Assembly: GCF_025457425.1 (NCBI RefSeq)
Contig: NZ_JAMXIA010000001.1
Coordinates: forward strand, 3,472,001 to 3,536,000
Reading direction: 5' to 3'
DNA length: 64,000 nucleotides
Origin: Chryseobacterium foetidum
GTDB lineage: Bacteria; Bacteroidota; Bacteroidia; Flavobacteriales; Weeksellaceae
Each line of letters starts with the position of its first letter. Positions within the stretch are counted from its first letter, which is position 1. The translations under genes were made by a program, and so were the position numbers. The notes below the pieces were generated by a model, which was given only the letters and a program-made list of their open reading frames with translations, did not search any database and was not told the DNA's origin. This document shows, piece after piece, positions 1 through 64,000 of the stretch.

Positions 1-1
1 C

Positions 2-1129
2 CAAGTCAGAAACCGTTCGGTAGATATTTGCAGACCCCTCGAAACTGAAGATTACGTAGTACAGCCCATTGTTGATGTGAGTCCGCCCAAATGGCATTTA
101 GGTCATACTACATGGTTTTTTGAAACCTTTTTGTTGCTGCCCCATTTCCCGGACTATAAAGTTTTTGATGAACAATATAATTTTGTTTTTAACAGCTATT
201 ATGAAACAATAGGAGCGAGGGTAATCCGCACAGACAGAGGAAATTTAAGCCGTCCGTCGGTAGCTGATGTTTTCAAATACCGTGAATATGTAGACGGTCA
301 CATGAATGATTTTCTCAACAGCAGCTTTTTTAAAGACGAACTTGAAGCATTGGTACAATTAGGTTTAAATCACGAAGAACAGCATCAGGAACTGTTGGTC
401 ACCGACATCAAATATATTTTGGGACACAACCCGCTCTTCCCCGCATACACCAATGAACAAGTGAGAGAAAAACGCCCTGAAGTTTCCGCAGAAATGATTC
501 AGATCCCTGAAGGTGTTTATGATATTGGTTTTAAAGGTGAAGGATTCTGTTTTGATAACGAACTGGGCGGACATAAAGTCTATCTCAATGATTATGAAAT
601 TTCCACTGAACCGGTAACCAACCGTGAATACCTGGAATTTATGATTGAAGGAGGTTACAAAGATTTCAGACACTGGCATGCCGAGGGCTGGGACTGGGTT
701 AAAATGAACAGTGCCCATTCACCGCTCTACTGGCACAATGTCGACGGAGTCTGGATGAATTACACATTTAACGGATTACAGGAAATTGATCTTTCAGAAC
801 CTGTCTGTCACATCAGTTTTTTTGAAGCTTCAGCATTTGCATCATGGAAAGGCATGAGACTGCCCACAGAAGCAGAGTGGGAGGTTGCCAGCGACCATTT
901 CGACTGGGGAAGACGCTGGGAATGGACCAATTCTGCCTACCTTCCATATCCTGGATTTAAAAAAGAAGCCGGAGCAGTAGGAGAGTATAATGGTAAATTT
1001 ATGGTCAATCAGATGGTCCTCCGCGGAGCTTCAGAAGCCACCCCGCCCGACCACAGCCGCAAAACCTACCGTAATTTTTTCCCGACAGGATTGCAGTGGC
1101 AGTTCACGGGAATACGATTGGCGAAGTGA
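2..1129 (+). CDS. egtB: Ergothioneine biosynthesis protein EgtB, 5' end outside window
   Basis: EgtB is the iron-dependent sulfoxide synthase that joins a thiol donor (cysteine or gamma-glutamylcysteine) to trimethyl-histidine in ergothioneine synthesis. The frame is open from base 2 and reads through the GTG at 77, which is an internal valine in a DinB-type iron-binding stretch (KWHLGHTTWFFE), so the gene starts upstream of the window. The second iron-binding motif HxxxHxE is seen as HEEQHQE. From about the middle onward there is an FGE-sulfatase (formylglycine-enzyme-like) domain ending in the typical RKTYRNFFPTGLQWQFTG. This domain order (DinB_2 then FGE) defines the EgtB family. Its 3' end runs directly into a repeat array and it converges with the BCCT transporter gene. 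An egtD methyltransferase gene would be expected upstream but cannot be seen. Confidence 0.85.
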   Translation, partial: QVRNRSVDICRPLETEDYVVQPIVDVSPPKWHLGHTTWFFETFLLLPHFPDYKVFDEQYNFVFNSYYETIGARVIRTDRGNLSRPSVADVFKYREYVDGHMNDFLNSSFFKDELEALVQLGLNHEEQHQELLVTDIKYILGHNPLFPAYTNEQVREKRPEVSAEMIQIPEGVYDIGFKGEGFCFDNELGGHKVYLNDYEISTEPVTNREYLEFMIEGGYKDFRHWHAEGWDWVKMNSAHSPLYWHNVDGVWMNYTFNGLQEIDLSEPVCHISFFEASAFASWKGMRLPTEAEWEVASDHFDWGRRWEWTNSAYLPYPGFKKEAGAVGEYNGKFMVNQMVLRGASEATPPDHSRKTYRNFFPTGLQWQFTGIRLAK

Positions 1130-1546
1130 TTCGGGATTCGGGATGCGGGGTTCGGGATTGAGGGTTCATGATGCGAGATTTAAGATTCAAGATTCAAGGT
1201 TTGGGATGCGGGATTCGAGTTTCGTGATGCGGGATTCGAGTTTCGGGATAGATTCGAGCTTCATGATGCGAGATTTAAGATTCAAGATTCAAAGTTCAAG
1301 GTTCGTGATGCGGGATTCGAGTTTCGTGATGCGGGATTCGAGTTTGGTGCTGCGGGATACGATATACGGGGTTTATGATGCGAGATTTAAGATTTAAGAT
1401 TCAAGATTCAAGGTTCGGGATGCGGGATTCGAGTTTGGTGATGCGGGGTTCAAGTTTCGGGATGCGAGGTTCGAGTTTCGGGATACGAGATTCGAGCTTC
1501 ATGATGCGAGATTTACGATTCAAGGTTCAGGATTCGGGATTTAAAA
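1130..1546 (+). repeat. Heptanucleotide tandem array, G-rich on + strand
   Basis: Starting at the base after the egtB stop, about 415 bases can be parsed almost entirely into 7-mers such as GGGATTC, GGGATGC, GAGTTTC, GAGATTT, AAGATTC and ATGATGC, with consensus close to RRGATTC. The 7-bp register holds over nearly the whole stretch. A higher-order unit (GATGCGAGATTTAAGATTC and its followers) recurs near 1165, 1265, 1378 and 1503. Because 21 bases make seven codons, the array gives false ORFs reading MRDSSFVMRDSSF; these are repeat shadows. The following 65 bases are unremarkable. Confidence 0.9.
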
Positions 1547-1611
1547 ATAGAGTTTCTGGGTCAAGCGTTTCGTCAATTCAATTTCACCCCGAACGGACGT
1601 GACCTAGCATC

Positions 1612-1919
1612 CCTCATCCAACCCCCGCATCCCGAAACATACATCGCACATCGCACATCAATCATCAATCATCAATCATCCGACACCGCGCATCCCGCAC
1701 CTCGAAACACGCATCCCGTATCAATTATCAATCATCATTTATCAATCACACAACCTCCCGCATCCCGAAACACACATCGCACATCAATCATCAATCATCA
1801 ATCATCCGACACCGCGCATCCCACATCCCACATCCCGCACCCCGAAACACGCATCCCGCATCAGTCATCAGTCATCAATTATCAATTATCAATTATCAAT
1901 CATCCAACCTCCCGCACCC
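1612..1919 (+). repeat. Heptanucleotide tandem array, C-rich on + strand
   Basis: This is the opposite-strand counterpart of the preceding array: 7-mers such as GCATCCC, GAAACAC, AATCATC, AATTATC and GCACATC. A block of about 65 bases (CCCGCATCCCGAAACA... to ...CGACACCGCGCATCCC) occurs twice, near 1625 and 1757. It ends three bases before the stop codon of the convergent BCCT gene. Together with the G-rich half it fills the whole gap between two convergent genes and could fold into a long imperfect hairpin. Confidence 0.88.
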
Positions 1920-1921
1920 CC

Positions 1922-3925
1922 TCACTTAAACCTATGATTCGCATCGCTGCTCACAAACATCGTATTTTTCTCTTCGGAAATAATATCGATAAAGCGTTCA
2001 TAATGTTTCAGCACGTCTGAGATCAGTTCATTTTTGGTGAATAATTTTACATCATAACCCTCCCTGTTGTCGCCAAAATAAGATTTTGGAAAATAGACAC
2101 GGTTTTCTTCGGCATCGGGCAGATTCTCTTCATTCAGGAGAAATTCAGATACCATTTTAGACTCACTTCTTACTCCGTAGATGAAATTATTGATGAGGTC
2201 ATATCTGATCTCAATTTCCAGTTGTTTAGGATTTTCGTCTGCATTAATTTTAGCATCGATTCCGTTCGCTTTAAATTCGTTTAAAAGATCTTCGAAAGCA
2301 TCATTTGCGGTAGTTTCAATATACTGATCTGCAGATGCCACATCTTTAAAGGAGACAATCTGCTTCAGTCTTTCTTTCCAGTGCTCCCCAGACCAGGGAA
2401 CGGTGGTGGAGGCAAAATCTTTTTCGTAATAATTTTTATCGATCATCAGAGCCTTAACCAGACTCACAATGAACAGAAGCATAATAACAGAAAAGGGCAG
2501 GGCGGTGATGAGGGTCATGCTCTGCAAAGCTGCCAATCCGCCTGCATTCAAAAGCATGAGGGCGAGTACCGAGAGCAATATTCCCCAACCGACGGTTTGC
2601 CATTTGGGAGAAATTCTGGCATTTTTTGTGGCGATATTGTTCATTACAAAAATCCCGCTGTCGGCAGAGGTAACGAAGAAAATTAAAATAATGAGGATCA
2701 CAAAAAGGCTCATCAATTCTGTGAAAGGCAGGTATTCCAAAAACTTAAACATAAGTCCGTCTGCATCGCTGGCCATTGCGCTCAAGGCACCTTCAGCACC
2801 ATTCATATCCAGCCAGATCGCAGTATTTCCGAAAACCGACATCCAGATAAAATTAAAAAGGGTAGGAAGAATTAAAACAGCGGAAACAAATTCTCTGATG
2901 GTGCGGCCTTTTGAAATCCTTGCGATAAAAAGTCCCACATACGGCGACCATGATATCCACCATGCCCAGTACAGAATCGTCCAGTCATAAAACCAGGTCT
3001 GTGTTCCTTCTTCATAGACGTGTGTATTGAAAGTGAGCGAGAAAAAGCTGTTGAGATAGGTTCCGATTCCTTCGGTAAAACTTCCGACCAGATAAACCGT
3101 AGGTCCTGCAATTAACACAAATAACAGCAAAATAACTACCGCAATAATATTGATTTTACTCAGTAATTTCACTCCTTTATCCAGGCCGCTGACTGCTGAT
3201 AATACAGATAAGCTCACCAAAACTGCTACAATAACTGCCTGATACAGAAAACCTGTTTCAGGAAGAATATTCATTTTCACCAATCCTGAATTGATCTGCA
3301 CTACGCCAAATCCGAGGGTTGTGGTAATACCGAAAAAAGTACTGCAGAGTGCAAAAACATCAATTATATTTCCCCATCTGCCTTTTATTTTATCTTTCAG
3401 TAAAGGATAAAAACAGCTTCGCAGAGATAGCGGTAGACGGTAGCGGTATGAAAAATAGGCGAGTGCCAAACCCACGACACCATAAATTGCCCACGCATGC
3501 ACGCCCCAGTGAAAAAAGGTGTAAAGCTGTGCATTCTGTGCCCGCTGTACCGGAGCTTTGCCCTCAAAGATAGGGTTGGAATAATGTTGCATTGGTTCTG
3601 CTACACTGAAATACATCAGTCCGATTCCCATTCCCGCTGCAAAAAGCATCGACAGCCATGAGAAAAAAGAATAGTCGGGTTTACTGTCGTTCCTGCCCAG
3701 ACGGATGTTACCGTATTTTCCGGTCATAATATACACCAGAAACACAACGAAAATAGTCACCGCCCAAACATAGATCCAGTTCAGATTCACAAAAATAAAT
3801 CCTTTGACTACCGTAAGAAGCGCATCCATCATTTCCGGAAACAGAGCCGAAATCAGACATATTCCGACAATAAAAATCAGGCTGGGAACCGTAATTCCTT
3901 TTTTGAGTGTAGTTCTGAGCTGCAT
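1922..3925 (-). CDS. BCCT family choline/betaine transporter, BetT-like
   Basis: An inner-membrane secondary transporter for quaternary ammonium osmolytes (betaine/choline/carnitine family). The chosen start gives about 667 residues beginning MQLRTTLKKG, right before the first membrane segment; an in-frame ATG 39 codons upstream (4042) would add a tail that does not look like the family. Family hallmarks are GMGIGLMYFSVAEPMQHY, the segment HWGVHAWAIYGVVGLALAY, and the tryptophan-rich TM8 block WTILYWAWWISWSPYVGLF that forms the aromatic binding site. About 12 membrane helices are followed by a soluble C-terminal domain of roughly 150 residues, as in BetT-type members, where it is linked to osmosensing. 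The exact substrate cannot be read from sequence. It is convergent with egtB. Confidence 0.88.
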   Translation of the reverse strand: MQLRTTLKKGITVPSLIFIVGICLISALFPEMMDALLTVVKGFIFVNLNWIYVWAVTIFVVFLVYIMTGKYGNIRLGRNDSKPDYSFFSWLSMLFAAGMGIGLMYFSVAEPMQHYSNPIFEGKAPVQRAQNAQLYTFFHWGVHAWAIYGVVGLALAYFSYRYRLPLSLRSCFYPLLKDKIKGRWGNIIDVFALCSTFFGITTTLGFGVVQINSGLVKMNILPETGFLYQAVIVAVLVSLSVLSAVSGLDKGVKLLSKINIIAVVILLLFVLIAGPTVYLVGSFTEGIGTYLNSFFSLTFNTHVYEEGTQTWFYDWTILYWAWWISWSPYVGLFIARISKGRTIREFVSAVLILPTLFNFIWMSVFGNTAIWLDMNGAEGALSAMASDADGLMFKFLEYLPFTELMSLFVILIILIFFVTSADSGIFVMNNIATKNARISPKWQTVGWGILLSVLALMLLNAGGLAALQSMTLITALPFSVIMLLFIVSLVKALMIDKNYYEKDFASTTVPWSGEHWKERLKQIVSFKDVASADQYIETTANDAFEDLLNEFKANGIDAKINADENPKQLEIEIRYDLINNFIYGVRSESKMVSEFLLNEENLPDAEENRVYFPKSYFGDNREGYDVKLFTKNELISDVLKHYERFIDIISEEKNTMFVSSDANHRFK

Positions 3926-4140
3926 ATTGGTGTGTTTATGAGATATAAATGTAGGAATAAACAGGGAAATTAATCTAAATAATGACCCCTGCTTTGTCAC
4001 TGTAAGCGATTCTTCTGCCAATCGTAATAAAACACACTTCACACTATAAAATTTATAATTGAACTAAATAATTAGATTGACAATCAATAAAGAAATAGTC
4101 AGACAGGAATTGTATTTTCCGGACAACATAATCCGATTGT

Positions 4141-4258
4141 AATCATCAATCATCAATCATCAAACATCAATCATCAATCATCAATCATCCAACACCTCGC
4201 ACCCCGCATCCCATATCCCGCATCTCGTATCCCGAACCCCGCACCGCGCACCAACAAA
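4141..4258 (+). repeat. Heptanucleotide array (AATCATC / GCATCCC type)
   Basis: A shorter member of the same 7-bp repeat family as at 1612-1919: runs of AATCATC followed by GCACCCC, GCATCCC and GCATCTC words. It lies in the 414-base gap between the BCCT start and the small gene at 4340. The rest of that gap is AT-rich with no gene seen. Confidence 0.85.
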
Positions 4259-4339
4259 TCCCAAACAAAAAATACCACATCACCATCATTTTACTATTCA
4301 AGGCATAGTTCTTGTTAGTAAAACACCAAACCACTCACA

Positions 4340-4573
4340 ATGTATACTTACGATCAATTTTTAGAACTCGACAGCGAGACACAGCTGGCTTTGGTACAGA
4401 CCGAAGGCAGAATTATAGTAGAACAGAGATGTTCAGATTTCCATTCTATCATCTATGGATTGCAGAATTTCAACGTAGAACTGGTGGATGATATGAAGAC
4501 AGGTAAGGTAAAAATCAATCGAACCTACCGCAACGTCAGCCGTGAGAATGTGCGTCCCGTGTACTACAAATAA
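4340..4573 (+). CDS. Small conserved-looking hypothetical protein (77 aa)
   Basis: A 77-residue soluble acidic protein starting MYTYDQFLELDSETQLALV and ending in NVRPVYYK. It has no signal peptide and no membrane segment. The start is supported by upstream AT-rich sequence and the gene is followed 25 bases later by a strong intrinsic terminator, so it looks like a real single-gene unit. I do not recognise a characterised family. Confidence 0.65.
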   Translation: MYTYDQFLELDSETQLALVQTEGRIIVEQRCSDFHSIIYGLQNFNVELVDDMKTGKVKINRTYRNVSRENVRPVYYK

Positions 4574-4597
4574 GACACCAACTCAACATTATATATG

Positions 4598-4635
4598 AAA
4601 AACAGGCTGCCTCACGAGGTTGCCTGTTTTTGTTT
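4598..4635 (+). terminator. Intrinsic terminator after the 77-aa gene
   Basis: Perfect 10-bp stem AAAAACAGGC / GCCTGTTTTT at 4598-4607 and 4622-4631, with an inner CCTC/GAGG pairing and a T-run. It is A-rich upstream and so could also serve the minus-strand DUF1294 gene. Confidence 0.85.
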
Positions 4636-4658
4636 TATAGCTGATATCATTCTAAAAT

Positions 4659-4931
4659 TTATTGAACCGTAAGGTGTTCTTTTAAAAGAAAAATAAGAGC
4701 CAACTGTACAGCCACCACCAATACCAGTTTAAGGATAAATGTTTTTTTTGCGTATTTATGTCTGAAGAAGGTCATCCCGATCAGAGCTCCAAAAGTACCG
4801 CCCAAAAATGTAAGCATAAGCAAGGCGCTTTCCGCTATTCTTTTCTTTCCGTTTTTTGCCAGCCGCTTATCCCATCCGAAGGCAAGGAAGGTGAGGAGGG
4901 TTATGATGATGAGGTAGAATTTTAGGGGCAT
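4659..4931 (-). CDS. DUF1294 family small membrane protein
   Basis: A 90-residue membrane protein of the DUF1294 family, function unknown. It shows the family pattern: an N-terminal helix, the DKRLAKNGKKRIAES motif, LTFLGGTFGALIGMTFFRHKYAKKTF, and a C-terminal helix. Three hydrophobic segments lie at about residues 3-19, 36-55 and 66-83. It is transcribed in the same direction as the restriction operon's end but separated from it by a terminator, so it is probably a separate unit. Confidence 0.8.
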   Translation of the reverse strand: MPLKFYLIIITLLTFLAFGWDKRLAKNGKKRIAESALLMLTFLGGTFGALIGMTFFRHKYAKKTFILKLVLVVAVQLALIFLLKEHLTVQ

Positions 4932-5000
4932 GGGATGCTTTTAAAGTTGCAAGATAGGTAATTGAAAGTATTGAACCTTTGATAATACAAACTATTTGAC

Positions 5001-5029
5001 AAAAAGAAACCTGAGAATAATCTCAGGTT
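5001..5029 (-). terminator. Terminator of the type I restriction operon
   Basis: Nine-bp perfect stem AACCTGAGA / TCTCAGGTT (5008-5016 and 5021-5029) just downstream of the hsdR stop. On the minus strand it is followed by TTCTTTTT. Confidence 0.85.
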
Positions 5030-5044
5030 ATTAATTTAACAATA

Positions 5045-8000
5045 TTACCTCACATTCACCACCTGCTTAATCGTATTATAAAAAGCCTGATAGAATGAGG
5101 GGTCTTGTGCATACAATTTATACAGTTCCAATTCCTGTTTTCTCTGTTGAGACATGACGTCATCCAGTATTTTCTTCAAGGCTAATTCTCTGTTTTGGTC
5201 ATCTGCATTTTGTGCTACCTTTATATCAAAATCAGGGTGTGCCTGTACAGATTTGCTCAACGAAACAAATTTTACTCTTTGATCTTCCGGTGTCGCTTCC
5301 CATCCCTGAAACCATTTCTCATTAAATCCGTTGATGATATTTTCTAATTCATCTTTTTCTTCGCTGCCGTGTGCTCCCCTAGCATTTGGATTTTGAGGAT
5401 CAACTTGTGTTTCAGAATCATCTAAAGAAATAGTTGCATTGAGCTTCACTCTTTCCAGACCGTATGTTGATAAATCAACAGATTCTAAAAGCTGATCTAA
5501 TAGGTCTTTATTTTTATCTTCAATCTTTAATTTTGGGATAAGAAACTTTAAAAACCAAAACAATTTTTCCCACGCCAACATTTCATAAGGCAAAATAGCA
5601 GCAACTTGTCCATATATCTTCACAAATTGTTTCGCCTTGATTTTATAATCTGCTTTGTCTTTTTCTTCCAAGTCCAAATCGGAAATAAACCGTTGTGCTG
5701 CCACATCAATTATTGGACTTAAAAACTGAGCATCCACTTTGTTAAAGTATTTCTCATTGAAATCTTCCACTTCCGACTGCTCATAAATTCCGGAATCATC
5801 CAAACTGTCTTTCAGTTCGTGCAACACATTGATGTCCGTAGCACTGCTTAAGGATGTTGAAGTATAGAACGGGTCGAACGAGTTCTTAATATCTTCCACC
5901 GTATTGAAGAAATCCAATACAAAAAGGTCTTCAGTTTTCTTAGCCAATTTATTGGCAGAGCGGTTTAATCGGGATAATGTCTGAACAGCCAAAACGCCTT
6001 GCAGTTTTTTATCCACATACATTGCAGAAAGTTTGGGTTGGTCAAATCCCGTCAGGTATTTATTGGCAACCACCAGCATTCTGTATTCGTCTTCATCAAA
6101 TTTATCTTTGGTTTCGCTTTCCGGAAAACCGTTCATTTGGGCTTCGGTATATTCGATGCCATCCACTTCTTTTGTTCCGGAAAATGCAATGACGATTTTA
6201 AAAGGATTTCCTCTGCCAATTAATAATTGTTGTAAAGCCTGATAATAACGGATAGCCGATTCTATACTTTGGGTAACAACCATCGCTTTGGCTTTACCGC
6301 TCAATTTCTTTTTATTTACAATCGAACCCGCAAAATGGTCCAGCACTATTTCGGCTTTTGTACCAACGGTCTGCTTATGCTTTTCTACATAAGCACGTAG
6401 TTTTTTCTGTGCTTTACCCGTATCAAACAGAGGATTATCCTCTATTGATTTTTCAATTTCATAATAACTTTTATAGGTGGTGTAATTGGCTAAAACATCC
6501 AGAATAAATCCTTCTTCAATCGCCTGTTTCATCGAATACAGATGAAAAGGTTTGAAGGAACCTTCTTCCTGTTTTACCCCAAACTTCTCCAAAGTATTAT
6601 TCTTGGGCGTGGCGGTAAAAGCAAAGTAAGAAGCGTTCTTGGTCATCTTCCTCGCTTTCATTGCCTCCAAAATCTTGTCCTGATAATCAACTGCATCCGA
6701 ATCTTCACCTTTATTTCCAATGGCTTCATTGAGTTTGTCGGCAGAACTTCCTGACTGTGAACTGTGTGCTTCATCCACAATGACAGCGAACTGCTTATTG
6801 CTCATATCGGCAATACCTTCAATTATAAACGGAAATTTTTGAATGGTCGTAATAATAATTCTTTTACCATTTTCCAAAGCTGACTTTAAATCCGAAGACC
6901 TGTACGCTGGAGCAACAATGTTTTTAACTTCTGAAAATTCTTTGATATTATCACGAAGTTGTTTGTCCAACAATCTTCTATCGGTGACAACAATTACAGA
7001 ATCAAACAAAGGCTGATTGGTATTTTTACTTCCAGCAACAGCTTCGCTCTCAGGGTAGGCTTCTATCAACTGATAAGCCAACCAAGTTATGGAATTGGAC
7101 TTACCCGAACCAGCACTGTGCTGAATCAAATAGGTTTCTCCAGCACCTTTTTGAGTAGTGTCTTTTATCAGTCTGCGTACCACATCCAGCTGATGGTAAC
7201 GTGGGAAAAATAAAGTCTTCTTACTCAAAGCATCATTTTCTGCACCATCAAACCTTACGAAATGCTGAATGATATTGGCAATGCTTTCTCTTCGCAAAAC
7301 ATCCTGCCAGAAATAAGCGGTCTTATGTCCAAAAGGATTTGGTGGATTGCCCTTCCCAAAATTATTACCGAGATTGAAAGGTAGGAAAAACGTATTTGCT
7401 CCATCCAGTTTGGTAGTCATATAGATTTCATCGGTATCGACTGCAAAATGGACAATACATCTTCCAAAATTCAACAAAGGCTGAGCAATATCTCGTTTGT
7501 ATTTATATTGGTTTACGCCGTGTACTTTGGCATTCTGTCCTGTCCAATGATTTTTCACTTCTATGGTTGAAATAGGAATACCATTGATGAAAATCACCAT
7601 ATCGATTTCCTCAAGCGGATTGGTTACCGAATATTTTAATTGTCGGGTAACGCTGAACTGGTTATTTTCAAAATTATCTTTGATGCTCTGACTGCTATTT
7701 TGCAAAGGCGCTACATAAAACAAAGTAAAATGTGCATCATCTACTGCCAAACCTTTACGAAGCAGACGAAGAATACCATACTTCTTCACCAGCTTATCGA
7801 AACGGTCAAGCACTTTTATTTTCCAATCCGACTGGCGTTTGAGTTTTTCTAATTCTTCCTTATGGGTCGTCTCAAGAAAATCCCAAAAGCGCACCTCATC
7901 CAATGCGTATCTTGCATTGAAATCTGTGGGATTGCCAATGCGATAACCGTTACCGCTATAAGGCTCACTAGGTTCAGCAACAGTTCCGTTTTTTATATCT

Positions 8001-8071
8001 TCGGTCGAAAGACCACAGAGTGCTTTTTCTATGGCGGTTTCGAGCGCGAGTTCGTTAGTTTGTGATGGCAT
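5045..8071 (-). CDS. hsdR: Type I restriction enzyme R subunit HsdR
   Basis: The motor and nuclease subunit of a type I restriction-modification complex: it translocates DNA and cuts unmodified DNA. It has 1008 residues, normal for the family. The N-terminal PD-(D/E)xK nuclease is visible as EIDMVIFINGIPISTIEVKN (about 155-175). The SF2 helicase Walker A is HSAGSGKSNS with Lys near 324, Walker B is DEAHSS, motif III is TATPKNN, and the C-terminal helical region binds HsdM/HsdS. It is the last gene of the operon, starting three bases after the unknown 258-aa gene, which ties that gene to the restriction operon. Confidence 0.95.
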   Translation of the reverse strand: MPSQTNELALETAIEKALCGLSTEDIKNGTVAEPSEPYSGNGYRIGNPTDFNARYALDEVRFWDFLETTHKEELEKLKRQSDWKIKVLDRFDKLVKKYGILRLLRKGLAVDDAHFTLFYVAPLQNSSQSIKDNFENNQFSVTRQLKYSVTNPLEEIDMVIFINGIPISTIEVKNHWTGQNAKVHGVNQYKYKRDIAQPLLNFGRCIVHFAVDTDEIYMTTKLDGANTFFLPFNLGNNFGKGNPPNPFGHKTAYFWQDVLRRESIANIIQHFVRFDGAENDALSKKTLFFPRYHQLDVVRRLIKDTTQKGAGETYLIQHSAGSGKSNSITWLAYQLIEAYPESEAVAGSKNTNQPLFDSVIVVTDRRLLDKQLRDNIKEFSEVKNIVAPAYRSSDLKSALENGKRIIITTIQKFPFIIEGIADMSNKQFAVIVDEAHSSQSGSSADKLNEAIGNKGEDSDAVDYQDKILEAMKARKMTKNASYFAFTATPKNNTLEKFGVKQEEGSFKPFHLYSMKQAIEEGFILDVLANYTTYKSYYEIEKSIEDNPLFDTGKAQKKLRAYVEKHKQTVGTKAEIVLDHFAGSIVNKKKLSGKAKAMVVTQSIESAIRYYQALQQLLIGRGNPFKIVIAFSGTKEVDGIEYTEAQMNGFPESETKDKFDEDEYRMLVVANKYLTGFDQPKLSAMYVDKKLQGVLAVQTLSRLNRSANKLAKKTEDLFVLDFFNTVEDIKNSFDPFYTSTSLSSATDINVLHELKDSLDDSGIYEQSEVEDFNEKYFNKVDAQFLSPIIDVAAQRFISDLDLEEKDKADYKIKAKQFVKIYGQVAAILPYEMLAWEKLFWFLKFLIPKLKIEDKNKDLLDQLLESVDLSTYGLERVKLNATISLDDSETQVDPQNPNARGAHGSEEKDELENIINGFNEKWFQGWEATPEDQRVKFVSLSKSVQAHPDFDIKVAQNADDQNRELALKKILDDVMSQQRKQELELYKLYAQDPSFYQAFYNTIKQVVNVR

Positions 8072-8074
8072 AAA

Positions 8075-8851
8075 TTAAATAGTTAAATGTGGTCCGATAT
8101 ATCCGACGAATACTTTTCTACTTTTATTTTGAGGAAAAAAATGGAATCTTAAATCACCAGTCTTAATATGTAACTCAAAATATTCAGTTCCTCCTTCAGG
8201 CAGAGAAAATAATCTTTCATTTCCATAATTGCTCATTGTTTGATTTGTTTCTGGTGAGATTCTTAATGAATATTTATTATTTATATCTCGATAACTAAAA
8301 TCTCCTTTATCCCATTTAGAAACAGCTGCATCAAATTCTTTTAATCTATCAATTATTTGATTAAAATGACTTGACTTGCCTATCTTTAAAATTTGGTTTT
8401 TTACTTCACCACAAAATGTTAGGTTAGGAAATAATCGATTTCTCTTAGTCCAAAAATTCCGAAAATTAACTCTCCATAGATTGATAGAATTAAAATTTGC
8501 ATAGTCATCATTATTTTTTATCTGTTTATCTTTAATGATTGACGTTTTTATAAAATCTCCTCCTAAAAAACCATTATCTTCGCCAGGAAAGTTTGCATCA
8601 ATCTTCGCTTCAGTATCTAAATAAATACTATGAGGTTTTAATTGCTCAATAAAAACAGCAATCGCAGCTTCATCTTGATTACTATAATTTGAATATAATT
8701 GTGTAATGTGAGGTATGTCGAAAATTGAGTTATGCTTTAAAAACTGATCTTCCGCCAATCTTTCTATTGCAACTAAATCGCGACAATAATTTAAAAACAT
8801 ATCATATGTTTTGCAATTTAATGCTTCATTCAGCGTGAAAAAATTACTCAT
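8075..8851 (-). CDS. Unknown 258-aa protein paired with the ATPase gene
   Basis: I do not recognise this 258-residue protein. It is soluble, has no signal peptide, and is rich in aromatic and charged residues. The C-terminus (YFELHIKTGDLRFHFFPQNK then VFVGYIGPHL) looks like a compact beta-rich end and is the part most likely to identify a family. Its start overlaps the 3' end of the DUF3696-type ATPase gene by 8 bases, implying translational coupling, and hsdR starts 3 bases after it. Composition is visibly AT-richer than hsdM and hsdR. By analogy with two-gene ATPase-plus-effector defence pairs it may be an effector or nuclease, but no catalytic motif is obvious. Confidence 0.6.
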   Translation of the reverse strand: MSNFFTLNEALNCKTYDMFLNYCRDLVAIERLAEDQFLKHNSIFDIPHITQLYSNYSNQDEAAIAVFIEQLKPHSIYLDTEAKIDANFPGEDNGFLGGDFIKTSIIKDKQIKNNDDYANFNSINLWRVNFRNFWTKRNRLFPNLTFCGEVKNQILKIGKSSHFNQIIDRLKEFDAAVSKWDKGDFSYRDINNKYSLRISPETNQTMSNYGNERLFSLPEGGTEYFELHIKTGDLRFHFFPQNKSRKVFVGYIGPHLTI

Positions 8852-10028
8852 CTGTTTTTTCTACTTTTTGATTGTTTTTTTCTTTTCTTATATTAAAAAG
8901 CATTGCAAAATCCATTTGAGTCTGATCAAAAAATCCTTTCGGCCAATCAGATAATTCACCAAGTTCATTTATTGATATTGATTCTATTTTGGGTTGTATG
9001 TGATCCTCTTCTTGGCTGAAAAAATTGATTGTGACTGATTTTGTAGAAATTTCTTTTGTTGCAACAGATATTTGAACACCATTAATAAAATGATCGCTAT
9101 GTGTTTCAACAATTACGTTTACTCCTGCATTAGCAACCATAGCAAGAAATTTCCCAACTTTAGACTGAGCTGATGGATGGAGGTGAGCTTCAGGGTTTTC
9201 AACTATCATATAGCTTCCTTTTTTTGCAATCAATCCTGTAACCAAAATTGGTAAAACATAGCTGATACCAAATCCAATATTTGTTGCAATAGTTGAATCT
9301 CCTTTTGTATAAAAATTATCGACCTTTATTTGAGCAGAATGAGTTTCAGGATTATAAGAAGCTGAAATTGAAACACCAGGCATCAGTTCGCTTAGCCAAG
9401 CATTTACTTGTTGTTCCAAGCGTGGACTTTTTGATTTTTTGTTTCTTCTTATTTCTTCTATTTCAAAGGTGTAATTTGAATCGGTGTCAGCAATTAACTG
9501 TGCGACAAACTCCCCTTGAAATCCTGCATTTGGAAAGTCATAAAATTTTATGCCTTGGTTAATTCTTGGTCCAATTCTTTCAGCATTCAAATAATAAAAT
9601 TCTTGTAAGAACATACCATCCAAATTTATCAAGTGTTTATTATGAACTTCAATGGGTTTAAGGTGTAAGTTTGCTTTTTCATCAATATTGTAGACTACGT
9701 TAAAAGATTGTCTACTATTAATACCAATAGAAACAAAATCAGGCGAAGTATTTCGTGGAATTAGCATATAACTATTTCCAAGTGCCAGACAGTAAGAACC
9801 ATTCAATTCTACATCTAACCCATTTGTTTTTTCATATACATATCTTTTTCCATCACCTTTTTCCCAACTACCACAATGTTCAATCGTTCTTCTTAGAAAT
9901 AATAATGCTTGAATAACGGTACTTTTACCATTTCCATTAGCACCTGCCAAAATTGTCAATTTATTTAATGGGACTATTATATTCCTAAAACATTTAAAAT
10001 TTTCAATTTCTAAACTAAAACTGTCCAT
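8844..10028 (-). CDS. AAA (ABC-type) ATPase with DUF3696-like C-terminus
   Basis: A 394-residue SMC/RecF-like ATPase of the kind found in defence islands. Walker A is GANGNGKST at about residues 28-36. An ABC-signature-like stretch and the YMIVENPEAHLHPSAQS Walker B/D-loop region are followed by VNVIVETHSDHFINGV. The C-terminal part (ESISINELGELSDWPKGFF) matches the DUF3696 pattern of a tryptophan-proline-x-GFFD end. It overlaps the next gene by 8 bases and follows the DUF262 gene by 4 bases. The role is probably to sense DNA or phage and control the partner protein; that is inference from related ATPase-effector systems such as RloA- or AriA-type proteins, which are not identical to this one. 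Confidence 0.8.
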   Translation of the reverse strand: MDSFSLEIENFKCFRNIIVPLNKLTILAGANGNGKSTVIQALLFLRRTIEHCGSWEKGDGKRYVYEKTNGLDVELNGSYCLALGNSYMLIPRNTSPDFVSIGINSRQSFNVVYNIDEKANLHLKPIEVHNKHLINLDGMFLQEFYYLNAERIGPRINQGIKFYDFPNAGFQGEFVAQLIADTDSNYTFEIEEIRRNKKSKSPRLEQQVNAWLSELMPGVSISASYNPETHSAQIKVDNFYTKGDSTIATNIGFGISYVLPILVTGLIAKKGSYMIVENPEAHLHPSAQSKVGKFLAMVANAGVNVIVETHSDHFINGVQISVATKEISTKSVTINFFSQEEDHIQPKIESISINELGELSDWPKGFFDQTQMDFAMLFNIRKEKNNQKVEKTDE

Positions 10029-10032
10029 AAAA

Positions 10033-11391
10033 CTAATTATTTAAATTTTCATCAATTATATCCTTCACTTTATCAAAAACATAGAGCAAATTATTTTTAC
10101 CATTTGTTCCATAAGATAAAAAATTTAAAAAAGTTCTATCTTCATAAATATTTTCAGCTAAAGGCTCTAATAGAGCCTTTTCACTATTTAGACTACGTAT
10201 TTGATTATGATCATATCTAGCTAAAAACACAGACCAACTTACAAAAAGAGCTTTGTTAATTAATTGTTTATTTGCATTTGGATTTAAATCAACGGGTCTT
10301 ACCTTTCTAAAAGCATATTTTCGTCCAAATAAATATTCAGCATTTTTCATTGAGTTAGAAAATAATGAAACATATTTGCTTAGTTCGTTATAGTTTTGTT
10401 TTGATAGTTCTTCAGTTAAATCATCCAAGGAAGTATCCATATATCCATTATATTCTTCTATACTATTATAGTTTTCTATAAATCTATCAAACAAAATAAA
10501 CCTTAATGCAATTTCCTGATCATCCATTCTCGTGGGTTTGATACTTTTATCAGTAGCACTTTTAAATTCAGGAAGTTCAACCATTGCTTTTAACACATCG
10601 CGTAAACTATTAGTAGCTAAACAATTTCTTATCTCTTGATTATTTAGAGGTTTACCACCTGTATTAATTCTTCTAAATATATCATATTTAACTTTTGGAG
10701 GAGAAGACGGATCAATTACATTAACAGAAAATTGTGTCTGATTAAACCATCTAAAGTATTTGGGGTCTAATCCCGCCTTTCCTTCATCGCTTCTGTAATA
10801 TTTACCGCCACAGCTCTCCTCAAGATATTCCAAATTTCTTAGTGAGAATTTATTATCCATAAATTCCTTGATTGTTGTTAGACGCTGCAGACCATCAACA
10901 ATTGTTATTCTGCCCTCGTCGTCTTCCGAGAAATAAAACATAGGAAGTGGTATTCTTAACAGAATTGACTCTATTAATCTCGACTTCTGCGCACTGTTCC
11001 AAACAAAATTTCTTTGAAAATCTGGGGATAAATCAATATCTCTATCATCAATCATATCAGATATCAGACGTAAACTAAATGACTTTGCGTGAACTTTGAT
11101 TTCTTCGGGATTAAACGGACTATGTTCTTCCGGTATGGCACTTTCTGTATTTTCAGTTCCAGATTGCTCAGATTCTATTAAATCTAAAACTAATTTATCC
11201 AACTTGGAAGACAATACAACATCATCTTCATTCAAATCAGTGTTCTTATCAGTGATAACGAATATATTATTTTCTATATAACCTTTTAGCCATACTACAT
11301 CTTCATTATCTTTAAATTCAAAATGATTGTCTTCTAATTTAAAAGCATTAACAAATATTGACGTTCCATCTAAAATATTTAATTCTATCAT
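10033..11391 (-). CDS. DUF262 (ParB/GmrS-like) protein, no HNH domain seen
   Basis: A 452-residue protein whose middle carries a DUF262 domain: DRDIDLSPDFQRNFVW, then RIPLPMFYF, then VDGLQRLTTI with the DGxQR nucleotide-binding motif at about 166-170 (DGLQR instead of the common DGQQR). The first 95 residues are an acidic extension with no family I recognise. A DUF1524 HNH nuclease, which would make it a GmrSD-type type IV restriction enzyme, is not seen in the C-terminus. It sits between hsdS and the ATPase gene with gaps of 22 and 4 bases, so it is part of the operon. A nuclease-less DUF262 protein here suggests a sensor or NTPase role; this is inference. Confidence 0.8.
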   Translation of the reverse strand: MIELNILDGTSIFVNAFKLEDNHFEFKDNEDVVWLKGYIENNIFVITDKNTDLNEDDVVLSSKLDKLVLDLIESEQSGTENTESAIPEEHSPFNPEEIKVHAKSFSLRLISDMIDDRDIDLSPDFQRNFVWNSAQKSRLIESILLRIPLPMFYFSEDDEGRITIVDGLQRLTTIKEFMDNKFSLRNLEYLEESCGGKYYRSDEGKAGLDPKYFRWFNQTQFSVNVIDPSSPPKVKYDIFRRINTGGKPLNNQEIRNCLATNSLRDVLKAMVELPEFKSATDKSIKPTRMDDQEIALRFILFDRFIENYNSIEEYNGYMDTSLDDLTEELSKQNYNELSKYVSLFSNSMKNAEYLFGRKYAFRKVRPVDLNPNANKQLINKALFVSWSVFLARYDHNQIRSLNSEKALLEPLAENIYEDRTFLNFLSYGTNGKNNLLYVFDKVKDIIDENLNN

Positions 11392-11413
11392 TAGTAATTG
11401 ATTTTTTTCAAAT

Positions 11414-12709
11414 TTAATTAATTTTCACCTTCCCCGTTACCACATTATCGATCAGCACCGTTTTATACTCCTTCAGCTTTTCTATTTCCTGCTCTTTCAG
11501 CGTGATGACTTTGGCGATTTTTTCGTTGATATTTAATATGTAATCCGAAATTTCATTAATTTCTTCTTCGCTAGACGGAATTAGAACTGAAAAACCAAGG
11601 ATTTTGGTTTCAGAAATTGTTGGTATAGTACTTCCAATCACATTTCTTTCAACCTGCAATTGAAATATATCGCTTTTTAAAAGTTCATACAAATAATCAG
11701 CTTTAATTTGGATTTTCTTCAAAACTAAAAGCTGAGGATTAATTGTAGCTTTTTGAGGCAAATTTTTAACGATGCCAATTTTACCATAGGTTGAGCCTGT
11801 TTTAACAATTAGTATGTCGTTCTCTCTAATTTTAATTTCTGGAGATTCGTTATACTTAAACCACGACAAATAAGAATTACTATTGAATTCCATATTCGTT
11901 TCTTTGATATTTGATGGACTAATCGTTATTGCCCCATCTCCCTCATCAACTAAATCAGCAGTGGTATATCCTCTAAATCCAATTCTACCAAAAGCTGTAC
12001 AAAATGACTTCAACTTCCTCACCTCCCAATGCTCCGGAATTTCCCCAATCCAATCCACACCGCTGTCTTTGAGTTTTACGGTATCATCCAAACCTTTGGT
12101 AACTGCCTTTTGGATGAGGATTTGGCGGCGTTCTTTCAGCAGTTCTATTTCTGTTTGCTTGTTGGCAATCGTTTGGTCTATTTTGGCGGTTTTGTCATCT
12201 AGAAAGGTGGCGATAGTTTGCTGTTCGGAAAGTGGTGGAATCGGAGTATAAGAATATTTCAATTCTTCATAACTGATGTTTTTACCTTCTCTAATTCCAA
12301 CAATACTTAGCTGTAGTTCAGCAATGAATGCTTTGCTTTTAAAAAGAAATTTAAAGTAATTATCATTAATTTCTTTTTGAGATTTTAATACAGTGTAGGC
12401 AGGACTTATTATTCCTTCATATTCAGAATATTCTAATCCTCCTTCAAAAGACCTCAAGCTTATTGCGAAATCACCTTTACAGATAACTTTGAAAGATTCT
12501 AAATTTCCGGTAGGCATAACCATTCGGCTTTCTACCATACTTCTTGGAATCACTCCTTTATCTTGAGTTACAGAAAGCAACTCCAAGTCTGGTTTATTTT
12601 TTACTGAAACATCTTTAAATAAAAACTTTAATTTTAAAATCTCCCATTTATCAGGAATCTCCCCAATCCAGTCCACGCCGCTTTCTTTGTATTTTTCGTA
12701 TCGCTGCAT
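11414..12709 (-). CDS. hsdS: Type I restriction specificity subunit HsdS
   Basis: The DNA-recognition subunit shared by the methylase and restriction complexes. It has 431 residues and two target-recognition domains. Each half starts with the same conserved block (SGVDWIGEIPDKWEILKLK near the N-terminus and SGVDWIGEIPEHWEVRKLK near residue 215) and ends in a coiled coil (around 165-210 and the C-terminus, EKAKVITLKEQEIEKLKEYK-like). The duplication is also visible at DNA level. It lies 3 bases after hsdM. No homopolymer or inverted second hsdS copy is present in the window, so shufflon-type switching is not indicated here. Confidence 0.93.
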   Translation of the reverse strand: MQRYEKYKESGVDWIGEIPDKWEILKLKFLFKDVSVKNKPDLELLSVTQDKGVIPRSMVESRMVMPTGNLESFKVICKGDFAISLRSFEGGLEYSEYEGIISPAYTVLKSQKEINDNYFKFLFKSKAFIAELQLSIVGIREGKNISYEELKYSYTPIPPLSEQQTIATFLDDKTAKIDQTIANKQTEIELLKERRQILIQKAVTKGLDDTVKLKDSGVDWIGEIPEHWEVRKLKSFCTAFGRIGFRGYTTADLVDEGDGAITISPSNIKETNMEFNSNSYLSWFKYNESPEIKIRENDILIVKTGSTYGKIGIVKNLPQKATINPQLLVLKKIQIKADYLYELLKSDIFQLQVERNVIGSTIPTISETKILGFSVLIPSSEEEINEISDYILNINEKIAKVITLKEQEIEKLKEYKTVLIDNVVTGKVKIN

Positions 12710-12712
12710 CGT

Positions 12713-15064
12713 CTAAAAATTTAAGATTTCAGCCAGCAATCCGTCGCCTTCCTGTTCCAACGCCAAAATATCTTTGGTCACATCTTCCAGACTGCGCAAT
12801 GGGGCAGGTTGGTAAAAATATTTATTGAAGCTCAGCTCATAGCCAATCTTTACAGAATCCAAAGCAATCCAGCTTTCTTCGGCATAAGGTTTTACTTCTC
12901 GTAAGAAATAATCCTGTATGTTTTCTTTCAGCGGTATGCTTTCGCTGTCGCGTAAATCACTTTCGGTTTCATAGACCGTGTATTCGCCTTTTTTATCGGT
13001 AGCAAAATAGCCGTAGTAAGCAAGGTCTTTTTCTGTACAACCTAAATAATCAAGCAAATCCGTCAGTTTCTGTCCGCTCAGTTTTTCTGTTTTCTTAACG
13101 ACTTTATCAGCTTCGGCATCATACCAGCTTACGGTATCTAAAATCTGTTTTTTTTCCGAAGCAGACAGTTTGGTTTTGTCGCCTTTCAACACTTCATCCA
13201 CCTTGCTGCCAAATTCATTGAAGTTGTTATAAACCTCTGTTCCCAAAACTTCCATCAGGCGAACCGCCGTTTGGTACAGGCCATCCTGTTTTTCCCAGCT
13301 TTCTTTTTTCAGAAATGCAGACAGCTGTTTTGCATTGATGTTGAGGTCCTGCTTTTCGGCAAGGTCTTCAATTTCTTTTTTATGTTTTTCCAAACCTGCA
13401 TATACTTCCATTCCGTATTTCTCATACAGTTCTTTGGAAAATACAGGTTGTGTCTTATCCCATTTCAAGGCTTCAATTTTCTCTTGGGTAAACTGGGATT
13501 TTAAGCGTTTCGGTCTTTCGATATTGACTTTGTAATAGCCAAAATCGGCATTCTCAAAAACTTTGCTTCCGATATTTCCGGTATCTTTTTTATCTAGTGT
13601 TGAAAGCTCTAAATAACAGTTCAGAATTTCTTGAATATGTTGTTTCGTCAGTTCACAGTTTTTGTTACCGAGATTTTTTCTGAGTTTCTGATACATTTCA
13701 CTCGCATCAATCAACTGTACTTTCCCTTTGCGGTTAGCGGGTTTGTTGTTGCTGAGAATCCAGATGTACGTGGTAATGCCTGTGTTGTAAAAAATATTAT
13801 TCGGCAACTGGATAATCACATCCAGCAAATCATTTTCAATAATGTAGCGTCTGATATTGCTTTCGCCACCGCCTGCATCGCCGGTAAACAGACTCGAGCC
13901 ATTGTGTACCGAGGCAATACGGCTTCCGATGGTATTTTTGTTTGTAATGGCTTTCATTTTATCCACCATTTCCATCAGGAAGAGCAATTGTCCGTCGCTG
14001 CTTCTCGGCACGGCATCGGCATCTTCTTCTTCGCCCCAGTAATTTTTCAGTTTAATGAGAAAACGGTTGTCGATAACATCTTTTCCGTCTTTAATGTATT
14101 TCTGTTCACTCGCCCAGCTTTTTCCATAAGGCGGATTCGACAGCATAAAGTCGAATTTCGTTCCGGCAAATTCATCTGTAGAAAGTGTAGAACCAACCTT
14201 GATATGTTCAGGGTCTTTGCCCTTAATCATCATATCCGATTTACAGATGGCGTAGGTTTCGTCATTCACTTCCTTCCCAAAAAGATACACCGATGTATTG
14301 GTCGCTTTGATTTCGCCCTCTTCATCGGTAATGAACAGTTCAGATTCTGTCAGCATTCCACCCGTTCCGCAAGCAGGGTCATAAATGGTAATCACCGATG
14401 GTATTTTATCTTTAATCGGGTCAAAAACCATATGCGTCATCAGGTCGATAACTTCCCTCGGCGTATAGTGTTCTCCAGCTTCCTCGTTATTTTCTTCATT
14501 AAATTTCCGGATCAGTTCCTCAAAAACATAACCCATTCCCAAATTGGTTAGCGCAGGAATTTTTCTTCCGGCAGTATCCAGTTTTTCAAAAGGCGTCAAA
14601 TTGATATCCGGCGAAGTGAATTTCTCCAAAACATCCAGCAACACATCTTTGTTCGCCATATGCTTGATTTGCGCCCGAAGCTTGAACATCTCAATAATTT
14701 CCTGCACATTGGCACTGAAACCATTAAGGTAATCTTCAAAATTCCCCAACAAAATCTGCTGGCTGTTAGTAGCCGAACCGTGAAGACTTTGCAGTGTCCA
14801 TTCGCTGGTATTATAGAATACGTACTTGGAAGCAGCGGTCATTCCTTTGTCGTCCCATTCGGTAAACTTCATTGTTTCCTTCTGGAAAGCGACTTCTTCT
14901 AAAACGTGTTGTTTGGTAGGTTCCAACAAAGCATCCAGTCTTCGCAAAACAACCATTGGCAGGATGACATCCCTATATTTTCCTCTTACATAGACGTCTC
15001 TTAGGCAGTCATCGGCAATACTCCAGATGAAGGAGACGAGTTTATTGTGTACAGCGTGGTTCAT
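12713..15064 (-). CDS. hsdM: Type I N6-adenine methyltransferase subunit HsdM
   Basis: Methylates adenine in the HsdS target. It has 783 residues, longer than classical HsdM of about 500, because of an extended C-terminal part after the catalytic core (about 600-783), a form common in Bacteroidota. An N-terminal HsdM_N helical domain is at 1-140, the AdoMet motif I YDPACGTGGM is near 229, and the catalytic NPPYGKSW is near 310. It is the first core gene of the operon. The + strand 306-codon ORF inside it (13631-14551) is a shadow. Confidence 0.95.
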   Translation of the reverse strand: MNHAVHNKLVSFIWSIADDCLRDVYVRGKYRDVILPMVVLRRLDALLEPTKQHVLEEVAFQKETMKFTEWDDKGMTAASKYVFYNTSEWTLQSLHGSATNSQQILLGNFEDYLNGFSANVQEIIEMFKLRAQIKHMANKDVLLDVLEKFTSPDINLTPFEKLDTAGRKIPALTNLGMGYVFEELIRKFNEENNEEAGEHYTPREVIDLMTHMVFDPIKDKIPSVITIYDPACGTGGMLTESELFITDEEGEIKATNTSVYLFGKEVNDETYAICKSDMMIKGKDPEHIKVGSTLSTDEFAGTKFDFMLSNPPYGKSWASEQKYIKDGKDVIDNRFLIKLKNYWGEEEDADAVPRSSDGQLLFLMEMVDKMKAITNKNTIGSRIASVHNGSSLFTGDAGGGESNIRRYIIENDLLDVIIQLPNNIFYNTGITTYIWILSNNKPANRKGKVQLIDASEMYQKLRKNLGNKNCELTKQHIQEILNCYLELSTLDKKDTGNIGSKVFENADFGYYKVNIERPKRLKSQFTQEKIEALKWDKTQPVFSKELYEKYGMEVYAGLEKHKKEIEDLAEKQDLNINAKQLSAFLKKESWEKQDGLYQTAVRLMEVLGTEVYNNFNEFGSKVDEVLKGDKTKLSASEKKQILDTVSWYDAEADKVVKKTEKLSGQKLTDLLDYLGCTEKDLAYYGYFATDKKGEYTVYETESDLRDSESIPLKENIQDYFLREVKPYAEESWIALDSVKIGYELSFNKYFYQPAPLRSLEDVTKDILALEQEGDGLLAEILNF

Positions 15065-15083
15065 TTAATTGTATATCATTATA

Positions 15084-15105
15084 AGCACTCGATTCAAAGA
15101 GTGCT
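15084..15105 (-). promoter_or_regulatory. Hairpin between the 84-aa gene and hsdM
   Basis: Perfect 7-bp inverted repeat AGCACTC / GAGTGCT with 8-base loop, in the 51-base gap ahead of hsdM. There is no T-run on the minus strand, so it is a weak terminator at best; it may be a regulatory palindrome for the restriction operon. Confidence 0.4.
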
Positions 15106-15115
15106 GTTTCATTTG

Positions 15116-15370
15116 TTAATCTTTACTGTCCTGCCACATCTGCACCCATTCCTCAAAATAGGCACGCAGACTGTCAGAAGTTTGAATATAGTATTTTACA
15201 GGATCATTTGCAAACGATTTGAGTTCCGTTTCATGAGTTTCTTCATTGTAGATGGGTAGAAATATATTGTTTAATTCAAAAATAAGATTGCCTCCCTGTT
15301 TGAGGAACTCCATATGAATGGCTTTTACGTCAAGAAGATCTATGGCAATACCGCCGTTATGCATGATCAT
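15116..15370 (-). CDS. Small hypothetical protein upstream of hsdM (84 aa)
   Basis: An 84-residue soluble acidic protein beginning MIMHNGGIAIDLLDVKAIH and ending EEWVQMWQDSKD. I do not recognise a family and see no helix-turn-helix, so it is not an obvious controller protein. It precedes hsdM in the same orientation with only a hairpin between. It could be the first gene of the restriction operon or an independent gene. Confidence 0.5.
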   Translation of the reverse strand: MIMHNGGIAIDLLDVKAIHMEFLKQGGNLIFELNNIFLPIYNEETHETELKSFANDPVKYYIQTSDSLRAYFEEWVQMWQDSKD

Positions 15371-15449
15371 AGCTTAGTTTTTATATTGAGAAATCAAAGA
15401 TAATTAAAAATTCATTTTCACCATTGAGGGAAAGCTGAAATCAGAAACT

Positions 15450-16343
15450 TTATCCATTTATAAAATCTTTAATCAACCCCAACAATTCCTCCTCATTCAT
15501 TACCGCAATACTCAAAGCAGAAATCTTTTCCATTTTCTTCGGACCAGCTCCGGTGCCTACCAGTACCAGATCTGTATTTTTTGAGATACTCGTGTTAATA
15601 TCTGCACCGCAGTCAAATAAAATCTGGGCTAACCTGTTTCGCTGTTTCGGAAAGGCAGAAAACTCTCCGGTAATCACCACTTTTTTAGAATAGAAATAGT
15701 GATTTTCATACTTGGGTTTTTCAGCAGGATAAATCAGTGAAGAGTCAATCTTCTTGAATGAAAAAGTGTTGGTGAAAAAATCTGTTTTTGAACTTTCTTT
15801 TTTCACTTTATGATCAGGCATAAAGCGGTTGTTCAGCTTAAAAAACTGATTCATCTTCAGGAAAATAAATCCACAGACTTCAGCATCATACTGAGCATTA
15901 TGATGTTGGTTTTCACTGAAATTCAGACTGAACAGTTCGGCTACGGTAGATAATTTGTGATTATTCAGGTAGGGAAACAGCTGTTTTGAAAGCTGTAGAG
16001 TACAGATGCCATGATAATCGGGTAGGGTCATTCCATAAAAACGAAACAGACTTTCCAGAATCGGAAACTCTACCGTACATCCATTGTGTGCAACAACAGT
16101 TTCACCCTTGATATACTGTCGGATTACATTCCACACTTCTGGAAATGCCGGAGCATTACACGTGTCTTCCGCAGTCAGTCCGTGAATCGAACTGTGAAGA
16201 GCCAGATAAACATTATCAGGTGGCTGCACCAGATAATTTTTGGAATAAATAATGCTTCCGTTTTCAAATACCGCAATCCCGATACTGCAGACCGAACAGG
16301 AATCATTGTTGGCTTTTTCAAAGTCTATAGAGGTAAATCTCAT
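15450..16343 (-). CDS. DnaQ-like 3'-5' exonuclease with C-terminal BRCT domain
   Basis: A 297-residue protein with an N-terminal DEDDh exonuclease domain like the epsilon subunit of DNA polymerase III and a C-terminal BRCT domain like that of DNA ligase. Exo motifs: DFEKA (Exo I, residues 7-11), VVAHNGCTVEFPIL (Exo II), and HNAQYDAEVCG with the H-x4-D pair (Exo III). The BRCT region is about 215-297 (KKVVITGEFSAFPKQRNRLA, then TDLVLVGTGAGPKKM). This architecture is known in bacteria and probably acts in DNA repair. It stands alone, with the palindromic repeat array upstream. Confidence 0.85.
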   Translation of the reverse strand: MRFTSIDFEKANNDSCSVCSIGIAVFENGSIIYSKNYLVQPPDNVYLALHSSIHGLTAEDTCNAPAFPEVWNVIRQYIKGETVVAHNGCTVEFPILESLFRFYGMTLPDYHGICTLQLSKQLFPYLNNHKLSTVAELFSLNFSENQHHNAQYDAEVCGFIFLKMNQFFKLNNRFMPDHKVKKESSKTDFFTNTFSFKKIDSSLIYPAEKPKYENHYFYSKKVVITGEFSAFPKQRNRLAQILFDCGADINTSISKNTDLVLVGTGAGPKKMEKISALSIAVMNEEELLGLIKDFING

Positions 16344-16533
16344 CGTTTAGTTTTCAGTTTTTTCAAATGTAAATAAAAAAACACAACGCCTTTTACGTGA
16401 ATCCCCATTTACGCCAAATCTTTTAAAATTAATCTTAAAACTAACGAATAGGTTATCCATTATTTCGCATAGATGCCTACGGCATGACAAATTGGCTGCA
16501 GATAAATTTTAAGAAGTATAGTGAAACAACCTC

Positions 16534-17078
16534 CGTCAGTTCGAGTGTTTTTCGCAGCGCAGCGTAGAAAAATGTATCGAGAACCAGTGAACAGACGACC
16601 CTTTTGTTAAACACAAACTTCTCGATACGGTTTTCTTCAAAAACCTACTCGAAGTGACGCGACCATCAAAACATTGAATATCCGCGCGTCAGTTCGAGTG
16701 TTTTTCGCAGCAAAGCGGAGAAAAATGTATCGAGAACCAGTGAACGAACGAAACTTTTGTAAAACAACAACTTCTGGATACGGTTTTTGTCAAAACCTAC
16801 TCAAAGTGACGCTACCATCAAAATATTGAATATCCGCGCGTCAGTTCGAGTGTTTTTCGCAGCGCAGCGTAGAAAAATGTATCGAGAACCAGTGAACAGA
16901 CGACCCTTTTGTTATACACAAACTTCTCGATACGGTTTTCTTCAAAAACCTACTCGAAGTGACGCTACCATCAAAATATTGAATATCCGCGCGTCAGTTC
17001 GAGTGTTTTTTGCAGCATAGCGGAGAAAAATGTATCGAGAACCAGTGAACAAACAACCTTTTTGTAAAACAACACTTC
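16534..17078 (+). repeat. Palindromic element array, left block (copies 1-3 and half of 4)
   Basis: Copies at 16534-16659, 16687-16811 and 16839-16964, each about 126 bp, plus the left half of a fourth at 16992-17078. Each starts CGTCAGTTCGAGT and ends ACTCGAAGTGACG, which are inverted repeats with one mismatch; inside are the further inverted pair TATCGAGAA / TTCTCGATA. Copies are separated by about 27 bases, also conserved (ATCAAAATATTGAATATCCG), so the full period is about 152 bp. The fourth copy is broken off after its centre, just before the GIY-YIG gene. Confidence 0.93.
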
Positions 17079-17111
17079 TAAAATATCTGTAAAATTTTAT
17101 TATTTTTAGAT

Positions 17112-17405
17112 ATGCAAATTTCATTTGTTTATATATTACTCTGCTCCGATAACACTTACTACACTGGTGTAACCGAAAATGTTTACAAACGTTTTGATGA
17201 GCATCAGGACGGAAAACATTTTGGTTCATACACTTATTCACGACGTCCGTTACAATTGGTCTATTTTTGTCAGTTCATGGATATTGAAATGGCGATTGCA
17301 TTTGAGAAAAAAATCAAGAAATGGTCACATGCTAAGAAAAAAACTCTAATTGAAGGAAGATATGACGATCTACCTAATCTCGCAAAAAAGAAGTTTGATA
17401 AATAA
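17112..17405 (+). CDS. GIY-YIG nuclease family protein (UvrC/YhbQ-like)
   Basis: A 97-residue stand-alone GIY-YIG endonuclease domain. Visible motifs: VYILLCSDNTYYTG (the GIY and YIG equivalents), the conserved Arg in VYKRFDEH, and the metal-binding Glu in AFEKKIKKWSHAKK. Such small proteins are abundant in Bacteroidota and their biological role is mostly unknown. Here the gene lies inside an array of palindromic elements and replaces the right arm of one of them, which suggests a link between nuclease and repeat. The start ATG at 17112 follows the half element by about 30 bases. Composition resembles that of neighbouring chromosomal genes. Confidence 0.88.
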   Translation: MQISFVYILLCSDNTYYTGVTENVYKRFDEHQDGKHFGSYTYSRRPLQLVYFCQFMDIEMAIAFEKKIKKWSHAKKKTLIEGRYDDLPNLAKKKFDK

Positions 17406-17446
17406 TTCATCAACAGCCGCTAACATCACAGTATTGATTCCCCACG

Positions 17447-18026
17447 TCAGTTCGAGTGTTTTTCGCAGCGCAGCGTAGAAAAATGTATCGAGAACCAGTG
17501 AACAGACGACCCTTTTGTTAAACACAAACTTCTCGATACGGTTTTCTTCAAAAACCTACTCGAAGTGACGCCACCGTCACTACATCGATTTCTACGTCAG
17601 TTCGAGTGTTTTTCGCAGCACAGCGGAGAAAAATGTCTCGAGAACCAGTGAACAGACGACCGCTTTGTAAAACAACAACTTCTCGATACGGTTTTCTTCA
17701 AAAACCTACTCGAAGTGACGCGACCATCAAAATATTGAATATCCGCGCGTCAGTTCGAGTGTTTTTCGCAGCATAGCGGAGAAAAATGTATCGAGAACCA
17801 GTGAACAGACGACCCTTTTGTTAAACACAAACTTCTTGATACGGTTTTCTTCAAAAACCTACTCGAAATGACGCTGCCATCAAAATATTGAATATCCGCG
17901 CGTCAGTTCGAGTGTTTTTCGCAGCGCAGCGTAGAAAAATGTATCGAGAACCAGTGAATAAGCGATAATTTCGTAAAACAACAACTTCCCGATAAGGTTT
18001 TATGTCAAAACCTACTCGAAGTGACG
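17447..18026 (+). repeat. Palindromic element array, right block (copies 5-8)
   Basis: Four more copies of the same element: 17447-17570, 17595-17720, 17748-17873 and 17901-18026. The terminal inverted repeats are intact in all, with single changes (ACTCGAAATGACG in copy 7). The centres vary more than the arms. ORFs of 75-100 codons through these copies are repeat artefacts. The following 238 bases up to the DKNYY gene hold nothing I can name. Confidence 0.93.
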
Positions 18027-18264
18027 ATACCGTCATTACAGGGAATTTTACGTTAGTAAGAATATCATTCAGATCAGAGAAATAGCTATCAGGAAACATT
18101 TCTAAATCAGTTAAACAATTTTTTCAAATTGCATTCGATCAACTGAGAATAGTACAGAACGGTGCCCACATTTCCCACCGTATATCTACATATCAGGGTC
18201 GTGGAAAAAGAAAATGTTTTATGTAACATTTGTTTTGAGATTTATAATTTAAAAAGAACAGGGA

Positions 18265-20016
18265 TTAGTGCCTTACTTCACTCTCAATCCCATCAATTCC
18301 CAGTTCCTTCTGAAGTTCCCTGATGTAACTTAGTATTTCATTTTCAGATTGTGAAACCAAAGTTATTTTGGAAGAGAAGATAAAGCTGCGGCTGGTATTT
18401 CCGTTCTTTTGCAACACCTGCATTTTTCCGCTGTAACCACCAGATCTGCTGCCTGCTTTGAAGGAACTGAAAATTATTTTGTTGATGTCACTGATTTCAA
18501 ATTTTTTAAAAGACAGATTGTTCATAATGAGATAACCATCTTTTATGAAAAAAGGATGAAACTTAACATTGCGGAAAAAGTATGAGATTGCGTAGACCAA
18601 ACCTGCCACCCCGAAAATAACCCAGTAGGAGTCATACCAATTATTGTCAGAGTCCGTAACGGCTTTTACAACTGTTGTACCTTCTCCACCTGTACTCATA
18701 TTCCTTTTGCTTAAATCCCGGATAGCTTCTGAGCCCAATGTTCCGTCTCCGGCAAGCAATTTTACGGTATTGATATCCTTGATTTCATAAACTGTTGAGG
18801 GCATCATCTGGGAGCTTCCGGCATCATCAAAATAAAAATATCGGCTCCCGTGCTGCCACACACTTCCATTGTACGAATCAGCACGGCTGATCTTTTTAAT
18901 TCCGGAAGCCAGCACATCCTCAAGCTCGATAAGATGAGTGGTTCTGCTGAGCAGTCCTCTTTTTCTGCCCCATTCTTCGGTGGCTTTCAAAAAATAAACT
19001 TTGTTGCCACTGGTGAATACGTCCGGTGCAATCTCCTGAAACTGGTTATTTTCAAATGGATTATCGCCGGCACGTATTACTTTTTCAGCTTCTGTGTCAT
19101 AAAAATACAGACCGTCTTTGGAAACGAACAGAGCCTGGTAAGCATGTTTAAGATTCATTCCCAAAAGTCGGTATGGTGCTTTTGATTCATCAAAGGGTTT
19201 ACCATTGACGTAGACCATTCCGTTCTGAGGGTTGATAAGATAAGCACTTCGGGACGGAATATCGCTTTCGATTCCAATCTCATGGATCTTTTCGTTGTAT
19301 TTGAGGGGGAGCTGCCCATCTTGAAAGTAAACATTTCTGCCGTCTGTAAAATATCCTTCGCTGTCCCGCACATCTCCATCGTAATAGTGAATCTTAACTG
19401 GACGGATGGTTTTGGGATTGGAGTTTTTCATCTCAAGACCTTTGAAAAAAGCAACTTTTTCACCTGCTGCTATTGCAAAGCCTGGTTTGGACAGATATGT
19501 GCTGCTTTCGTCAAGTTTTTTAAAGGGATACCAATAGTTTTGAGGCTTGTCTGAAAGTCCGAGACTCTGACCACCCAAACGGATGACAAAACCGACCGCA
19601 CTGAGCGATTCATTCTTTTCGGAATTGCGGGCACAATAGTATGTTGTTTTACCGTCCGTATAGTAATTGTTGCCTAAAACAGTCAGTCGGGAAGGATCTA
19701 AGTCTTCCAGAATTATATTTCCGGCATAGACATGTTGGTCATCGTAACCAATATGAGCATCTGAAAAACTTTCAGAGATAATTTTAAAGGTTGCAGTATT
19801 GGCACCTTTTACTTCATAATAGCCGTTGCCGGGGACCATGGCGTAGATTTTCCCTTCAAATTGCGTAAAAATTCTATTGAGATCTTTCTTGTTGGAATCA
19901 TAATCAATGGGCTCACTTTTTGATGAAAGCGAGACAAACAGTAACGCAAACATCATCAAAAAAATAAAGATCAGAAAGCCATAAATTAAAAACCGGAATC
20001 TGTAGAGCATCGGCAT
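18265..20016 (-). CDS. DKNYY-repeat membrane protein
   Basis: A 583-residue protein with DKNYY-type repeats, a family of unknown function in which short segments pair an Asp/Lys-rich turn with tyrosines (VLGNNYYTDGKTTYYCARN, YFTDGRNVYFQDGQ, FTSGNKVYFLKA). A membrane helix lies at about residues 7-29 and a second near 470-490 (YWVIFGVAGLVYAISYFF), so the repeat domain is probably outside the cytoplasmic membrane, with a C-terminal cytoplasmic part of about 90 residues. Two in-frame ATGs (20016 and 20010) are equally possible starts. It is a single gene. Confidence 0.75.
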   Translation of the reverse strand: MPMLYRFRFLIYGFLIFIFLMMFALLFVSLSSKSEPIDYDSNKKDLNRIFTQFEGKIYAMVPGNGYYEVKGANTATFKIISESFSDAHIGYDDQHVYAGNIILEDLDPSRLTVLGNNYYTDGKTTYYCARNSEKNESLSAVGFVIRLGGQSLGLSDKPQNYWYPFKKLDESSTYLSKPGFAIAAGEKVAFFKGLEMKNSNPKTIRPVKIHYYDGDVRDSEGYFTDGRNVYFQDGQLPLKYNEKIHEIGIESDIPSRSAYLINPQNGMVYVNGKPFDESKAPYRLLGMNLKHAYQALFVSKDGLYFYDTEAEKVIRAGDNPFENNQFQEIAPDVFTSGNKVYFLKATEEWGRKRGLLSRTTHLIELEDVLASGIKKISRADSYNGSVWQHGSRYFYFDDAGSSQMMPSTVYEIKDINTVKLLAGDGTLGSEAIRDLSKRNMSTGGEGTTVVKAVTDSDNNWYDSYWVIFGVAGLVYAISYFFRNVKFHPFFIKDGYLIMNNLSFKKFEISDINKIIFSSFKAGSRSGGYSGKMQVLQKNGNTSRSFIFSSKITLVSQSENEILSYIRELQKELGIDGIESEVRH

Positions 20017-20255
20017 TATTTTAAATATTTTAAATACGTCAAAGTACTCGCTAAATTTTCAATCATCTGGGAATTGCTTTAATCTGAAACCTCAAATTAC
20101 TGGTCATTATTATTTTATATAAATTAAAATTTTCCACTATTATTACCATTAAAAATAATCATAGATCTTCATAGATCAACTATTAATCATTACTCGCATA
20201 TCTCCTCAATAATTGGCTGTAATTTTGCATGATCTACTGTTAAAAAAAGAACACT

Positions 20256-20786
20256 ATGAAAAATTTTTTGCTTGCCATTGCCATTTTAAGCACGAGTCTT
20301 GCTCACGGCCAGAAAAAGAAACCTGCCAAAGTGATCCCGCCACCTCCAATTGTAAGGACTGAGAAAGAACCACCACCACCACCAAGCCTTGCCATTGAGG
20401 ATTCATCAAAGAAATGTTTTGTACACGTAAGTGAAGTTCCAAAAGATTCTATGGTTGCTGTCACCGAAAATCTTCTGGAGTATTTCCCTTCGGGAAGCAA
20501 TGCCAGAATGGTCATCACAACCTATCAATATGATCCCAAACTAAAGAAACAGTTGAATGGCTCAGACGAAATGCTTGCCCAATCCCAACAACTGCAGTTT
20601 ATCGAAGGTAAATACACCATCGAAAAAGGAATTCTTACGATGATACCTTACAAGAAAGATAAATTCGACACCCGCCGGTTTAAGCTCGTGAATAAACCTA
20701 AAACACAGACCGTCATCAACTTAAAAGACGAGCAGAACCATCTTTATAAAAAAGGGAATTGTATCGAACCCATGATCAGTTTGTGA
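20256..20786 (+). CDS. Secreted hypothetical protein with proline-rich linker
   Basis: A 176-residue protein with a clear signal peptide (MKNFLLAIAILSTSLAHGQ), then a lysine/proline-rich linker with IPPPP and EPPPPPS runs, then a globular domain of about 125 residues. A TAATTTTG -7 element lies at 20220-20227, about 28 bases before the start. I do not recognise the globular part. The proline runs resemble spacers of periplasmic or outer-membrane-linked proteins. Confidence 0.7.
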   Translation: MKNFLLAIAILSTSLAHGQKKKPAKVIPPPPIVRTEKEPPPPPSLAIEDSSKKCFVHVSEVPKDSMVAVTENLLEYFPSGSNARMVITTYQYDPKLKKQLNGSDEMLAQSQQLQFIEGKYTIEKGILTMIPYKKDKFDTRRFKLVNKPKTQTVINLKDEQNHLYKKGNCIEPMISL

Positions 20787-20824
20787 ATTCGAATTAAATT
20801 CATAACAGCAAAATCTAATATAGG

Positions 20825-21266
20825 ATGAGAAAACTGATTTTAAAATATTGGATCACTAATGTTCTTTTCAGTCTCACCCTGTTTGCTGTCCACAGAATTC
20901 TGATTGCAGATAAAGAGTATTCAAACGCCAACTGGCTTGATTTCTTCTTCAGTCTGACAGAAATCTTCGTCAATCTCGGTGTCATTAATATTTTTAGTGT
21001 TATTTCCGGTCTGCTCGCTGACTTTCTTTTTGAATTTAATGATCAGGGTTAGAAATCAATACTACTTATCATTACTGACGTTTATTATAGTTCCTCTCGC
21101 CGTTTCTGTTTATATTCTGACAGCATTCATTGATACCTTTTCATCCGGAAATTCGGTGTTCGAAACTATATCAATTTTACTGCTGATTTACCTGACCTTC
21201 AACTGCATTCAGTTCCGTATGTTCCGGCAAAGAATGCTTTCGCTAACTACTGTGAGCAAAGAATAG
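20825..21266 (+). pseudogene. Small integral membrane protein, probable single-base frameshift
   Basis: Two overlapping frames each encode part of what reads as one four-helix membrane protein of about 147 residues. The first frame (20825-21052) gives MRKLILKYWITNVLFSLTLF... up to TEIFVNL; from there the +1 frame continues naturally as VSLIFLVLFPVCSLTFFLNL and on to 21266. Removing one G near 20978 would join them. Alternatives are two translationally coupled genes (a second ATG at 21039 overlaps the first stop by 14 bases) or a sequencing error. Function unknown; it follows the secreted protein gene by 38 bases. Confidence 0.55.
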
Positions 21267-21503
21267 TGTATTTTATTAACTGCAAATTAAAAAATCTCTA
21301 TGCCATCACCAGAAAACTGAACTAACTGCGAAAAATCTGAAATTTTTGTTGTATAACTTTCCCGCCCAGACAAAGTTTCAGAAAATAATGGTAATCAAAA
21401 CTTATCTCAGAAATTTGCCACAATTTAGGGTCGGGGCAAAGAAGATTTAAAAGGAAATTTCGATTACAAATTAAAAATCTTTGCACCTATCCAACCAAAA
21501 AAC
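21267..21503. other. Non-coding gap with possible structured RNA
   Basis: No gene seen. The stretch contains inverted pairs TCTGAAA / TTTCAGA (about 21340-21390) and TTTGCC / GGGCAAA (about 21415-21440) and runs into a strong terminator, so a small untranslated transcript is possible. No family recognised. Confidence 0.25.
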
Positions 21504-21537
21504 AAAATCCCCGGTTTGTTTCCAAACAGGGGATTTT
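21504..21537 (+). terminator. Intrinsic terminator not preceded by a close gene
   Basis: Nine-bp perfect stem AAAATCCCC / GGGGATTTT followed by Ts. The nearest upstream stop codon is 240 bases away, which raises the possibility that it ends a small RNA; it may simply be a distal terminator for the genes before it. Confidence 0.8.
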
Positions 21538-21721
21538 TCATATAAGGAGTGATAAGTGTGGTGTAGTATTTTTCAAGTCGGTACTTTGCAAGTATTATGC
21601 CTTAAGATAATAATTGGTGATAATATTTGAAATTATTTGAAATTGTTTGATGTTGCAAAATTTTAATATAAAACGGTACGGTTTTCGTTTAACAGAAAGT
21701 ATTAACCAAAACACCAAAAAT

Positions 21722-21880
21722 ATGCAGTCTTCTACTAACTACGATCAGTCGATCTCAAGCATGACAAAAGAAATTGAACGTCAAAAAGCACTTAAAGTGC
21801 TTGAAAAAGCAAAAAGTATTAAAAGAAAAGTGGTGTTTCTGCCACGCGGCGCCTCAGGAAGCATTAACCCCGCCATATAA
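21722..21880 (+). CDS. Small basic protein (52 aa), unknown
   Basis: Reads MQSSTNYDQSISSMTKEIER, then a Lys/Arg-rich helical middle, and ends in RGASGSINPAI. The longer frame from 21647 starts at a TTG and adds 25 unlikely residues, so the ATG at 21722 is preferred. The gene is bounded by a terminator on each side and is thus its own transcription unit. No family recognised. Confidence 0.55.
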   Translation: MQSSTNYDQSISSMTKEIERQKALKVLEKAKSIKRKVVFLPRGASGSINPAI

Positions 21881-21895
21881 ACTTTAATTAAACAG

Positions 21896-21930
21896 AGTCC
21901 GTCTCACAGCTGGTGAAAACGGACTTTTTT
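21896..21930 (+). terminator. Terminator after the 52-aa gene
   Basis: Stem AGTCCGT / ACGGACT with inner TCAC/GTGA pairing and six Ts, 15 bases after the stop codon. Confidence 0.85.
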
Positions 21931-22134
21931 ATGATTTTTATCGACCTCCTGGTGGGAGAATGATTTTCATACAGTCGATTCTGAACCCACATCATTGAGT
22001 TGTGAGACTAACTTTGTTTAATGAAAAGATCGAATTCTATCTCAGTCATAAAATTTTACAGCAAGATAAAGATGTCTGTGGCGGCGGGTGTAAATGTGTA
22101 TAATTTCAATATCTTTACATCGTAAATCATTTTA

Positions 22135-24468
22135 ATGCAGACATCATCCTTCAAAGTTGCAGTTTCCATCGCTGCAGTTTGTTTCAGCACAGTCGTTTTT
22201 GCACAGCAGAATTATTCTGTGAGCGGAACAGTAAAAGATCAGAAAAACGGCGAATTGCTGATCGGAGTTTCCGTAAAAGTAGCTGAAGATCCCAGCATTT
22301 CAGTCACGTCAAACGAATACGGTTTCTATTCTCTTTCTCTTCCCAAAGGTTCCTACACTTTACTGGTCTCCAGTCCGGGCTTTAAAGATTTTCAGCAAAG
22401 CATCAACCTTGAGAATGATGTAAAGCAGAACATCCAGCTAATTCAGGAAGGCGATGAGAAAACTTCACAGATTGATGAGGTGGTCATTTCAGCAGTTAAA
22501 AAAGATAAAAATCTGAGTTCTGCCCAAATGGGAACTGAAACTTTAAGCATTAAACAGATCGATAAACTTCCTGTTTTGTTTGGTGAAAAAGATGTGATGA
22601 AAACCATTCAGCTTTTGCCGGGAATTAAAAGTAATGGTGAAGGAAGTAGTGGATTTTCCGTAAGAGGTGGAGCAACAGACCAGAATTTAATTCTCTTGGA
22701 TGAAGCTGCGGTTTATAATGCATCGCATTTGCTTGGCTTTTTCAGCACCTTTAACAGTGACGCTCTGAAAGATGTGAGTATCATCAAAGGAAACAGTCCG
22801 GCTCAGTATGGCGGGCGTTTGTCTTCTGTTCTGGATGTTAAAATGAAAGACGGAAACAACAAAGACTACAACGTCAACGGCGGAATCGGTTTGATCAGCA
22901 GCCGACTCAGCGTTGAAGGACCGATTCAGAAAGAAAAATCTTCGTTCATTGTTTCGGGAAGACGTACTTATGCTGATGTTTTTTTGAAAGCAACCGATGA
23001 TTTCAAAGACAGTAAACTGTATTTCTATGATTTGAATTTAAAAGCCAATTATCAGATTAACGAAAACAACCGTTTGTATTTATCGGGATATTTTGGAAGA
23101 GATGTTTTAGGTCTGGGAGATACTTTCTCGACAGATTGGGGAAATACCACGGCAACTTTGCGTTGGAACAGTATTATCAGCAGTAAATTATTTTCAAACA
23201 CATCATTCATTTACAGCAATTACAACTACAATGTTGCATTGAGCAGCAACAACAATACCTTCGGTCTCGATTCTGAAATTGAAGACTGGAATTTGAAGCA
23301 GGATTTCTCATGGTTTGCAGGGAATAAACATTCAGTAAAATTTGGTTTACAGTCGATTTATCATACCATCACACCAAGCAGTGCTTCGGGAACGAGTGTC
23401 AGCAGTTTTCCTCGAAATCCAAGATATTCATGGGAAAATGCGGTGTACATCAATGATGATTTTAAAGCAACAGAGAAGCTCACGATCAACTACGGAGCCA
23501 GACTGGCAATGTTCTCAGTCTTAGGCGGCGATACTTTTAACACCTACCAAAACGGAGTTTTAACCGATTCTGAATATTTAGAAAAAGGAAAATTTGGTAA
23601 AACGTATGTAAATCTTGAACCGAGAATTACAGCAAATTACAGAATCAATGAAGTAAGCAGCATTAAAGGTGGTTATTCAAGAAATACTCAGAATTTACAT
23701 TTATTAAGCAACAGCGGAAGCGGAAACCCTACCGATCAGTGGATTGGAAGCAGCTATACCGTAAAACCTGAAATTGCCGACCAGATCAGCGCAGGCTACA
23801 GCCGGAATTTCAACAACAATAATTATGAATTGAATGCTGAGATTTATTACAAATCTATGCAGAACCAAATCGATTATAAAAACGGAGCACAAATCTCCTT
23901 CGACACCGCTGCGGATGTAGAAAGTGAACTGTTATTCGGAAAGGGAAGGGCTTACGGACTGGAACTCATCGCCAAAAAGAAAAGCGGAAAACTCACCGGA
24001 TGGATTTCTTACACTTTATCTAAAACCGAAAGACAGATTAATGGCATCAACGATAACGAATGGTACGATGCAAGACAGGATAAAACGCACGACCTCTCTG
24101 TTGTTGCAACGTATCAGCTGAATCCAAAATGGTTGATCTCTGGATTGTTTCTTTACAGCACAGGAAATGCAGTGACTTTCCCAACCGGCAAATACGAACT
24201 GAACGGACAAACCGTCTTCCAGTACAGCAACCGAAACGCAGACAGGATGCCGGCGTACCACAGAATGGATCTGAGTGCAACCTACGAACCGGTTTCCGAA
24301 AAACGTTGGAAAGGCTCATGGTCATTCGGTGTATATAATGTGTATGGAAGAGAAAATGCCTACACCATTACGTTTGAAGACAATCCAAATAATCCGGGAA
24401 CAACAAGAGCTATGCAGACTTCACTGTTCAAATGGGTTCCGAATATTACTTATAATTTCAAATTCTAA
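22135..24468 (+). CDS. TonB-dependent receptor with carboxypeptidase-like N-domain
   Basis: A 777-residue outer-membrane receptor. Order of parts: signal peptide (1-23, ending VVFAQQ), a CarboxypepD_reg-like domain (about 25-105), a plug domain (about 115-235, with VRGGATDQNLILLDEAAVYN and IIKGNSPAQYGGRLSSVLDV), and a 22-strand-type barrel ending ITYNFKF with the usual terminal Phe. It is followed 3 bases later by a DUF4249 lipoprotein gene, the standard pair for this receptor subtype. The substrate is unknown. It carries its own plug, in contrast to the barrel protein at 28845. Confidence 0.93.
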   Translation: MQTSSFKVAVSIAAVCFSTVVFAQQNYSVSGTVKDQKNGELLIGVSVKVAEDPSISVTSNEYGFYSLSLPKGSYTLLVSSPGFKDFQQSINLENDVKQNIQLIQEGDEKTSQIDEVVISAVKKDKNLSSAQMGTETLSIKQIDKLPVLFGEKDVMKTIQLLPGIKSNGEGSSGFSVRGGATDQNLILLDEAAVYNASHLLGFFSTFNSDALKDVSIIKGNSPAQYGGRLSSVLDVKMKDGNNKDYNVNGGIGLISSRLSVEGPIQKEKSSFIVSGRRTYADVFLKATDDFKDSKLYFYDLNLKANYQINENNRLYLSGYFGRDVLGLGDTFSTDWGNTTATLRWNSIISSKLFSNTSFIYSNYNYNVALSSNNNTFGLDSEIEDWNLKQDFSWFAGNKHSVKFGLQSIYHTITPSSASGTSVSSFPRNPRYSWENAVYINDDFKATEKLTINYGARLAMFSVLGGDTFNTYQNGVLTDSEYLEKGKFGKTYVNLEPRITANYRINEVSSIKGGYSRNTQNLHLLSNSGSGNPTDQWIGSSYTVKPEIADQISAGYSRNFNNNNYELNAEIYYKSMQNQIDYKNGAQISFDTAADVESELLFGKGRAYGLELIAKKKSGKLTGWISYTLSKTERQINGINDNEWYDARQDKTHDLSVVATYQLNPKWLISGLFLYSTGNAVTFPTGKYELNGQTVFQYSNRNADRMPAYHRMDLSATYEPVSEKRWKGSWSFGVYNVYGRENAYTITFEDNPNNPGTTRAMQTSLFKWVPNITYNFKF

Positions 24469-24471
24469 TCT

Positions 24472-25281
24472 ATGAAAAATATATTTTTAATCATATTAAC
24501 TCTGTTTGTAGTAATCTCCTGTGAGAAGGAAATAGATTTAGATTTGGAAGATCAAAGCGGACAGATTGTGATTGAAGCTAATGTTACAGATCAGACCGGA
24601 CCATATTCCGTGAAAATTACCAAATCGGTTGCTTTCACACAGGCAAATCAATATCCGGCAATCGAAAATGCACAGGTTGTTCTGAGCGACAACACCGGAC
24701 AAACCGAAACCTTACAGTATACAGGAAACGAAACTTATAAAACATCAACATTTGTGGGACAGCCGGGAAGAACATACACCTTAAAAATTCAGGCTGAGGG
24801 AAAGGAATATATTGCCACAAGCACAATGCCTGAGGCAGTTTCTTTCGATGGTATCGAACAGGATTCTTTTATGGTCGGAGGCGAAACAAGTTATACGCTT
24901 CTGCCGGTTTTCCTTGATCCACAGGCTTTGGGAAACCGATATTTATTCATTTACACGGTTAATAATAATCCAAAAAAATATTTCTCAGAATTTTCAGATA
25001 ATGTCAATAACGGATTGCCTAATCAGCGACCTTTAATTCTCCCTAATGATGACGGCGATAACCCTGATGATATCAAGGTGAAAGTGGGTGACACCATTCA
25101 TGTAGAGATGCAGTGTATAGACAACAGTGTTTACTTGTTCTATTCGGCACTTCTACAACTTTCGGGAGGCGGTTCCGGTGGTGGAATTACACCCGCAAAT
25201 CCTCCCAGCAATATAAGCAATGGTGCTTTAGGATATTTTTCGGCACACACCGTACGAACGAAAAGTATTGTGATCAATTAG
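24472..25281 (+). CDS. DUF4249 family surface lipoprotein
   Basis: A 269-residue lipoprotein: signal peptide with lipobox ending VVISC, then the DUF4249 opening EKEIDLDLEDQSGQIVIEAN. DUF4249 proteins are partners of TonB receptors, thought to act as surface substrate-capture subunits in the manner of SusD. It is joined to the receptor gene by a 3-base gap and followed by a terminator. The acidic stretch after the lipobox fits the lipoprotein export signal of Bacteroidota. Confidence 0.88.
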   Translation: MKNIFLIILTLFVVISCEKEIDLDLEDQSGQIVIEANVTDQTGPYSVKITKSVAFTQANQYPAIENAQVVLSDNTGQTETLQYTGNETYKTSTFVGQPGRTYTLKIQAEGKEYIATSTMPEAVSFDGIEQDSFMVGGETSYTLLPVFLDPQALGNRYLFIYTVNNNPKKYFSEFSDNVNNGLPNQRPLILPNDDGDNPDDIKVKVGDTIHVEMQCIDNSVYLFYSALLQLSGGGSGGGITPANPPSNISNGALGYFSAHTVRTKSIVIN

Positions 25282-25297
25282 ATTTAAAAAAATAGTG

Positions 25298-25328
25298 AGA
25301 GCTTTTGTACAAACAGAAGCTCTTTTTT
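25298..25328 (+). terminator. Terminator of the receptor/DUF4249 operon
   Basis: Eleven-bp stem AGAGCTTTTGT / ACAGAAGCTCT with one G-U pair, loop ACAA, then six Ts. Confidence 0.88.
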
Positions 25329-25348
25329 ATAGATTTATTAAATCGGCT

Positions 25349-25569
25349 TAGGAAACGGAGGCGTGAAAAAATTTTGAAAATTTCCGTAAAGAAATCTCCA
25401 CTGTCTGAGTGGCGGCAAAGATAGGAGTTATATAACGAAATTTTCTATTCGCCCGAGTTTTGGAGATTTTAGGGAATGCTTCAAAATTTTAACCGACGGT
25501 TCCAAGTCTTGAATTTTTGGTTCTTTTGTTTGACGTCGCCGAATCTTCGATTTCAAGACAAAAGAACAG
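25349..25569 (+). repeat. Structured intergenic element, copy 1
   Basis: First of three copies. Pairings seen: outer stem AAAATTTTGAA (25368-25378) with TTCAAAATTTT (25480-25490); stem 2 AAATCTCCA (25392-25400) with TGGAGATTT (25461-25469); hairpin CCACT / AGTGG (25398-25412); GGCGG (25411-25415) with CGCCC near 25450; and a 3' hairpin GTTCTTTTGT / ACAAAAGAAC. The changes in stem 2 between copies are compensatory, which supports real structure in RNA or single-stranded DNA. It lies between the DUF4249 terminator and the sigma-factor gene. Confidence 0.85.
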
Positions 25570-25611
25570 AGCAGTAAAATAAATATGCTCTAAATTTAAA
25601 AATCTACATTT

Positions 25612-25640
25612 TTTGTCAATATCCATAAATATTATATTTT
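25612..25640 (+). promoter_or_regulatory. Candidate promoter for the ECF sigma/VWA operon
   Basis: A TTTG at 25612-25615 and TATATTTT at 25633-25640 with 17-base spacing resemble the Bacteroidota -33/-7 elements (TTTG and TAnnTTTG), about 70 bases before the start codon. Confidence 0.4.
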
Positions 25641-25710
25641 TAAAAAAAAGTTTTACATGTTTCCAACCTCAGTCCAATTTTCTGCATCTTTTAAGGTATA
25701 AAGCCACACT

Positions 25711-26229
25711 ATGGAAAATCAATTACTGATAGAATGCCAGCGGAACGACCGCAATGCCCAGCGGAAGATTTACGAGAAAATGGCGGGCAAACTTTATTCA
25801 GTCTGCAAACGTTACCTGAAAAACGACGAAGATATTGAGGAAGTTTTGGCCGATACTTTCTATAAGATCTTCACAAAACTCAACCAACTTCATAATCCTG
25901 AAATTTTTGAAGCATGGGCAAAAAAAATTGCTGTAAATGAATGCCTTCAGAAGCTGAGAAGTATGAAGGCGCTTCATATTTCTTTAGAAGATGATTTTGT
26001 AGAATCTAAAGATGCCCCCACCGACAGTATTTCGTTTGAAAAAGACATTTTGAAGCTGCTCAATTTTCTACCAGAAGGTTGCAGAGCGATTTTCAATCTG
26101 TTTGCGATTGAAGGTTATCCTCACAAGGAAATTGCTACCATGCTTTCCATCACTGAGGGAACATCAAAATCCCAGCTCAATTTTGCGAGAAAAAAACTGC
26201 AGGAACTTCTGGTTAATCACAACATTTAA
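25711..26229 (+). CDS. ECF sigma factor (sigma-70 family)
   Basis: A 172-residue extracytoplasmic-function sigma factor that directs RNA polymerase to selected promoters. Region 2 is at about 20-85 (IYEKMAGKLYSVCKRYLKND, then ADTFYKIF), and region 4 has a helix-turn-helix YPHKEIATMLSITEGTSKSQL near 137-157. The next gene starts 10 bases later and encodes a membrane protein with an anti-sigma-like N-terminus, the usual sigma/anti-sigma pairing. Activity is therefore probably held at the membrane and released by an envelope signal. Confidence 0.92.
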   Translation: MENQLLIECQRNDRNAQRKIYEKMAGKLYSVCKRYLKNDEDIEEVLADTFYKIFTKLNQLHNPEIFEAWAKKIAVNECLQKLRSMKALHISLEDDFVESKDAPTDSISFEKDILKLLNFLPEGCRAIFNLFAIEGYPHKEIATMLSITEGTSKSQLNFARKKLQELLVNHNI

Positions 26230-26239
26230 AACTTTTACA

Positions 26240-28777
26240 ATGGAAAACAATCACGATATAGATAAAAAATTCAACGAGGCTTCTCAATCTCTGGAAGAAC
26301 CTGCGACTTTTAATGGTTTTGATAAAGTCTGGGCTAAAGTTGAAGAAAAATTAGATCAAAAAGAAAACAAAAAGCGAATTGTCCCAATCATGTTTCCATA
26401 CGGAATTGCGGCGAGTTTGATTATTGGTCTGGGAGCTTTTTATTTTATTGAAAAAAATGAAAAATCTCAAATTGAGAGACCTGCAATCGCTACAAATACT
26501 GTTGTACCTGAAGTTAAATCAAATGTACAGACCACCGACAGTCTGATAAAATCTAATATAGAAAAAGAATTGAGTTCGCAGAAAGAAATTCAGAAACCTG
26601 AAGTTGTAGCGTACGAAAATGCCTTACCAGCACAAATTCCTGTTCTCAGCCCTCCTGAATTACCGCGTCACAGTTCTGATCTTGCATATGAAAAGATTGC
26701 TGAGGCACCCGTAATTGCTAATGTTATCACGGAAAATGATGTAAGAGAAGTTCTTGTAACAGGAGCATTAGGACTAAAGAAAAGACAGGATGTGATTGTC
26801 AGTTCCAATGCGATTGTTGATGATTCTTACATCAATAAAAGTAATAATTCCAATACTTACAGCACATTATCGAGCAAAGCAACCGGAATTGCGATCAATT
26901 CCTCAGGTAAACGAAAAAAGAGCAAAAATGATTCAAATTACACATTACAGCCTCAAGTCAACCAAATTGCAGGGAATGAAAAAGGCTATTTCGACAAGAC
27001 GCCTTACAACAACAATGTAATAAATTCCCTTCGTGGAAGCGTTGGTGGCTTAGAAATTAATTCAGGATTCAATCAAAATATTACCATTCGTGGAGCAGGA
27101 ACTTTATCAGGAGGAAATCAGCCAATATATGTTGTAAATGGTGCAGTACAAACGGGAAATGTTTTAAATAAAATCAATCCAAAAAGTATTGAAAGCATTC
27201 AGGTGTTAAAAGACGCTTCTGCAACAGCTCTGTACGGAAGCCGTGCCGCAAATGGAGTAGTTGTTGTGACCACCAAAAAACTTTCAAGAAAAGAGAAAAA
27301 AGCGTTTAAAAAACTGCAGAAAGTTCAGGACAGCATCAACCGTGCAAGACAGATTCAGCAACAGAATTCTGAAGAATATGATGCTTTTGTTGAAAACCCT
27401 TTTGAACTGACGAAAAATCAGTCCGTTTCTACATTTTCGGTTGATGTGGATAAGGCGGCGTATTCCAACATCCGACGAATGATTAACAATGGCGAATATG
27501 TTAATAAAAACGCTGTGAGAATAGAAGAAATGATTAATTATTTTAAATACAGTTATCCACAACCAAAAAACAATCAGCCATTTTCAATCAACACGGAGTA
27601 CAACGATTCACCTTGGAATTCTCAGCATAAATTATTGAAAATAGGACTTCAAGGCAAAGATTTACCGATGGAAAAACTGCCGAATTCAAATTTTGTTTTT
27701 TTAATTGACGTTTCGGGATCGATGAATGCTGCGAACAAATTGCCTTTATTGAAATCGTCTTTCAAAGTCCTTCTGGATCAGTTAAGACCGACGGATAAAG
27801 TCGGAATTGTAGTCTACGCAGGAAGCGCAGGAATGGTTTTACCACCTACTTCAGCCAATGAAAAAAATAAAATCATCGAAGCTTTGGATCAGCTCGAAGC
27901 TGGCGGAAGTACAGCAGGCGGTGCAGGAATTGAGTTAGCTTACAAACTCGCTCAGGAAAATTTCATTAAAGGTGGAAACAATCGTGTGATCATCGCAACC
28001 GACGGAGATTTCAACGTGGGAACTTCTTCTACAGGCGACCTGCAGACTTTGATTGAAGATAAAAGAAAATCGGGCGTTTTTCTGACCTGTTTAGGTTTCG
28101 GAATGGGTAATTTTAAAGACAACCGCATGGAAACTTTAGCCAACAAAGGCAACGGAAACTATGCTTACATTGATAATCTTCAGGAAGCCAATAAGTTTTT
28201 AGGAAAAGAGTTTGCCGGAAATATGTACGCCATTGCAAAAGATGTAAAAATTCAGATTGAATTCAATCCGAAATATGTGAAATCTTATCGTTTGATCGGT
28301 TACGAAAACCGAAAACTGAAGAATGAAGATTTTACCAACGATAAAATTGATGCAGGAGAACTGGGAAGCGGTCATACCGTAACGGCTCTATACGAAGTTA
28401 TTCCAATTGATGTGAAATCTGAGTTTTTACCGAAAGAATCTGATTTAAAATACACCAAAAACACAAATGATGGAAATTTCAGTGATGAACTGGCGACCGT
28501 AAAATTTAGATACAAAAAACCTGATGGTGATACAAGTTCGGAGATCGTTCAGGTCGTGAAAAATTCTAATGAAAGCTTTTCATCGGCGAGTGAGGATTTT
28601 AAATTTGCTTCTGCTGTCGCGTGGTTTGGTTTGGTTTTGAGAAATTCAGATTTAATTAAAAATAAAGATTTGAAGGAGGTTGAAAAACTGGCAAAGAAGG
28701 GCAGTGGAAACGATGATGAAGGTTACAGAGCAGAGTTTGTAAGATTGGTTGAGGCTTACAGAAATTTAAACAGATAA
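26240..28777 (+). CDS. Anti-sigma-like / SusC-type plug / VWA (YfbK-type) fusion
   Basis: An 845-residue protein with an unusual set of parts. Residues 1-50 (MENNHDIDKKFNEASQSLEE, WAKVEEKLDQKENKKRIVP) resemble Flavobacteriia anti-sigma N-termini; one membrane helix is at about 52-71. A SusC/RagA-type plug follows: linker REVLVTGALGLKKRQ near 170, then IRGAGTLSGGNQPIYVVNGA and ASATALYGSRAANGVVVVTT, about 255-347. Then comes a YfbK N-domain (about 385-440), a VWA domain with MIDAS DVSGSM at 490-495, and a YfbK C-domain (DUF3520) to the end. The start at 26240 is chosen because the longer frame overlaps the sigma gene. Topology implies a cytoplasmic N-terminus with plug and VWA in the periplasm. 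The plug could insert into the plugless barrel encoded next; this is inference. Confidence 0.85.
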   Translation: MENNHDIDKKFNEASQSLEEPATFNGFDKVWAKVEEKLDQKENKKRIVPIMFPYGIAASLIIGLGAFYFIEKNEKSQIERPAIATNTVVPEVKSNVQTTDSLIKSNIEKELSSQKEIQKPEVVAYENALPAQIPVLSPPELPRHSSDLAYEKIAEAPVIANVITENDVREVLVTGALGLKKRQDVIVSSNAIVDDSYINKSNNSNTYSTLSSKATGIAINSSGKRKKSKNDSNYTLQPQVNQIAGNEKGYFDKTPYNNNVINSLRGSVGGLEINSGFNQNITIRGAGTLSGGNQPIYVVNGAVQTGNVLNKINPKSIESIQVLKDASATALYGSRAANGVVVVTTKKLSRKEKKAFKKLQKVQDSINRARQIQQQNSEEYDAFVENPFELTKNQSVSTFSVDVDKAAYSNIRRMINNGEYVNKNAVRIEEMINYFKYSYPQPKNNQPFSINTEYNDSPWNSQHKLLKIGLQGKDLPMEKLPNSNFVFLIDVSGSMNAANKLPLLKSSFKVLLDQLRPTDKVGIVVYAGSAGMVLPPTSANEKNKIIEALDQLEAGGSTAGGAGIELAYKLAQENFIKGGNNRVIIATDGDFNVGTSSTGDLQTLIEDKRKSGVFLTCLGFGMGNFKDNRMETLANKGNGNYAYIDNLQEANKFLGKEFAGNMYAIAKDVKIQIEFNPKYVKSYRLIGYENRKLKNEDFTNDKIDAGELGSGHTVTALYEVIPIDVKSEFLPKESDLKYTKNTNDGNFSDELATVKFRYKKPDGDTSSEIVQVVKNSNESFSSASEDFKFASAVAWFGLVLRNSDLIKNKDLKEVEKLAKKGSGNDDEGYRAEFVRLVEAYRNLNR

Positions 28778-28788
28778 GTGAAACTTAA

Positions 28789-28821
28789 AACAGAAATTTC
28801 TTCGGAGATTTCTGTTTTTTT
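28789..28821 (+). terminator. Terminator with UUCG loop inside the sigma/VWA/barrel locus
   Basis: Twelve-bp stem AACAGAAATTTC / GAGATTTCTGTT with one G-U pair, TTCG tetraloop and a run of Ts. It separates the sigma/VWA genes from the barrel/A2M genes, so the latter are made from partial read-through or their own promoter. Confidence 0.85.
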
Positions 28822-28844
28822 CTCTATTTTTAGACATATTATTG

Positions 28845-31613
28845 ATGATGAAAAAAATCTACCTGTTTCTTCCTTTTTTAGCGACTCAGTTTTTGTTTGC
28901 TCAGAGTTCGCAGCAGTATTATTCCGGAATATTTTTAGCTAAAGACAAAAAACCCAAAGCTTTTCTCAAAGTTTTCAATAAAAACACGGGTGTTTACGAG
29001 GAAACTGATGAAGAAGGTTTTGCCATTATTCAGGCGCAGAAGTACGATACTCTTGTCTGGAACAATGGTAAAAACACGCAGGTTGTTTACGGGGTTCAGG
29101 AACTGAAATATATTCTGGAAAACCGTGTTCCCCTAAAATCAGTTGAAGCATTAAAATCGAAAGATTACGACAGTCTGATTACAAAACCCAAATCAGATGA
29201 ATACAGTATTTCCAAGCCGGATTATTATCTTTCAAAAAACTTAGATTCTTATTTCGACAAAATCAGAAAGCTGAAGCAGAAAAACGGCGATACTATAAAA
29301 ATAAAGAAGCAAGAGCAGAATAAACTCATCATCAACGGGAGTTTCAATACATCATTTGAGGTTAGAAACCGAAATTCAATTCCGCAAACCCAAAACCGAT
29401 ATGTGCAGGGAAGATCTCAGAGCGGAAATTTGATCTGGCGCGGTCCGGAGACCAATGAAATATTCAGTTATGGTCCAGATATTTCAACCTTAGCCTACAA
29501 TTTTCAGCCTTATGATTACGATGTAAACGGTCAGTTGATTCCTGTTTCAGGAGGAGTGAATGCTGCGAGACCGTATGATAATTCTTTGTTTTCTACGACT
29601 GTAGGTTTTCACAATCAGCTGCAGATCAATACATTTATAAAAGGAGATGGTTACAACGAAAAAGTTCGTCTTTCAATGGATTTAGGTCAGCATAAAAACC
29701 AAACCTACTTCATCAGTCAGTACGACATCAACAATACTTTTAAGGCTAAACTCAATGCGTATGTTTTGAAATTTAAAATTCAGGCACTGTTTGATTTGGA
29801 TGAAACTAAAGCGACAAATACCAATCGTGCGGCACTTTTCAACCGTGCTTATCAGGAATCTCTGCTCACGCCGGTTTCGTTTTCAAATCAGCAGGGAGGT
29901 TTTCTTACCAATGGTCAGAAAAGAAGTTACAGTCAGTTGGGCGATAACCCAGAATTTCTTTTTGCACAGAACAACAGGTATAATTTTCTTTCCAATCAAA
30001 AGAAATACAGCTTTAATATTTCAAGAAAATTTGATGATTTTAATTTCAGCGTCAGTCAAACGTACGAAAATGACAAATTCAGTAATTCAGATATTTATAA
30101 ACCCACTACCAACGGCTTTTTAGGTGGGTTGATCAATGAAAGACTTCAGAATAACGATCTTTACAATGCCAATGTCTCTGCCAATTACTCTTTTGGCGAC
30201 TATGATTTCAGAAGTACATTCAATCTTAATTTTATTTTAAATGAAAGAAAATCTGATGTTTTTCACAGTTCGCAGAACCAAAAATATTTGTATCAAAGAA
30301 GTTCACAGGATTATATTTTTAATTATGATCTGAAATTTGATGACGGTGATTTTGAATTTGGTGCTAATATTGGAAACTCATTTTACGTCTCAAACACTTC
30401 TCTGAATAATAAATTCTGGCTTCCCAAAGCCAATGGATTCGTTCAGTTCAACGATATTTTCGACTGGAGAGGCACACGCCTGAAACTTTTTGGAGCATAT
30501 ACACATCAGAGTTCAGAACCTGATATTACCAATTCGTTTTCGTCATATTCGACCACGCAGTTTCTCGCTCAAAACGCAAGTCAGTATTTTCCAATACGTG
30601 AGGTTGAAAGTTTTAAAAATTTCTCAACCGTCGATATTGCAGAAACCAAGGCAGGATTTAACTTTAATATTTACAGCCGATTTAATTTTGGCGGTGAATA
30701 CTTTTCAAGAAAGATTATAAATGATATTTTTCCGGTGTTCGAAAATAACAGATTGTTGCTGAAGAATCTCGCAGATCATACGTACAGCGGCGTTGAACTG
30801 AATGCTTCCTATGAGAATTTCAGGATCGCAGAAGATTTTACAATGACGAACCGTGCTTCATTTTATAAATATCGGGATGTCGTTGATAAAGTTGCTTCAG
30901 GATACAATAATCTTGCTGTTGCAGGTTTTCAGGATGTTTATAAAACGTTAACTGAAGGCGAGATTTTAGGTGCAGTAGTCGGAAATTATTATGAAACGAA
31001 TGCTGCCGGCCAAACCCTTATCGATGATTTTGGATTTCCGGTAGCATCAAACACAAAAAAAATAATTGCAGATCCTACACCGGATTTTGTGATGAAATTT
31101 ACGCACACTTTCAACTATAAAATGTTCACGCTCGATATCAACTGGGAATGGAAAAAAGGCGGACAACTCTGGAACGGAACCCAAGCTGTACTCGATTATT
31201 ACGGACGTTCCAAAACCTCTGGCGATGACAGAAATCTGAAAAATTATGTCTTTTCAGGTGTTAATTTAAACGGAACCGTCAATCAGATTCCGGTTGATTT
31301 TTACGACCCAAACCTGACTGTTTTTGAAAACCGCTGGACGAGATATGGCTACACAGGAGTTGCAGAAAACTATGTGCAAAATGCAGATTATGTAAGAATC
31401 AACTCAGTTTCTCTAGGAGCAAAGTTCGATGTCGGAAGTTTCAGAAGAAGTCTTGGAGTTTCTTTGTTTGTGAACAATATCATGCTTTGGCAGGCGAATT
31501 CAGGTGCAGATCCGAGTCAGAATTTTTATGATCTGGATAGCGGTCGTGGCTTGGATTTCTTCAATCTTCCGTCTTACAAAAGTTTTGGATGCATGGTTTC
31601 ATTTCAATTTTAA
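28845..31613 (+). CDS. SusC-type outer-membrane beta-barrel lacking a plug domain
   Basis: About 922 residues: signal peptide (ending FLFAQ), a carboxypeptidase-regulatory-like domain (about 25-95), a charged linker, and from about residue 178 the start of a SusC-type barrel (NSIPQTQNRYVQGRSQSG, then SYGPDISTL). It ends with the SusC-type C-terminus (ADYVRINSVSLGAKFDVG to CMVSFQF). The plug domain that should lie between the N-domain and barrel is missing: there is no IRG...YGS..ANGV block and no room upstream, since the previous stop is only 67 bases away. ATGs at 28845 and 28848 are possible starts. The next gene follows after 3 bases. Likely an outer-membrane pore or dock plugged by another protein. 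Confidence 0.82.
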   Translation: MMKKIYLFLPFLATQFLFAQSSQQYYSGIFLAKDKKPKAFLKVFNKNTGVYEETDEEGFAIIQAQKYDTLVWNNGKNTQVVYGVQELKYILENRVPLKSVEALKSKDYDSLITKPKSDEYSISKPDYYLSKNLDSYFDKIRKLKQKNGDTIKIKKQEQNKLIINGSFNTSFEVRNRNSIPQTQNRYVQGRSQSGNLIWRGPETNEIFSYGPDISTLAYNFQPYDYDVNGQLIPVSGGVNAARPYDNSLFSTTVGFHNQLQINTFIKGDGYNEKVRLSMDLGQHKNQTYFISQYDINNTFKAKLNAYVLKFKIQALFDLDETKATNTNRAALFNRAYQESLLTPVSFSNQQGGFLTNGQKRSYSQLGDNPEFLFAQNNRYNFLSNQKKYSFNISRKFDDFNFSVSQTYENDKFSNSDIYKPTTNGFLGGLINERLQNNDLYNANVSANYSFGDYDFRSTFNLNFILNERKSDVFHSSQNQKYLYQRSSQDYIFNYDLKFDDGDFEFGANIGNSFYVSNTSLNNKFWLPKANGFVQFNDIFDWRGTRLKLFGAYTHQSSEPDITNSFSSYSTTQFLAQNASQYFPIREVESFKNFSTVDIAETKAGFNFNIYSRFNFGGEYFSRKIINDIFPVFENNRLLLKNLADHTYSGVELNASYENFRIAEDFTMTNRASFYKYRDVVDKVASGYNNLAVAGFQDVYKTLTEGEILGAVVGNYYETNAAGQTLIDDFGFPVASNTKKIIADPTPDFVMKFTHTFNYKMFTLDINWEWKKGGQLWNGTQAVLDYYGRSKTSGDDRNLKNYVFSGVNLNGTVNQIPVDFYDPNLTVFENRWTRYGYTGVAENYVQNADYVRINSVSLGAKFDVGSFRRSLGVSLFVNNIMLWQANSGADPSQNFYDLDSGRGLDFFNLPSYKSFGCMVSFQF

Positions 31614-31616
31614 ATT

Positions 31617-34600
31617 ATGAAAAAAAGATTTACCCAATATATTTCGCTTCTGATTTTAGTTTTGATCAGCTTAAATCTCAACGCACAGCAGAAATTCAGC
31701 GATTTCAAAAAAGAAAAAACGTACATCCAGACCAATCACGTTTTTTACAAACCAGATGAGGAAATGTACTTTAAAATTTATGTCGTTCAGGCAGAAAATC
31801 AGCTTCCTGCAGATCAGTCTAAGGTGGTGAATTTTGAAATGACAGATCCCAGCGGAACCGTCGTTAAAAAAGATAAGTACGAGATTAAAAACGGTCACGC
31901 AGAAGGATATTTCTATTTTGGAAATGAAATGAAAGGCGGAATTTACAAACTGAGAGCCTTTACCAACTGGATGCAGAATGAAAACGGAAAAAATGTATTT
32001 GAGAAAGAAATTACACTCCAGAAAATTGTTTCGCCAAGAATTTTAATGAAACTTGATTTTCCAAAAAAAGGCTACGGTGCAGGCGATGAGGTTCTGGCTG
32101 ATTTCTCAATGCGAAGTCTGAGCAATCTTCCAATTCCTTTTTATGAAGCCAGTTTTACGGTAACGCATCAAGGTGAAAAAATTAATGAAGGCACTTTGAT
32201 TACCGATAAAGAAGGGAAATATCTATTGAAATTTAAGCTTCCGGGTGTTTTAAAATCTTCTGATGCTTTGTTGAATATTAAAGTAGACTTTGATGGTTTT
32301 ACAGAATCTATTTCAAGAAATATTCCTATTGTTCTGAATAATCTTGATCTGAAATTTATGCCTGAAGGCGGAACTTTTATCAACGGAATCGAGCAGAATA
32401 TTGCCTTTAAAGTTTTGGATGAGTTTGAAAAACCTGTGGATGCCGTTTTGGGAATTTACAATCAGGATCATCAGAAAATATTGGAAGTTTCAGCCTATAA
32501 TTTTGGGATGGGAAGCTTTAATTTAAATCCAAAAAATGACGAAACATATTATGCAAAGGTTTTAAAACCGGAAAATATCAGTCAAATTTATCCTTTACCA
32601 ACAGCGAAAAATGATGGAATTGTTTTAAATCTTAAAAAAGAAAATCAGATCATCAGTTTAAATATCATTTCAACGTCAGAAAGAAACGTTTTAATCTCAG
32701 GAAACTTCCGTGAAAAGGAGATTTATTCTAAAAATTTAAGTTTAAAAAAAGGTTTAAATCAAGTTGAAATTTCAGAAAAAGAACTTCCGATCGGGATCTG
32801 CAGATTTACGGTTTCAGAAAATAAAATTCCGTTGGCTGAAAGAATTGTTTTTGCCAATGAAAACAAGCAGATGAAGGTGAAAGTTACACCTGTAAAGAAA
32901 AACTATTTGCCGAGGGAAAAAGCTGTTGTCAATATTGAAACGACCGACGAAAATAACCAACCCATTCCTGCAAACCTTGCTGTAAGCGTTGTTGACGATA
33001 AATTATGGACGTATGCTGATGATAAGCAAAATCACATCCAGTCATGGCTTTTGATGGATTCTGAATTGAAAGGTAAAATTGAAAGACCGCAGTTTTATTT
33101 TGATAAAAACGAAGAGAAAGCAACGAAAAGTTTAGATTTGATAATGCTGACGAACGGTTACCGGTATTTTGAAATCATTCCCGAAGTCGAAAAGTCAGGC
33201 AAATACAAATATCTTCCGGAAAAGAAAAATCCGATCTACGGAATTGTCGAAGACGAAAATAAAAAGCCTGTTGCCGCTGAAGTTTATCTGTTCAACGGAA
33301 AATCTCTGAAAAAACAAATCACCTCAGACAATGGATTGTTTTACTTCTCAGACCTTAATGCCGGTGAGGGAAACAGAGTGATTGCAAAAGCTTTGAAACA
33401 AAAAAAAGAAGTCAAAATAAGATTTTTATCCTACAAACTTCAACTCAATCCTTTAGAAAAACAAATTCTGAAAAATATTGACGTTGAGGAGATTATCAAA
33501 GAAGCTGAGATTAAAGAAAAGCCGAAAACCAATGCCCAGAGCGTTGAAAGTTTAAACAAAAATAAAGCGTATGTAAATTCAAGAGCAGATACAATCAGTA
33601 AAGAAACCAGAATTGAAGAAGTAGTTTATGTGGGAGCAATTTCCAGAAAAACAGAACAAACGTCGGCAGTTCAAACTGTCTGGTCAGACGAAATAAATTC
33701 TTCAAACACAATTTCTGCAGTCTCGGGAAGAGTATCTGGCATCCGAATTAGTGAATCTGCAACTCCGGGAATTTCTACTCAATCTATTGTTATTCGTGGA
33801 GCTGCAACAATTGGAAGTCAAAATGAACCTCTTTATATTATTGATGGTGTGGTTTCGAATTCTGCAGAATTAAAAGCTTTGAACCCAAAAAATATCAGCG
33901 ATATTTCTATATTAAAAGATGCTGCAGCGACTTCTGTGTATGGAAGCAGCGGAATGTCTGGAGTGGTGATTATCAACTCAAAAAAATACCAGAATGCGCT
34001 TTTGAAGTTTGATATCACGCCAAAATCTCAGTATGCTCTCAAAAATGTGCCGCGAGACAGCCTGACAAATTACGCCTACAGCCGTAATTTTGCCTATCCT
34101 GAATACAAAACCACCAACACAGCCTACCGCCACGATTACCGTGAAGCTTTATACTGGAATCCCATCGTAGAAACCGACAAAAACGGGAAAGCTCAGATAG
34201 AATTTTATCAGTCTGATGCCAATTCTGCTTTCAGAATTATGACCGAAGGAATATCTGCAAAAGGCTTGATTGGAAGAGATGAAACCACGTATTCAGCTCA
34301 AAGTTTAATTTCTATTGATGCCAAAATTCCACAATATCTGACGCGGACAGATCAAATGACCATTCCGGTTGTGATTAAAAATAATTCGTCTGAAACGAGA
34401 ACTTTAACGATGAACGTCATTGTTCAGAATCATATCAATGTGATGAGAACAGACAGTTTGATCACATTAAAACCTTTGGAATCGGGAAGATTATTTGTGA
34501 CAATGCAAACCGATAAACTGATTCATTCCAATATTCAGTTTACTGTAAAATCCGGTGATTTCAGAGAAACGGTGATTTTGCCTGTGAATGTTGAAGAAAA

Positions 34601-36143
34601 AGGGTTTCCACATTATTTTTCGATCATCAACAATAAAAACGAAACCTACAAAATTGATGTTCCGGAATATGTGAACGGAAGTTTTATGTCTTCATATTAT
34701 GTGTATCAAAATTCTGCTTTGCAGATGTTTGAAGATCTGGAAAGACTTAAAAGAGAACCTCATGGCTGTTTTGAACAGCTTTCTTCAACAGTTTATCCGA
34801 ATATTTTTATTCTCGATTATTTAAAATCAACCAAAAAAATTGATGCTGATACTGAGTCTAAAGTGATGAGAAACTTGAAAAAAGGGTATCAGAAAATGCT
34901 TTCCTATAAAAATAGAGATGGCGGTTTCTCTTATTTTGGGTCGACGGATTCTGATGTTGCACTTTCTGCCTTTGCTTTGTTGGAATTCAGAGATCTGAAA
35001 AAATATGTGAATGTTGATGCGAAATTAATTCAGAATTTAAGCTCATTTATTTTGTCTAAAAAAGATGCAAACGGCCTGTTTGAAGTGAGAAAAAGCTACG
35101 AAATGAGAACTTCATATTCAGAATATTCATGGTCGAGAAATATGTATGTTTTGTATGCTTTATCGAAACTTGGTTATAAAAATGAACTGCTTCAAAACTA
35201 TGACTACAGCCTGAAAAGAGTTATGGCGACAAAAGATTCTTACCAATTGGCATTGATGGCAAATACGGCGAAAAATTTAGATAAAACTGAAGATTACAGC
35301 ACTTTACTTACAATCCTGAACAAACAGTATGCAGCCAAAAATGTCAAAACTAAAACTACGTTCACTGGTTCGGGAGGTATTTCTGCCAGTGCCGAAACGC
35401 TTTCGCTTTACCTGATGGCTTTACAGAAAAATGAATCTGCCAATCAGTTAAAAATCGCTGAAGTTGCCGATGAATTAATTAATTACAACGGGTATTACGG
35501 ATTTGGCTCTACACAGGCAACCGCTTTGGCCTTGGAATCACTTTCAGGTTTTTTTGCCAAAAATGAAAAATTATTTGGAACTGAAAAACCGGTCATTAAA
35601 GTAAATGGTGCTGTTGTTTCAGACAAAAATATCAGCTTTTCATCGGCTTTCAGAAAAGGAGAAAATGATTTGAAAGTGGAATATCCAGGTAAAAAAGGTC
35701 TGCCTTTTAAATTGGATTATCAATATTATACTTTAGAACCGCCGAAAAGCGTTGATATTCCTGTTACTTTAGAAACAAAACTGAAATCTCAAACTTCAAA
35801 AGTAGGAGAGACCAACAGAATGACGGTAGTCGTGAAAAATAAAATTAATGGAGATTTACCAATGACTACTGCGAAAATCGGAATTCCTGCAGGCTTGACT
35901 TTACAAAATGCTCTGTTGAAAGATATGGTTGATAAAAAGCAGGTTTCTTACTATGAAATATTTGATAACTATCTGGTTTTGTATTGGGAACACTTGGATG
36001 CGAATGAAACGAAAACGATTAATTTAGATTTAAAAGTACAATTTGCCGGAGAATATACAGGAAAAGCAAGCAATGTTTATCTTTATTACATGCCGGAAGC
36101 TAAGTTTTGGAATCAGGGACTTCAGGCTAAGATTGCGCCTTAG
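31617..36143 (+). CDS. Alpha-2-macroglobulin family protein with inserted SusC-type plug
   Basis: A 1508-residue secreted protein. A signal peptide (to LNLNAQQ) is followed by macroglobulin/MG2-type domains (about 35-530), a carboxypeptidase-like beta-sandwich (about 538-610), and a SusC-type plug (about 665-790: EEVVYVGAISRKTEQ, VIRGAATIGSQNEPLYIIDG, AATSVYGSSGMSGVVIINSK). Then come the A2M bait/thioester parts and C-terminal MG domains. The thioester motif is intact (HGCFEQ, Cys1051 and Gln1054). Bacterial A2Ms trap attacking proteases covalently in the periplasm or at the surface. A plug inside an A2M suggests docking to the barrel encoded 3 bases upstream; the docking itself is inference. 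Confidence 0.88.
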   Translation: MKKRFTQYISLLILVLISLNLNAQQKFSDFKKEKTYIQTNHVFYKPDEEMYFKIYVVQAENQLPADQSKVVNFEMTDPSGTVVKKDKYEIKNGHAEGYFYFGNEMKGGIYKLRAFTNWMQNENGKNVFEKEITLQKIVSPRILMKLDFPKKGYGAGDEVLADFSMRSLSNLPIPFYEASFTVTHQGEKINEGTLITDKEGKYLLKFKLPGVLKSSDALLNIKVDFDGFTESISRNIPIVLNNLDLKFMPEGGTFINGIEQNIAFKVLDEFEKPVDAVLGIYNQDHQKILEVSAYNFGMGSFNLNPKNDETYYAKVLKPENISQIYPLPTAKNDGIVLNLKKENQIISLNIISTSERNVLISGNFREKEIYSKNLSLKKGLNQVEISEKELPIGICRFTVSENKIPLAERIVFANENKQMKVKVTPVKKNYLPREKAVVNIETTDENNQPIPANLAVSVVDDKLWTYADDKQNHIQSWLLMDSELKGKIERPQFYFDKNEEKATKSLDLIMLTNGYRYFEIIPEVEKSGKYKYLPEKKNPIYGIVEDENKKPVAAEVYLFNGKSLKKQITSDNGLFYFSDLNAGEGNRVIAKALKQKKEVKIRFLSYKLQLNPLEKQILKNIDVEEIIKEAEIKEKPKTNAQSVESLNKNKAYVNSRADTISKETRIEEVVYVGAISRKTEQTSAVQTVWSDEINSSNTISAVSGRVSGIRISESATPGISTQSIVIRGAATIGSQNEPLYIIDGVVSNSAELKALNPKNISDISILKDAAATSVYGSSGMSGVVIINSKKYQNALLKFDITPKSQYALKNVPRDSLTNYAYSRNFAYPEYKTTNTAYRHDYREALYWNPIVETDKNGKAQIEFYQSDANSAFRIMTEGISAKGLIGRDETTYSAQSLISIDAKIPQYLTRTDQMTIPVVIKNNSSETRTLTMNVIVQNHINVMRTDSLITLKPLESGRLFVTMQTDKLIHSNIQFTVKSGDFRETVILPVNVEEKGFPHYFSIINNKNETYKIDVPEYVNGSFMSSYYVYQNSALQMFEDLERLKREPHGCFEQLSSTVYPNIFILDYLKSTKKIDADTESKVMRNLKKGYQKMLSYKNRDGGFSYFGSTDSDVALSAFALLEFRDLKKYVNVDAKLIQNLSSFILSKKDANGLFEVRKSYEMRTSYSEYSWSRNMYVLYALSKLGYKNELLQNYDYSLKRVMATKDSYQLALMANTAKNLDKTEDYSTLLTILNKQYAAKNVKTKTTFTGSGGISASAETLSLYLMALQKNESANQLKIAEVADELINYNGYYGFGSTQATALALESLSGFFAKNEKLFGTEKPVIKVNGAVVSDKNISFSSAFRKGENDLKVEYPGKKGLPFKLDYQYYTLEPPKSVDIPVTLETKLKSQTSKVGETNRMTVVVKNKINGDLPMTTAKIGIPAGLTLQNALLKDMVDKKQVSYYEIFDNYLVLYWEHLDANETKTINLDLKVQFAGEYTGKASNVYLYYMPEAKFWNQGLQAKIAP

Positions 36144-36234
36144 CTTAATATGAAAAAAAATATATCTTGAAACTTTCATATTTGCTATCCTCCAGCTGAG
36201 CAATATTTTTGCAGCAGAAAAATTCTTTACAAAA

Positions 36235-36263
36235 TGGCGTTCCATTGGAGCGCTATCTTTTTT
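36235..36263 (+). terminator. Terminator after the A2M gene
   Basis: Stem TGGCGTTCC / GGAGCGCTA with two G-U pairs, loop ATT, then TCTTTTTT. Confidence 0.65.
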
Positions 36264-36294
36264 GAAACAATAAAAATCAATAATTTCAAAATAA

Positions 36295-36316
36295 ACTTTC
36301 AAATATTATTGAAAAT
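36295..36316. promoter_or_regulatory. Operator palindrome O1 upstream of the GbsR-type gene
   Basis: A 22-bp imperfect palindrome starting ACTTTCAAA and ending TTGAAAAT, related to two more sites at 36901 and 37359. It overlaps the -33 element of the promoter below, which fits autorepression by the regulator encoded downstream. Confidence 0.7.
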
Positions 36317-36338
36317 TCAAAAACTATTATTATATTTG
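36309..36338 (+). promoter_or_regulatory. Promoter of the GbsR-type regulator gene
   Basis: TTG at 36309-36311 and a perfect TAnnTTTG element, TATATTTG, at 36331-36338, with 19-base spacing, matching the Bacteroidota sigma consensus. The -33 part lies inside operator O1. The start codon is 25 bases downstream. Confidence 0.7.
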
Positions 36339-36362
36339 TAATAGAAATTTAAAGAAGACAAA

Positions 36363-36866
36363 ATGAAACTTTCAGAAGCCAAAGAAAAATACATCCAAAC
36401 GTGGGGAACATTCGCAACGAGTTGGGGAATCAACCGGACGATGGCACAGGTTCACGCCTTGCTTTTGGCCAACGGGAAACCACTTTCCACCGATGAGGTG
36501 ATGGAACTTCTGGAGATTTCGAGAGGTAACGCCAACATGAATCTCCGTGCGTTGATGGATTGGGGAATTGTGAAAAAAGAATTTATCAAAGGCGACCGGA
36601 AAGAATATTTTACTGCAGAAAAAGATGTTTGGTTTCTTTTTAAACAAATCACAAAAGAACGCAGAAAACGTGAAATTGAGCCGGTTGTAGCATTTTTAGA
36701 TGAACTGAAAAACATCGAAGACAACGACTCAGCAGAAGCAAAAGAGTTTATCAAATTAATGGACGATTTTAGCAGCGTGACGAGTAAAATCAATAATATT
36801 ATGGATCTTGCCATCAAAAGCGACGATCATTGGCTGGTAGGAAAGATTACCAACTTGTTAAAATAG
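36363..36866 (+). CDS. GbsR/MarR family transcriptional regulator
   Basis: A 167-residue winged-helix regulator. GbsR-family features are the opening KLSEAKEKYIQTWGTFATSWGINRTMAQVHALL and the recognition part STDEVMELLEISRGNANMNLRALMDWGIVKK, then the wing with GDRKEYFTAEKD. Proteins of this group regulate glycine betaine/choline genes in Bacillus and various membrane-related genes elsewhere. Palindromic sites in front of this gene and two downstream genes suggest it controls itself and the following small membrane-protein cluster. The BCCT transporter at 1922 has no such site in its upstream region that I can see. Confidence 0.88.
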   Translation: MKLSEAKEKYIQTWGTFATSWGINRTMAQVHALLLANGKPLSTDEVMELLEISRGNANMNLRALMDWGIVKKEFIKGDRKEYFTAEKDVWFLFKQITKERRKREIEPVVAFLDELKNIEDNDSAEAKEFIKLMDDFSSVTSKINNIMDLAIKSDDHWLVGKITNLLK

Positions 36867-36900
36867 AAATGAACTCAAAATCCATTTTTATTTCAAATTA

Positions 36901-36922
36901 ACTTTCAAAAATTACTGAAAGT
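36901..36922. promoter_or_regulatory. Operator palindrome O2
   Basis: Arms ACTTTCA and TGAAAGT are a perfect 7-bp inverted repeat with 8 bases between. It is the best match of the three sites and lies 38 bases before the start of the next gene. Confidence 0.75.
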
Positions 36923-36960
36923 ATAGTAAATAAAGTAATTAAGCTATAAAAACTGGAGTC

Positions 36961-37338
36961 ATGAAACTTAAGATTTTAACTGTAGAATTGGTTTTTCAAA
37001 TCTTGTTGAGTATCGGAAGTACTCTGTGTGTCGTCTATCAATACTTTCAAAATGATTTTCTGATGGCATTTTTGATCGCATTATTTTTTGTTGGAATTGG
37101 TAATTTGATTGGCTTTTTTATCAGACTTTCCACAATTCAGAGTCCTTTCAACAAATATTACTTCTACGGAATTGTTGTGTTTTTCGCGATGACTTTTCTT
37201 CTCTATAAGTTTGATTTTGGCGAAGAAACTATATTTAATTTTTTAGGAATCGGTGGTGTACTTTTCAATTTGTATTATCTGATGTACGTATTTATCAACG
37301 TTAAAAAGTTATCAGACGAAGCGAAAGTAATACTATAG
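36961..37338 (+). CDS. Hypothetical four-helix membrane protein
   Basis: A 125-residue membrane protein with four predicted helices (about 4-25, 33-54, 64-83, 91-113) and short loops. I do not recognise a named family. It follows operator O2 and is likely under control of the GbsR-type regulator. Function unknown. Confidence 0.7.
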   Translation: MKLKILTVELVFQILLSIGSTLCVVYQYFQNDFLMAFLIALFFVGIGNLIGFFIRLSTIQSPFNKYYFYGIVVFFAMTFLLYKFDFGEETIFNFLGIGGVLFNLYYLMYVFINVKKLSDEAKVIL

Positions 37339-37358
37339 CACTTTTTTATTTAAAATTT

Positions 37359-37380
37359 CCTTTCAAAAATTATTGAAACT
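37359..37380. promoter_or_regulatory. Operator palindrome O3
   Basis: CCTTTCA...TTGAAACT, same layout as O2 with weaker arms. It lies only 14 bases before the next start codon, so it may act by blocking transcription from a promoter further upstream. Confidence 0.65.
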
Positions 37381-37394
37381 ATAATAACTATAAA

Positions 37395-37739
37395 ATGTTT
37401 AATATTATTTCATACATTATTTTCCTCGCCATCACCTCTTACATCACGGTCGATGTGGGCAGAAGATGCTTCAATTCAGGGAAACTATATCTGGAATATT
37501 TGATTAAAGACAAAGATTTCTGCCTCACCGTCAACAGAATTCTACTCGGAAGTTACTATCTCGTGAATCTCGGCTACATTTCCATCAGTTTAAGTTTTTG
37601 GGGTAAAATTTCGAGTATAGAGGAACTGATTTATACCGTTTCGAACCGCATCGGAATTATCATATTAATCCTATGTACACTACATTTTGTCAATTTGTTC
37701 ACGCTTTATATTTTAAGAAAAAAATTAACAATAAAATAA
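37395..37739 (+). CDS. Hypothetical membrane protein, paralogue of the next gene
   Basis: A 114-residue protein with three predicted helices (about 2-20, 47-70, 84-108). The segment NRILLGSYYLVNLGYISI aligns with NSLFKIGFYLLNLGFALC in the following gene, as do the flanking parts, so the two are tandem paralogues. The next start is 7 bases after this stop. Function unknown. Confidence 0.7.
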   Translation: MFNIISYIIFLAITSYITVDVGRRCFNSGKLYLEYLIKDKDFCLTVNRILLGSYYLVNLGYISISLSFWGKISSIEELIYTVSNRIGIIILILCTLHFVNLFTLYILRKKLTIK

Positions 37740-37745
37740 ATTATC

Positions 37746-38147
37746 ATGACAGCAACCATCCTTACCCAAACGTACAATTTTTCAGCGTACATGATTTACC
37801 TACCAATCGTCATCACACTCACCGTGCTGGTTTCACAGTTTCTGTTTAAAAATTCCAAAACTTTTATGATCGATATTTTTCATCAGAAACAGGACATTGC
37901 TATGGCAACCAACTCGCTTTTTAAAATTGGTTTTTACCTTCTCAATCTTGGTTTTGCCCTCTGTATCATTGAGTTTTTTCAAATTGAAACGGTCGAGAGA
38001 CTGGTCGTGGCACTGAGCAAAAAAATAGGAGGATTCTCAATTTATCTCGGCGTAATGATGCTTTTAAACTTACTCCTTTTCCTTAAAGGCCGCAAACATG
38101 CGATGAATAAAGACAAAGTACACACTGAAGAAACTGTAGAATTATAA
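37746..38147 (+). CDS. Hypothetical membrane protein, paralogue of the previous gene
   Basis: A 133-residue protein with three predicted helices (about 14-34, 57-78, 93-113) and a charged cytoplasmic-looking tail (GRKHAMNKDKVHTEETVEL). It shares the YLLNLGF block and the following pattern with the gene before it. It is part of the same presumed operon. Confidence 0.7.
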   Translation: MTATILTQTYNFSAYMIYLPIVITLTVLVSQFLFKNSKTFMIDIFHQKQDIAMATNSLFKIGFYLLNLGFALCIIEFFQIETVERLVVALSKKIGGFSIYLGVMMLLNLLLFLKGRKHAMNKDKVHTEETVEL

Positions 38148-38165
38148 TTTTAAAAATTTAATATT

Positions 38166-38237
38166 ATGAAAAACCTGATCGTTCATCTGTTCCTCATCTT
38201 TTATTTCGGAGGAAAAACGAAGAGAATTAACTTTTAA
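38166..38237 (+). CDS. Very short hydrophobic ORF (23 aa)
   Basis: Reads MKNLIVHLFLIFYFGGKTKR and three more residues. It sits in the operon between two membrane-protein genes; it may be a small membrane peptide or simply leader sequence. Confidence 0.25.
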   Translation: MKNLIVHLFLIFYFGGKTKRINF

Positions 38238-38248
38238 AATTGAATGCA

Positions 38249-38626
38249 ATGAAGACTTTTCTTAATATCGATTACTACATTCAAATCACCGTATTCTTCG
38301 GTTACATCATTTTCGCTTTGATAAATTCACAGTTGCAGAATGGATTTGCTCAGGTTTGGTTTTATTTCTATTACGTGGTCGGAGGATTTCAATTAATAAG
38401 TTATTTATTAAGAATTTGTCTGGGATTCTGGAAAGACCTTTTTATCAAAATTTATGGAATAATGATTTTACCAATTTGGCTTATACTTCTGCTTGAGAAA
38501 TTTTATATTAACATTGATCCGCTCTTTTTTATTTTGTTTTATGGATTGTTTACCAGTCCTGTCATGGCTTTTTTTTATCTTTTTTACTGTCGTGATAAAG
38601 CGAACAATCCTGCAGTACAACTATAA
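38249..38626 (+). CDS. Hypothetical membrane protein (MKTFL-type), first of a pair
   Basis: About 125 residues, four hydrophobic segments. The ATG at 38249 is preferred over the TTG at 38240 because it gives MKTFLNIDYYIQI, matching the start of the next gene (MKTFLTIDYKIQI). The two are tandem paralogues. It ends in a short cysteine-containing tail (YCRDKANNPAVQL). Function unknown. Confidence 0.7.
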   Translation: MKTFLNIDYYIQITVFFGYIIFALINSQLQNGFAQVWFYFYYVVGGFQLISYLLRICLGFWKDLFIKIYGIMILPIWLILLLEKFYINIDPLFFILFYGLFTSPVMAFFYLFYCRDKANNPAVQL

Positions 38627-38656
38627 TTCTATTATTTAAAATTAAAATATAGTGCC

Positions 38657-39034
38657 ATGAAAACTTTTCTTACAATTGATTATAAAATTCAGATTTTTGG
38701 ATTTATCTTCATACCTGTCGCTTTCGCTCTGTACAGTTTTATAATGAAGGAAATGTTAGTTTTTAAAGCATTTGTATGGATATCCTTGTTGCAGTTGGTA
38801 AGCATGATAATTAGACTGATGATCAATCATAAGAAAGATCTTTTCTTCTGTTTTTATCTGCTGTTTTTCATATCATTTTGGATGTTTGTTTTGTACGAAA
38901 AATCAAGGTTTAAATTTTCATATTCATTTGAAAGTATTTGGCTTCAGCTGAGCGTTTTCAGCGGATTTATTTACTATTTTTTTTTATTCTTCTATCCGTT
39001 TTATCTGCGTGAATTATCAAAAATAAAAACTTAG
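38657..39034 (+). CDS. Hypothetical membrane protein (MKTFL-type), second of a pair
   Basis: A 125-residue protein with four hydrophobic segments, starting MKTFLTIDYKIQIFGF. It is similar to the preceding gene along its length, including a central LLQLVSMIIRLMINHKKDLF block equivalent to FQLISYLLRICLGFWKDLF. It precedes the desaturase gene by 96 bases. Confidence 0.7.
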   Translation: MKTFLTIDYKIQIFGFIFIPVAFALYSFIMKEMLVFKAFVWISLLQLVSMIIRLMINHKKDLFFCFYLLFFISFWMFVLYEKSRFKFSYSFESIWLQLSVFSGFIYYFFLFFYPFYLRELSKIKT

Positions 39035-39130
39035 AATTTTTATTTTCGATCTGCCAGTTCTTCCAAAGTTGACATTCTGAACGACTAAATTGCTAATGTC
39101 TAATATGATAACCTTTAAAAACTAAAAAAA

Positions 39131-39913
39131 ATGAACCACCTCGAACTGACAAAAAAAGTAGAATGGAAAGACCTCAAAACTCTTTCCACAAAAGAAATGT
39201 TAATCGAAAACAACATCAGTCTCCCTTGGCTTCTCATCTCTCTTTTTCTGGCTTACAAAGGATATTATTGGGCAGCGCTTCCGTTTTCAGGATTTTATTT
39301 TCTTACTGCTTTAAGGCAGGTTCACAATGGCTTTCACAATTCGTTGGGAACGGGAAAATTCCTCACATGGCTGTCGATGTATTTAAACAGTATCTCAATG
39401 TTGGCGTCGATTCACGCCGTTAAATTTAATCACATCAGGCATCACAAATATTGTCTTTCCGATGACGATTATGAAGGGAAATCTGCCTCAATGAAATGGT
39501 TTCAGGCGATCTTATACGGCCCGAAACATATGTTTTTAATCCATTGGATGACGTTTAAACTGGCGAATAAAAGCTACAGAAAAAATTTAATTTTAGAGCT
39601 GCTTTCAATTTCAGTTTTTGTTGCTGTGACGCTCTGTTTCCAAATCAATTTCCTGATGTATCATATTGTAATTATGTTTTTCGGAGAACTTCTCATGGCG
39701 TTTTTTGCAGTCTGGACGGTGCATCACGATACCCACGACACTCCGAATATCGCAAGAACACAGCGTGGATTTTGGAAAAATAAACTAACTTTCAGCATGT
39801 TTTACCACATGGAACACCATCTTTTTCCAGCCGTTCCAACCATTAAATTACCCGAACTGGCAGAAAGAATAGATAAAGTTTTACCGGAATTAAACAAGAG
39901 ACAGACGTTCTAA
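39131..39913 (+). CDS. Membrane fatty-acid desaturase
   Basis: A 260-residue di-iron membrane desaturase or hydroxylase. All three histidine boxes are seen: HNGFH (near 60), HIRHHKY (near 98), and HHDTHDT followed by HMEHHLFPAVP near the C-terminus. About four membrane helices. It would introduce a double bond or hydroxyl in lipid acyl chains or a related substrate, so it may adjust membrane fluidity. The context of a GbsR-type regulator and small membrane proteins fits envelope lipid remodelling (inference). Confidence 0.88.
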   Translation: MNHLELTKKVEWKDLKTLSTKEMLIENNISLPWLLISLFLAYKGYYWAALPFSGFYFLTALRQVHNGFHNSLGTGKFLTWLSMYLNSISMLASIHAVKFNHIRHHKYCLSDDDYEGKSASMKWFQAILYGPKHMFLIHWMTFKLANKSYRKNLILELLSISVFVAVTLCFQINFLMYHIVIMFFGELLMAFFAVWTVHHDTHDTPNIARTQRGFWKNKLTFSMFYHMEHHLFPAVPTIKLPELAERIDKVLPELNKRQTF

Positions 39914-39937
39914 AGTCCGAAAGGGAGGATTTAACAA

Positions 39938-39956
39938 AGGATAGGATGCAATCCTA
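39938..39956. promoter_or_regulatory. Short perfect palindrome between desaturase and SRPBCC genes
   Basis: GATAGGAT / ATCCTATC, loop GCA. No adjacent T-run, so more likely an operator or mRNA-stability hairpin than a terminator. Confidence 0.35.
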
Positions 39957-39995
39957 TCAAACATATATAATTTTTCTGCCCATAAATAACACAAA

Positions 39996-40445
39996 ATGTC
40001 AAAAATCCATTTAACCACAATCATCAATTCAGACATACAAACCGTTTTCGATTTGTCAAGAGATATTGATCTTCATCAGAAATCAACTTTCAAAACCGGA
40101 GAAAAAGCCATAGCCGGTCGCACATCCGGTATGATTGAATTGGGAGAAACGGTAACATGGAGGGCAAAACATTTAGGGTTTTATCAAACCCACACTTCAA
40201 AAATTACCGAAATGGAAAAGCCATCTAAATTCACAGACGTCATGCTGAAAGGAAGATTTAAATCTTTTAAACATCAGCATTTATTTAAAACAAGAGGCAA
40301 ACAAACCATTATGACAGATATTTTAGAATTTGAATCTCCCGCCGGAATTATCGGTAAATTGTTTAATTACTTTTTTCTAAAAAATTACATGACTGAATTC
40401 CTCACCGAACGCAACAAAGTAATCAAACTCACCGCCGAAAAATAA
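39996..40445 (+). CDS. SRPBCC family protein
   Basis: A 149-residue START/Bet v1-type lipid-binding fold: SKIHLTTIINSDIQTVFDLSRD at the start, GETVTWRAKHLGFYQTHTSK in the middle, and a long C-terminal helix. This subgroup is often labelled 'cell division inhibitor' in annotation without proof. Probably binds a hydrophobic ligand. It follows the desaturase in the same direction. Confidence 0.8.
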   Translation: MSKIHLTTIINSDIQTVFDLSRDIDLHQKSTFKTGEKAIAGRTSGMIELGETVTWRAKHLGFYQTHTSKITEMEKPSKFTDVMLKGRFKSFKHQHLFKTRGKQTIMTDILEFESPAGIIGKLFNYFFLKNYMTEFLTERNKVIKLTAEK

Positions 40446-40454
40446 ATCCATAAT

Positions 40455-40560
40455 CTTTACCCCGAATCCCGCACCCCGTACCCAAAAAAAACCGAATCCC
40501 GAATCCCGAATCTCGCACCCCGAATCCCGAATCTCAAATCTCAAACTTCAAATCTCAAAT
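40455..40560 (+). repeat. Heptanucleotide array (GAATCCC type)
   Basis: 7-mers GAATCCC, GAATCTC, GCACCCC, AAATCTC in register, the reverse complement of the GGGATTC words at 1130-1546. It fills the gap up to the start codon at 40564. Confidence 0.88.
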
Positions 40561-40563
40561 CAA

Positions 40564-41286
40564 ATGAAATTCCTACAAGCCGAATGGCGAAAATTAGCCA
40601 TCATCAACTACGAAATAGACCCGGAAATTCTTACAAAATACCTTCCCAAAGGAACCGAACTCGATTTCTATCAGGAAAAATGTTATGTAAGTCTGGTCGG
40701 ATTTATGTTTTTAAATACCAAACTGCTCGGACTGCCGATTCCATTTCACAGAAATTTTGAGGAAGTGAATTTGAGATTTTATGTAAAGAAAAAAGAAGGA
40801 AACGAATGGAAGAGAGGCGTGGTTTTCATTAAAGAAATAGTTCCGAAATATGCCTTGAGCATCGTTGCCAATTCGGTGTATAAAGAGAATTACAAAACCA
40901 TGAAAATGACAAATCAAATGCATTACAGCGAAGATGATCTGATTGTAAAGTATTCATGGAAAGACAAAAACTGGTACTCCATGGAAATCACTGCCGAAAG
41001 CATATCCCGAACAATGGAAGACAAGTCCGAATTTGAATTTATCACAGAACACTATTGGGGTTTTACCAAAAGAGGAAACAAAACTTCAGAATACGAAGTC
41101 TGCCACCCAAAATGGGAATGGTATCCGGTAAAAAGTCATCAGTTGGAAATAGATTTCAAACAGGTCTACGGAAAAGATTTTGAATGCCTGAATCATCAAA
41201 AACCAATTTCGGTTATGCTCGCCGAAGGTTCTGAAATTGAAGTAAGAATGAAAAAATATCTTTTGGAAGAAACAAGACAGAAATAG
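40564..41286 (+). CDS. DUF2071 (YqjF-like) protein
   Basis: A 240-residue protein of the DUF2071 family, with a fold related to acetoacetate decarboxylase. Features: AEWRKLAIINYEIDPEILTK, then LPKGTELDFYQEKCYVSLVG, and NLRFYVKKK. The first-gene context (desaturase, SRPBCC) recurs as a loose cluster of lipid-related functions. The catalytic role is not established for the family. The start lies directly against the heptamer array, so the array occupies the promoter region. Confidence 0.8.
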   Translation: MKFLQAEWRKLAIINYEIDPEILTKYLPKGTELDFYQEKCYVSLVGFMFLNTKLLGLPIPFHRNFEEVNLRFYVKKKEGNEWKRGVVFIKEIVPKYALSIVANSVYKENYKTMKMTNQMHYSEDDLIVKYSWKDKNWYSMEITAESISRTMEDKSEFEFITEHYWGFTKRGNKTSEYEVCHPKWEWYPVKSHQLEIDFKQVYGKDFECLNHQKPISVMLAEGSEIEVRMKKYLLEETRQK

Positions 41287-41368
41287 AAAGAATCAAGTAA
41301 AAAGTAAAAAGAGCCAGAGGTGAAGCCGGAATATTTGTATTCAAACAAATTTTATATCAAGTCCAAAA

Positions 41369-41641
41369 AGGTGTGTTTGTATTAAAATAAAACTTACATT
41401 GAGTTCAACCAGGTGTGTTTGTACTTAAAATCAATTTACATTAAGTCCAAACAGTGCTGTTTTAATTAAAAATCATTTGACATTTAATTAAAACAGGGGT
41501 GTTTGTCCTTTAATGCAATTCCATGAGCGTTAGAACAAGGGTGTTTATACTAAAACATAGATCTGTTTAAGTTAAAACAGGTGTGTTTGTCCTTTCACAG
41601 AATTCTGTTAGAATTAAAACAAACCTCTTTGCACTCTCACA
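41369..41641 (+). repeat. 42-bp phased array of degenerate hairpins
   Basis: Units begin at 41369, 41411, 41453, 41495, 41537, 41579 and 41621, exactly 42 bases apart. Each opens with AGGTGTGTTTGT-like sequence and closes with AAGTCCAAAC/AATTAAAAC-like sequence. The two ends of a unit are inverted repeats; in unit 3 they are perfect (GTTTTAATTAAA / TTTAATTAAAAC). Stops occur in the frames I checked, so it is not a coding repeat, and the units are too divergent for CRISPR. Confidence 0.85.
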
Positions 41642-42021
41642 GAAAATCTCAGATTTTCAATCTTATGTGCTCTAAATATTCTCAATCATTTAAACTAAAA
41701 CTAATGTGACTCATGTGTCAAAAAACTTTTGCAGTTAATTTTTTAGATTCTCTGTCCAGATATTCGACATGTTTGCTCTCCCGGAAAATCTCAGATTTTC
41801 ACTCTCATGTGCTCTGAAATATCCACAATCATTTAAACTAAAAACTAATGTGACTCATGTGTCAAAAAACTTTTGCAGTTAATTTTATAGATTCTCTGTC
41901 CAGATATTCGACATGGTTTGCTCTCCCGGAAAATCTCAGATTTTCACTCTCATGTGCTCTAAAATATTCTCAATCATTTAAACTAAAACTAATGTGACTC
42001 ATGTGTCAAAAAACTTTTGCG
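41642..42021 (+). repeat. Tandem repeat of about 143 bp, 2.7 copies
   Basis: Copies start at 41642, 41784 and 41929, each with the palindrome GAAAATCTCAGATTTTC, then TCATTTAAACTAAA, TGTGACTCATGTGTC and AAAAAACTTTTGC. The third is cut short 41 bases before the fucosidase start. Copies are nearly identical, so the duplication is recent. Confidence 0.9.
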
Positions 42022-42062
42022 CCTTTTGTGATGAAACATTAATTTAGCAAAAACTAAACTTA

Positions 42063-43505
42063 ATGTTCACCAAATCAAAAACGAAAACTCTTTTTCTCTC
42101 CTCTTTATTACTTTCTTCCACCTTTTTTTCACAGGCACACAACGTTTCAGACGGTTATCAAAAACCGACAGATCCATTGGTTGTACAGAATCTTGAAAAC
42201 TGGCAGGATTTAAAATTCGGACTTTTTATGCATTGGGGAACGTACAGCCAGTGGGGAATTGTGGAGAGCTGGAGCCTTTGTCCGGAAGATGAAGACTGGA
42301 CGAAAAGAAAGCCCGAACATGGAAAATCGTACAGTGAATATGTAGAAAACTACGAAAATCTGCAGAAAACGTTCAATCCCACTCAGTTTAATCCACAAAA
42401 ATGGGCTGATGCTGCAAAAAAAGCGGGAATGAAATATGTGGTTTTCACGACAAAGCATCACGATGGTTTTGCGATGTTTGATACCAAAGAATCTGATTAC
42501 AAAATTACTTCTCCCAAAACTCCTTTTTCCAAAAACCCCAAAGCGGATGTGACGAAAGAGATTTTCAATACCTTCAGAAAAGACGGTTTTAAAATCGGAG
42601 CTTATTTCTCAAAACCCGATTGGCATTCCGAAGATTATTGGTGGCCGTATTTTCCACCAAAAGACAGGAATGTAAACTACGACCCGAAAAAATATCCTGA
42701 AAGATGGAACAGTTTTAAGAAATTCACATTCAATCAACTCAACGAAATCACTTCCAATTACGGTAAAATCGACATTCTCTGGCTCGATGGAGGCTGGGTT
42801 CGCCCGTTTCACACGATCGATCCAAGTGTTGAATGGCAACGAACCATAAAGGTCGAACAGGACATTGACATGGATAAAATCGGAATGATGGCAAGGAAAA
42901 ACCAGCCCGGAATCGTCGTTGTCGACCGCACTGTTCCCGGAAAATGGGAAAATTACGTGACACCCGAACAGGCTGTTCCGGAAAAAGCGTTGTCGATTCC
43001 ATGGGAAAGCTGCATTACGATGGGAGATTCCTTTTCATATGTTCCTAATGATAATTATAAATCGTCTCAAAAAATCATTGAAACTTTGGTGAAAATTATT
43101 TCAAGAGGCGGGAATTATCTGATGAACATTGCGCCCGGACCCAATGGTGATTACGATCCGGTTGTTTATGAAAGATTTAAGGAAATTTCCGGCTGGATGG
43201 ATCATAATCAATCGGCGGTTTTTGCAACAAGAGCGGTTGCACCTTACCACGACGGAAATTTTTATTATACCCAAAGCAAAAACGGTAAAACGCTGAATGT
43301 TTTTCATTTGGATGAAAAAGCAAACTATCAGTCACCATCTACTTTAAGCTTTATAATTCCTGATAACTTTAAGCCAAAATCTTTGAAAGTTTTAGGTTTA
43401 AAACATAAAATTCAGTGGAAAAAATCAGGAAATTCAATTGAAATTACTTTACCGAATGAACGAGCTCAATTGAAATATTCAACTGTAATTCAAATAACAC
43501 AATAA
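42063..43505 (+). CDS. Alpha-L-fucosidase, GH29
   Basis: A 480-residue secreted glycosidase that removes alpha-L-fucose from glycans. A signal peptide (to FFSQAH) is followed by the GH29 core: FGLFMHWGTYSQWGIVESWS, KYVVFTTKHHDGFAMF, and the nucleophile Asp242 in ILWLDGGW. A C-terminal beta-sandwich follows from about 390. The last base of its stop codon is the first base of the next start (TAATG), so it is translated together with the GH3 enzyme. The pair probably degrades fucosylated host or plant glycans in the periplasm. Confidence 0.92.
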   Translation: MFTKSKTKTLFLSSLLLSSTFFSQAHNVSDGYQKPTDPLVVQNLENWQDLKFGLFMHWGTYSQWGIVESWSLCPEDEDWTKRKPEHGKSYSEYVENYENLQKTFNPTQFNPQKWADAAKKAGMKYVVFTTKHHDGFAMFDTKESDYKITSPKTPFSKNPKADVTKEIFNTFRKDGFKIGAYFSKPDWHSEDYWWPYFPPKDRNVNYDPKKYPERWNSFKKFTFNQLNEITSNYGKIDILWLDGGWVRPFHTIDPSVEWQRTIKVEQDIDMDKIGMMARKNQPGIVVVDRTVPGKWENYVTPEQAVPEKALSIPWESCITMGDSFSYVPNDNYKSSQKIIETLVKIISRGGNYLMNIAPGPNGDYDPVVYERFKEISGWMDHNQSAVFATRAVAPYHDGNFYYTQSKNGKTLNVFHLDEKANYQSPSTLSFIIPDNFKPKSLKVLGLKHKIQWKKSGNSIEITLPNERAQLKYSTVIQITQ

Positions 43506-46162
43506 TGAAGTTTAAATTAAAATTAATTGCAATTTCATTGTTATGTTCTGTAATTATTTCAGCACAAAAACCTTTATACAAAGACCCAAAACAACCGGTA
43601 GAAGTACGAGTTCAGGATTTGCTGAAACGCATGACGCCCGAAGAAAAATTCTGGCAATGCTTCATGATTCCCGGCGATTTGGACAACGTTCCGAAAGGTC
43701 AATATTCACATGGAATTTTTGGATTGCAGGTGAGTGCAGGAAATCAGGGTGGCGGGGTTGCCGGACAATTGCTGAAATACAATGCCAATGAAGATGCGGA
43801 AAGACTGGCGAAAAAAATCAATGCCATTCAGAAATATTTTGTGGAAGAATCCCGATTGGGAATCCCGATTATCCCTTTTGATGAAGCTTTGCACGGCTTG
43901 ATGCGGGAAGGGGCGACGGCTTTTCCGCAGGCGATCGGTTTGTCGGCGACGTTCAATTCTGAGTTGATGAAAGAGGTTTCAACGGCGATTGCAAAAGAAT
44001 CAAAACTGAGAGGAATCCGTCAGATTTTGACTCCGGTGGTGAATCTGGCAAGTGACGTTCGTTGGGGGAGAACAGAAGAAACGTACGGAGAAGATCCGTT
44101 TCTGACTTCCGTGATGGGTGTGAATTTCGTCAGTTCATTTGAAAATCAGGGAATAATTACTACTCCTAAACATTTTTTGGCGAATGTTGGTGAGGGTGGA
44201 AGGGATTCTTATCCGATTCATTGGAGCAAAAGATATCTGGAGGAAACGCATTTGGTTCCTTTCCAAAAAGCTTTTCAGCAGGGAAAAAGCCGTTCGGTGA
44301 TGACTTCTTATAATTTGTTGGATGGAAGACCTTCAACGGCAAATCATTGGTTGCTGACCGAAAAACTAAAAAAAGAATGGGATTTTAAAGGCTTTGTCAT
44401 CAGCGATGCAAGTGCGGTGGGAGGTGCAAATGTGCTGCATTTTACAGCAAAAGATTACGATGATGCTTCTGCACAGGCGATGAATGCGGGGCTTGATGTG
44501 ATTTTCCAGACAGAATACAATCATTACAAATTGTTTATGCCACCGTTTTTGGATGGAAGAATTTCTAAAGAGAGAATTGATGATGCGGTTTCGAGAGTTT
44601 TGAGGGCGAAATTTGAACTGGGTTTGTTTGAAAATCCGTACGTTTCAGATAAAAATATCAATGAATTAAAGAAATTAAATCACAAACCTTTAGCGGAAAA
44701 AGCAGCGATTGAATCTTTTGTTTTACTTCAGAATAATAATCAGACACTTCCGATTTCGGAAAAGGTAAAGAAGATTTTAATTGTCGGAACTGATGCTGTT
44801 GATGCTCGACTGGGTGGTTATTTCGGACCTGGAAATAAAAAGGTGAGCATTTTGGACGGAATTAAAAATTTCGTCAAAAATAAAAATGTTGAAATTATCT
44901 ATTCTAAGGGGATTGACTGGAATTTGAAGGAGTTTAAAACGATTCCGTCCGAATTTCTGTCTTTCGAAAATCAAAAAGGTTTGTATGGAAAATACTTTTC
45001 AAATTCTGATTTAAAAGGAAATCCTGCGTTTCAAAAACAAGACGAACAATTGAATTTTAAATGGACTTTATATTCCCCAAATCCTGAAAAACTGCAGCCG
45101 GACAATTACAGCGTTCGTTGGACAGGAGAACTCGAAGCTCCGAATTCAGGAAAATATCAATTGGGACTTCGTGGAAATGATGGTTTCAGATTGTTTTTAA
45201 ATGGAAAACTGATTATCGACAACTGGGAAAAGCTGAGCTATTCAACTAAAACTTTCGATGTTGATTTTGTCAAAGGTCAGAACTATGATATTGCGATTGA
45301 GTTCCATGAAAACAGAGGAGAAGCAAATATTGAATTGATCTGGAATTATGGATTAAACAATTACCAAAAGGATTTTGATGAAGCGTTAAAATTGGCTCAA
45401 GATGCAGACTACATCATCGTTACCGCGGGAATTCATGAAGGTGAATTTCAGGATCGTTCTTCACTGAGTTTACCTGGAAATCAGGAAGAATTTATACATA
45501 AAGTTTCAAAATTAAATAAGCCGACAACTGTGGTTTTGGTTGGAGGTTCAGCGATAAAAACGACAGATTGGAAAGATAAAGTCGGAGCGATTTTAGATGT
45601 CTGGTATCCCGGCGAAGAAGGCGGAAATGCCGTAGCAAAAGTGCTTTTTGGAGCAGAAAATCCTTCAGGGAAATTGCCTGTTACATTTCCAATTGAGGAA
45701 GGGCAGTTGCCTCTGACGTACAATCATCATCCGACCGGGCGGGGAAATGATTACCACGATTTGAGTGGCGAGCCTTTGTATCCGTTTGGTTTTGGAATGA
45801 GTTATTCGACTTTTGAAATATCTGATTTACATTTAAACAAATTGAAATTTAATGAAAATGAAACGATTGTAGCCAAAATTAAAGTTAAAAATACAGGTTC
45901 AAAAGCCGGAAGTGAGGTGGTACAGTTGTATGTAAAAGATTTGCTGGCATCCGTTTCCAGACCGATTCTGGAACTGAAAGGATTTCAAAAAGTATATCTA
46001 AAATCCGGCGAATCACAAGAAGTTTCAATTGAAATTCCGGTCAAAGAACTTCAGTTTTTAGACGAAAAAATGAACTGGATCGTGGAAAAGGGAACGTACA
46101 GAATCATGGTTGGAAATTCATCAAAAAATCTTCCGCTAAAACAAAATATTGAGGTGGAATAG
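43505..46162 (+). CDS. GH3 beta-glycosidase with inserted PA14 domain
   Basis: An 885-residue secreted family 3 glycoside hydrolase (beta-glucosidase or beta-xylosidase type). Order: signal peptide, GH3 N-domain (about 30-370) with KHFLANVGEGGRDSYPIHWS and nucleophile Asp301 in GFVISDASAV (Ala follows where Trp is common), GH3 C-domain split by a PA14 domain (about 495-620, GKYQLGLRGNDGFRLFLNGK), and a fibronectin-III-like end (about 780-885). PA14 insertion is typical of one GH3 subgroup and shapes substrate specificity. It is co-translated with the fucosidase. Confidence 0.92.
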   Translation: MKFKLKLIAISLLCSVIISAQKPLYKDPKQPVEVRVQDLLKRMTPEEKFWQCFMIPGDLDNVPKGQYSHGIFGLQVSAGNQGGGVAGQLLKYNANEDAERLAKKINAIQKYFVEESRLGIPIIPFDEALHGLMREGATAFPQAIGLSATFNSELMKEVSTAIAKESKLRGIRQILTPVVNLASDVRWGRTEETYGEDPFLTSVMGVNFVSSFENQGIITTPKHFLANVGEGGRDSYPIHWSKRYLEETHLVPFQKAFQQGKSRSVMTSYNLLDGRPSTANHWLLTEKLKKEWDFKGFVISDASAVGGANVLHFTAKDYDDASAQAMNAGLDVIFQTEYNHYKLFMPPFLDGRISKERIDDAVSRVLRAKFELGLFENPYVSDKNINELKKLNHKPLAEKAAIESFVLLQNNNQTLPISEKVKKILIVGTDAVDARLGGYFGPGNKKVSILDGIKNFVKNKNVEIIYSKGIDWNLKEFKTIPSEFLSFENQKGLYGKYFSNSDLKGNPAFQKQDEQLNFKWTLYSPNPEKLQPDNYSVRWTGELEAPNSGKYQLGLRGNDGFRLFLNGKLIIDNWEKLSYSTKTFDVDFVKGQNYDIAIEFHENRGEANIELIWNYGLNNYQKDFDEALKLAQDADYIIVTAGIHEGEFQDRSSLSLPGNQEEFIHKVSKLNKPTTVVLVGGSAIKTTDWKDKVGAILDVWYPGEEGGNAVAKVLFGAENPSGKLPVTFPIEEGQLPLTYNHHPTGRGNDYHDLSGEPLYPFGFGMSYSTFEISDLHLNKLKFNENETIVAKIKVKNTGSKAGSEVVQLYVKDLLASVSRPILELKGFQKVYLKSGESQEVSIEIPVKELQFLDEKMNWIVEKGTYRIMVGNSSKNLPLKQNIEVE

Positions 46163-46400
46163 TGTTTTGGATCAAATATGATGATTAGCTGTAATGATAA
46201 AAAAAATAGTATTTCCTGATTTAGTTTACGCCTTTGTATATCTTAACAGCAGCCCATATTAAAAATTTTTTGTCTGACTTTGCGTTAAATTAAAAAATTA
46301 TATAAAATTCTAATTCAACAATGTAAAACCATTTTCTTTTAGGGAACGGTTTTTGCAACTTTTGTGCAAAATAATTCTCACACATCACATCATTAAATTT

Positions 46401-47711
46401 ATGAAAAAATATCTTCTACCGGCAGTCGCTGTGCTGTGTTTCAGTTGTAAGGAAAATAAAAATCAGAATACTTCAGAAACCGAAGTGGTGACCAAAACAG
46501 ATACTTTAAAACTTCCCGCGCCAGATGAGAAAGGTGCTAAAAACAAATTCAGCAACGTCATCGGATGGCCAGCAGGAAAGACGCCAACAGCTCCTGAAGG
46601 ATTTACGGTAACGCGTTTTGCGGAAAATATTAAAAGTCCGAGAAACATGATTCAGGCTGCAAACGGCGATATCTTTGTAGTACTTTCCAACTCTGAAAGA
46701 ACAAAAACCGAAAAAATTAAAAATGACATCAGCGGAAAAAGTGATGCTGAGGTCGGCGGGAAATCTGCGAACCGCATTATTTTGTACAGAGATGCCAACA
46801 AAGATGGCGTTGCAGAATCATCTTCCGTTTTTCTTGATAATTTAAATCAGCCGTACGGAATGCTGATCATTAAAGATAAATTTTATGTCGCCAATACCGA
46901 TGGACTTTGGGTCTATCCTTACAAAGAAGCTGATACGAAAATTACACAGGCGGGAAAGAAAATTGTTGACCTGCCAGCGGGAGGTTACAATAATCACTGG
47001 ACGCGAAATTTAATTGCCAATAAAGATCAGTCTAAAATCTATATTTCCGTTGGTTCCGGAAGCAATGTCGGCGAAAACGGAATGGAATATGAAGTGAGAA
47101 GAGCCAATATTCTGGAAGTCAATCCTGACGGAAGCGGAGAAAAAATCTACGGATCCGGACTTCGAAATCCTGTCGGAATGAGCTGGAATCCTTCTACCGG
47201 AGAACTGTGGACGGTCGTAAATGAAAGAGATGAATTGGGCGATGAGCTCGTTCCGGATTATCTGACCAGTGTAAAACGCGATCAGTTTTACGGTTGGCCT
47301 TACGCTTACTTTGGAAAAAATGAAGACCCCAGAAGAAAGGGTGAAAAACCTGATTTGGTTGCAAAAACCATTGTTCCGGATGTTCCGTTGGGATCGCACA
47401 CTGCTTCTTTAGGACTTACGTTTTACACAGGAAATCAGTTTCCTGAAAAATATAAAAACGGAGCTTTCATTGGGCAACACGGTTCTTGGAATCGTTCCTC
47501 GTTGGTGGGTTATCAGGTCGCTTTTGTTCCTTTTGCCAACGGAAAAGCTTCAGGACCGTATCAGCCATTTTTAACCGGATTTATTGCGAATGAAGAGAAA
47601 GGTGACGTGTACGGAAGACCTGTCGGAGTACTGCAAATCGCCGACGGTTCGATTCTCGTTGCTGATGATGTAAGCGGGATTGTATGGAGAGTGGCACACA
47701 ATAAAAAATAA
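46401..47711 (+). CDS. PQQ-type sugar (sorbosone) dehydrogenase lipoprotein
   Basis: About 436 residues in a six-bladed propeller of the soluble glucose/sorbosone dehydrogenase family, which oxidises sugars with PQQ. The start at 46401 gives a lipoprotein signal (MKKYLLPAVAVLCFSC), better than the frame extension to 46353. Motifs: PEGFTVTRFAENIKSPRNM, GGYNNHWTRNL, GSGLRNPVGMSWNP, and QFYGWPYAYFG. No PQQ-synthesis genes are in the window, so cofactor supply is unknown. It stands alone downstream of the glycosidases and may act on released sugars (inference). Confidence 0.85.
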   Translation: MKKYLLPAVAVLCFSCKENKNQNTSETEVVTKTDTLKLPAPDEKGAKNKFSNVIGWPAGKTPTAPEGFTVTRFAENIKSPRNMIQAANGDIFVVLSNSERTKTEKIKNDISGKSDAEVGGKSANRIILYRDANKDGVAESSSVFLDNLNQPYGMLIIKDKFYVANTDGLWVYPYKEADTKITQAGKKIVDLPAGGYNNHWTRNLIANKDQSKIYISVGSGSNVGENGMEYEVRRANILEVNPDGSGEKIYGSGLRNPVGMSWNPSTGELWTVVNERDELGDELVPDYLTSVKRDQFYGWPYAYFGKNEDPRRKGEKPDLVAKTIVPDVPLGSHTASLGLTFYTGNQFPEKYKNGAFIGQHGSWNRSSLVGYQVAFVPFANGKASGPYQPFLTGFIANEEKGDVYGRPVGVLQIADGSILVADDVSGIVWRVAHNKK

Positions 47712-47842
47712 TTTCACTCCTAATTTTAATTTAGATAAAATGATAAATTCAGCAATCAAAATGTGGTATGAAATCTGTAATACTTCTTTTAAAATACAAT
47801 TGATTTTCTTTAAAAGAGATTCAATTATTAAAATGTAAAGTC

Positions 47843-48115
47843 ATGAAAAAGTATTTAATATCAGCACTTTTAGTCGTAGGATTATCTACTACAGCTTTAG
47901 CACAGAGACATCCACCTCGTCCTACGCCACCGCCGCATCCGTCAAAAACTCAATTGACAAACAGTAAAGCGAGTGAACTGGATAAACGATACCGAACAGA
48001 AAAGAAAATGATTATGAACCATCCGCTGGCAACGAAGAAAATGAAAAATGAGCAGCTGAAGGCTTTGAATCTGAGATATCAGAATGAGAAGAAACTTCTC
48101 AGAGCTGCAAGATAA
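47843..48115 (+). CDS. Small secreted basic protein with Pro/His-rich segment
   Basis: 90 residues: signal peptide (to TALAQ), RHPPRPTPPPHPSK segment, then a helical Lys/Arg-rich part with two similar stretches (LDKRYRTEKKMI and LNLRYQNEKKLL). Periplasmic, possibly metal- or envelope-binding through the His/Pro part. No family recognised. Followed by a terminator. Confidence 0.7.
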   Translation: MKKYLISALLVVGLSTTALAQRHPPRPTPPPHPSKTQLTNSKASELDKRYRTEKKMIMNHPLATKKMKNEQLKALNLRYQNEKKLLRAAR

Positions 48116-48137
48116 TTTTAAATTAAAGTGAAAACAG

Positions 48138-48169
48138 AAAAAAGAGAATGCAAATGTGTTCTCTTTTTT
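48138..48169 (+). terminator. Terminator after the small secreted protein gene
   Basis: Perfect 11-bp stem AAAAAAGAGAA / TTCTCTTTTTT with 10-base loop. Confidence 0.88.
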
Positions 48170-48278
48170 AGTTATCGGTGAAAATCCACATGACTTTTTT
48201 CCGAACGTGCTCACATCCATTTGCTGAAACGCAAAACATCCAATATTTTTCCTTAAATTCGCATAAAATTTTAAACTA

Positions 48279-49667
48279 ATGAATTACGATATTATTGTCA
48301 TCGGTAGTGGTCCTGGTGGATATGTTACAGCAATCAGAGCAGCACAGTTGGGTTTTAAAACTGCAATTATCGAGAAAGAAAATTTAGGAGGAATTTGCCT
48401 TAACTGGGGTTGTATTCCAACGAAAGCTTTGTTGAAATCTGCTCAGGTTTTTCATTATATCAATCACGCTGAAGATTATGGTTTAAACAAAGTGGAAGCG
48501 AGTTTTGAGTTTCCGAATGTGATCCAGAGAAGCCGTGGTGTTGCCTCTAAAATGAGCAAAGGAATCGAATTCTTAATGAAAAAGAACAAGATCGACGTAA
48601 TTCTTGGTACTGCTAAAGTTCAGAAAGGTAAAAAAGTTTCTGTAACCGATAAAGACGGTAAAGTAACTGAGTATTCCGGAACCAACATTATCATTGCTAC
48701 AGGAGCGCGTTCAAGAGAATTGCCAAACCTTCCACAAGACGGTAAAAAAGTTATCGGATACAGACAGGCATTGTCTCTTCCTGAGCAACCAAAATCTATG
48801 ATCGTTGTAGGTTCGGGAGCTATCGGAGTTGAGTTTGCTGATTTTTATAACACAATGGGTACGAAAGTAACTGTTGTTGAATTCTTGCCAAACATCGTTC
48901 CCGTAGAAGATGAAGAAATCTCAAAACACCTCGAGAAATCTTTGAAAAAAACAGGGATCGAAATTATGACCAACGCATCTGTTGAAAGCGTAGACACAAG
49001 CGGAAACGGTGTGAAAGCGACTGTAAAAACAGAAAAAGGAAATATCACTCTTGAAGCTGACATCCTGTTATCTGCTGTGGGAATTGCTGCGAACATCGAA
49101 AACATCGGTCTTGAAGAAGTAGGAATTCAAACAGATAAAGGTAGAGTTTTGGTGAACGAATGGTACGAAACTTCAGTTCCTGGATACTACGCCATCGGAG
49201 ATATTATCCCGACTCAGGCTTTGGCACACGTTGCTTCTGCTGAGGGAATTACCTGTGTAGAAAAAATCAAAGGAATGCATGTTGAGAAAATCGACTATGG
49301 CAATATTCCTGGATGTACTTACTGTCACCCTGAGGTAGCTTCTGTTGGTCTTACCGAAAAGCAGGCTAAAGAAAAAGGTTACGAAATCAAAGTTGGGAAA
49401 TTCCCTCTTTCTGCAAGTGGAAAAGCCACTGCAAACGGAAATACAGATGGTTTCATCAAAGTAATTTTCGATGCTAAATATGGCGAATGGTTAGGTTGCC
49501 ACATGATTGGTGAAGGCGTTACCGATATGGTTGCTGAAGCTGTTGTTGCAAGAAAACTGGAAACGACAGGACACGAAATCATCAAATCTATTCACCCGCA
49601 TCCAACGGTTTCTGAAGCCATTATGGAAGCTGCTGCAGCTGCTTATGGTGAAGTGATTCACATTTAA
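48279..49667 (+). CDS. lpdA: Dihydrolipoyl dehydrogenase (E3)
   Basis: The E3 component of pyruvate, 2-oxoglutarate and branched-chain 2-oxoacid dehydrogenases, also serving glycine cleavage: it reoxidises dihydrolipoamide with NAD. 462 residues, normal length. FAD-binding GSGPGGYVTAIRAAQLG at the N-terminus, redox cysteines Cys40 and Cys45 in GGICLNWGCIPTKALL, NAD-binding GSGAIGVEFADF near 178, and the catalytic HPHPTVSE near the C-terminus. Single gene with its own terminator; codon use suggests high expression. Confidence 0.95.
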   Translation: MNYDIIVIGSGPGGYVTAIRAAQLGFKTAIIEKENLGGICLNWGCIPTKALLKSAQVFHYINHAEDYGLNKVEASFEFPNVIQRSRGVASKMSKGIEFLMKKNKIDVILGTAKVQKGKKVSVTDKDGKVTEYSGTNIIIATGARSRELPNLPQDGKKVIGYRQALSLPEQPKSMIVVGSGAIGVEFADFYNTMGTKVTVVEFLPNIVPVEDEEISKHLEKSLKKTGIEIMTNASVESVDTSGNGVKATVKTEKGNITLEADILLSAVGIAANIENIGLEEVGIQTDKGRVLVNEWYETSVPGYYAIGDIIPTQALAHVASAEGITCVEKIKGMHVEKIDYGNIPGCTYCHPEVASVGLTEKQAKEKGYEIKVGKFPLSASGKATANGNTDGFIKVIFDAKYGEWLGCHMIGEGVTDMVAEAVVARKLETTGHEIIKSIHPHPTVSEAIMEAAAAAYGEVIHI

Positions 49668-49695
49668 TTAGAAATTTTTATTCTAAATATTCAAG

Positions 49696-49718
49696 CCACA
49701 GATTCGTCTGTGGTTTTT
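49696..49718 (+). terminator. Terminator of lpdA
   Basis: CCACAGA-TTCG-TCTGTGG stem with UUCG loop and T-run. A near-identical stem recurs after the next gene. Confidence 0.9.
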
Positions 49719-49802
49719 GTTTTTCCTAAACAATTTTTCTCTTTTATTTCACTTATTTTCTTAATTTTATTCCATCAATAAACTACAAATTAAAATAAAA
49801 TT

Positions 49803-50417
49803 ATGTTTAAAAAATTAGCTGCGGAAGCTTTAGGACTGGGAGATATTGGTAAAATTATTCCTGCTCAGGATTATGATAAAGTAGATTCTGATGATTATAT
49901 TTTATCTGAAGACAATGAGAAAATTTTCTTTCTGATTAAATCCCGTAGAGACGAATATTGCTTCACCAACAGAGCTTTAATTCACATTGACGGTGCAAGT
50001 GCAATCGACAGAAAAAGGGTTTTAAGAAGATACGAATACTACCAGTTTCCATTTTCGAATTTGACTTTGCAAACTGCGGGAACCATCGATCTTGATGCTG
50101 AAATTTCATTCAATATCGGGAATGTTCCTTTAATGATCAGCGTTGCGAAAGCTCAGATTGATCAGCTGAAAGATTTGTACAAAGCATTATTGGCAATTCA
50201 GCAGGAAGTTCATCACAATCATTCACTGTTGAATTTTTCTAATGACAGTATTTTGAAAGCCATCGGCAGTGTCGCTTCAGGAAAGCAGGAAAACGTTTCA
50301 AAAAGTCAGGAATTAAAGGCAATCAACGAATATATCTTTGCATGGAACACCAACAGTTTCGACAGATACACTCAGAAAGATTTTTCTAAAATTTTTGAAA
50401 AGTATATTAATAATTAA
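49803..50417 (+). CDS. PH domain protein, YvbH-like
   Basis: A 204-residue protein of the bacterial PH-domain/YvbH group: PH-like core (about 10-125; DEYCFTNRALIHIDGASAIDRK) and a helical YvbH extension (about 140-204). B. subtilis YvbH has about the same length. Soluble, function unknown; the bacterial PH fold is thought to mediate protein contacts at membranes. Single gene with its own terminator. Confidence 0.8.
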   Translation: MFKKLAAEALGLGDIGKIIPAQDYDKVDSDDYILSEDNEKIFFLIKSRRDEYCFTNRALIHIDGASAIDRKRVLRRYEYYQFPFSNLTLQTAGTIDLDAEISFNIGNVPLMISVAKAQIDQLKDLYKALLAIQQEVHHNHSLLNFSNDSILKAIGSVASGKQENVSKSQELKAINEYIFAWNTNSFDRYTQKDFSKIFEKYINN

Positions 50418-50440
50418 GAGTTTCACACAACATAAAGCGA

Positions 50441-50467
50441 CCACAGATTTTGTCTGTGGTTTTTTTA
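50441..50467 (+). terminator. Terminator of the PH-domain gene
   Basis: CCACAGA / TCTGTGG, 5-base loop, then seven Ts. Confidence 0.9.
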
Positions 50468-50543
50468 ATCTAAATTCCACAAAAGGGTTATTGCAGAGGA
50501 ATAAATAACTGACTAACTTTATCTCAACCAAAAAACAATAATT

Positions 50544-52085
50544 ATGAAATACTTCGACTTCCACTGTCATCCGATTTTGAAGCAATTATTTAGCGACGAA
50601 CCAAATATTGATTCATTTATTTCTAAAAACGATTTGGGAGCAATCCCAGACTGGTGCTCAGAGCTCAGAAATGTGGTTCAGACACAGACCAATCATTCTC
50701 AGCTTGCGGAGTTTAAAGATGAAGTGGTTGTAGGTGCAACTCTCTACAGTGTTGAAAAATATGTTGCCGAAGTGGTGAATCCTTTGCGCAAAAATCTTAA
50801 AAAAGAAGCACAGTTTAAACTTTCACAGACTCTGCTCAAAAGCATTGCTGACAATACCTACAAACCTTTTTCCGGTTTTTTAATGGAGAGAACTTTGGGA
50901 GAATATCTGCGGGCCTCGTCGTCATACAATATTCTTACAAAAAACAGCTTTAATAATCCACTTCCTAAAAATAAAGTAAATATCTTCTTTACCATTGAAG
51001 GTTGTCATTCTTTAGTTGACGAAAATAATTATTGTGACGCAACACATACTTATAAGCCAGCCGAAATTCTGTCAAATTTAGATAAAGTGCTCGAAAAAGT
51101 GAATATTCTTTCCATCAACTTGACGCATCTTCAACAGTCAAGTCTATGCAACCATGCTTTCGGGATGCAGGTTGCGAACATTGAGCCTTTTGTACCCAAG
51201 GGTAACGGACTTGAAAACGATGGCAAAGAAGTTGTTCAGGGAATTTTTGACAGAAAAATCTGCGTGGATGTAAAACACATGAGCTATAAATCCAGAAAAG
51301 ATTTAATGAATAAAATTGATGCCGGAGAATTTAACGGTGTTCAGCCTGTGGTTTGTACGCATGCCGGATTTACAGGAATTACATTTAAAGACTGGACAAA
51401 ATTCATTGATTTTAAAACTGAAAAACACGGAACATGGAGTCTTGATATTGCTAAACCGATTAATGCTAAGAGTAATCCGATGCGACCAGGATTCCCTGGG
51501 TTTAATGCTTCATCAATTAACCTTTTTGACGAGGAAATCGCCTGGATTGTTAAAAACAAAGGCGTAATTGGAATTTCACTTGATAAAAGAATTCTTGGAT
51601 TTTCTAATGATAACTCAGGAAGTAATCCAGATGATGCTGCGCTCGATAAGGAATATTTTTCAAAAGCTGAATGGGATTCGTTGGGACTTAAAAAGCCTGT
51701 GAACAGACTGGAGGTTTCAGATGATTATTACCTTACTGTAAAGGAAGCAGAAGACAGCCCGGGCGACGAATATTTCCAATACAGTCATTTTTTCAATCAT
51801 CTGAAGCATTATTTTCAGGTCTGTGTAAACAACGGTATTTCTATCGAAACTGCTCAAAAGCATATTACCATCGGTACAGATTATGACGGCTTGATCAGTC
51901 CATTCGGAGTTACGCCTACTGTTAAAGATATATTTAAACTTAGAAATTATACGAGTCTACATTTCAGAAATTTTCTGGAAGATCTTAGTGATGCCAAAAT
52001 ATGGTCAGACCAGATCAATATGGATGTCTTTATGGAAAACCTTTTTTACCGTAATGGATATAATTTTATCAAATCAAGATTTTAA
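50544..52085 (+). CDS. Membrane dipeptidase-like (M19) amidohydrolase
   Basis: A 513-residue protein of the metal-dependent hydrolase superfamily, closest in pattern to peptidase family M19 (renal dipeptidase). Metal and active-site patterns: FDFHCHP at the N-terminus, FFTIEGCHS (carboxylate bridge position), NLTHLQQSSLCNHAFG, VDVKHMS, VVCTHAGFTG and TIGTDYDG. It is longer than typical M19 enzymes (about 350-400) because of extra segments in the first 150 residues and around 300-400. No signal peptide, so cytoplasmic. The substrate is unproven. Confidence 0.8.
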   Translation: MKYFDFHCHPILKQLFSDEPNIDSFISKNDLGAIPDWCSELRNVVQTQTNHSQLAEFKDEVVVGATLYSVEKYVAEVVNPLRKNLKKEAQFKLSQTLLKSIADNTYKPFSGFLMERTLGEYLRASSSYNILTKNSFNNPLPKNKVNIFFTIEGCHSLVDENNYCDATHTYKPAEILSNLDKVLEKVNILSINLTHLQQSSLCNHAFGMQVANIEPFVPKGNGLENDGKEVVQGIFDRKICVDVKHMSYKSRKDLMNKIDAGEFNGVQPVVCTHAGFTGITFKDWTKFIDFKTEKHGTWSLDIAKPINAKSNPMRPGFPGFNASSINLFDEEIAWIVKNKGVIGISLDKRILGFSNDNSGSNPDDAALDKEYFSKAEWDSLGLKKPVNRLEVSDDYYLTVKEAEDSPGDEYFQYSHFFNHLKHYFQVCVNNGISIETAQKHITIGTDYDGLISPFGVTPTVKDIFKLRNYTSLHFRNFLEDLSDAKIWSDQINMDVFMENLFYRNGYNFIKSRF

Positions 52086-52127
52086 AAAGCATTAAGATTC
52101 TAAACTTTTGATTTTTAATTTCACAAG

Positions 52128-52167
52128 AAAACATCTGTAAAAGCCAATCTTTGCAGGTGTTTTTTTT
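52128..52167 (+). terminator. Terminator after the M19-like gene
   Basis: Stem AACATCTG / CAGGTGTT with G-U pairing and an inner AAAG/CTTT, then eight or more Ts. It lies in a 121-base convergent gap with the adenine deaminase gene. Confidence 0.7.
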
Positions 52168-52206
52168 AGCCTCAACCTAAGTTTAAATTTAACCTAAACC
52201 TCAATC

Positions 52207-53835
52207 TTAACTTACAAAAACATCTGTAAACTCAAAACTTTTCCCGTTAAACAAACCTTTATCACTCAGTTTTAATTCAGGAATGACTAAAAGTGCCATG
52301 AAAGATAAACTCATATAAGGCGCTCTCAATTGGCTGCCCAATTCTTTGGCTCTTTGATTCAGTTTTATGTACAGTTCAGCCACCTCTTCAGCCGGAAGGT
52401 CGGTCATTATCCCTGCAATGGGTAATTCTAAGATCAATTCTTCGGTTTCTGTAGCTAAAGAAATTCCCCCTTTTGCTTTGATGATGGCGTTCACAGCTTT
52501 ACAAATATCACTATCATTTGTCCCGACAACAACAATATTGTGGCAGTCGTGGGCAACACAGGATGCAATAGCTCCGCTTTTTAGACCAATGTTTTTAATA
52601 AAGGCAGTCGCAACAGGCGCATCATTGTATCGGTTGACTACAGCAATTTTCAGAATATCTTCGTCAATATTGGATTCCGCAAAACCATTTTTCACAAGTG
52701 ATTGTGCGTGAATTTCATGCGTGATCAACTGTCCGTCAAGTGCTTCTATCACCCGAATGGTATCGCTCTCATTTTTAATTTTAAAATCAGAAGGTTGCTT
52801 TAAACTGCAGTTGAAATTATTCACAATCGGAGCTTCAACAGACTGAAGGAAAGATCGTCCGTTTTCTGCAACCAATTCTCCATTGATGTAGGTTTTTAAA
52901 ATATTAAAATCTTCTGGATTATCAATTTCAATAAAATCTGCGTTGTCACCAACTTGTAATAAACCAATTGGTAAATTGTAGTGTTTAACGACATTGTAAG
53001 AAGCTGCACGAAGCACGTCTAATAAGTCATAACCAGCTGCTAAAGCACGTTTTACATGATCATTGATGTGAGATTCAATTAAATTATCGGGATGTTTATC
53101 ATCACAACAAAACATGATCTGGTCAGGATAATCTTTCAAAAGTGGAATTAAACTGTCGAAATTCTTTGCCGCACTTCCTTCCCTGATCATAATTTTTACA
53201 CCATGTTTCAGTTTTTCCAAAGCTTCGGTGTGACCGAAACATTCATGATCAGTGGTAATTCCGGCATCGAAATACATTTTCATGCCTTCGCCCATCAATC
53301 CCGGAGCGTGACCGTCAATGGGTTTGTTATGCTTTTTAGCAAAATCTATTTTCTTTAAAACTTCTTCATCTTTATAAATAACACCAGGGAAATTCATCAT
53401 TTCAGCCAGGTAGACGATTTCTTTTCTGTTCAATAATTGGTTGATATCATCAGCATCAATCACAGCACCTGCCGTTTCAAAATTTGTAGCCGGAACACAG
53501 GAAGGAGCCCCAAAATAAAAATGAAACGGAACTTTCCGGGCATTTTCAATCATATAATCAACACCTGAAATTCCTAAAACATTGGCAATTTCATGCGGAT
53601 CGGAAATGGTTCCCACAGTTCCGTGTTTTACGGCAATTCTGGCAAATTCTGAAGGGACGAGCATGCTGCTTTCAATGTGAACGTGCGCATCGATGAAGCC
53701 TGGAAGGATGTACGAGTCTAACTGCTCGTCAATCCTTTGTATTGAAGCAATTTTTCGGTTTACCACAGATACTTCAGCAGGAAAAATTTCCCTGGATATG
53801 ATGTCTGTTAAATTTGCCTTTACTGTAAAATTCAT
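52207..53835 (-). CDS. ade: Adenine deaminase
   Basis: Converts adenine to hypoxanthine in purine salvage. 542 residues, normal for the AdeC family. The metal-binding start PGFIDAHVHIESSML and TISDPHEIANVLG, then HAPGL and TDHECFGHTEALEK, FCCDDKHPDNL, and the C-terminal family block IASCVAHDCHNIVVVGTND are all present. Single gene; a terminator lies between it and the gene upstream. Confidence 0.95.
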   Translation of the reverse strand: MNFTVKANLTDIISREIFPAEVSVVNRKIASIQRIDEQLDSYILPGFIDAHVHIESSMLVPSEFARIAVKHGTVGTISDPHEIANVLGISGVDYMIENARKVPFHFYFGAPSCVPATNFETAGAVIDADDINQLLNRKEIVYLAEMMNFPGVIYKDEEVLKKIDFAKKHNKPIDGHAPGLMGEGMKMYFDAGITTDHECFGHTEALEKLKHGVKIMIREGSAAKNFDSLIPLLKDYPDQIMFCCDDKHPDNLIESHINDHVKRALAAGYDLLDVLRAASYNVVKHYNLPIGLLQVGDNADFIEIDNPEDFNILKTYINGELVAENGRSFLQSVEAPIVNNFNCSLKQPSDFKIKNESDTIRVIEALDGQLITHEIHAQSLVKNGFAESNIDEDILKIAVVNRYNDAPVATAFIKNIGLKSGAIASCVAHDCHNIVVVGTNDSDICKAVNAIIKAKGGISLATETEELILELPIAGIMTDLPAEEVAELYIKLNQRAKELGSQLRAPYMSLSFMALLVIPELKLSDKGLFNGKSFEFTDVFVS

Positions 53836-53856
53836 TTTGATTTGATTAAAATAAAA

Positions 53857-53882
53857 AATTCCTAATCGTGAAATTAGGAATT
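53857..53882 (-). terminator. Terminator between the 144-aa gene and ade
   Basis: Ten-bp stem AATTCCTAAT / ATTAGGAATT; on the minus strand followed by TTTTTTATTTT. Confidence 0.85.
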
Positions 53883-53902
53883 ATTATTGATTTTGTTTTA
53901 AA

Positions 53903-54337
53903 TTAATTTTTCACAACCTGCGCATCCTGTCTTACGATAGTTTCGCCATTATTATCTATTACCACCAATGTGTACGGTGCTTTTTTAGAAGAACTGGTAA
54001 GATAATTTCTCCAAACCTGATAAAGGGTTCCGTTATTATTAAATTCAAAATAATAATTTCCTCCTGATCCATCCGGAATGACATCTCCGTCGGAAATAAT
54101 CATCGCTGGCTTGGCAGATATTTTCGTATTCGCTCCCCAGGACTGATAGAGATAATTTCCGTTGGGTTGTTTGTCAATTTTTATTTTAAACTTTTTAGTT
54201 TTAATAATAACCGTTTTCGGTACTTTTTCCTGTTTCGGACTGGTGACTTCATATTTGGAAGTTGTCTTAATGTCACTTGGAGTGGAAAAGGCCAGACCTG
54301 ACAAAATGCCTAAGCATAATATTATTTTCGAAATCAT
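53903..54337 (-). CDS. Secreted hypothetical protein (144 aa)
   Basis: Signal peptide (MISKIILCLGILSGLAFS), a lysine-rich linker, and a small beta-rich domain with KIDKQPNGNYLYQSWG and NGTLYQVWRNYL. No family recognised. It follows the HhH gene by 47 bases in the same direction and may be co-transcribed with it. Confidence 0.7.
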   Translation of the reverse strand: MISKIILCLGILSGLAFSTPSDIKTTSKYEVTSPKQEKVPKTVIIKTKKFKIKIDKQPNGNYLYQSWGANTKISAKPAMIISDGDVIPDGSGGNYYFEFNNNGTLYQVWRNYLTSSSKKAPYTLVVIDNNGETIVRQDAQVVKN

Positions 54338-54384
54338 ACTATTTGATTTTATTTTTAAAATGGAATCAAAACTAAAGCCAGTTG

Positions 54385-55677
54385 TTATTTCACATAAAGC
54401 CTCATCCTCGCTTCATATTCAGGTTTTACTTTGATAAATTTCCATATTTTTCTGTCATCGGGATTACTCATTCGGTAAAAAATAATCTTATCTGCAGAAT
54501 ATTTGAAATAGGGATGATTTTTCAGCCATTCTTCCGGAGCTTCTGTAAGTGAATATTTCTGCACCTTGGAAACATCGAGAGGAGCCGAACTGACTAGCTT
54601 TTGAGTAAGTTCCTTATCAATATTATAAGTATCCAGGATCTGTTCTTTGGTAACAAATCCTCCCAGTTTTTTCCGAAAACCAACGAGTGAACCGGCCGCT
54701 TTTTCATCAAAGCCATACTCTAAAAGTTGTTTAAATGTAATTGAATTTAAATCTGTTTTGGCGAAATCGGTCTCTTTAAAATTTTCAGATTTTGAAGCAT
54801 TTTTTACCTGAGCAAGCTTGATGTAAGGTTTCATCTCATTGAATTTATCTTCATTAATGACGAAACAGTTTTTAATATCATCCAAACTTTTGAAACTGCC
54901 TTTGAGATTTCTGTCACGGTAATTGACAATTACATTTGCCTGTTTTTCAGAAAAACCTAAATTTTGCCAGCCTTCTTTATCCAGAGTATTTGGATCGAAA
55001 GGTTTGTAGTTAATTTTTTCTCTAATGGTATCTTTCTTAAATCTGTTTTTAGCAAAATTTTCGGGGGTTTTTGCCGGAAGAATGAGATAAGGCTCAAGTT
55101 TCAGATAATTTTCATCACTGATAATAAAACACTCTCTGAATTTTTCTTTACTTACAAAACTTCCGCCTAAAAACTTTTTATATTTCAAAATTGCCTCGGC
55201 CTGCCTTTCAGAAAAACCCATACTCTCCCAGTTCGATTGAGAATAATGATCAGGATTGAATTTTCCAGCAATGTTAAGTTCTTTCTTTTTAAAATCTCTG
55301 TTTTCAAAGTTGGTGAGTTCTCCCTCTCTATTGGTTTCCGGCAACAAAATGTATGATTCAATTTCACTGAATTTTTCCTCAGAAATAGAATAGCATTTTT
55401 TAAGTTGCTCCTTGGAAATGAATCTTCCGCCAACAATTTCTTTATACTTTAAAATTGTAGCGGTCTGTTTCTCAGAAAATCCCAGTTTTTGCCACTGATC
55501 GGCCGAAAGTTCGTTTGGATCAAACTCAGAAAGAGGTCTTGACTTAGGAGTTTCAGTCGTAAATCTAAGTTCGGGGAATTTCTCATCTGTACTTTTGGCG
55601 TATTTGCTGTACATCGACAGAACCGCCAACAGCATTGCAAGAATTGCAATCTTTTTGTAATAATTTTTTCGCACCAT
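54385..55677 (-). CDS. Secreted or anchored protein with four helix-hairpin-helix repeats
   Basis: A 430-residue protein with an N-terminal membrane/signal segment (about 5-24) and four ComEA-type helix-hairpin-helix units. Three are close copies: a FDPNELSADQWQKLGFSEKQ-type helix, ILKYKEIVGGRFISKEQLKK, and a FSEIESYI end; the fourth begins LNSITFKQLLEYGFDEKAAG. HhH units usually bind DNA backbone, and outside the cytoplasm this recalls ComEA DNA-uptake receptors, but the number of units and the C-terminal 60 residues differ. Function is not known. Confidence 0.8.
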   Translation of the reverse strand: MVRKNYYKKIAILAMLLAVLSMYSKYAKSTDEKFPELRFTTETPKSRPLSEFDPNELSADQWQKLGFSEKQTATILKYKEIVGGRFISKEQLKKCYSISEEKFSEIESYILLPETNREGELTNFENRDFKKKELNIAGKFNPDHYSQSNWESMGFSERQAEAILKYKKFLGGSFVSKEKFRECFIISDENYLKLEPYLILPAKTPENFAKNRFKKDTIREKINYKPFDPNTLDKEGWQNLGFSEKQANVIVNYRDRNLKGSFKSLDDIKNCFVINEDKFNEMKPYIKLAQVKNASKSENFKETDFAKTDLNSITFKQLLEYGFDEKAAGSLVGFRKKLGGFVTKEQILDTYNIDKELTQKLVSSAPLDVSKVQKYSLTEAPEEWLKNHPYFKYSADKIIFYRMSNPDDRKIWKFIKVKPEYEARMRLYVK

Positions 55678-55748
55678 GAATTAAAATTAAGAATTATTTC
55701 AATTCAAAATTCAATATATGATGATTAATTTATGTAAAAATTTAGAAA

Positions 55749-56093
55749 TTATTCGGAATCCCTTTCTGTAAGCGAATCTTTGAGTTTTAATAACTCAGCT
55801 TTCACAAACTCTAAACGGTCAATCAAAGTGACGGTCTCAGAAATTTTAGAATTGGTGGTTAGTGCGATTTTTGCACCGTCCAGTGTATAACCCTTTTCTT
55901 TTACCAAATGATAGATGATCTGCAGATTTTTGATGTCTTCCGGAGTGAAATAGCGGTTGCCTTTTTTATTTTTTTTAGGTTTAATGATTGGGAATTCCTG
56001 CTCCCAATATCTTATCAATGAAGTATTTACGTCAAATGCCTTGGCGACTTCGCCAATAGAATAGTAGAGTTTGTCTGGTAAATTGATCTTCAT
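55749..56093 (-). CDS. MerR family transcriptional regulator
   Basis: About 114 residues with an N-terminal MerR DNA-binding domain: KLYYSIGEVAKAFDVNTSLI, RYWEQEFPIIKPKK, then GNRYFTPEDIKNLQIIYHLV. The C-terminal part is a short coiled coil without a ligand-binding domain. The start at MKINLPDK (56093) matches the usual beginning in Flavobacteriia; an upstream ATG at 56129 would add 12 residues. A pair of 14-bp direct repeats lies just upstream. It is often found next to the HhH or M23-peptidase genes in related genomes (general recollection, not checked). Confidence 0.85.
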   Translation of the reverse strand: MKINLPDKLYYSIGEVAKAFDVNTSLIRYWEQEFPIIKPKKNKKGNRYFTPEDIKNLQIIYHLVKEKGYTLDGAKIALTTNSKISETVTLIDRLEFVKAELLKLKDSLTERDSE

Positions 56094-56133
56094 TCCCTTA
56101 ATTTTGTCTGTAGAGCTCTTGCTGTTCACAACC

Positions 56134-56179
56134 TTGTCAAAGTTTTCTGCAAAATGCCGATAATTTTGTCAAAGTTTTC
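56134..56179. promoter_or_regulatory. Two 14-bp direct repeats in the divergent merR/SMP-30 gap
   Basis: TTGTCAAAGTTTTC at 56134-56147 and 56166-56179, 32 bases start to start (three helical turns). On the minus strand each reads GAAAACTTTGACAA, close to a -7 element. They may be tandem promoters or an operator pair for the regulator. Confidence 0.4.
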
Positions 56180-56278
56180 GCAAGAAATCCTTCTTTTTGA
56201 TTTAAACTGAATTTCCAAAGATAATTATTTTTTAAACCACTTCACAAATCGTAAATTGTAAACTTTAAATTCAGAAGA

Positions 56279-57169
56279 ATGAAAAATATAATGATTGGAG
56301 GGCTGGTTGGTTTGTTTTTGGTATTTCAAGGTTGCCAATCAACAAATTACAATGCTATGTTTGAAAACACCGAACCGAAATTAGTTTCAGATCAGTTTAA
56401 ATTTACCGAAGGTCCCGCAACCGATAAAGCAGGAAATGTCTATTTCACAGACCAGCCTAACGATAAAATTTATGTCTGGAACTGGAAAACAGATAAAATC
56501 GAGCTCTTTTTAGACAAGACAGGTCGTGCCAACGGAACTTATTTCGATGAAAACGACAATTTAATTACCTGTTCAGACAACGAAGGCGAAATCTGGAAAA
56601 TCAAAAAAGATAAATCGGTTACAGTTTTATCTAAAGGTTTTGAAGGGAAAAGATTAAATGGTCCCAACGATCTCTGGCTCGATGGAAATGGCGGAATTTA
56701 CTTTACAGATCCGTTGTATCCAAGAGATTACTGGGAGAACTTTAAAGTAGAAATTCCTGAGAAAAATTTATACTACAGAAATAAGGAAGGAAAAATTTCC
56801 AAGCTTGAGACTTTCACTCAACCCAATGGAATTATAGGAAGCATAAGTCAGAAGAAACTTTATGTTTCAGATATTGATGCCGGAAAAACGTATGTTTATG
56901 ATATTTTAGGAAATGGAAAACTTTCTGAAAAGAAATTATTCTGTGAAATGGGTTCAGACGGAATGACTCTGGACAAAGAAGGAAATCTATACCTGACGGG
57001 CGATGGTGTAACTGTTTTCAACAACAAAGGAGAAAAAGTTCATCACATCAAAATCCCTGAAGACTGGACTGGGAACGTAACTTTCGGTGGGGAAAAAAAT
57101 AATATCCTGTTTATTACCGCTTCAAAATCGGTGTACACTTTACCGACAAAAACGTCTGCTATGAAATAG
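56279..57169 (+). CDS. SMP-30/gluconolactonase family lipoprotein
   Basis: A 296-residue six-bladed propeller lipoprotein (signal with lipobox FQGC). Family motifs: KFTEGPATDKAGNVYFTDQP, LNGPNDLWLDGNGGIYFTDP, and QPNGIIGS. SMP-30-type enzymes hydrolyse sugar lactones such as gluconolactone; the lipidated form would act in the periplasm. Divergent from the MerR gene. Confidence 0.88.
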   Translation: MKNIMIGGLVGLFLVFQGCQSTNYNAMFENTEPKLVSDQFKFTEGPATDKAGNVYFTDQPNDKIYVWNWKTDKIELFLDKTGRANGTYFDENDNLITCSDNEGEIWKIKKDKSVTVLSKGFEGKRLNGPNDLWLDGNGGIYFTDPLYPRDYWENFKVEIPEKNLYYRNKEGKISKLETFTQPNGIIGSISQKKLYVSDIDAGKTYVYDILGNGKLSEKKLFCEMGSDGMTLDKEGNLYLTGDGVTVFNNKGEKVHHIKIPEDWTGNVTFGGEKNNILFITASKSVYTLPTKTSAMK

Positions 57170-57226
57170 GTTAAGGTTAAGGTTAAGGTCAAGGTTGCGT
57201 TGCTCAGCCTTAACCTTTGCCTCAGC
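57168..57226. terminator. Hexamer-repeat hairpin between convergent genes
   Basis: AGGTTA-type hexamers (GGTTAAGGTTAAGGTTAAGG) followed by the opposite strand (CCTTAACCTT), able to form a 10-bp or longer stem. It sits exactly between the stops of the SMP-30 and helicase genes and may be a bidirectional terminator or barrier. Confidence 0.6.
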
Positions 57227-58534
57227 CTAATAAGCCACCTCCATTTTTACTTTCTTACCTTTTAATTTTTCGGTGCTTAATTTTTTTAGTAACTCTCTTA
57301 CTTTGGTTCTCGAAACTGCTACGTAAGACGTTGTATCTTTCACCTCAATCAGACCTAAATCTTCTTTCTGTAATTCTCCTTTTTTCAGTAAATAACCAAC
57401 GATATCTACTTTATTGACTTTATCTTTTTTTCCGGCACTGATGTAAATCGTTTGAAATGGCGGGTTCGCAGGAACTTTAGAAAATTCTTTTACCGATTCT
57501 TCAGGAGTATCTTTTCTGATGAAAGGAAATTTTTCTTCCTCAGTCATTACAAGATAAGCAAAACCTTTGGCGTTCATTCTCGCTGTACGGCCGTTTCTGT
57601 GGATGAAAGCATCTTCCGTAGTCGGCAACTGATAATGAACAATCGATTCGACTTCAGGAACATCTAAACCACGCGCCGCCAAATCGGTTGTGATTAAAAC
57701 TCTTGCCGTATCATTTCTGAATTTCAGCAAGGCGCGTTCTCTTTCGTCCTGTTCCATTCCCCCGTGGAAGGTTTCTCTGGCGATTCCTTTATCCAAAAGC
57801 AGATCGGCAATACGGTCAACGGTTTCTCTGTGGTTACAGAAAATCAGCGTTCTTTTATTTCCGATTTTACAGATCAAATGAAATAAAGTGTCGAGTTTCT
57901 CCTCGGAAATCGTCATCACTTTTCTCAGCTGAATATCAGGTTTATTTTCTCCTAATTTTAAGAAATCAACGATTTTTTCATCTTTTAAACCGGTAAACTT
58001 CGGAATTTCATCCATCGGAGTTGCTGAAGTCAGGATTCTTTGGTAAAGATTGTACATGTTTTCGATAATGTATTCCATATCTTCATGAAAGCCTAATTCC
58101 AAAGCCTTGTCGAATTCGTCTAAAACCAGATTTCTAATGGTTTTTACTTCAATATTTTTATTTTTAAGATGATAAGCAACTCTTCCGGGAGTTCCTATTA
58201 ATACAGCAGGAGCTTCTTTAAGATTGTTCATTTCAATCTTTTTATCGTGACCTCCGTAGCAAACTGTCACCTTAAAATCGGTACCCATCGATTTGAAAAC
58301 CTGCTCAATCTGCAAAGCCAGTTCTCTTGCCGGAACCAAAATTACAGCCTGAATTCCCGTTGCTTCCTTCTTTAAATTCCTAAGAACCGGAAACAAAAAA
58401 GCCAGCGTTTTTCCCGAACCCGTAGGCGAAAGTAAAACAACATCGGTATTGTTTTCCGTAGTTTTGTATGTAGATTTCTGCATCTGATTCATATCCTGAA
58501 TCTGCAGTTTTTTGTAAATAGATTCTAATTCCAT
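57227..58534 (-). CDS. DEAD-box RNA helicase with DbpA-type RNA-binding domain
   Basis: A 435-residue ATP-dependent RNA helicase. SPTGSGKT (Walker A), PARELALQ, GTPGRVA, DEFD in place of DEAD (VLDEFDKALELGF), LTSATP, then DLAARGLDVP and HRNGRTARM. The C-terminal 75 residues (TIYISAGKKDKVNKVDIVGY) fit the DbpA RNA-binding domain that targets 23S rRNA helix 92, so a role in large-subunit assembly is likely. DEFD is seen in this subgroup. Confidence 0.9.
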   Translation of the reverse strand: MELESIYKKLQIQDMNQMQKSTYKTTENNTDVVLLSPTGSGKTLAFLFPVLRNLKKEATGIQAVILVPARELALQIEQVFKSMGTDFKVTVCYGGHDKKIEMNNLKEAPAVLIGTPGRVAYHLKNKNIEVKTIRNLVLDEFDKALELGFHEDMEYIIENMYNLYQRILTSATPMDEIPKFTGLKDEKIVDFLKLGENKPDIQLRKVMTISEEKLDTLFHLICKIGNKRTLIFCNHRETVDRIADLLLDKGIARETFHGGMEQDERERALLKFRNDTARVLITTDLAARGLDVPEVESIVHYQLPTTEDAFIHRNGRTARMNAKGFAYLVMTEEEKFPFIRKDTPEESVKEFSKVPANPPFQTIYISAGKKDKVNKVDIVGYLLKKGELQKEDLGLIEVKDTTSYVAVSRTKVRELLKKLSTEKLKGKKVKMEVAY

Positions 58535-58633
58535 TTTGCAAAGGTAGGGGATTTTGGTTTGAAATGTTTGATGACTTTCAAAGTGTTATTATAGTAAAAG
58601 TAGTAATGATTTTAATTTAAGTGAATACAATAT

Positions 58634-59194
58634 TTATTTTTGATTTGTTATAGCTCTAAATACTTTTTTATTGTGCTTCCTATTATAGATTTTGCTTGCC
58701 GTTATCCAATAAATAAATAGGCTAAATAATATTGTTAAAAGGATGGGAATCCAATGGATTTTAAAAATTAGATAAGAAAATAGTAAGATTAAAATTAATA
58801 AAAATTCAATATAATATTTGTCCTTATCCGATATTCTTTGTTTTATAATTATTAGATTTCCTTTTCTTTTATTAATTCTTTCCTGAACTTTTTTTGTCAA
58901 TTGGGTAGTACTATAATAAGGATTGTCTAAGTCTGAAAGTGTAAAACAAATTGAAAATTCCAATTCTAGACTATCCATAAATCTATAAAATCTACGAACA
59001 CCTTTAAATGAATTTTTAATCTGACCTTTATTTTTAGGTGGAAAAGTTAAATAATCCAGAAAGTGAGATTCGTCAAAACTTGTATTTGGCTTTTCCCGCT
59101 TTTCATTGAAAATTTTTAAAATCTTTTCTTCTATTTCGTTTTCAATCATTTTTAGTAAGTTTATTTGTGTTTTACCAGAAAGAATTTTTTTCAA
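58634..59194 (-). CDS. Hypothetical protein with two C-terminal membrane helices
   Basis: 186 residues. The N-terminal 115 are soluble, charged and probably helical; two adjacent hydrophobic helices lie at about 128-145 and 147-166 with a basic tail. Another start at Met16 (59149) is possible. Strongly AT-rich, even for this genome. No family recognised. Confidence 0.6.
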   Translation of the reverse strand: MKKILSGKTQINLLKMIENEIEEKILKIFNEKREKPNTSFDESHFLDYLTFPPKNKGQIKNSFKGVRRFYRFMDSLELEFSICFTLSDLDNPYYSTTQLTKKVQERINKRKGNLIIIKQRISDKDKYYIEFLLILILLFSYLIFKIHWIPILLTILFSLFIYWITASKIYNRKHNKKVFRAITNQK

Positions 59195-59289
59195 ATATAA
59201 AAAATATAGGAGGTAATAATAAGCAAAACTAAAAAGACTATTTTAAAATAATTTGAAGAAATTTGTAAAACCTTAAACCTAAATCCAAC

Positions 59290-59712
59290 ATGTCTCCCGA
59301 AAAAACAAAACTCATGACCGACAGTTTCAACCGCTCAGAAACGTTGAAATTCTACAACGCCGAACTTCTTGAACTGGAAACCGATTTCTTTTCCATTAAA
59401 ATTCCAAAAATGGAAATGATGACCCGAACTGCCGGAATGTTTAACGGTGCCATGATTGCTTCTTTGGTAGACGTTTCTTCAGGTTACGCAGCAGTAAGCC
59501 ATTATCCTGAAGATGTCTATGTAGTGACAGTCGAATTGAAAGTAAACTATCTCCGTCCTGCCATCGGCGATGCTTTGGTTTCAAAAGCGTTTGTCGTAAA
59601 AGGTGGCTCAAAAATCTCTGTTATTCGCACAGAAATTTATACTGTTAATGAAAATCATTCATCAGAAAGTCACGTTGCAACTTCTCTTGTAACTATGATG
59701 AAAATAAAATAA
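59290..59712 (+). CDS. PaaI-type hotdog thioesterase
   Basis: A 140-residue acyl-CoA thioesterase of the hotdog fold. TAGMFNGAMIASLVDVSSGYAA carries the catalytic helix region (Asp in place of the usual Gly-rich HGG start), followed by VVTVELKVNYLRPAIGD, the typical beta-strand block. Substrate unknown. Single gene. Confidence 0.85.
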   Translation: MSPEKTKLMTDSFNRSETLKFYNAELLELETDFFSIKIPKMEMMTRTAGMFNGAMIASLVDVSSGYAAVSHYPEDVYVVTVELKVNYLRPAIGDALVSKAFVVKGGSKISVIRTEIYTVNENHSSESHVATSLVTMMKIK

Positions 59713-59779
59713 ATTTTATTGGAATAAATTTTGTTAAAGCAAATCCATTAAATTTAAAATCAATCAAAATTTTCTAATG

Positions 59780-60022
59780 ACTTAGGAGTTCGAGGCGTTA
59801 AGAAATCGTAGATTCGACGTAGTCAAATTTGAAAAAAAATCCGTTAAGAAATTTCCACTGTTTGAGTGGCGGCAACAATAATTCTTATGATTAAAAATCG
59901 TAATTTCCGCCCGAGTTTGGAAATTTTAGGAGTTTTTTTTAAATTTTAGCTGAGAAATCCAGACTTGAATTTTTGGTTCTTTTGTTTGACTTCGTCGAAT
60001 CTTTGATTTAAAGACAAAAGAA
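59780..60022 (+). repeat. Structured intergenic element, copy 2
   Basis: Same layout as copy 1 with an insertion of about 20 bases near the start. Outer stem AAATTTGAAAAAAAATCC (59825-59842) with GGAGTTTTTTTTAAATTT (59929-59946); stem 2 AAATTTCCA (59849-59857) with TGGAAATTT (59918-59926); hairpin CCACT/AGTGG; GGCGG (59868-59872) with CCGCC (59907-59911); 3' hairpin GTTCTTTTGT / ACAAAAGAAC ending 18 bases before the next start codon. Confidence 0.85.
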
Positions 60023-60039
60023 CAATTAATATTAAAAAT

Positions 60040-60384
60040 ATGAACATAATCATTCGACTTTTCATCACCGCAATCGTAGCATTTCTACTAACAAAAGTGC
60101 TTTCAGGTGTGCATTTCGACGGCTTTACCGGAGCTGTAATTTTCGCTGTTGTTTTAGGTGTTTTAAATTTAATTCTAAAACCAGTTTTAAAACTTTTCGG
60201 ACTTCCGTTGACGCTTATTACTTTAGGATTCTTCGCTTTGGTCATCAATGCAATCATTATTTTGGTAGCTGATTATTTTATTGATTCCATGAAAGTCGAC
60301 GGCTTTTGGTGGGCATTTATTTTCAGTATTTTGCTATCTATCATTACATCTCTGGCGAATTCAATGTTTGCTGACAAAGATTAA
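60040..60384 (+). CDS. Phage_holin_4_2-like small membrane protein
   Basis: A 114-residue protein with four membrane helices and the family core HFDGFTGAVIFAVVLGVLNL, ILKPVLKLFGLPLTLITLG, NAIIILVADYFI. Despite the name the family is widespread in chromosomes without prophage, and no other phage genes are near, so this is not evidence of a phage. The structured element copy 2 covers its 5' untranslated region. Confidence 0.85.
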   Translation: MNIIIRLFITAIVAFLLTKVLSGVHFDGFTGAVIFAVVLGVLNLILKPVLKLFGLPLTLITLGFFALVINAIIILVADYFIDSMKVDGFWWAFIFSILLSIITSLANSMFADKD

Positions 60385-60413
60385 ATAATTTAGATACAAT
60401 TCTAATATGATGC

Positions 60414-60449
60414 AACCCTGCCAGCGTTCAGAACGCTGGCAGGGTTTTT
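60414..60449 (+). terminator. Very strong terminator after the holin-like gene
   Basis: Sixteen-bp perfect palindrome arms, AACCCTGCCAGCGTTC and its complement around a single A, followed by Ts. Confidence 0.92.
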
Positions 60450-60620
60450 AAATTTGCTTATGACATTTGTGAAAATAATCGCTGGAAATTAATGTTCAAA
60501 CTAAACTAAATCCACGATTTCCTCGCTCAATTTTATTTTAAATATTAACTTTGGCAATCTTTGAATTAAATGAGAATTAATGAATATTATGTTCATAAAT
60601 TCTTTTAAAATGAAAATTAT

Positions 60621-62615
60621 ATGAAATTAAAACACAGTCTGCTTGCTTTGGCAGCACCTCTTTTAATGAATGCACAACAGGTAATGACTCCTGAAATTCT
60701 CTGGACTTTAAAGAAAGTTGGAGTTCAGGCAGTTTCTCCCGACCACAGTTCGCTGATTTATAAAGTCGGACAGGTCGATTTAAAAACTGAAAAAACAAAA
60801 AACGAAAACTATTTTTTAAATGCTGTCAATAATCAGGCTTCTAAAATTGATTTAGGAAAAAAAGCACTCGTTCAGTGGGATAAAAACGGTCTGTATGCGC
60901 AGGAAGGCGACAAAATTTTCCTTTCAAAAGACAGCGGAAAAACGTGGACGGAATTTTACACCATCGGCGAGGTGGACAATGTTGTCATTTCTCCGGACGG
61001 AAAGAAAATTGCGTTCAGCAAACAGGTTTTGGTGGAGAAATTAATGGGAAAAGATAAATATTCCGATACTCCAAAAACGACTGCGCAGGTTTATACAGAT
61101 TTGAATCACAGACATTGGGATTATTTCAATGAAGGAAAATACAATCACGTTTTTGTCGTAAACATTTCGTCAAACGTAGATTCTGCGAAAGATTTGCTGG
61201 AAGGAAAAACCTGGGATTCTCCGCAAAGACCTTTCGGTGGCGCTGAAGATTTCGTTTTCAGTCCGGATTCTTCACAACTTTTATATGTGACTAAACCAAA
61301 AAGTGGTAAGGATTATTCTACCAGCACCAACACCGATATTTTTTCATACGATTTGGCTTCGGGAACAACTAAAAATTTAACTGAAACGAATAAAGGCTAC
61401 GACGTCAACCCAAAATTCAGTCCGGATGGAAAATCTTTGGTGTGGCAGAGTATGGAAAGAGACGGCTACGAAGCCGACAAAAATGACATCAAAATGATGG
61501 ACTGGAAATCTGGCAAGACTTCAAACTTAACAAAAGCCTGGGATGAATCTGTTTCGGGCGATGTTTTCTGGAGCGGAGATTCGAAATCAATCTATTTTAC
61601 AGCGGCTTTCAGAGGAACGAAGCAGTTGTTTTCTTTAAATCCTAAAGATTCAAAAGTTCAGCAGATTACTAAAGGTGATTTTGATGTGAATGAAATTTTT
61701 GCAGACCAAAAAACCTCACTTTTAGTTTCAAAAACAGACATCAATCATGCATCAGAAATATTCTCGGTTAATCTGAAAAATGGAGAATTAAAGCAGATTA
61801 CCGAAGCCAATAAAGATACTTATGCAAAATTAGCACAGGGAAAATCTGAATTGAAAATGGTGAAAACAACAGACGGAAAAGAAATGGGAGTATGGTTTCA
61901 TTACCCGCCGAATTTTGATCCAAACAAAAAATATCCAACTTTAGTGTATTGTCAGGGCGGTCCGCAATCAGCATTAACCCAATTCTTCAGCACCAGATGG
62001 AATTTTGCATTAATGGCAGCCAACGGATATATTGTGGTAGCACCAAACCGTCGAGGAATGCCGGGTTGGGGAACAAAATGGAACGAAGAAATTTCAAAAG
62101 ACTGGGGCGGACAACCGATCAGAGATTATTTATCAGCAACAGATTTTGCCAAAACGTTACCGTATGTTGACGGTGAAAGGGTAGCAGCAGTTGGCGCGAG
62201 TTACGGTGGTTACAGTGTTTTTATGTTAGCCGGAGTTCACAACAACAGATTCAAAACTTTTATCGCTCACGATGGTTTGTTTGATATGAAATCGTGGTAT
62301 TTAACAACCGAAGAACTTTGGTTTGCGAATTGGGATTTAGGTTCTCCATGGGAAAAACCCTTACCGAAAGCGTACACAGAATTTAACCCAAGCAATTTTG
62401 TTGATAAGTGGAACAAACCCATCATGATTTTTCAGGGTGGTATTGATTTCAGAGTTGGATACGAACAAGGTCAGGAAGCTTTCCAGGCTGCAAAACTGAG
62501 AGGGTTAAAATCAAAATTTGTTTATTTTCCGAACGAAAATCACTGGGTACTTCATCCACAAAATGGTTTGGTTTGGCAGAGAGAGTTTTTTGATTGGCTA
62601 AAAGAAACGCTGTAA
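60621..62615 (+). CDS. S9 family prolyl oligopeptidase/acylaminoacyl peptidase
   Basis: A 664-residue secreted serine peptidase. Signal peptide (to MNAQQ), a seven-bladed propeller (about 30-410) with TolB-like repeats (SPDHSSLIYKV, FSPDGKSLVWQS), and an alpha/beta hydrolase domain (about 410-664). Catalytic triad: Ser527 in GASYGGYS, Asp609 in GGIDFRVGYEQG, His641 in ENHWVLHP. It cleaves dipeptides or short peptides in the periplasm (DPP-type or acylaminoacyl type), supporting peptide use. Single gene with terminator. Confidence 0.92.
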   Translation: MKLKHSLLALAAPLLMNAQQVMTPEILWTLKKVGVQAVSPDHSSLIYKVGQVDLKTEKTKNENYFLNAVNNQASKIDLGKKALVQWDKNGLYAQEGDKIFLSKDSGKTWTEFYTIGEVDNVVISPDGKKIAFSKQVLVEKLMGKDKYSDTPKTTAQVYTDLNHRHWDYFNEGKYNHVFVVNISSNVDSAKDLLEGKTWDSPQRPFGGAEDFVFSPDSSQLLYVTKPKSGKDYSTSTNTDIFSYDLASGTTKNLTETNKGYDVNPKFSPDGKSLVWQSMERDGYEADKNDIKMMDWKSGKTSNLTKAWDESVSGDVFWSGDSKSIYFTAAFRGTKQLFSLNPKDSKVQQITKGDFDVNEIFADQKTSLLVSKTDINHASEIFSVNLKNGELKQITEANKDTYAKLAQGKSELKMVKTTDGKEMGVWFHYPPNFDPNKKYPTLVYCQGGPQSALTQFFSTRWNFALMAANGYIVVAPNRRGMPGWGTKWNEEISKDWGGQPIRDYLSATDFAKTLPYVDGERVAAVGASYGGYSVFMLAGVHNNRFKTFIAHDGLFDMKSWYLTTEELWFANWDLGSPWEKPLPKAYTEFNPSNFVDKWNKPIMIFQGGIDFRVGYEQGQEAFQAAKLRGLKSKFVYFPNENHWVLHPQNGLVWQREFFDWLKETL

Positions 62616-62707
62616 TCATAAAATAGTCGTCAAATTCCCCTTTAAGAAAGGGATGGCAAAAATCTTAGATTTTTAACGGGATAATTATCCAACGAAAGAA
62701 TATATTT

Positions 62708-62739
62708 AAAACGGGCATCGAAAGAAGTCCGTTTTTTTT
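62708..62739 (+). terminator. Terminator downstream of the S9 peptidase gene
   Basis: AAAACGGGC / GTCCGTTTT with one G-U pair, 10-base loop, and T-run. Confidence 0.75.
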
Positions 62740-62751
62740 CTTAAAATCATA

Positions 62752-62862
62752 TCAAGAAGACAAAGGCAAATTTTTAATCTCCCAAATCAGATTTTCTCTC
62801 GCCATATTTTCATATTTATTTCTAAAATGCGTGGTTTTAAAAATAAAATCGAATTCTAAAAA
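62752..62862 (-). pseudogene. Out-of-frame C-terminal tail of the HD-domain gene
   Basis: Reading on the minus strand from the run of five Ts at 62858-62862, the other frame gives LEFDFIFKTTHFRNKYENMA and on to a stop at 62752, which looks like the natural end of this protein family. One missing T would explain the early stop in the main frame. Confidence 0.65.
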
Positions 62863-63380
62863 TGCACTAGTGCTTTCTTGCGTCCCGGTTTGTAAAGGAA
62901 ATCCGGATAAACTGAATATTCTTTACGGATTTTTTCCGTGTATTTTTGATAGGTATTTCGGTCTGCTCCCAGAATTGAAAGATCGGCATCTGTAAGAAAA
63001 TTGACATCCTGATCTGAAGATTTTTCATGCTTTTTTGTAGCTAAAATCTGTTTACTTATTCTTTGAAGTTGATTATCAGAAAGATTGTAGTTTTTCAATC
63101 TTACAACTGCCAATTCAGCACTTTTTTCCTCATTGTCCTTTGCAGTCGATTTGTAAATTACATCATGGTAGAAAACTGAAAATGTTATTAAATCAAAATC
63201 TGTAATTTCAGATTTCACTTCTTCCAGTTCCGAGAATATGTTTTCAAGATGTTCCAGATTATGATAGTGTCTTGAAGTTTTTGAATACTGTGTTTCAATC
63301 TCTGTCCAAAATTCTTCAGTCAGTTTCTTATCTGAACTGTAGTTTTGTGAAATCTCAAGAAATATGTTTTTCAGCACCAT
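62856..63380 (-). CDS. HD-domain metal-dependent phosphohydrolase-like protein, truncated by frameshift
   Basis: 174 residues as read, with HD-type patterns RHYHNLEHLENIF, VFYHDVIYKSTAKDNEEKSA, and LTDADLSILGAD near 130. The family is usually 190-210 residues. It stops at GRKKALVHF, but the missing tail continues out of frame to 62752. Either the strain has a single-T deletion in a homopolymer or the sequence has an error there. Metal-binding His/Asp residues are before the break, so the product might still be active. Confidence 0.78.
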   Translation of the reverse strand: MVLKNIFLEISQNYSSDKKLTEEFWTEIETQYSKTSRHYHNLEHLENIFSELEEVKSEITDFDLITFSVFYHDVIYKSTAKDNEEKSAELAVVRLKNYNLSDNQLQRISKQILATKKHEKSSDQDVNFLTDADLSILGADRNTYQKYTEKIRKEYSVYPDFLYKPGRKKALVHF

Positions 63381-63432
63381 TGAATTTTAGTTTTTATAGT
63401 AAAAAATAAAAATGTTATATGGTTTTTGACAT

Positions 63433-63630
63433 AGGAAAAGGAGGCGTAAAGAAATTTTAGAATATTTCCGTAAAGAAACTTCCACTGTTTAAGTGGCGGC
63501 AAAAAAGCAAATTGAGAAATAAATCGTCTGTCCGCCCGAGTTTTGGAAGTTTTAGGAAATATTTTAAAAATTTAGCCGGAGTTTCCAAGTCTTGAATTTT
63601 TGGTTCTTTTGTTTCAAGACAAAAGAACAA
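63433..63630 (+). repeat. Structured intergenic element, copy 3
   Basis: The shortest of the three copies. Outer stem AAATTTTAGAATATTTCC (63452-63469) with GGAAATATTTTAAAAATTT (63555-63573); stem 2 AAACTTCCA (63476-63484) with TGGAAGTTT (63544-63552); hairpin CCACT/AGTGG; GGCGG (63495-63499) with CCGCC (63532-63536). The 3' hairpin lacks the 20-base inner part seen in copies 1 and 2. It lies between two minus-strand genes. Confidence 0.85.
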
Positions 63631-63632
63631 AT

Positions 63633-63660
63633 AAAAAAAAGGAACTTTTCAGTTCCCTTT
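63633..63660 (-). terminator. Terminator of the rhodanese gene
   Basis: GGAAC / GTTCC stem with 6-base loop; on the minus strand followed by eight Ts. Confidence 0.8.
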
Positions 63661-63665
63661 ACATT

Positions 63666-63944
63666 TTACAAAGCCGATTTCAACTCAGCCCATCCGCCAC
63701 CGTTGTAACCTTCTTTCAAACCTTGAGAATTAAGGTATTCCAACGCTTTTCCGCTTCTGTTTCCGCTTCTGCAGAAAAGAATTACCGGTTTTTCGATAGA
63801 AAGAATTTCATCCTGTCTGTCTTCCACCTCGCCCAAAGGGATATTTTTAGCACCTTCGATGTTTCCGTCCATTTCCAGTTCCATAGGTTCACGAACGTCG
63901 ATTAACTCGTAGTTTCCGGATTTTATTACTTCTTCCAATGACAT
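63666..63944 (-). CDS. Single-domain rhodanese-like sulfurtransferase
   Basis: A 92-residue rhodanese domain: YELIDVREPMELEMDGNIEG, NIPLGEV, and the active-site loop VILFCRSGNRSGKAL with the catalytic Cys. It carries persulfide sulfur to acceptors. Cytoplasmic, no signal peptide. The gene runs close to the right edge of the window; the last 56 bases hold only its upstream region. Confidence 0.92.
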   Translation of the reverse strand: MSLEEVIKSGNYELIDVREPMELEMDGNIEGAKNIPLGEVEDRQDEILSIEKPVILFCRSGNRSGKALEYLNSQGLKEGYNGGGWAELKSAL

Positions 63945-64000
63945 AATTTTAGTGTATTTAATGTTGATAAAATGATTTTATGGATGCTTTAATTAATGTA

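Follow-up and report, generated by a model that had tools for sequence, protein, structure and literature searches.

The closest described system to the one reported here is that of REP sequences and their RAYT (TnpA-REP) transposases, in which one gene, encoding a Y1 HUH transposase (PF01797), is flanked by copies of a dispersed intergenic palindrome and gene-less copies lie elsewhere. REPs are hairpins of 20-40 bp with a GTAG motif, and those of E. coli need a mismatch in the stem (PMC8266576). CGTC-tagged REPs, short hairpins on which the CGTC tag is left unpaired, have been reported in Bacteroidetes among others, and are said to be without a dedicated transposase (PMC3733652). Among small GIY-YIG proteins, E. 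coli YhbQ and B. subtilis YazA have been assigned to the Slx1 family (PMC7017083), and Slx1 itself cuts branched DNA close to the branch point (PMC6902002). The searchable papers describe no link between these UPF0213/YhbQ/YazA proteins and palindromes: open PubMed Central yielded no account of palindromes accompanying GIY-YIG genes (subscription papers and preprints were beyond the scope of the search, and an earlier description is possible), and the word stem 'palindrom' is absent from a 2006 survey of the GIY-YIG superfamily.

The DNA analysed here, referred to as the window, is a stretch of 64,000 nucleotides from Chryseobacterium foetidum. Between positions 16534 and 18026 it carries eight element copies of approximately 127 bp, all in one orientation (+ strand) and with a period of approximately 153 bp, around a single small nuclease gene, as had been claimed in the initial annotation. 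Copies 1 (16534..16660, 127 bp), 2 (16687..16812) and 3 (16839..16965, used as the query copy) are complete, and are followed by copy 4 (16992..17078), which retains its left arm and some of the loop but lacks the right arm. The GIY-YIG nuclease gene (17112..17405, + strand) is next, followed by a spacer of the array type (17418..17444) that resembles those between other copies, and then by the complete copies 5 (17445..17571), 6 (17595..17721), 7 (17748..17874) and 8 (17901..18026), the last with a weaker inner stem. The terminal inverted repeats are as first described, with CGTCAGTTCGAGT at the left end of the element and ACTCGAAGTGACG or a near variant at the right end of complete copies. 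The original length of 126 bp also stands (126-127 bp in complete copies), but the 27 bp given for the spacers was slightly off, since most measure 26 bp and the one separating copies 5 and 6 measures 23 bp. Relative to dinucleotide shuffles, the complete copies gave fold z scores of -4.5 to -5.7 (copy 1, -5.7; copy 3, -5.2; copy 8, -4.5), and copy 4 showed no significant fold (z = 0). In the genome as a whole there are 20 element matches at 5 places, and the gene is present only at the window place. The sequence between copies differs from array to array, so that what the arrays have in common is the palindrome alone. At two of these places (G000:C1:3718514-3719427 and 389119-389253) and among the loci L103-L132, several solo elements or arrays directly follow hairpins that have T runs and resemble intrinsic terminators.

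Since the sequence that follows the gene, CGCTAACATCACAGTATTGATTCCCCA, is similar to the array spacer CGCTACCATCAAAATATTGAATATCCGCG and leads into copy 5, the gene stands where the right arm of copy 4 would be. The initial annotation was therefore right that the gene takes the place of this arm, but the arrangement does not hold as a general rule. A scan of one genome per species yielded 80 relatives of the gene, all in Bacteroidota. In 13 of them (L034, L041, L046, L051, L052, L054, L057, L058, L059, L067, L072, L081 and L094) the gene sits within the loop of an element, preceded by the left arm and followed by the right, and about 17 have it between complete copies; further relatives lack one arm, as in the window, the right arm being the missing one in several. 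Only loci with inner and outer motifs on both sides were counted as arm-enclosed, by a token search that is loose for distant subfamilies. In the 13 loop-gene loci the arms look like the terminal inverted repeats of an insertion sequence, and a solo element corresponds to the two arms minus the gene; the solo palindromes would then be gene-less derivatives, comparable to MITEs. Unlike an insertion sequence, the system has no transposase of a known class. In several loci, the window included, the right arm is missing, and no target duplication was found among the species compared, which are highly diverged. The loci with the gene between complete copies fit less well with a simple transposon bounded by terminal repeats.

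The gene encodes a protein of 97 aa with one GIY-YIG domain (PF01541, E = 1.1e-15); this was the only domain found, with no transposase domain, and NCBIfam gave no named family for the protein. It matches PDB entry 1zg2 (E 3.8e-11), and the catalytic residues Y7, Y17, R27, H31 and E65 are invariant in an alignment of 28 diverse relatives. The predicted structure (pLDDT 90) was ranked by Foldseek closest to the UPF0213 proteins 1zg2 and 1ywl and then to Slx1 of Slx1-Slx4, with UvrC and I-TevI weak and below these. By Pfam, PDB sequence match and fold the protein belongs to the same family as UPF0213, YhbQ and YazA; judged from its sequence and model it is a small single-domain nuclease of the UPF0213/Slx1 type that retains its catalytic residues and may cut branched DNA. 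GIY-YIG enzymes cut hydrolytically and are not known to transfer strands, so that a simple transposase is unlikely. A GIY-YIG endonuclease within a mobile element is also found in the Penelope-like elements, but these are eukaryotic and combine it with a reverse transcriptase in one protein, whereas the window protein has PF01541 only. Among close relatives dN/dS is 0.01-0.05 and synonymous divergence is high to saturated, which points to a gene of long standing that selection has maintained; one relative (L033) has a frame-disrupted gene. As with RAYTs, purifying selection is combined with at most one close gene copy per sampled genome. The second GIY-YIG gene of the window genome (L022, G000:C1:1994086-1994346) is 48% identical to the window gene, and a palindrome unlike the window type is located just upstream of it (GGCTTCGACAAGCTCAGCC TGACA ... 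TGTCACCCTGAGCTTGTCGAAGG).

The element was first pictured as a simple hairpin; it is indeed a palindrome, but its predicted shape is a cloverleaf with side hairpins and a four-way junction. The outer stem, GTCAG-TTCGAGT / ACTCGAA-GTGAC, contains a G.G mismatch that is retained in 89 of 99 elements, a kept mismatch being a further likeness to REPs, and the central stem is TATCGAGAA / TTCTCGATA. Across 32 loci the two segments that border the central stem, on its left and its right side, fold into hairpins with mean energies of -7.2 and -3.7, compared with -2.6 and -0.9 for shuffled sequence (z -13 and -14), and the central loop of the same loci did not stand out in folding against shuffled sequence. 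The stems of the side hairpins change by lineage and still pair (GTTTTTC/GAAAAAT, GATTTGC/GCAAATC and GATTTTAT/ATAAAATT). At the outermost pair, 74 elements have C-G and 14 have T-A; one position further out, only 25 of 99 elements have a Watson-Crick pair, which is the level expected by chance, and pairing stops exactly at the outermost pair. The element shares CGTC at one end with the CGTC-tagged REPs, but here it is paired with GACG, the terminal pair covaries, and a dedicated nuclease is present. It differs from the REPs of RAYTs in being a cloverleaf of 127 bp with CGTC...GACG ends and no GTAG, and in forming tandem arrays of one orientation.

The association between gene and palindrome was assessed without reference to any motif, by searching for a direct repeat linking the 400 bp before and the 400 bp after the gene. 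Such a repeat was found in 62 of 78 loci and in only 2 of 240 control positions from the same loci (Fisher 4e-48), leaving 16 of the 78 with no linking repeat. More distant paralogues in Chryseobacterium have flanking repeats in 22 of 61 cases compared with 0 of 61 controls, and loci drawn from the whole phylum have them in 21 of 27. The flanking repeats are structured, with a median fold z of -4.3 as opposed to -0.2 for control segments. A close copy of the gene is present in 8 of 60 sampled Chryseobacterium genomes; all 8 have elements within approximately 200 bp of it and all 8 carry at least 10 elements, a number reached in 5 of the 52 others (p 5e-7). The initial annotation had proposed a parallel with REPs and RAYTs, and had named as a check the proximity of such genes to the palindromes and, as evidence that would speak against the parallel, palindromes in genomes without the gene. 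The proximity is borne out by these counts, which support the parallel for a GIY-YIG enzyme that may cut or move the elements. Palindromes without the gene occur in part: at least one element is found in 15 of the 52 genomes that lack a close gene, some with 15-21 matches, and one of them (G035) has 15 elements and no GIY-YIG match at 1e-6. Copies without a gene would be no surprise if, like REPs, they are remnants that are not autonomous; the distribution of REPs is resembled by the 4 further places in the window genome and the many in others. In one genome (G041) the gene surrounded by an array of the window type (L236, 3250-3960) is a small helix-turn-helix-like one that runs in the opposite direction, and not a GIY-YIG gene. 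A decayed GIY-YIG gene was considered for the gap in this array and rejected, as the gap is occupied by that unrelated gene. Spread by plasmids is ruled against by the finding of just 5 distant matches among 72,556 plasmids.

We lean towards the explanation that the GIY-YIG gene and the palindromes are one genetic system, in which the nuclease recognises and nicks its own cloverleaf elements and host processes copy, lose or multiply them. As a single strand or an extruded cruciform, the element would form the cloverleaf with its four-way junction and two side hairpins; the nuclease, which is related to Slx1, a nuclease of branched DNA, and has a single domain, would recognise the structure of its own family and nick close to the base of the element. 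The nick could then be processed by repair, replication or recombination of the host, with elements copied, lost or tandemly multiplied as a result. The data show the association, the matched subfamilies and palindrome families, the conserved structure, presence or absence between species and strong selection on the enzyme; recognition, cutting and spread through cutting are inferred from these. The joining step would have to be borrowed from the host, since strand transfer is not known for GIY-YIG enzymes. The autonomous member would be the gene-bearing unit, either arm-gene-arm or the gene between copies, and gene-less palindromes would be its dependants, as REPs are of RAYTs. The system is most likely REP/RAYT-like in logic and unrelated in its enzyme, a hydrolytic GIY-YIG nuclease (PF01541) in place of the Y1 transposase. 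Intergenic palindromes of this type recur in Bacteroidota without a known maker, for which a conserved, matched nuclease is a candidate, and the widespread small GIY-YIG proteins of the UPF0213/YhbQ type would gain a candidate substrate. It would also suggest that the logic of one retained nuclease and a population of hairpins has arisen twice, with unrelated enzymes.

The strongest rival, which we consider unlikely, is that the palindromes are parasitic or useful to the host and are made by other means, and that the nuclease resolves their cruciforms and protects the chromosome with no part in spreading. Recognition of the structure is common to both explanations, and the Slx1-type fold with a predicted four-way junction and the very strong purifying selection would suit a protective enzyme. 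So would a long stay at one site, and in Flavobacterium the cassette of gene and palindromes is found at one locus in nine species, which indicates that it is not very mobile. An enzyme that acts in trans, however, need not sit in the element or move with it, yet this gene does, and arrays persist in genomes from which the gene is absent.

That the nuclease itself drives the spread of its elements, as in the system we favour, is consistent with the pairing of GIY-YIG subfamilies with palindrome families of their own. The palindrome of the window family is GTCA-G-TTCGAG ... CTCGAA-G-TGAC, several Flavobacterium relatives (L068, L071, L076, L083, L084 and L100) have variants of TCTCGACT(G/C)CGCTCGA-CC-TGACA ... 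TGTCA-(AA or CC)-TCGAGCG.AGTCGAGA, and a second Chryseobacterium subfamily (L173 and the second gene of the window genome, L022) has GGCTTCGACAAGCTCAG-CC-TGACA ... TGTCA-CC-CTGAGCTTGTCGAAG. When compared by eye and without statistics, these appear to share a plan of a paired arm, a mismatch of 1-2 nt and a TGACA/TGTCA box. Matched pairs of enzyme and palindrome would allow a direct test in vitro by cutting and swapping. It is possible, and we suggest it only tentatively, that they represent a class of mobile element of its own in bacteria, with cloverleaf palindromes spread by their cognate single-domain, Slx1-like GIY-YIG nuclease and many matched pairs across Bacteroidota. Such a class would be the GIY-YIG counterpart of REP/RAYT, and a large set of bacterial palindromes that are now orphans would have a dedicated enzyme for the first time. 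In a distant genus of this phylum, GIY-YIG genes (L269, L270, L272 and L276) lie beside palindromes of the form TTCGATACG...CTACTCAGTGACCG.

This pairing also bears on the quite improbable alternative that the palindromes are spread by other machinery, such as Y1 transposases of the RAYT/IS200 type, and that the GIY-YIG gene is among them by chance. Elements are found without the gene, and Y1_Tnp genes are present in 54 of 60 Chryseobacterium genomes; but the association extends over a number of palindrome families that are unrelated to one another, and it follows the GIY-YIG subfamily; moreover, gene copies at differing genomic sites keep their palindromes. A Y1 transposase as the mover was rejected, as three genomes with no Y1_Tnp match (G024, G055 and G019) nonetheless carry 18, 7 and 9 elements, respectively.

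Tandem structured repeats with strong fold energies adjoining a small nuclease gene could also be read as a transcribed structured RNA, either a processing signal or similar to a type III antitoxin, with the GIY-YIG protein acting on RNA. We regard this as very improbable. Wobble pairs within the stems, which are small in number, show no excess of G.U (15, against 20 A.C), which favours DNA rather than RNA; an Rfam search gave no match, and the Slx1-type relatives of the protein are DNA nucleases. In type III toxin-antitoxin systems, moreover, the tandem RNA repeats are only upstream of the gene, whereas here the repeats are on both sides of it and are dispersed alone elsewhere.

The genes flanking the cassette represent dozens of unrelated contexts. 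In five Chryseobacterium species (G011, G018, G024, G046 and G057) it is located beside alaS, and the close copies in the window species, G003 and G043 are elsewhere; at alaS itself, further species show a solo element or repeats of other kinds, or have neither. In G041 the 3' side of alaS (L131) carries other repeat families, TTTGTCATTCCGTAGGAATCTA... and CTTTAGCC...GGCTAAAG, where relatives have the cassette. A gene pair conserved in 157 of 173 Chryseobacterium genomes has an intergenic slot of variable content, which holds a window-type element in six species, a decayed one in a seventh (G003) and other palindrome families in many. In eight species it is empty and measures 28-51 bp with short coding ends included. 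The slot is an insertion hotspot, and its occupied and empty states show gain and loss and do not tell the mechanism, the species concerned being too diverged to define insertion boundaries or a target-site duplication. A free-standing homing endonuclease that cuts element-free alleles at preferred intergenic sites, with the element copied in by repair from an occupied chromosome, is the least probable explanation. In its favour are the homing endonucleases among GIY-YIG enzymes (PMC1564403) and the occupied and empty states of the slot; against it, the protein consists of a Slx1-type domain alone and has no DNA-binding modules, the elements lie at many unrelated sites, and multi-copy arrays are not produced by homing alone.

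At the window locus, the array is adjoined by an exonuclease-like gene, beside which are genes that by translation resemble type I restriction-modification subunits (window positions 11414-16343). When other species were searched for the orthologous locus, a close relative of this exonuclease gene turned up in G014 alone, with no window-type elements near it. At the intergenic slot (L280-L319; G043:C12:54053-54960), at least three unrelated palindrome families are represented, namely the window type, AACCATTAAG...CTTAATGGTT and TTAACGCAAAG...CTTTGCGTTAA.
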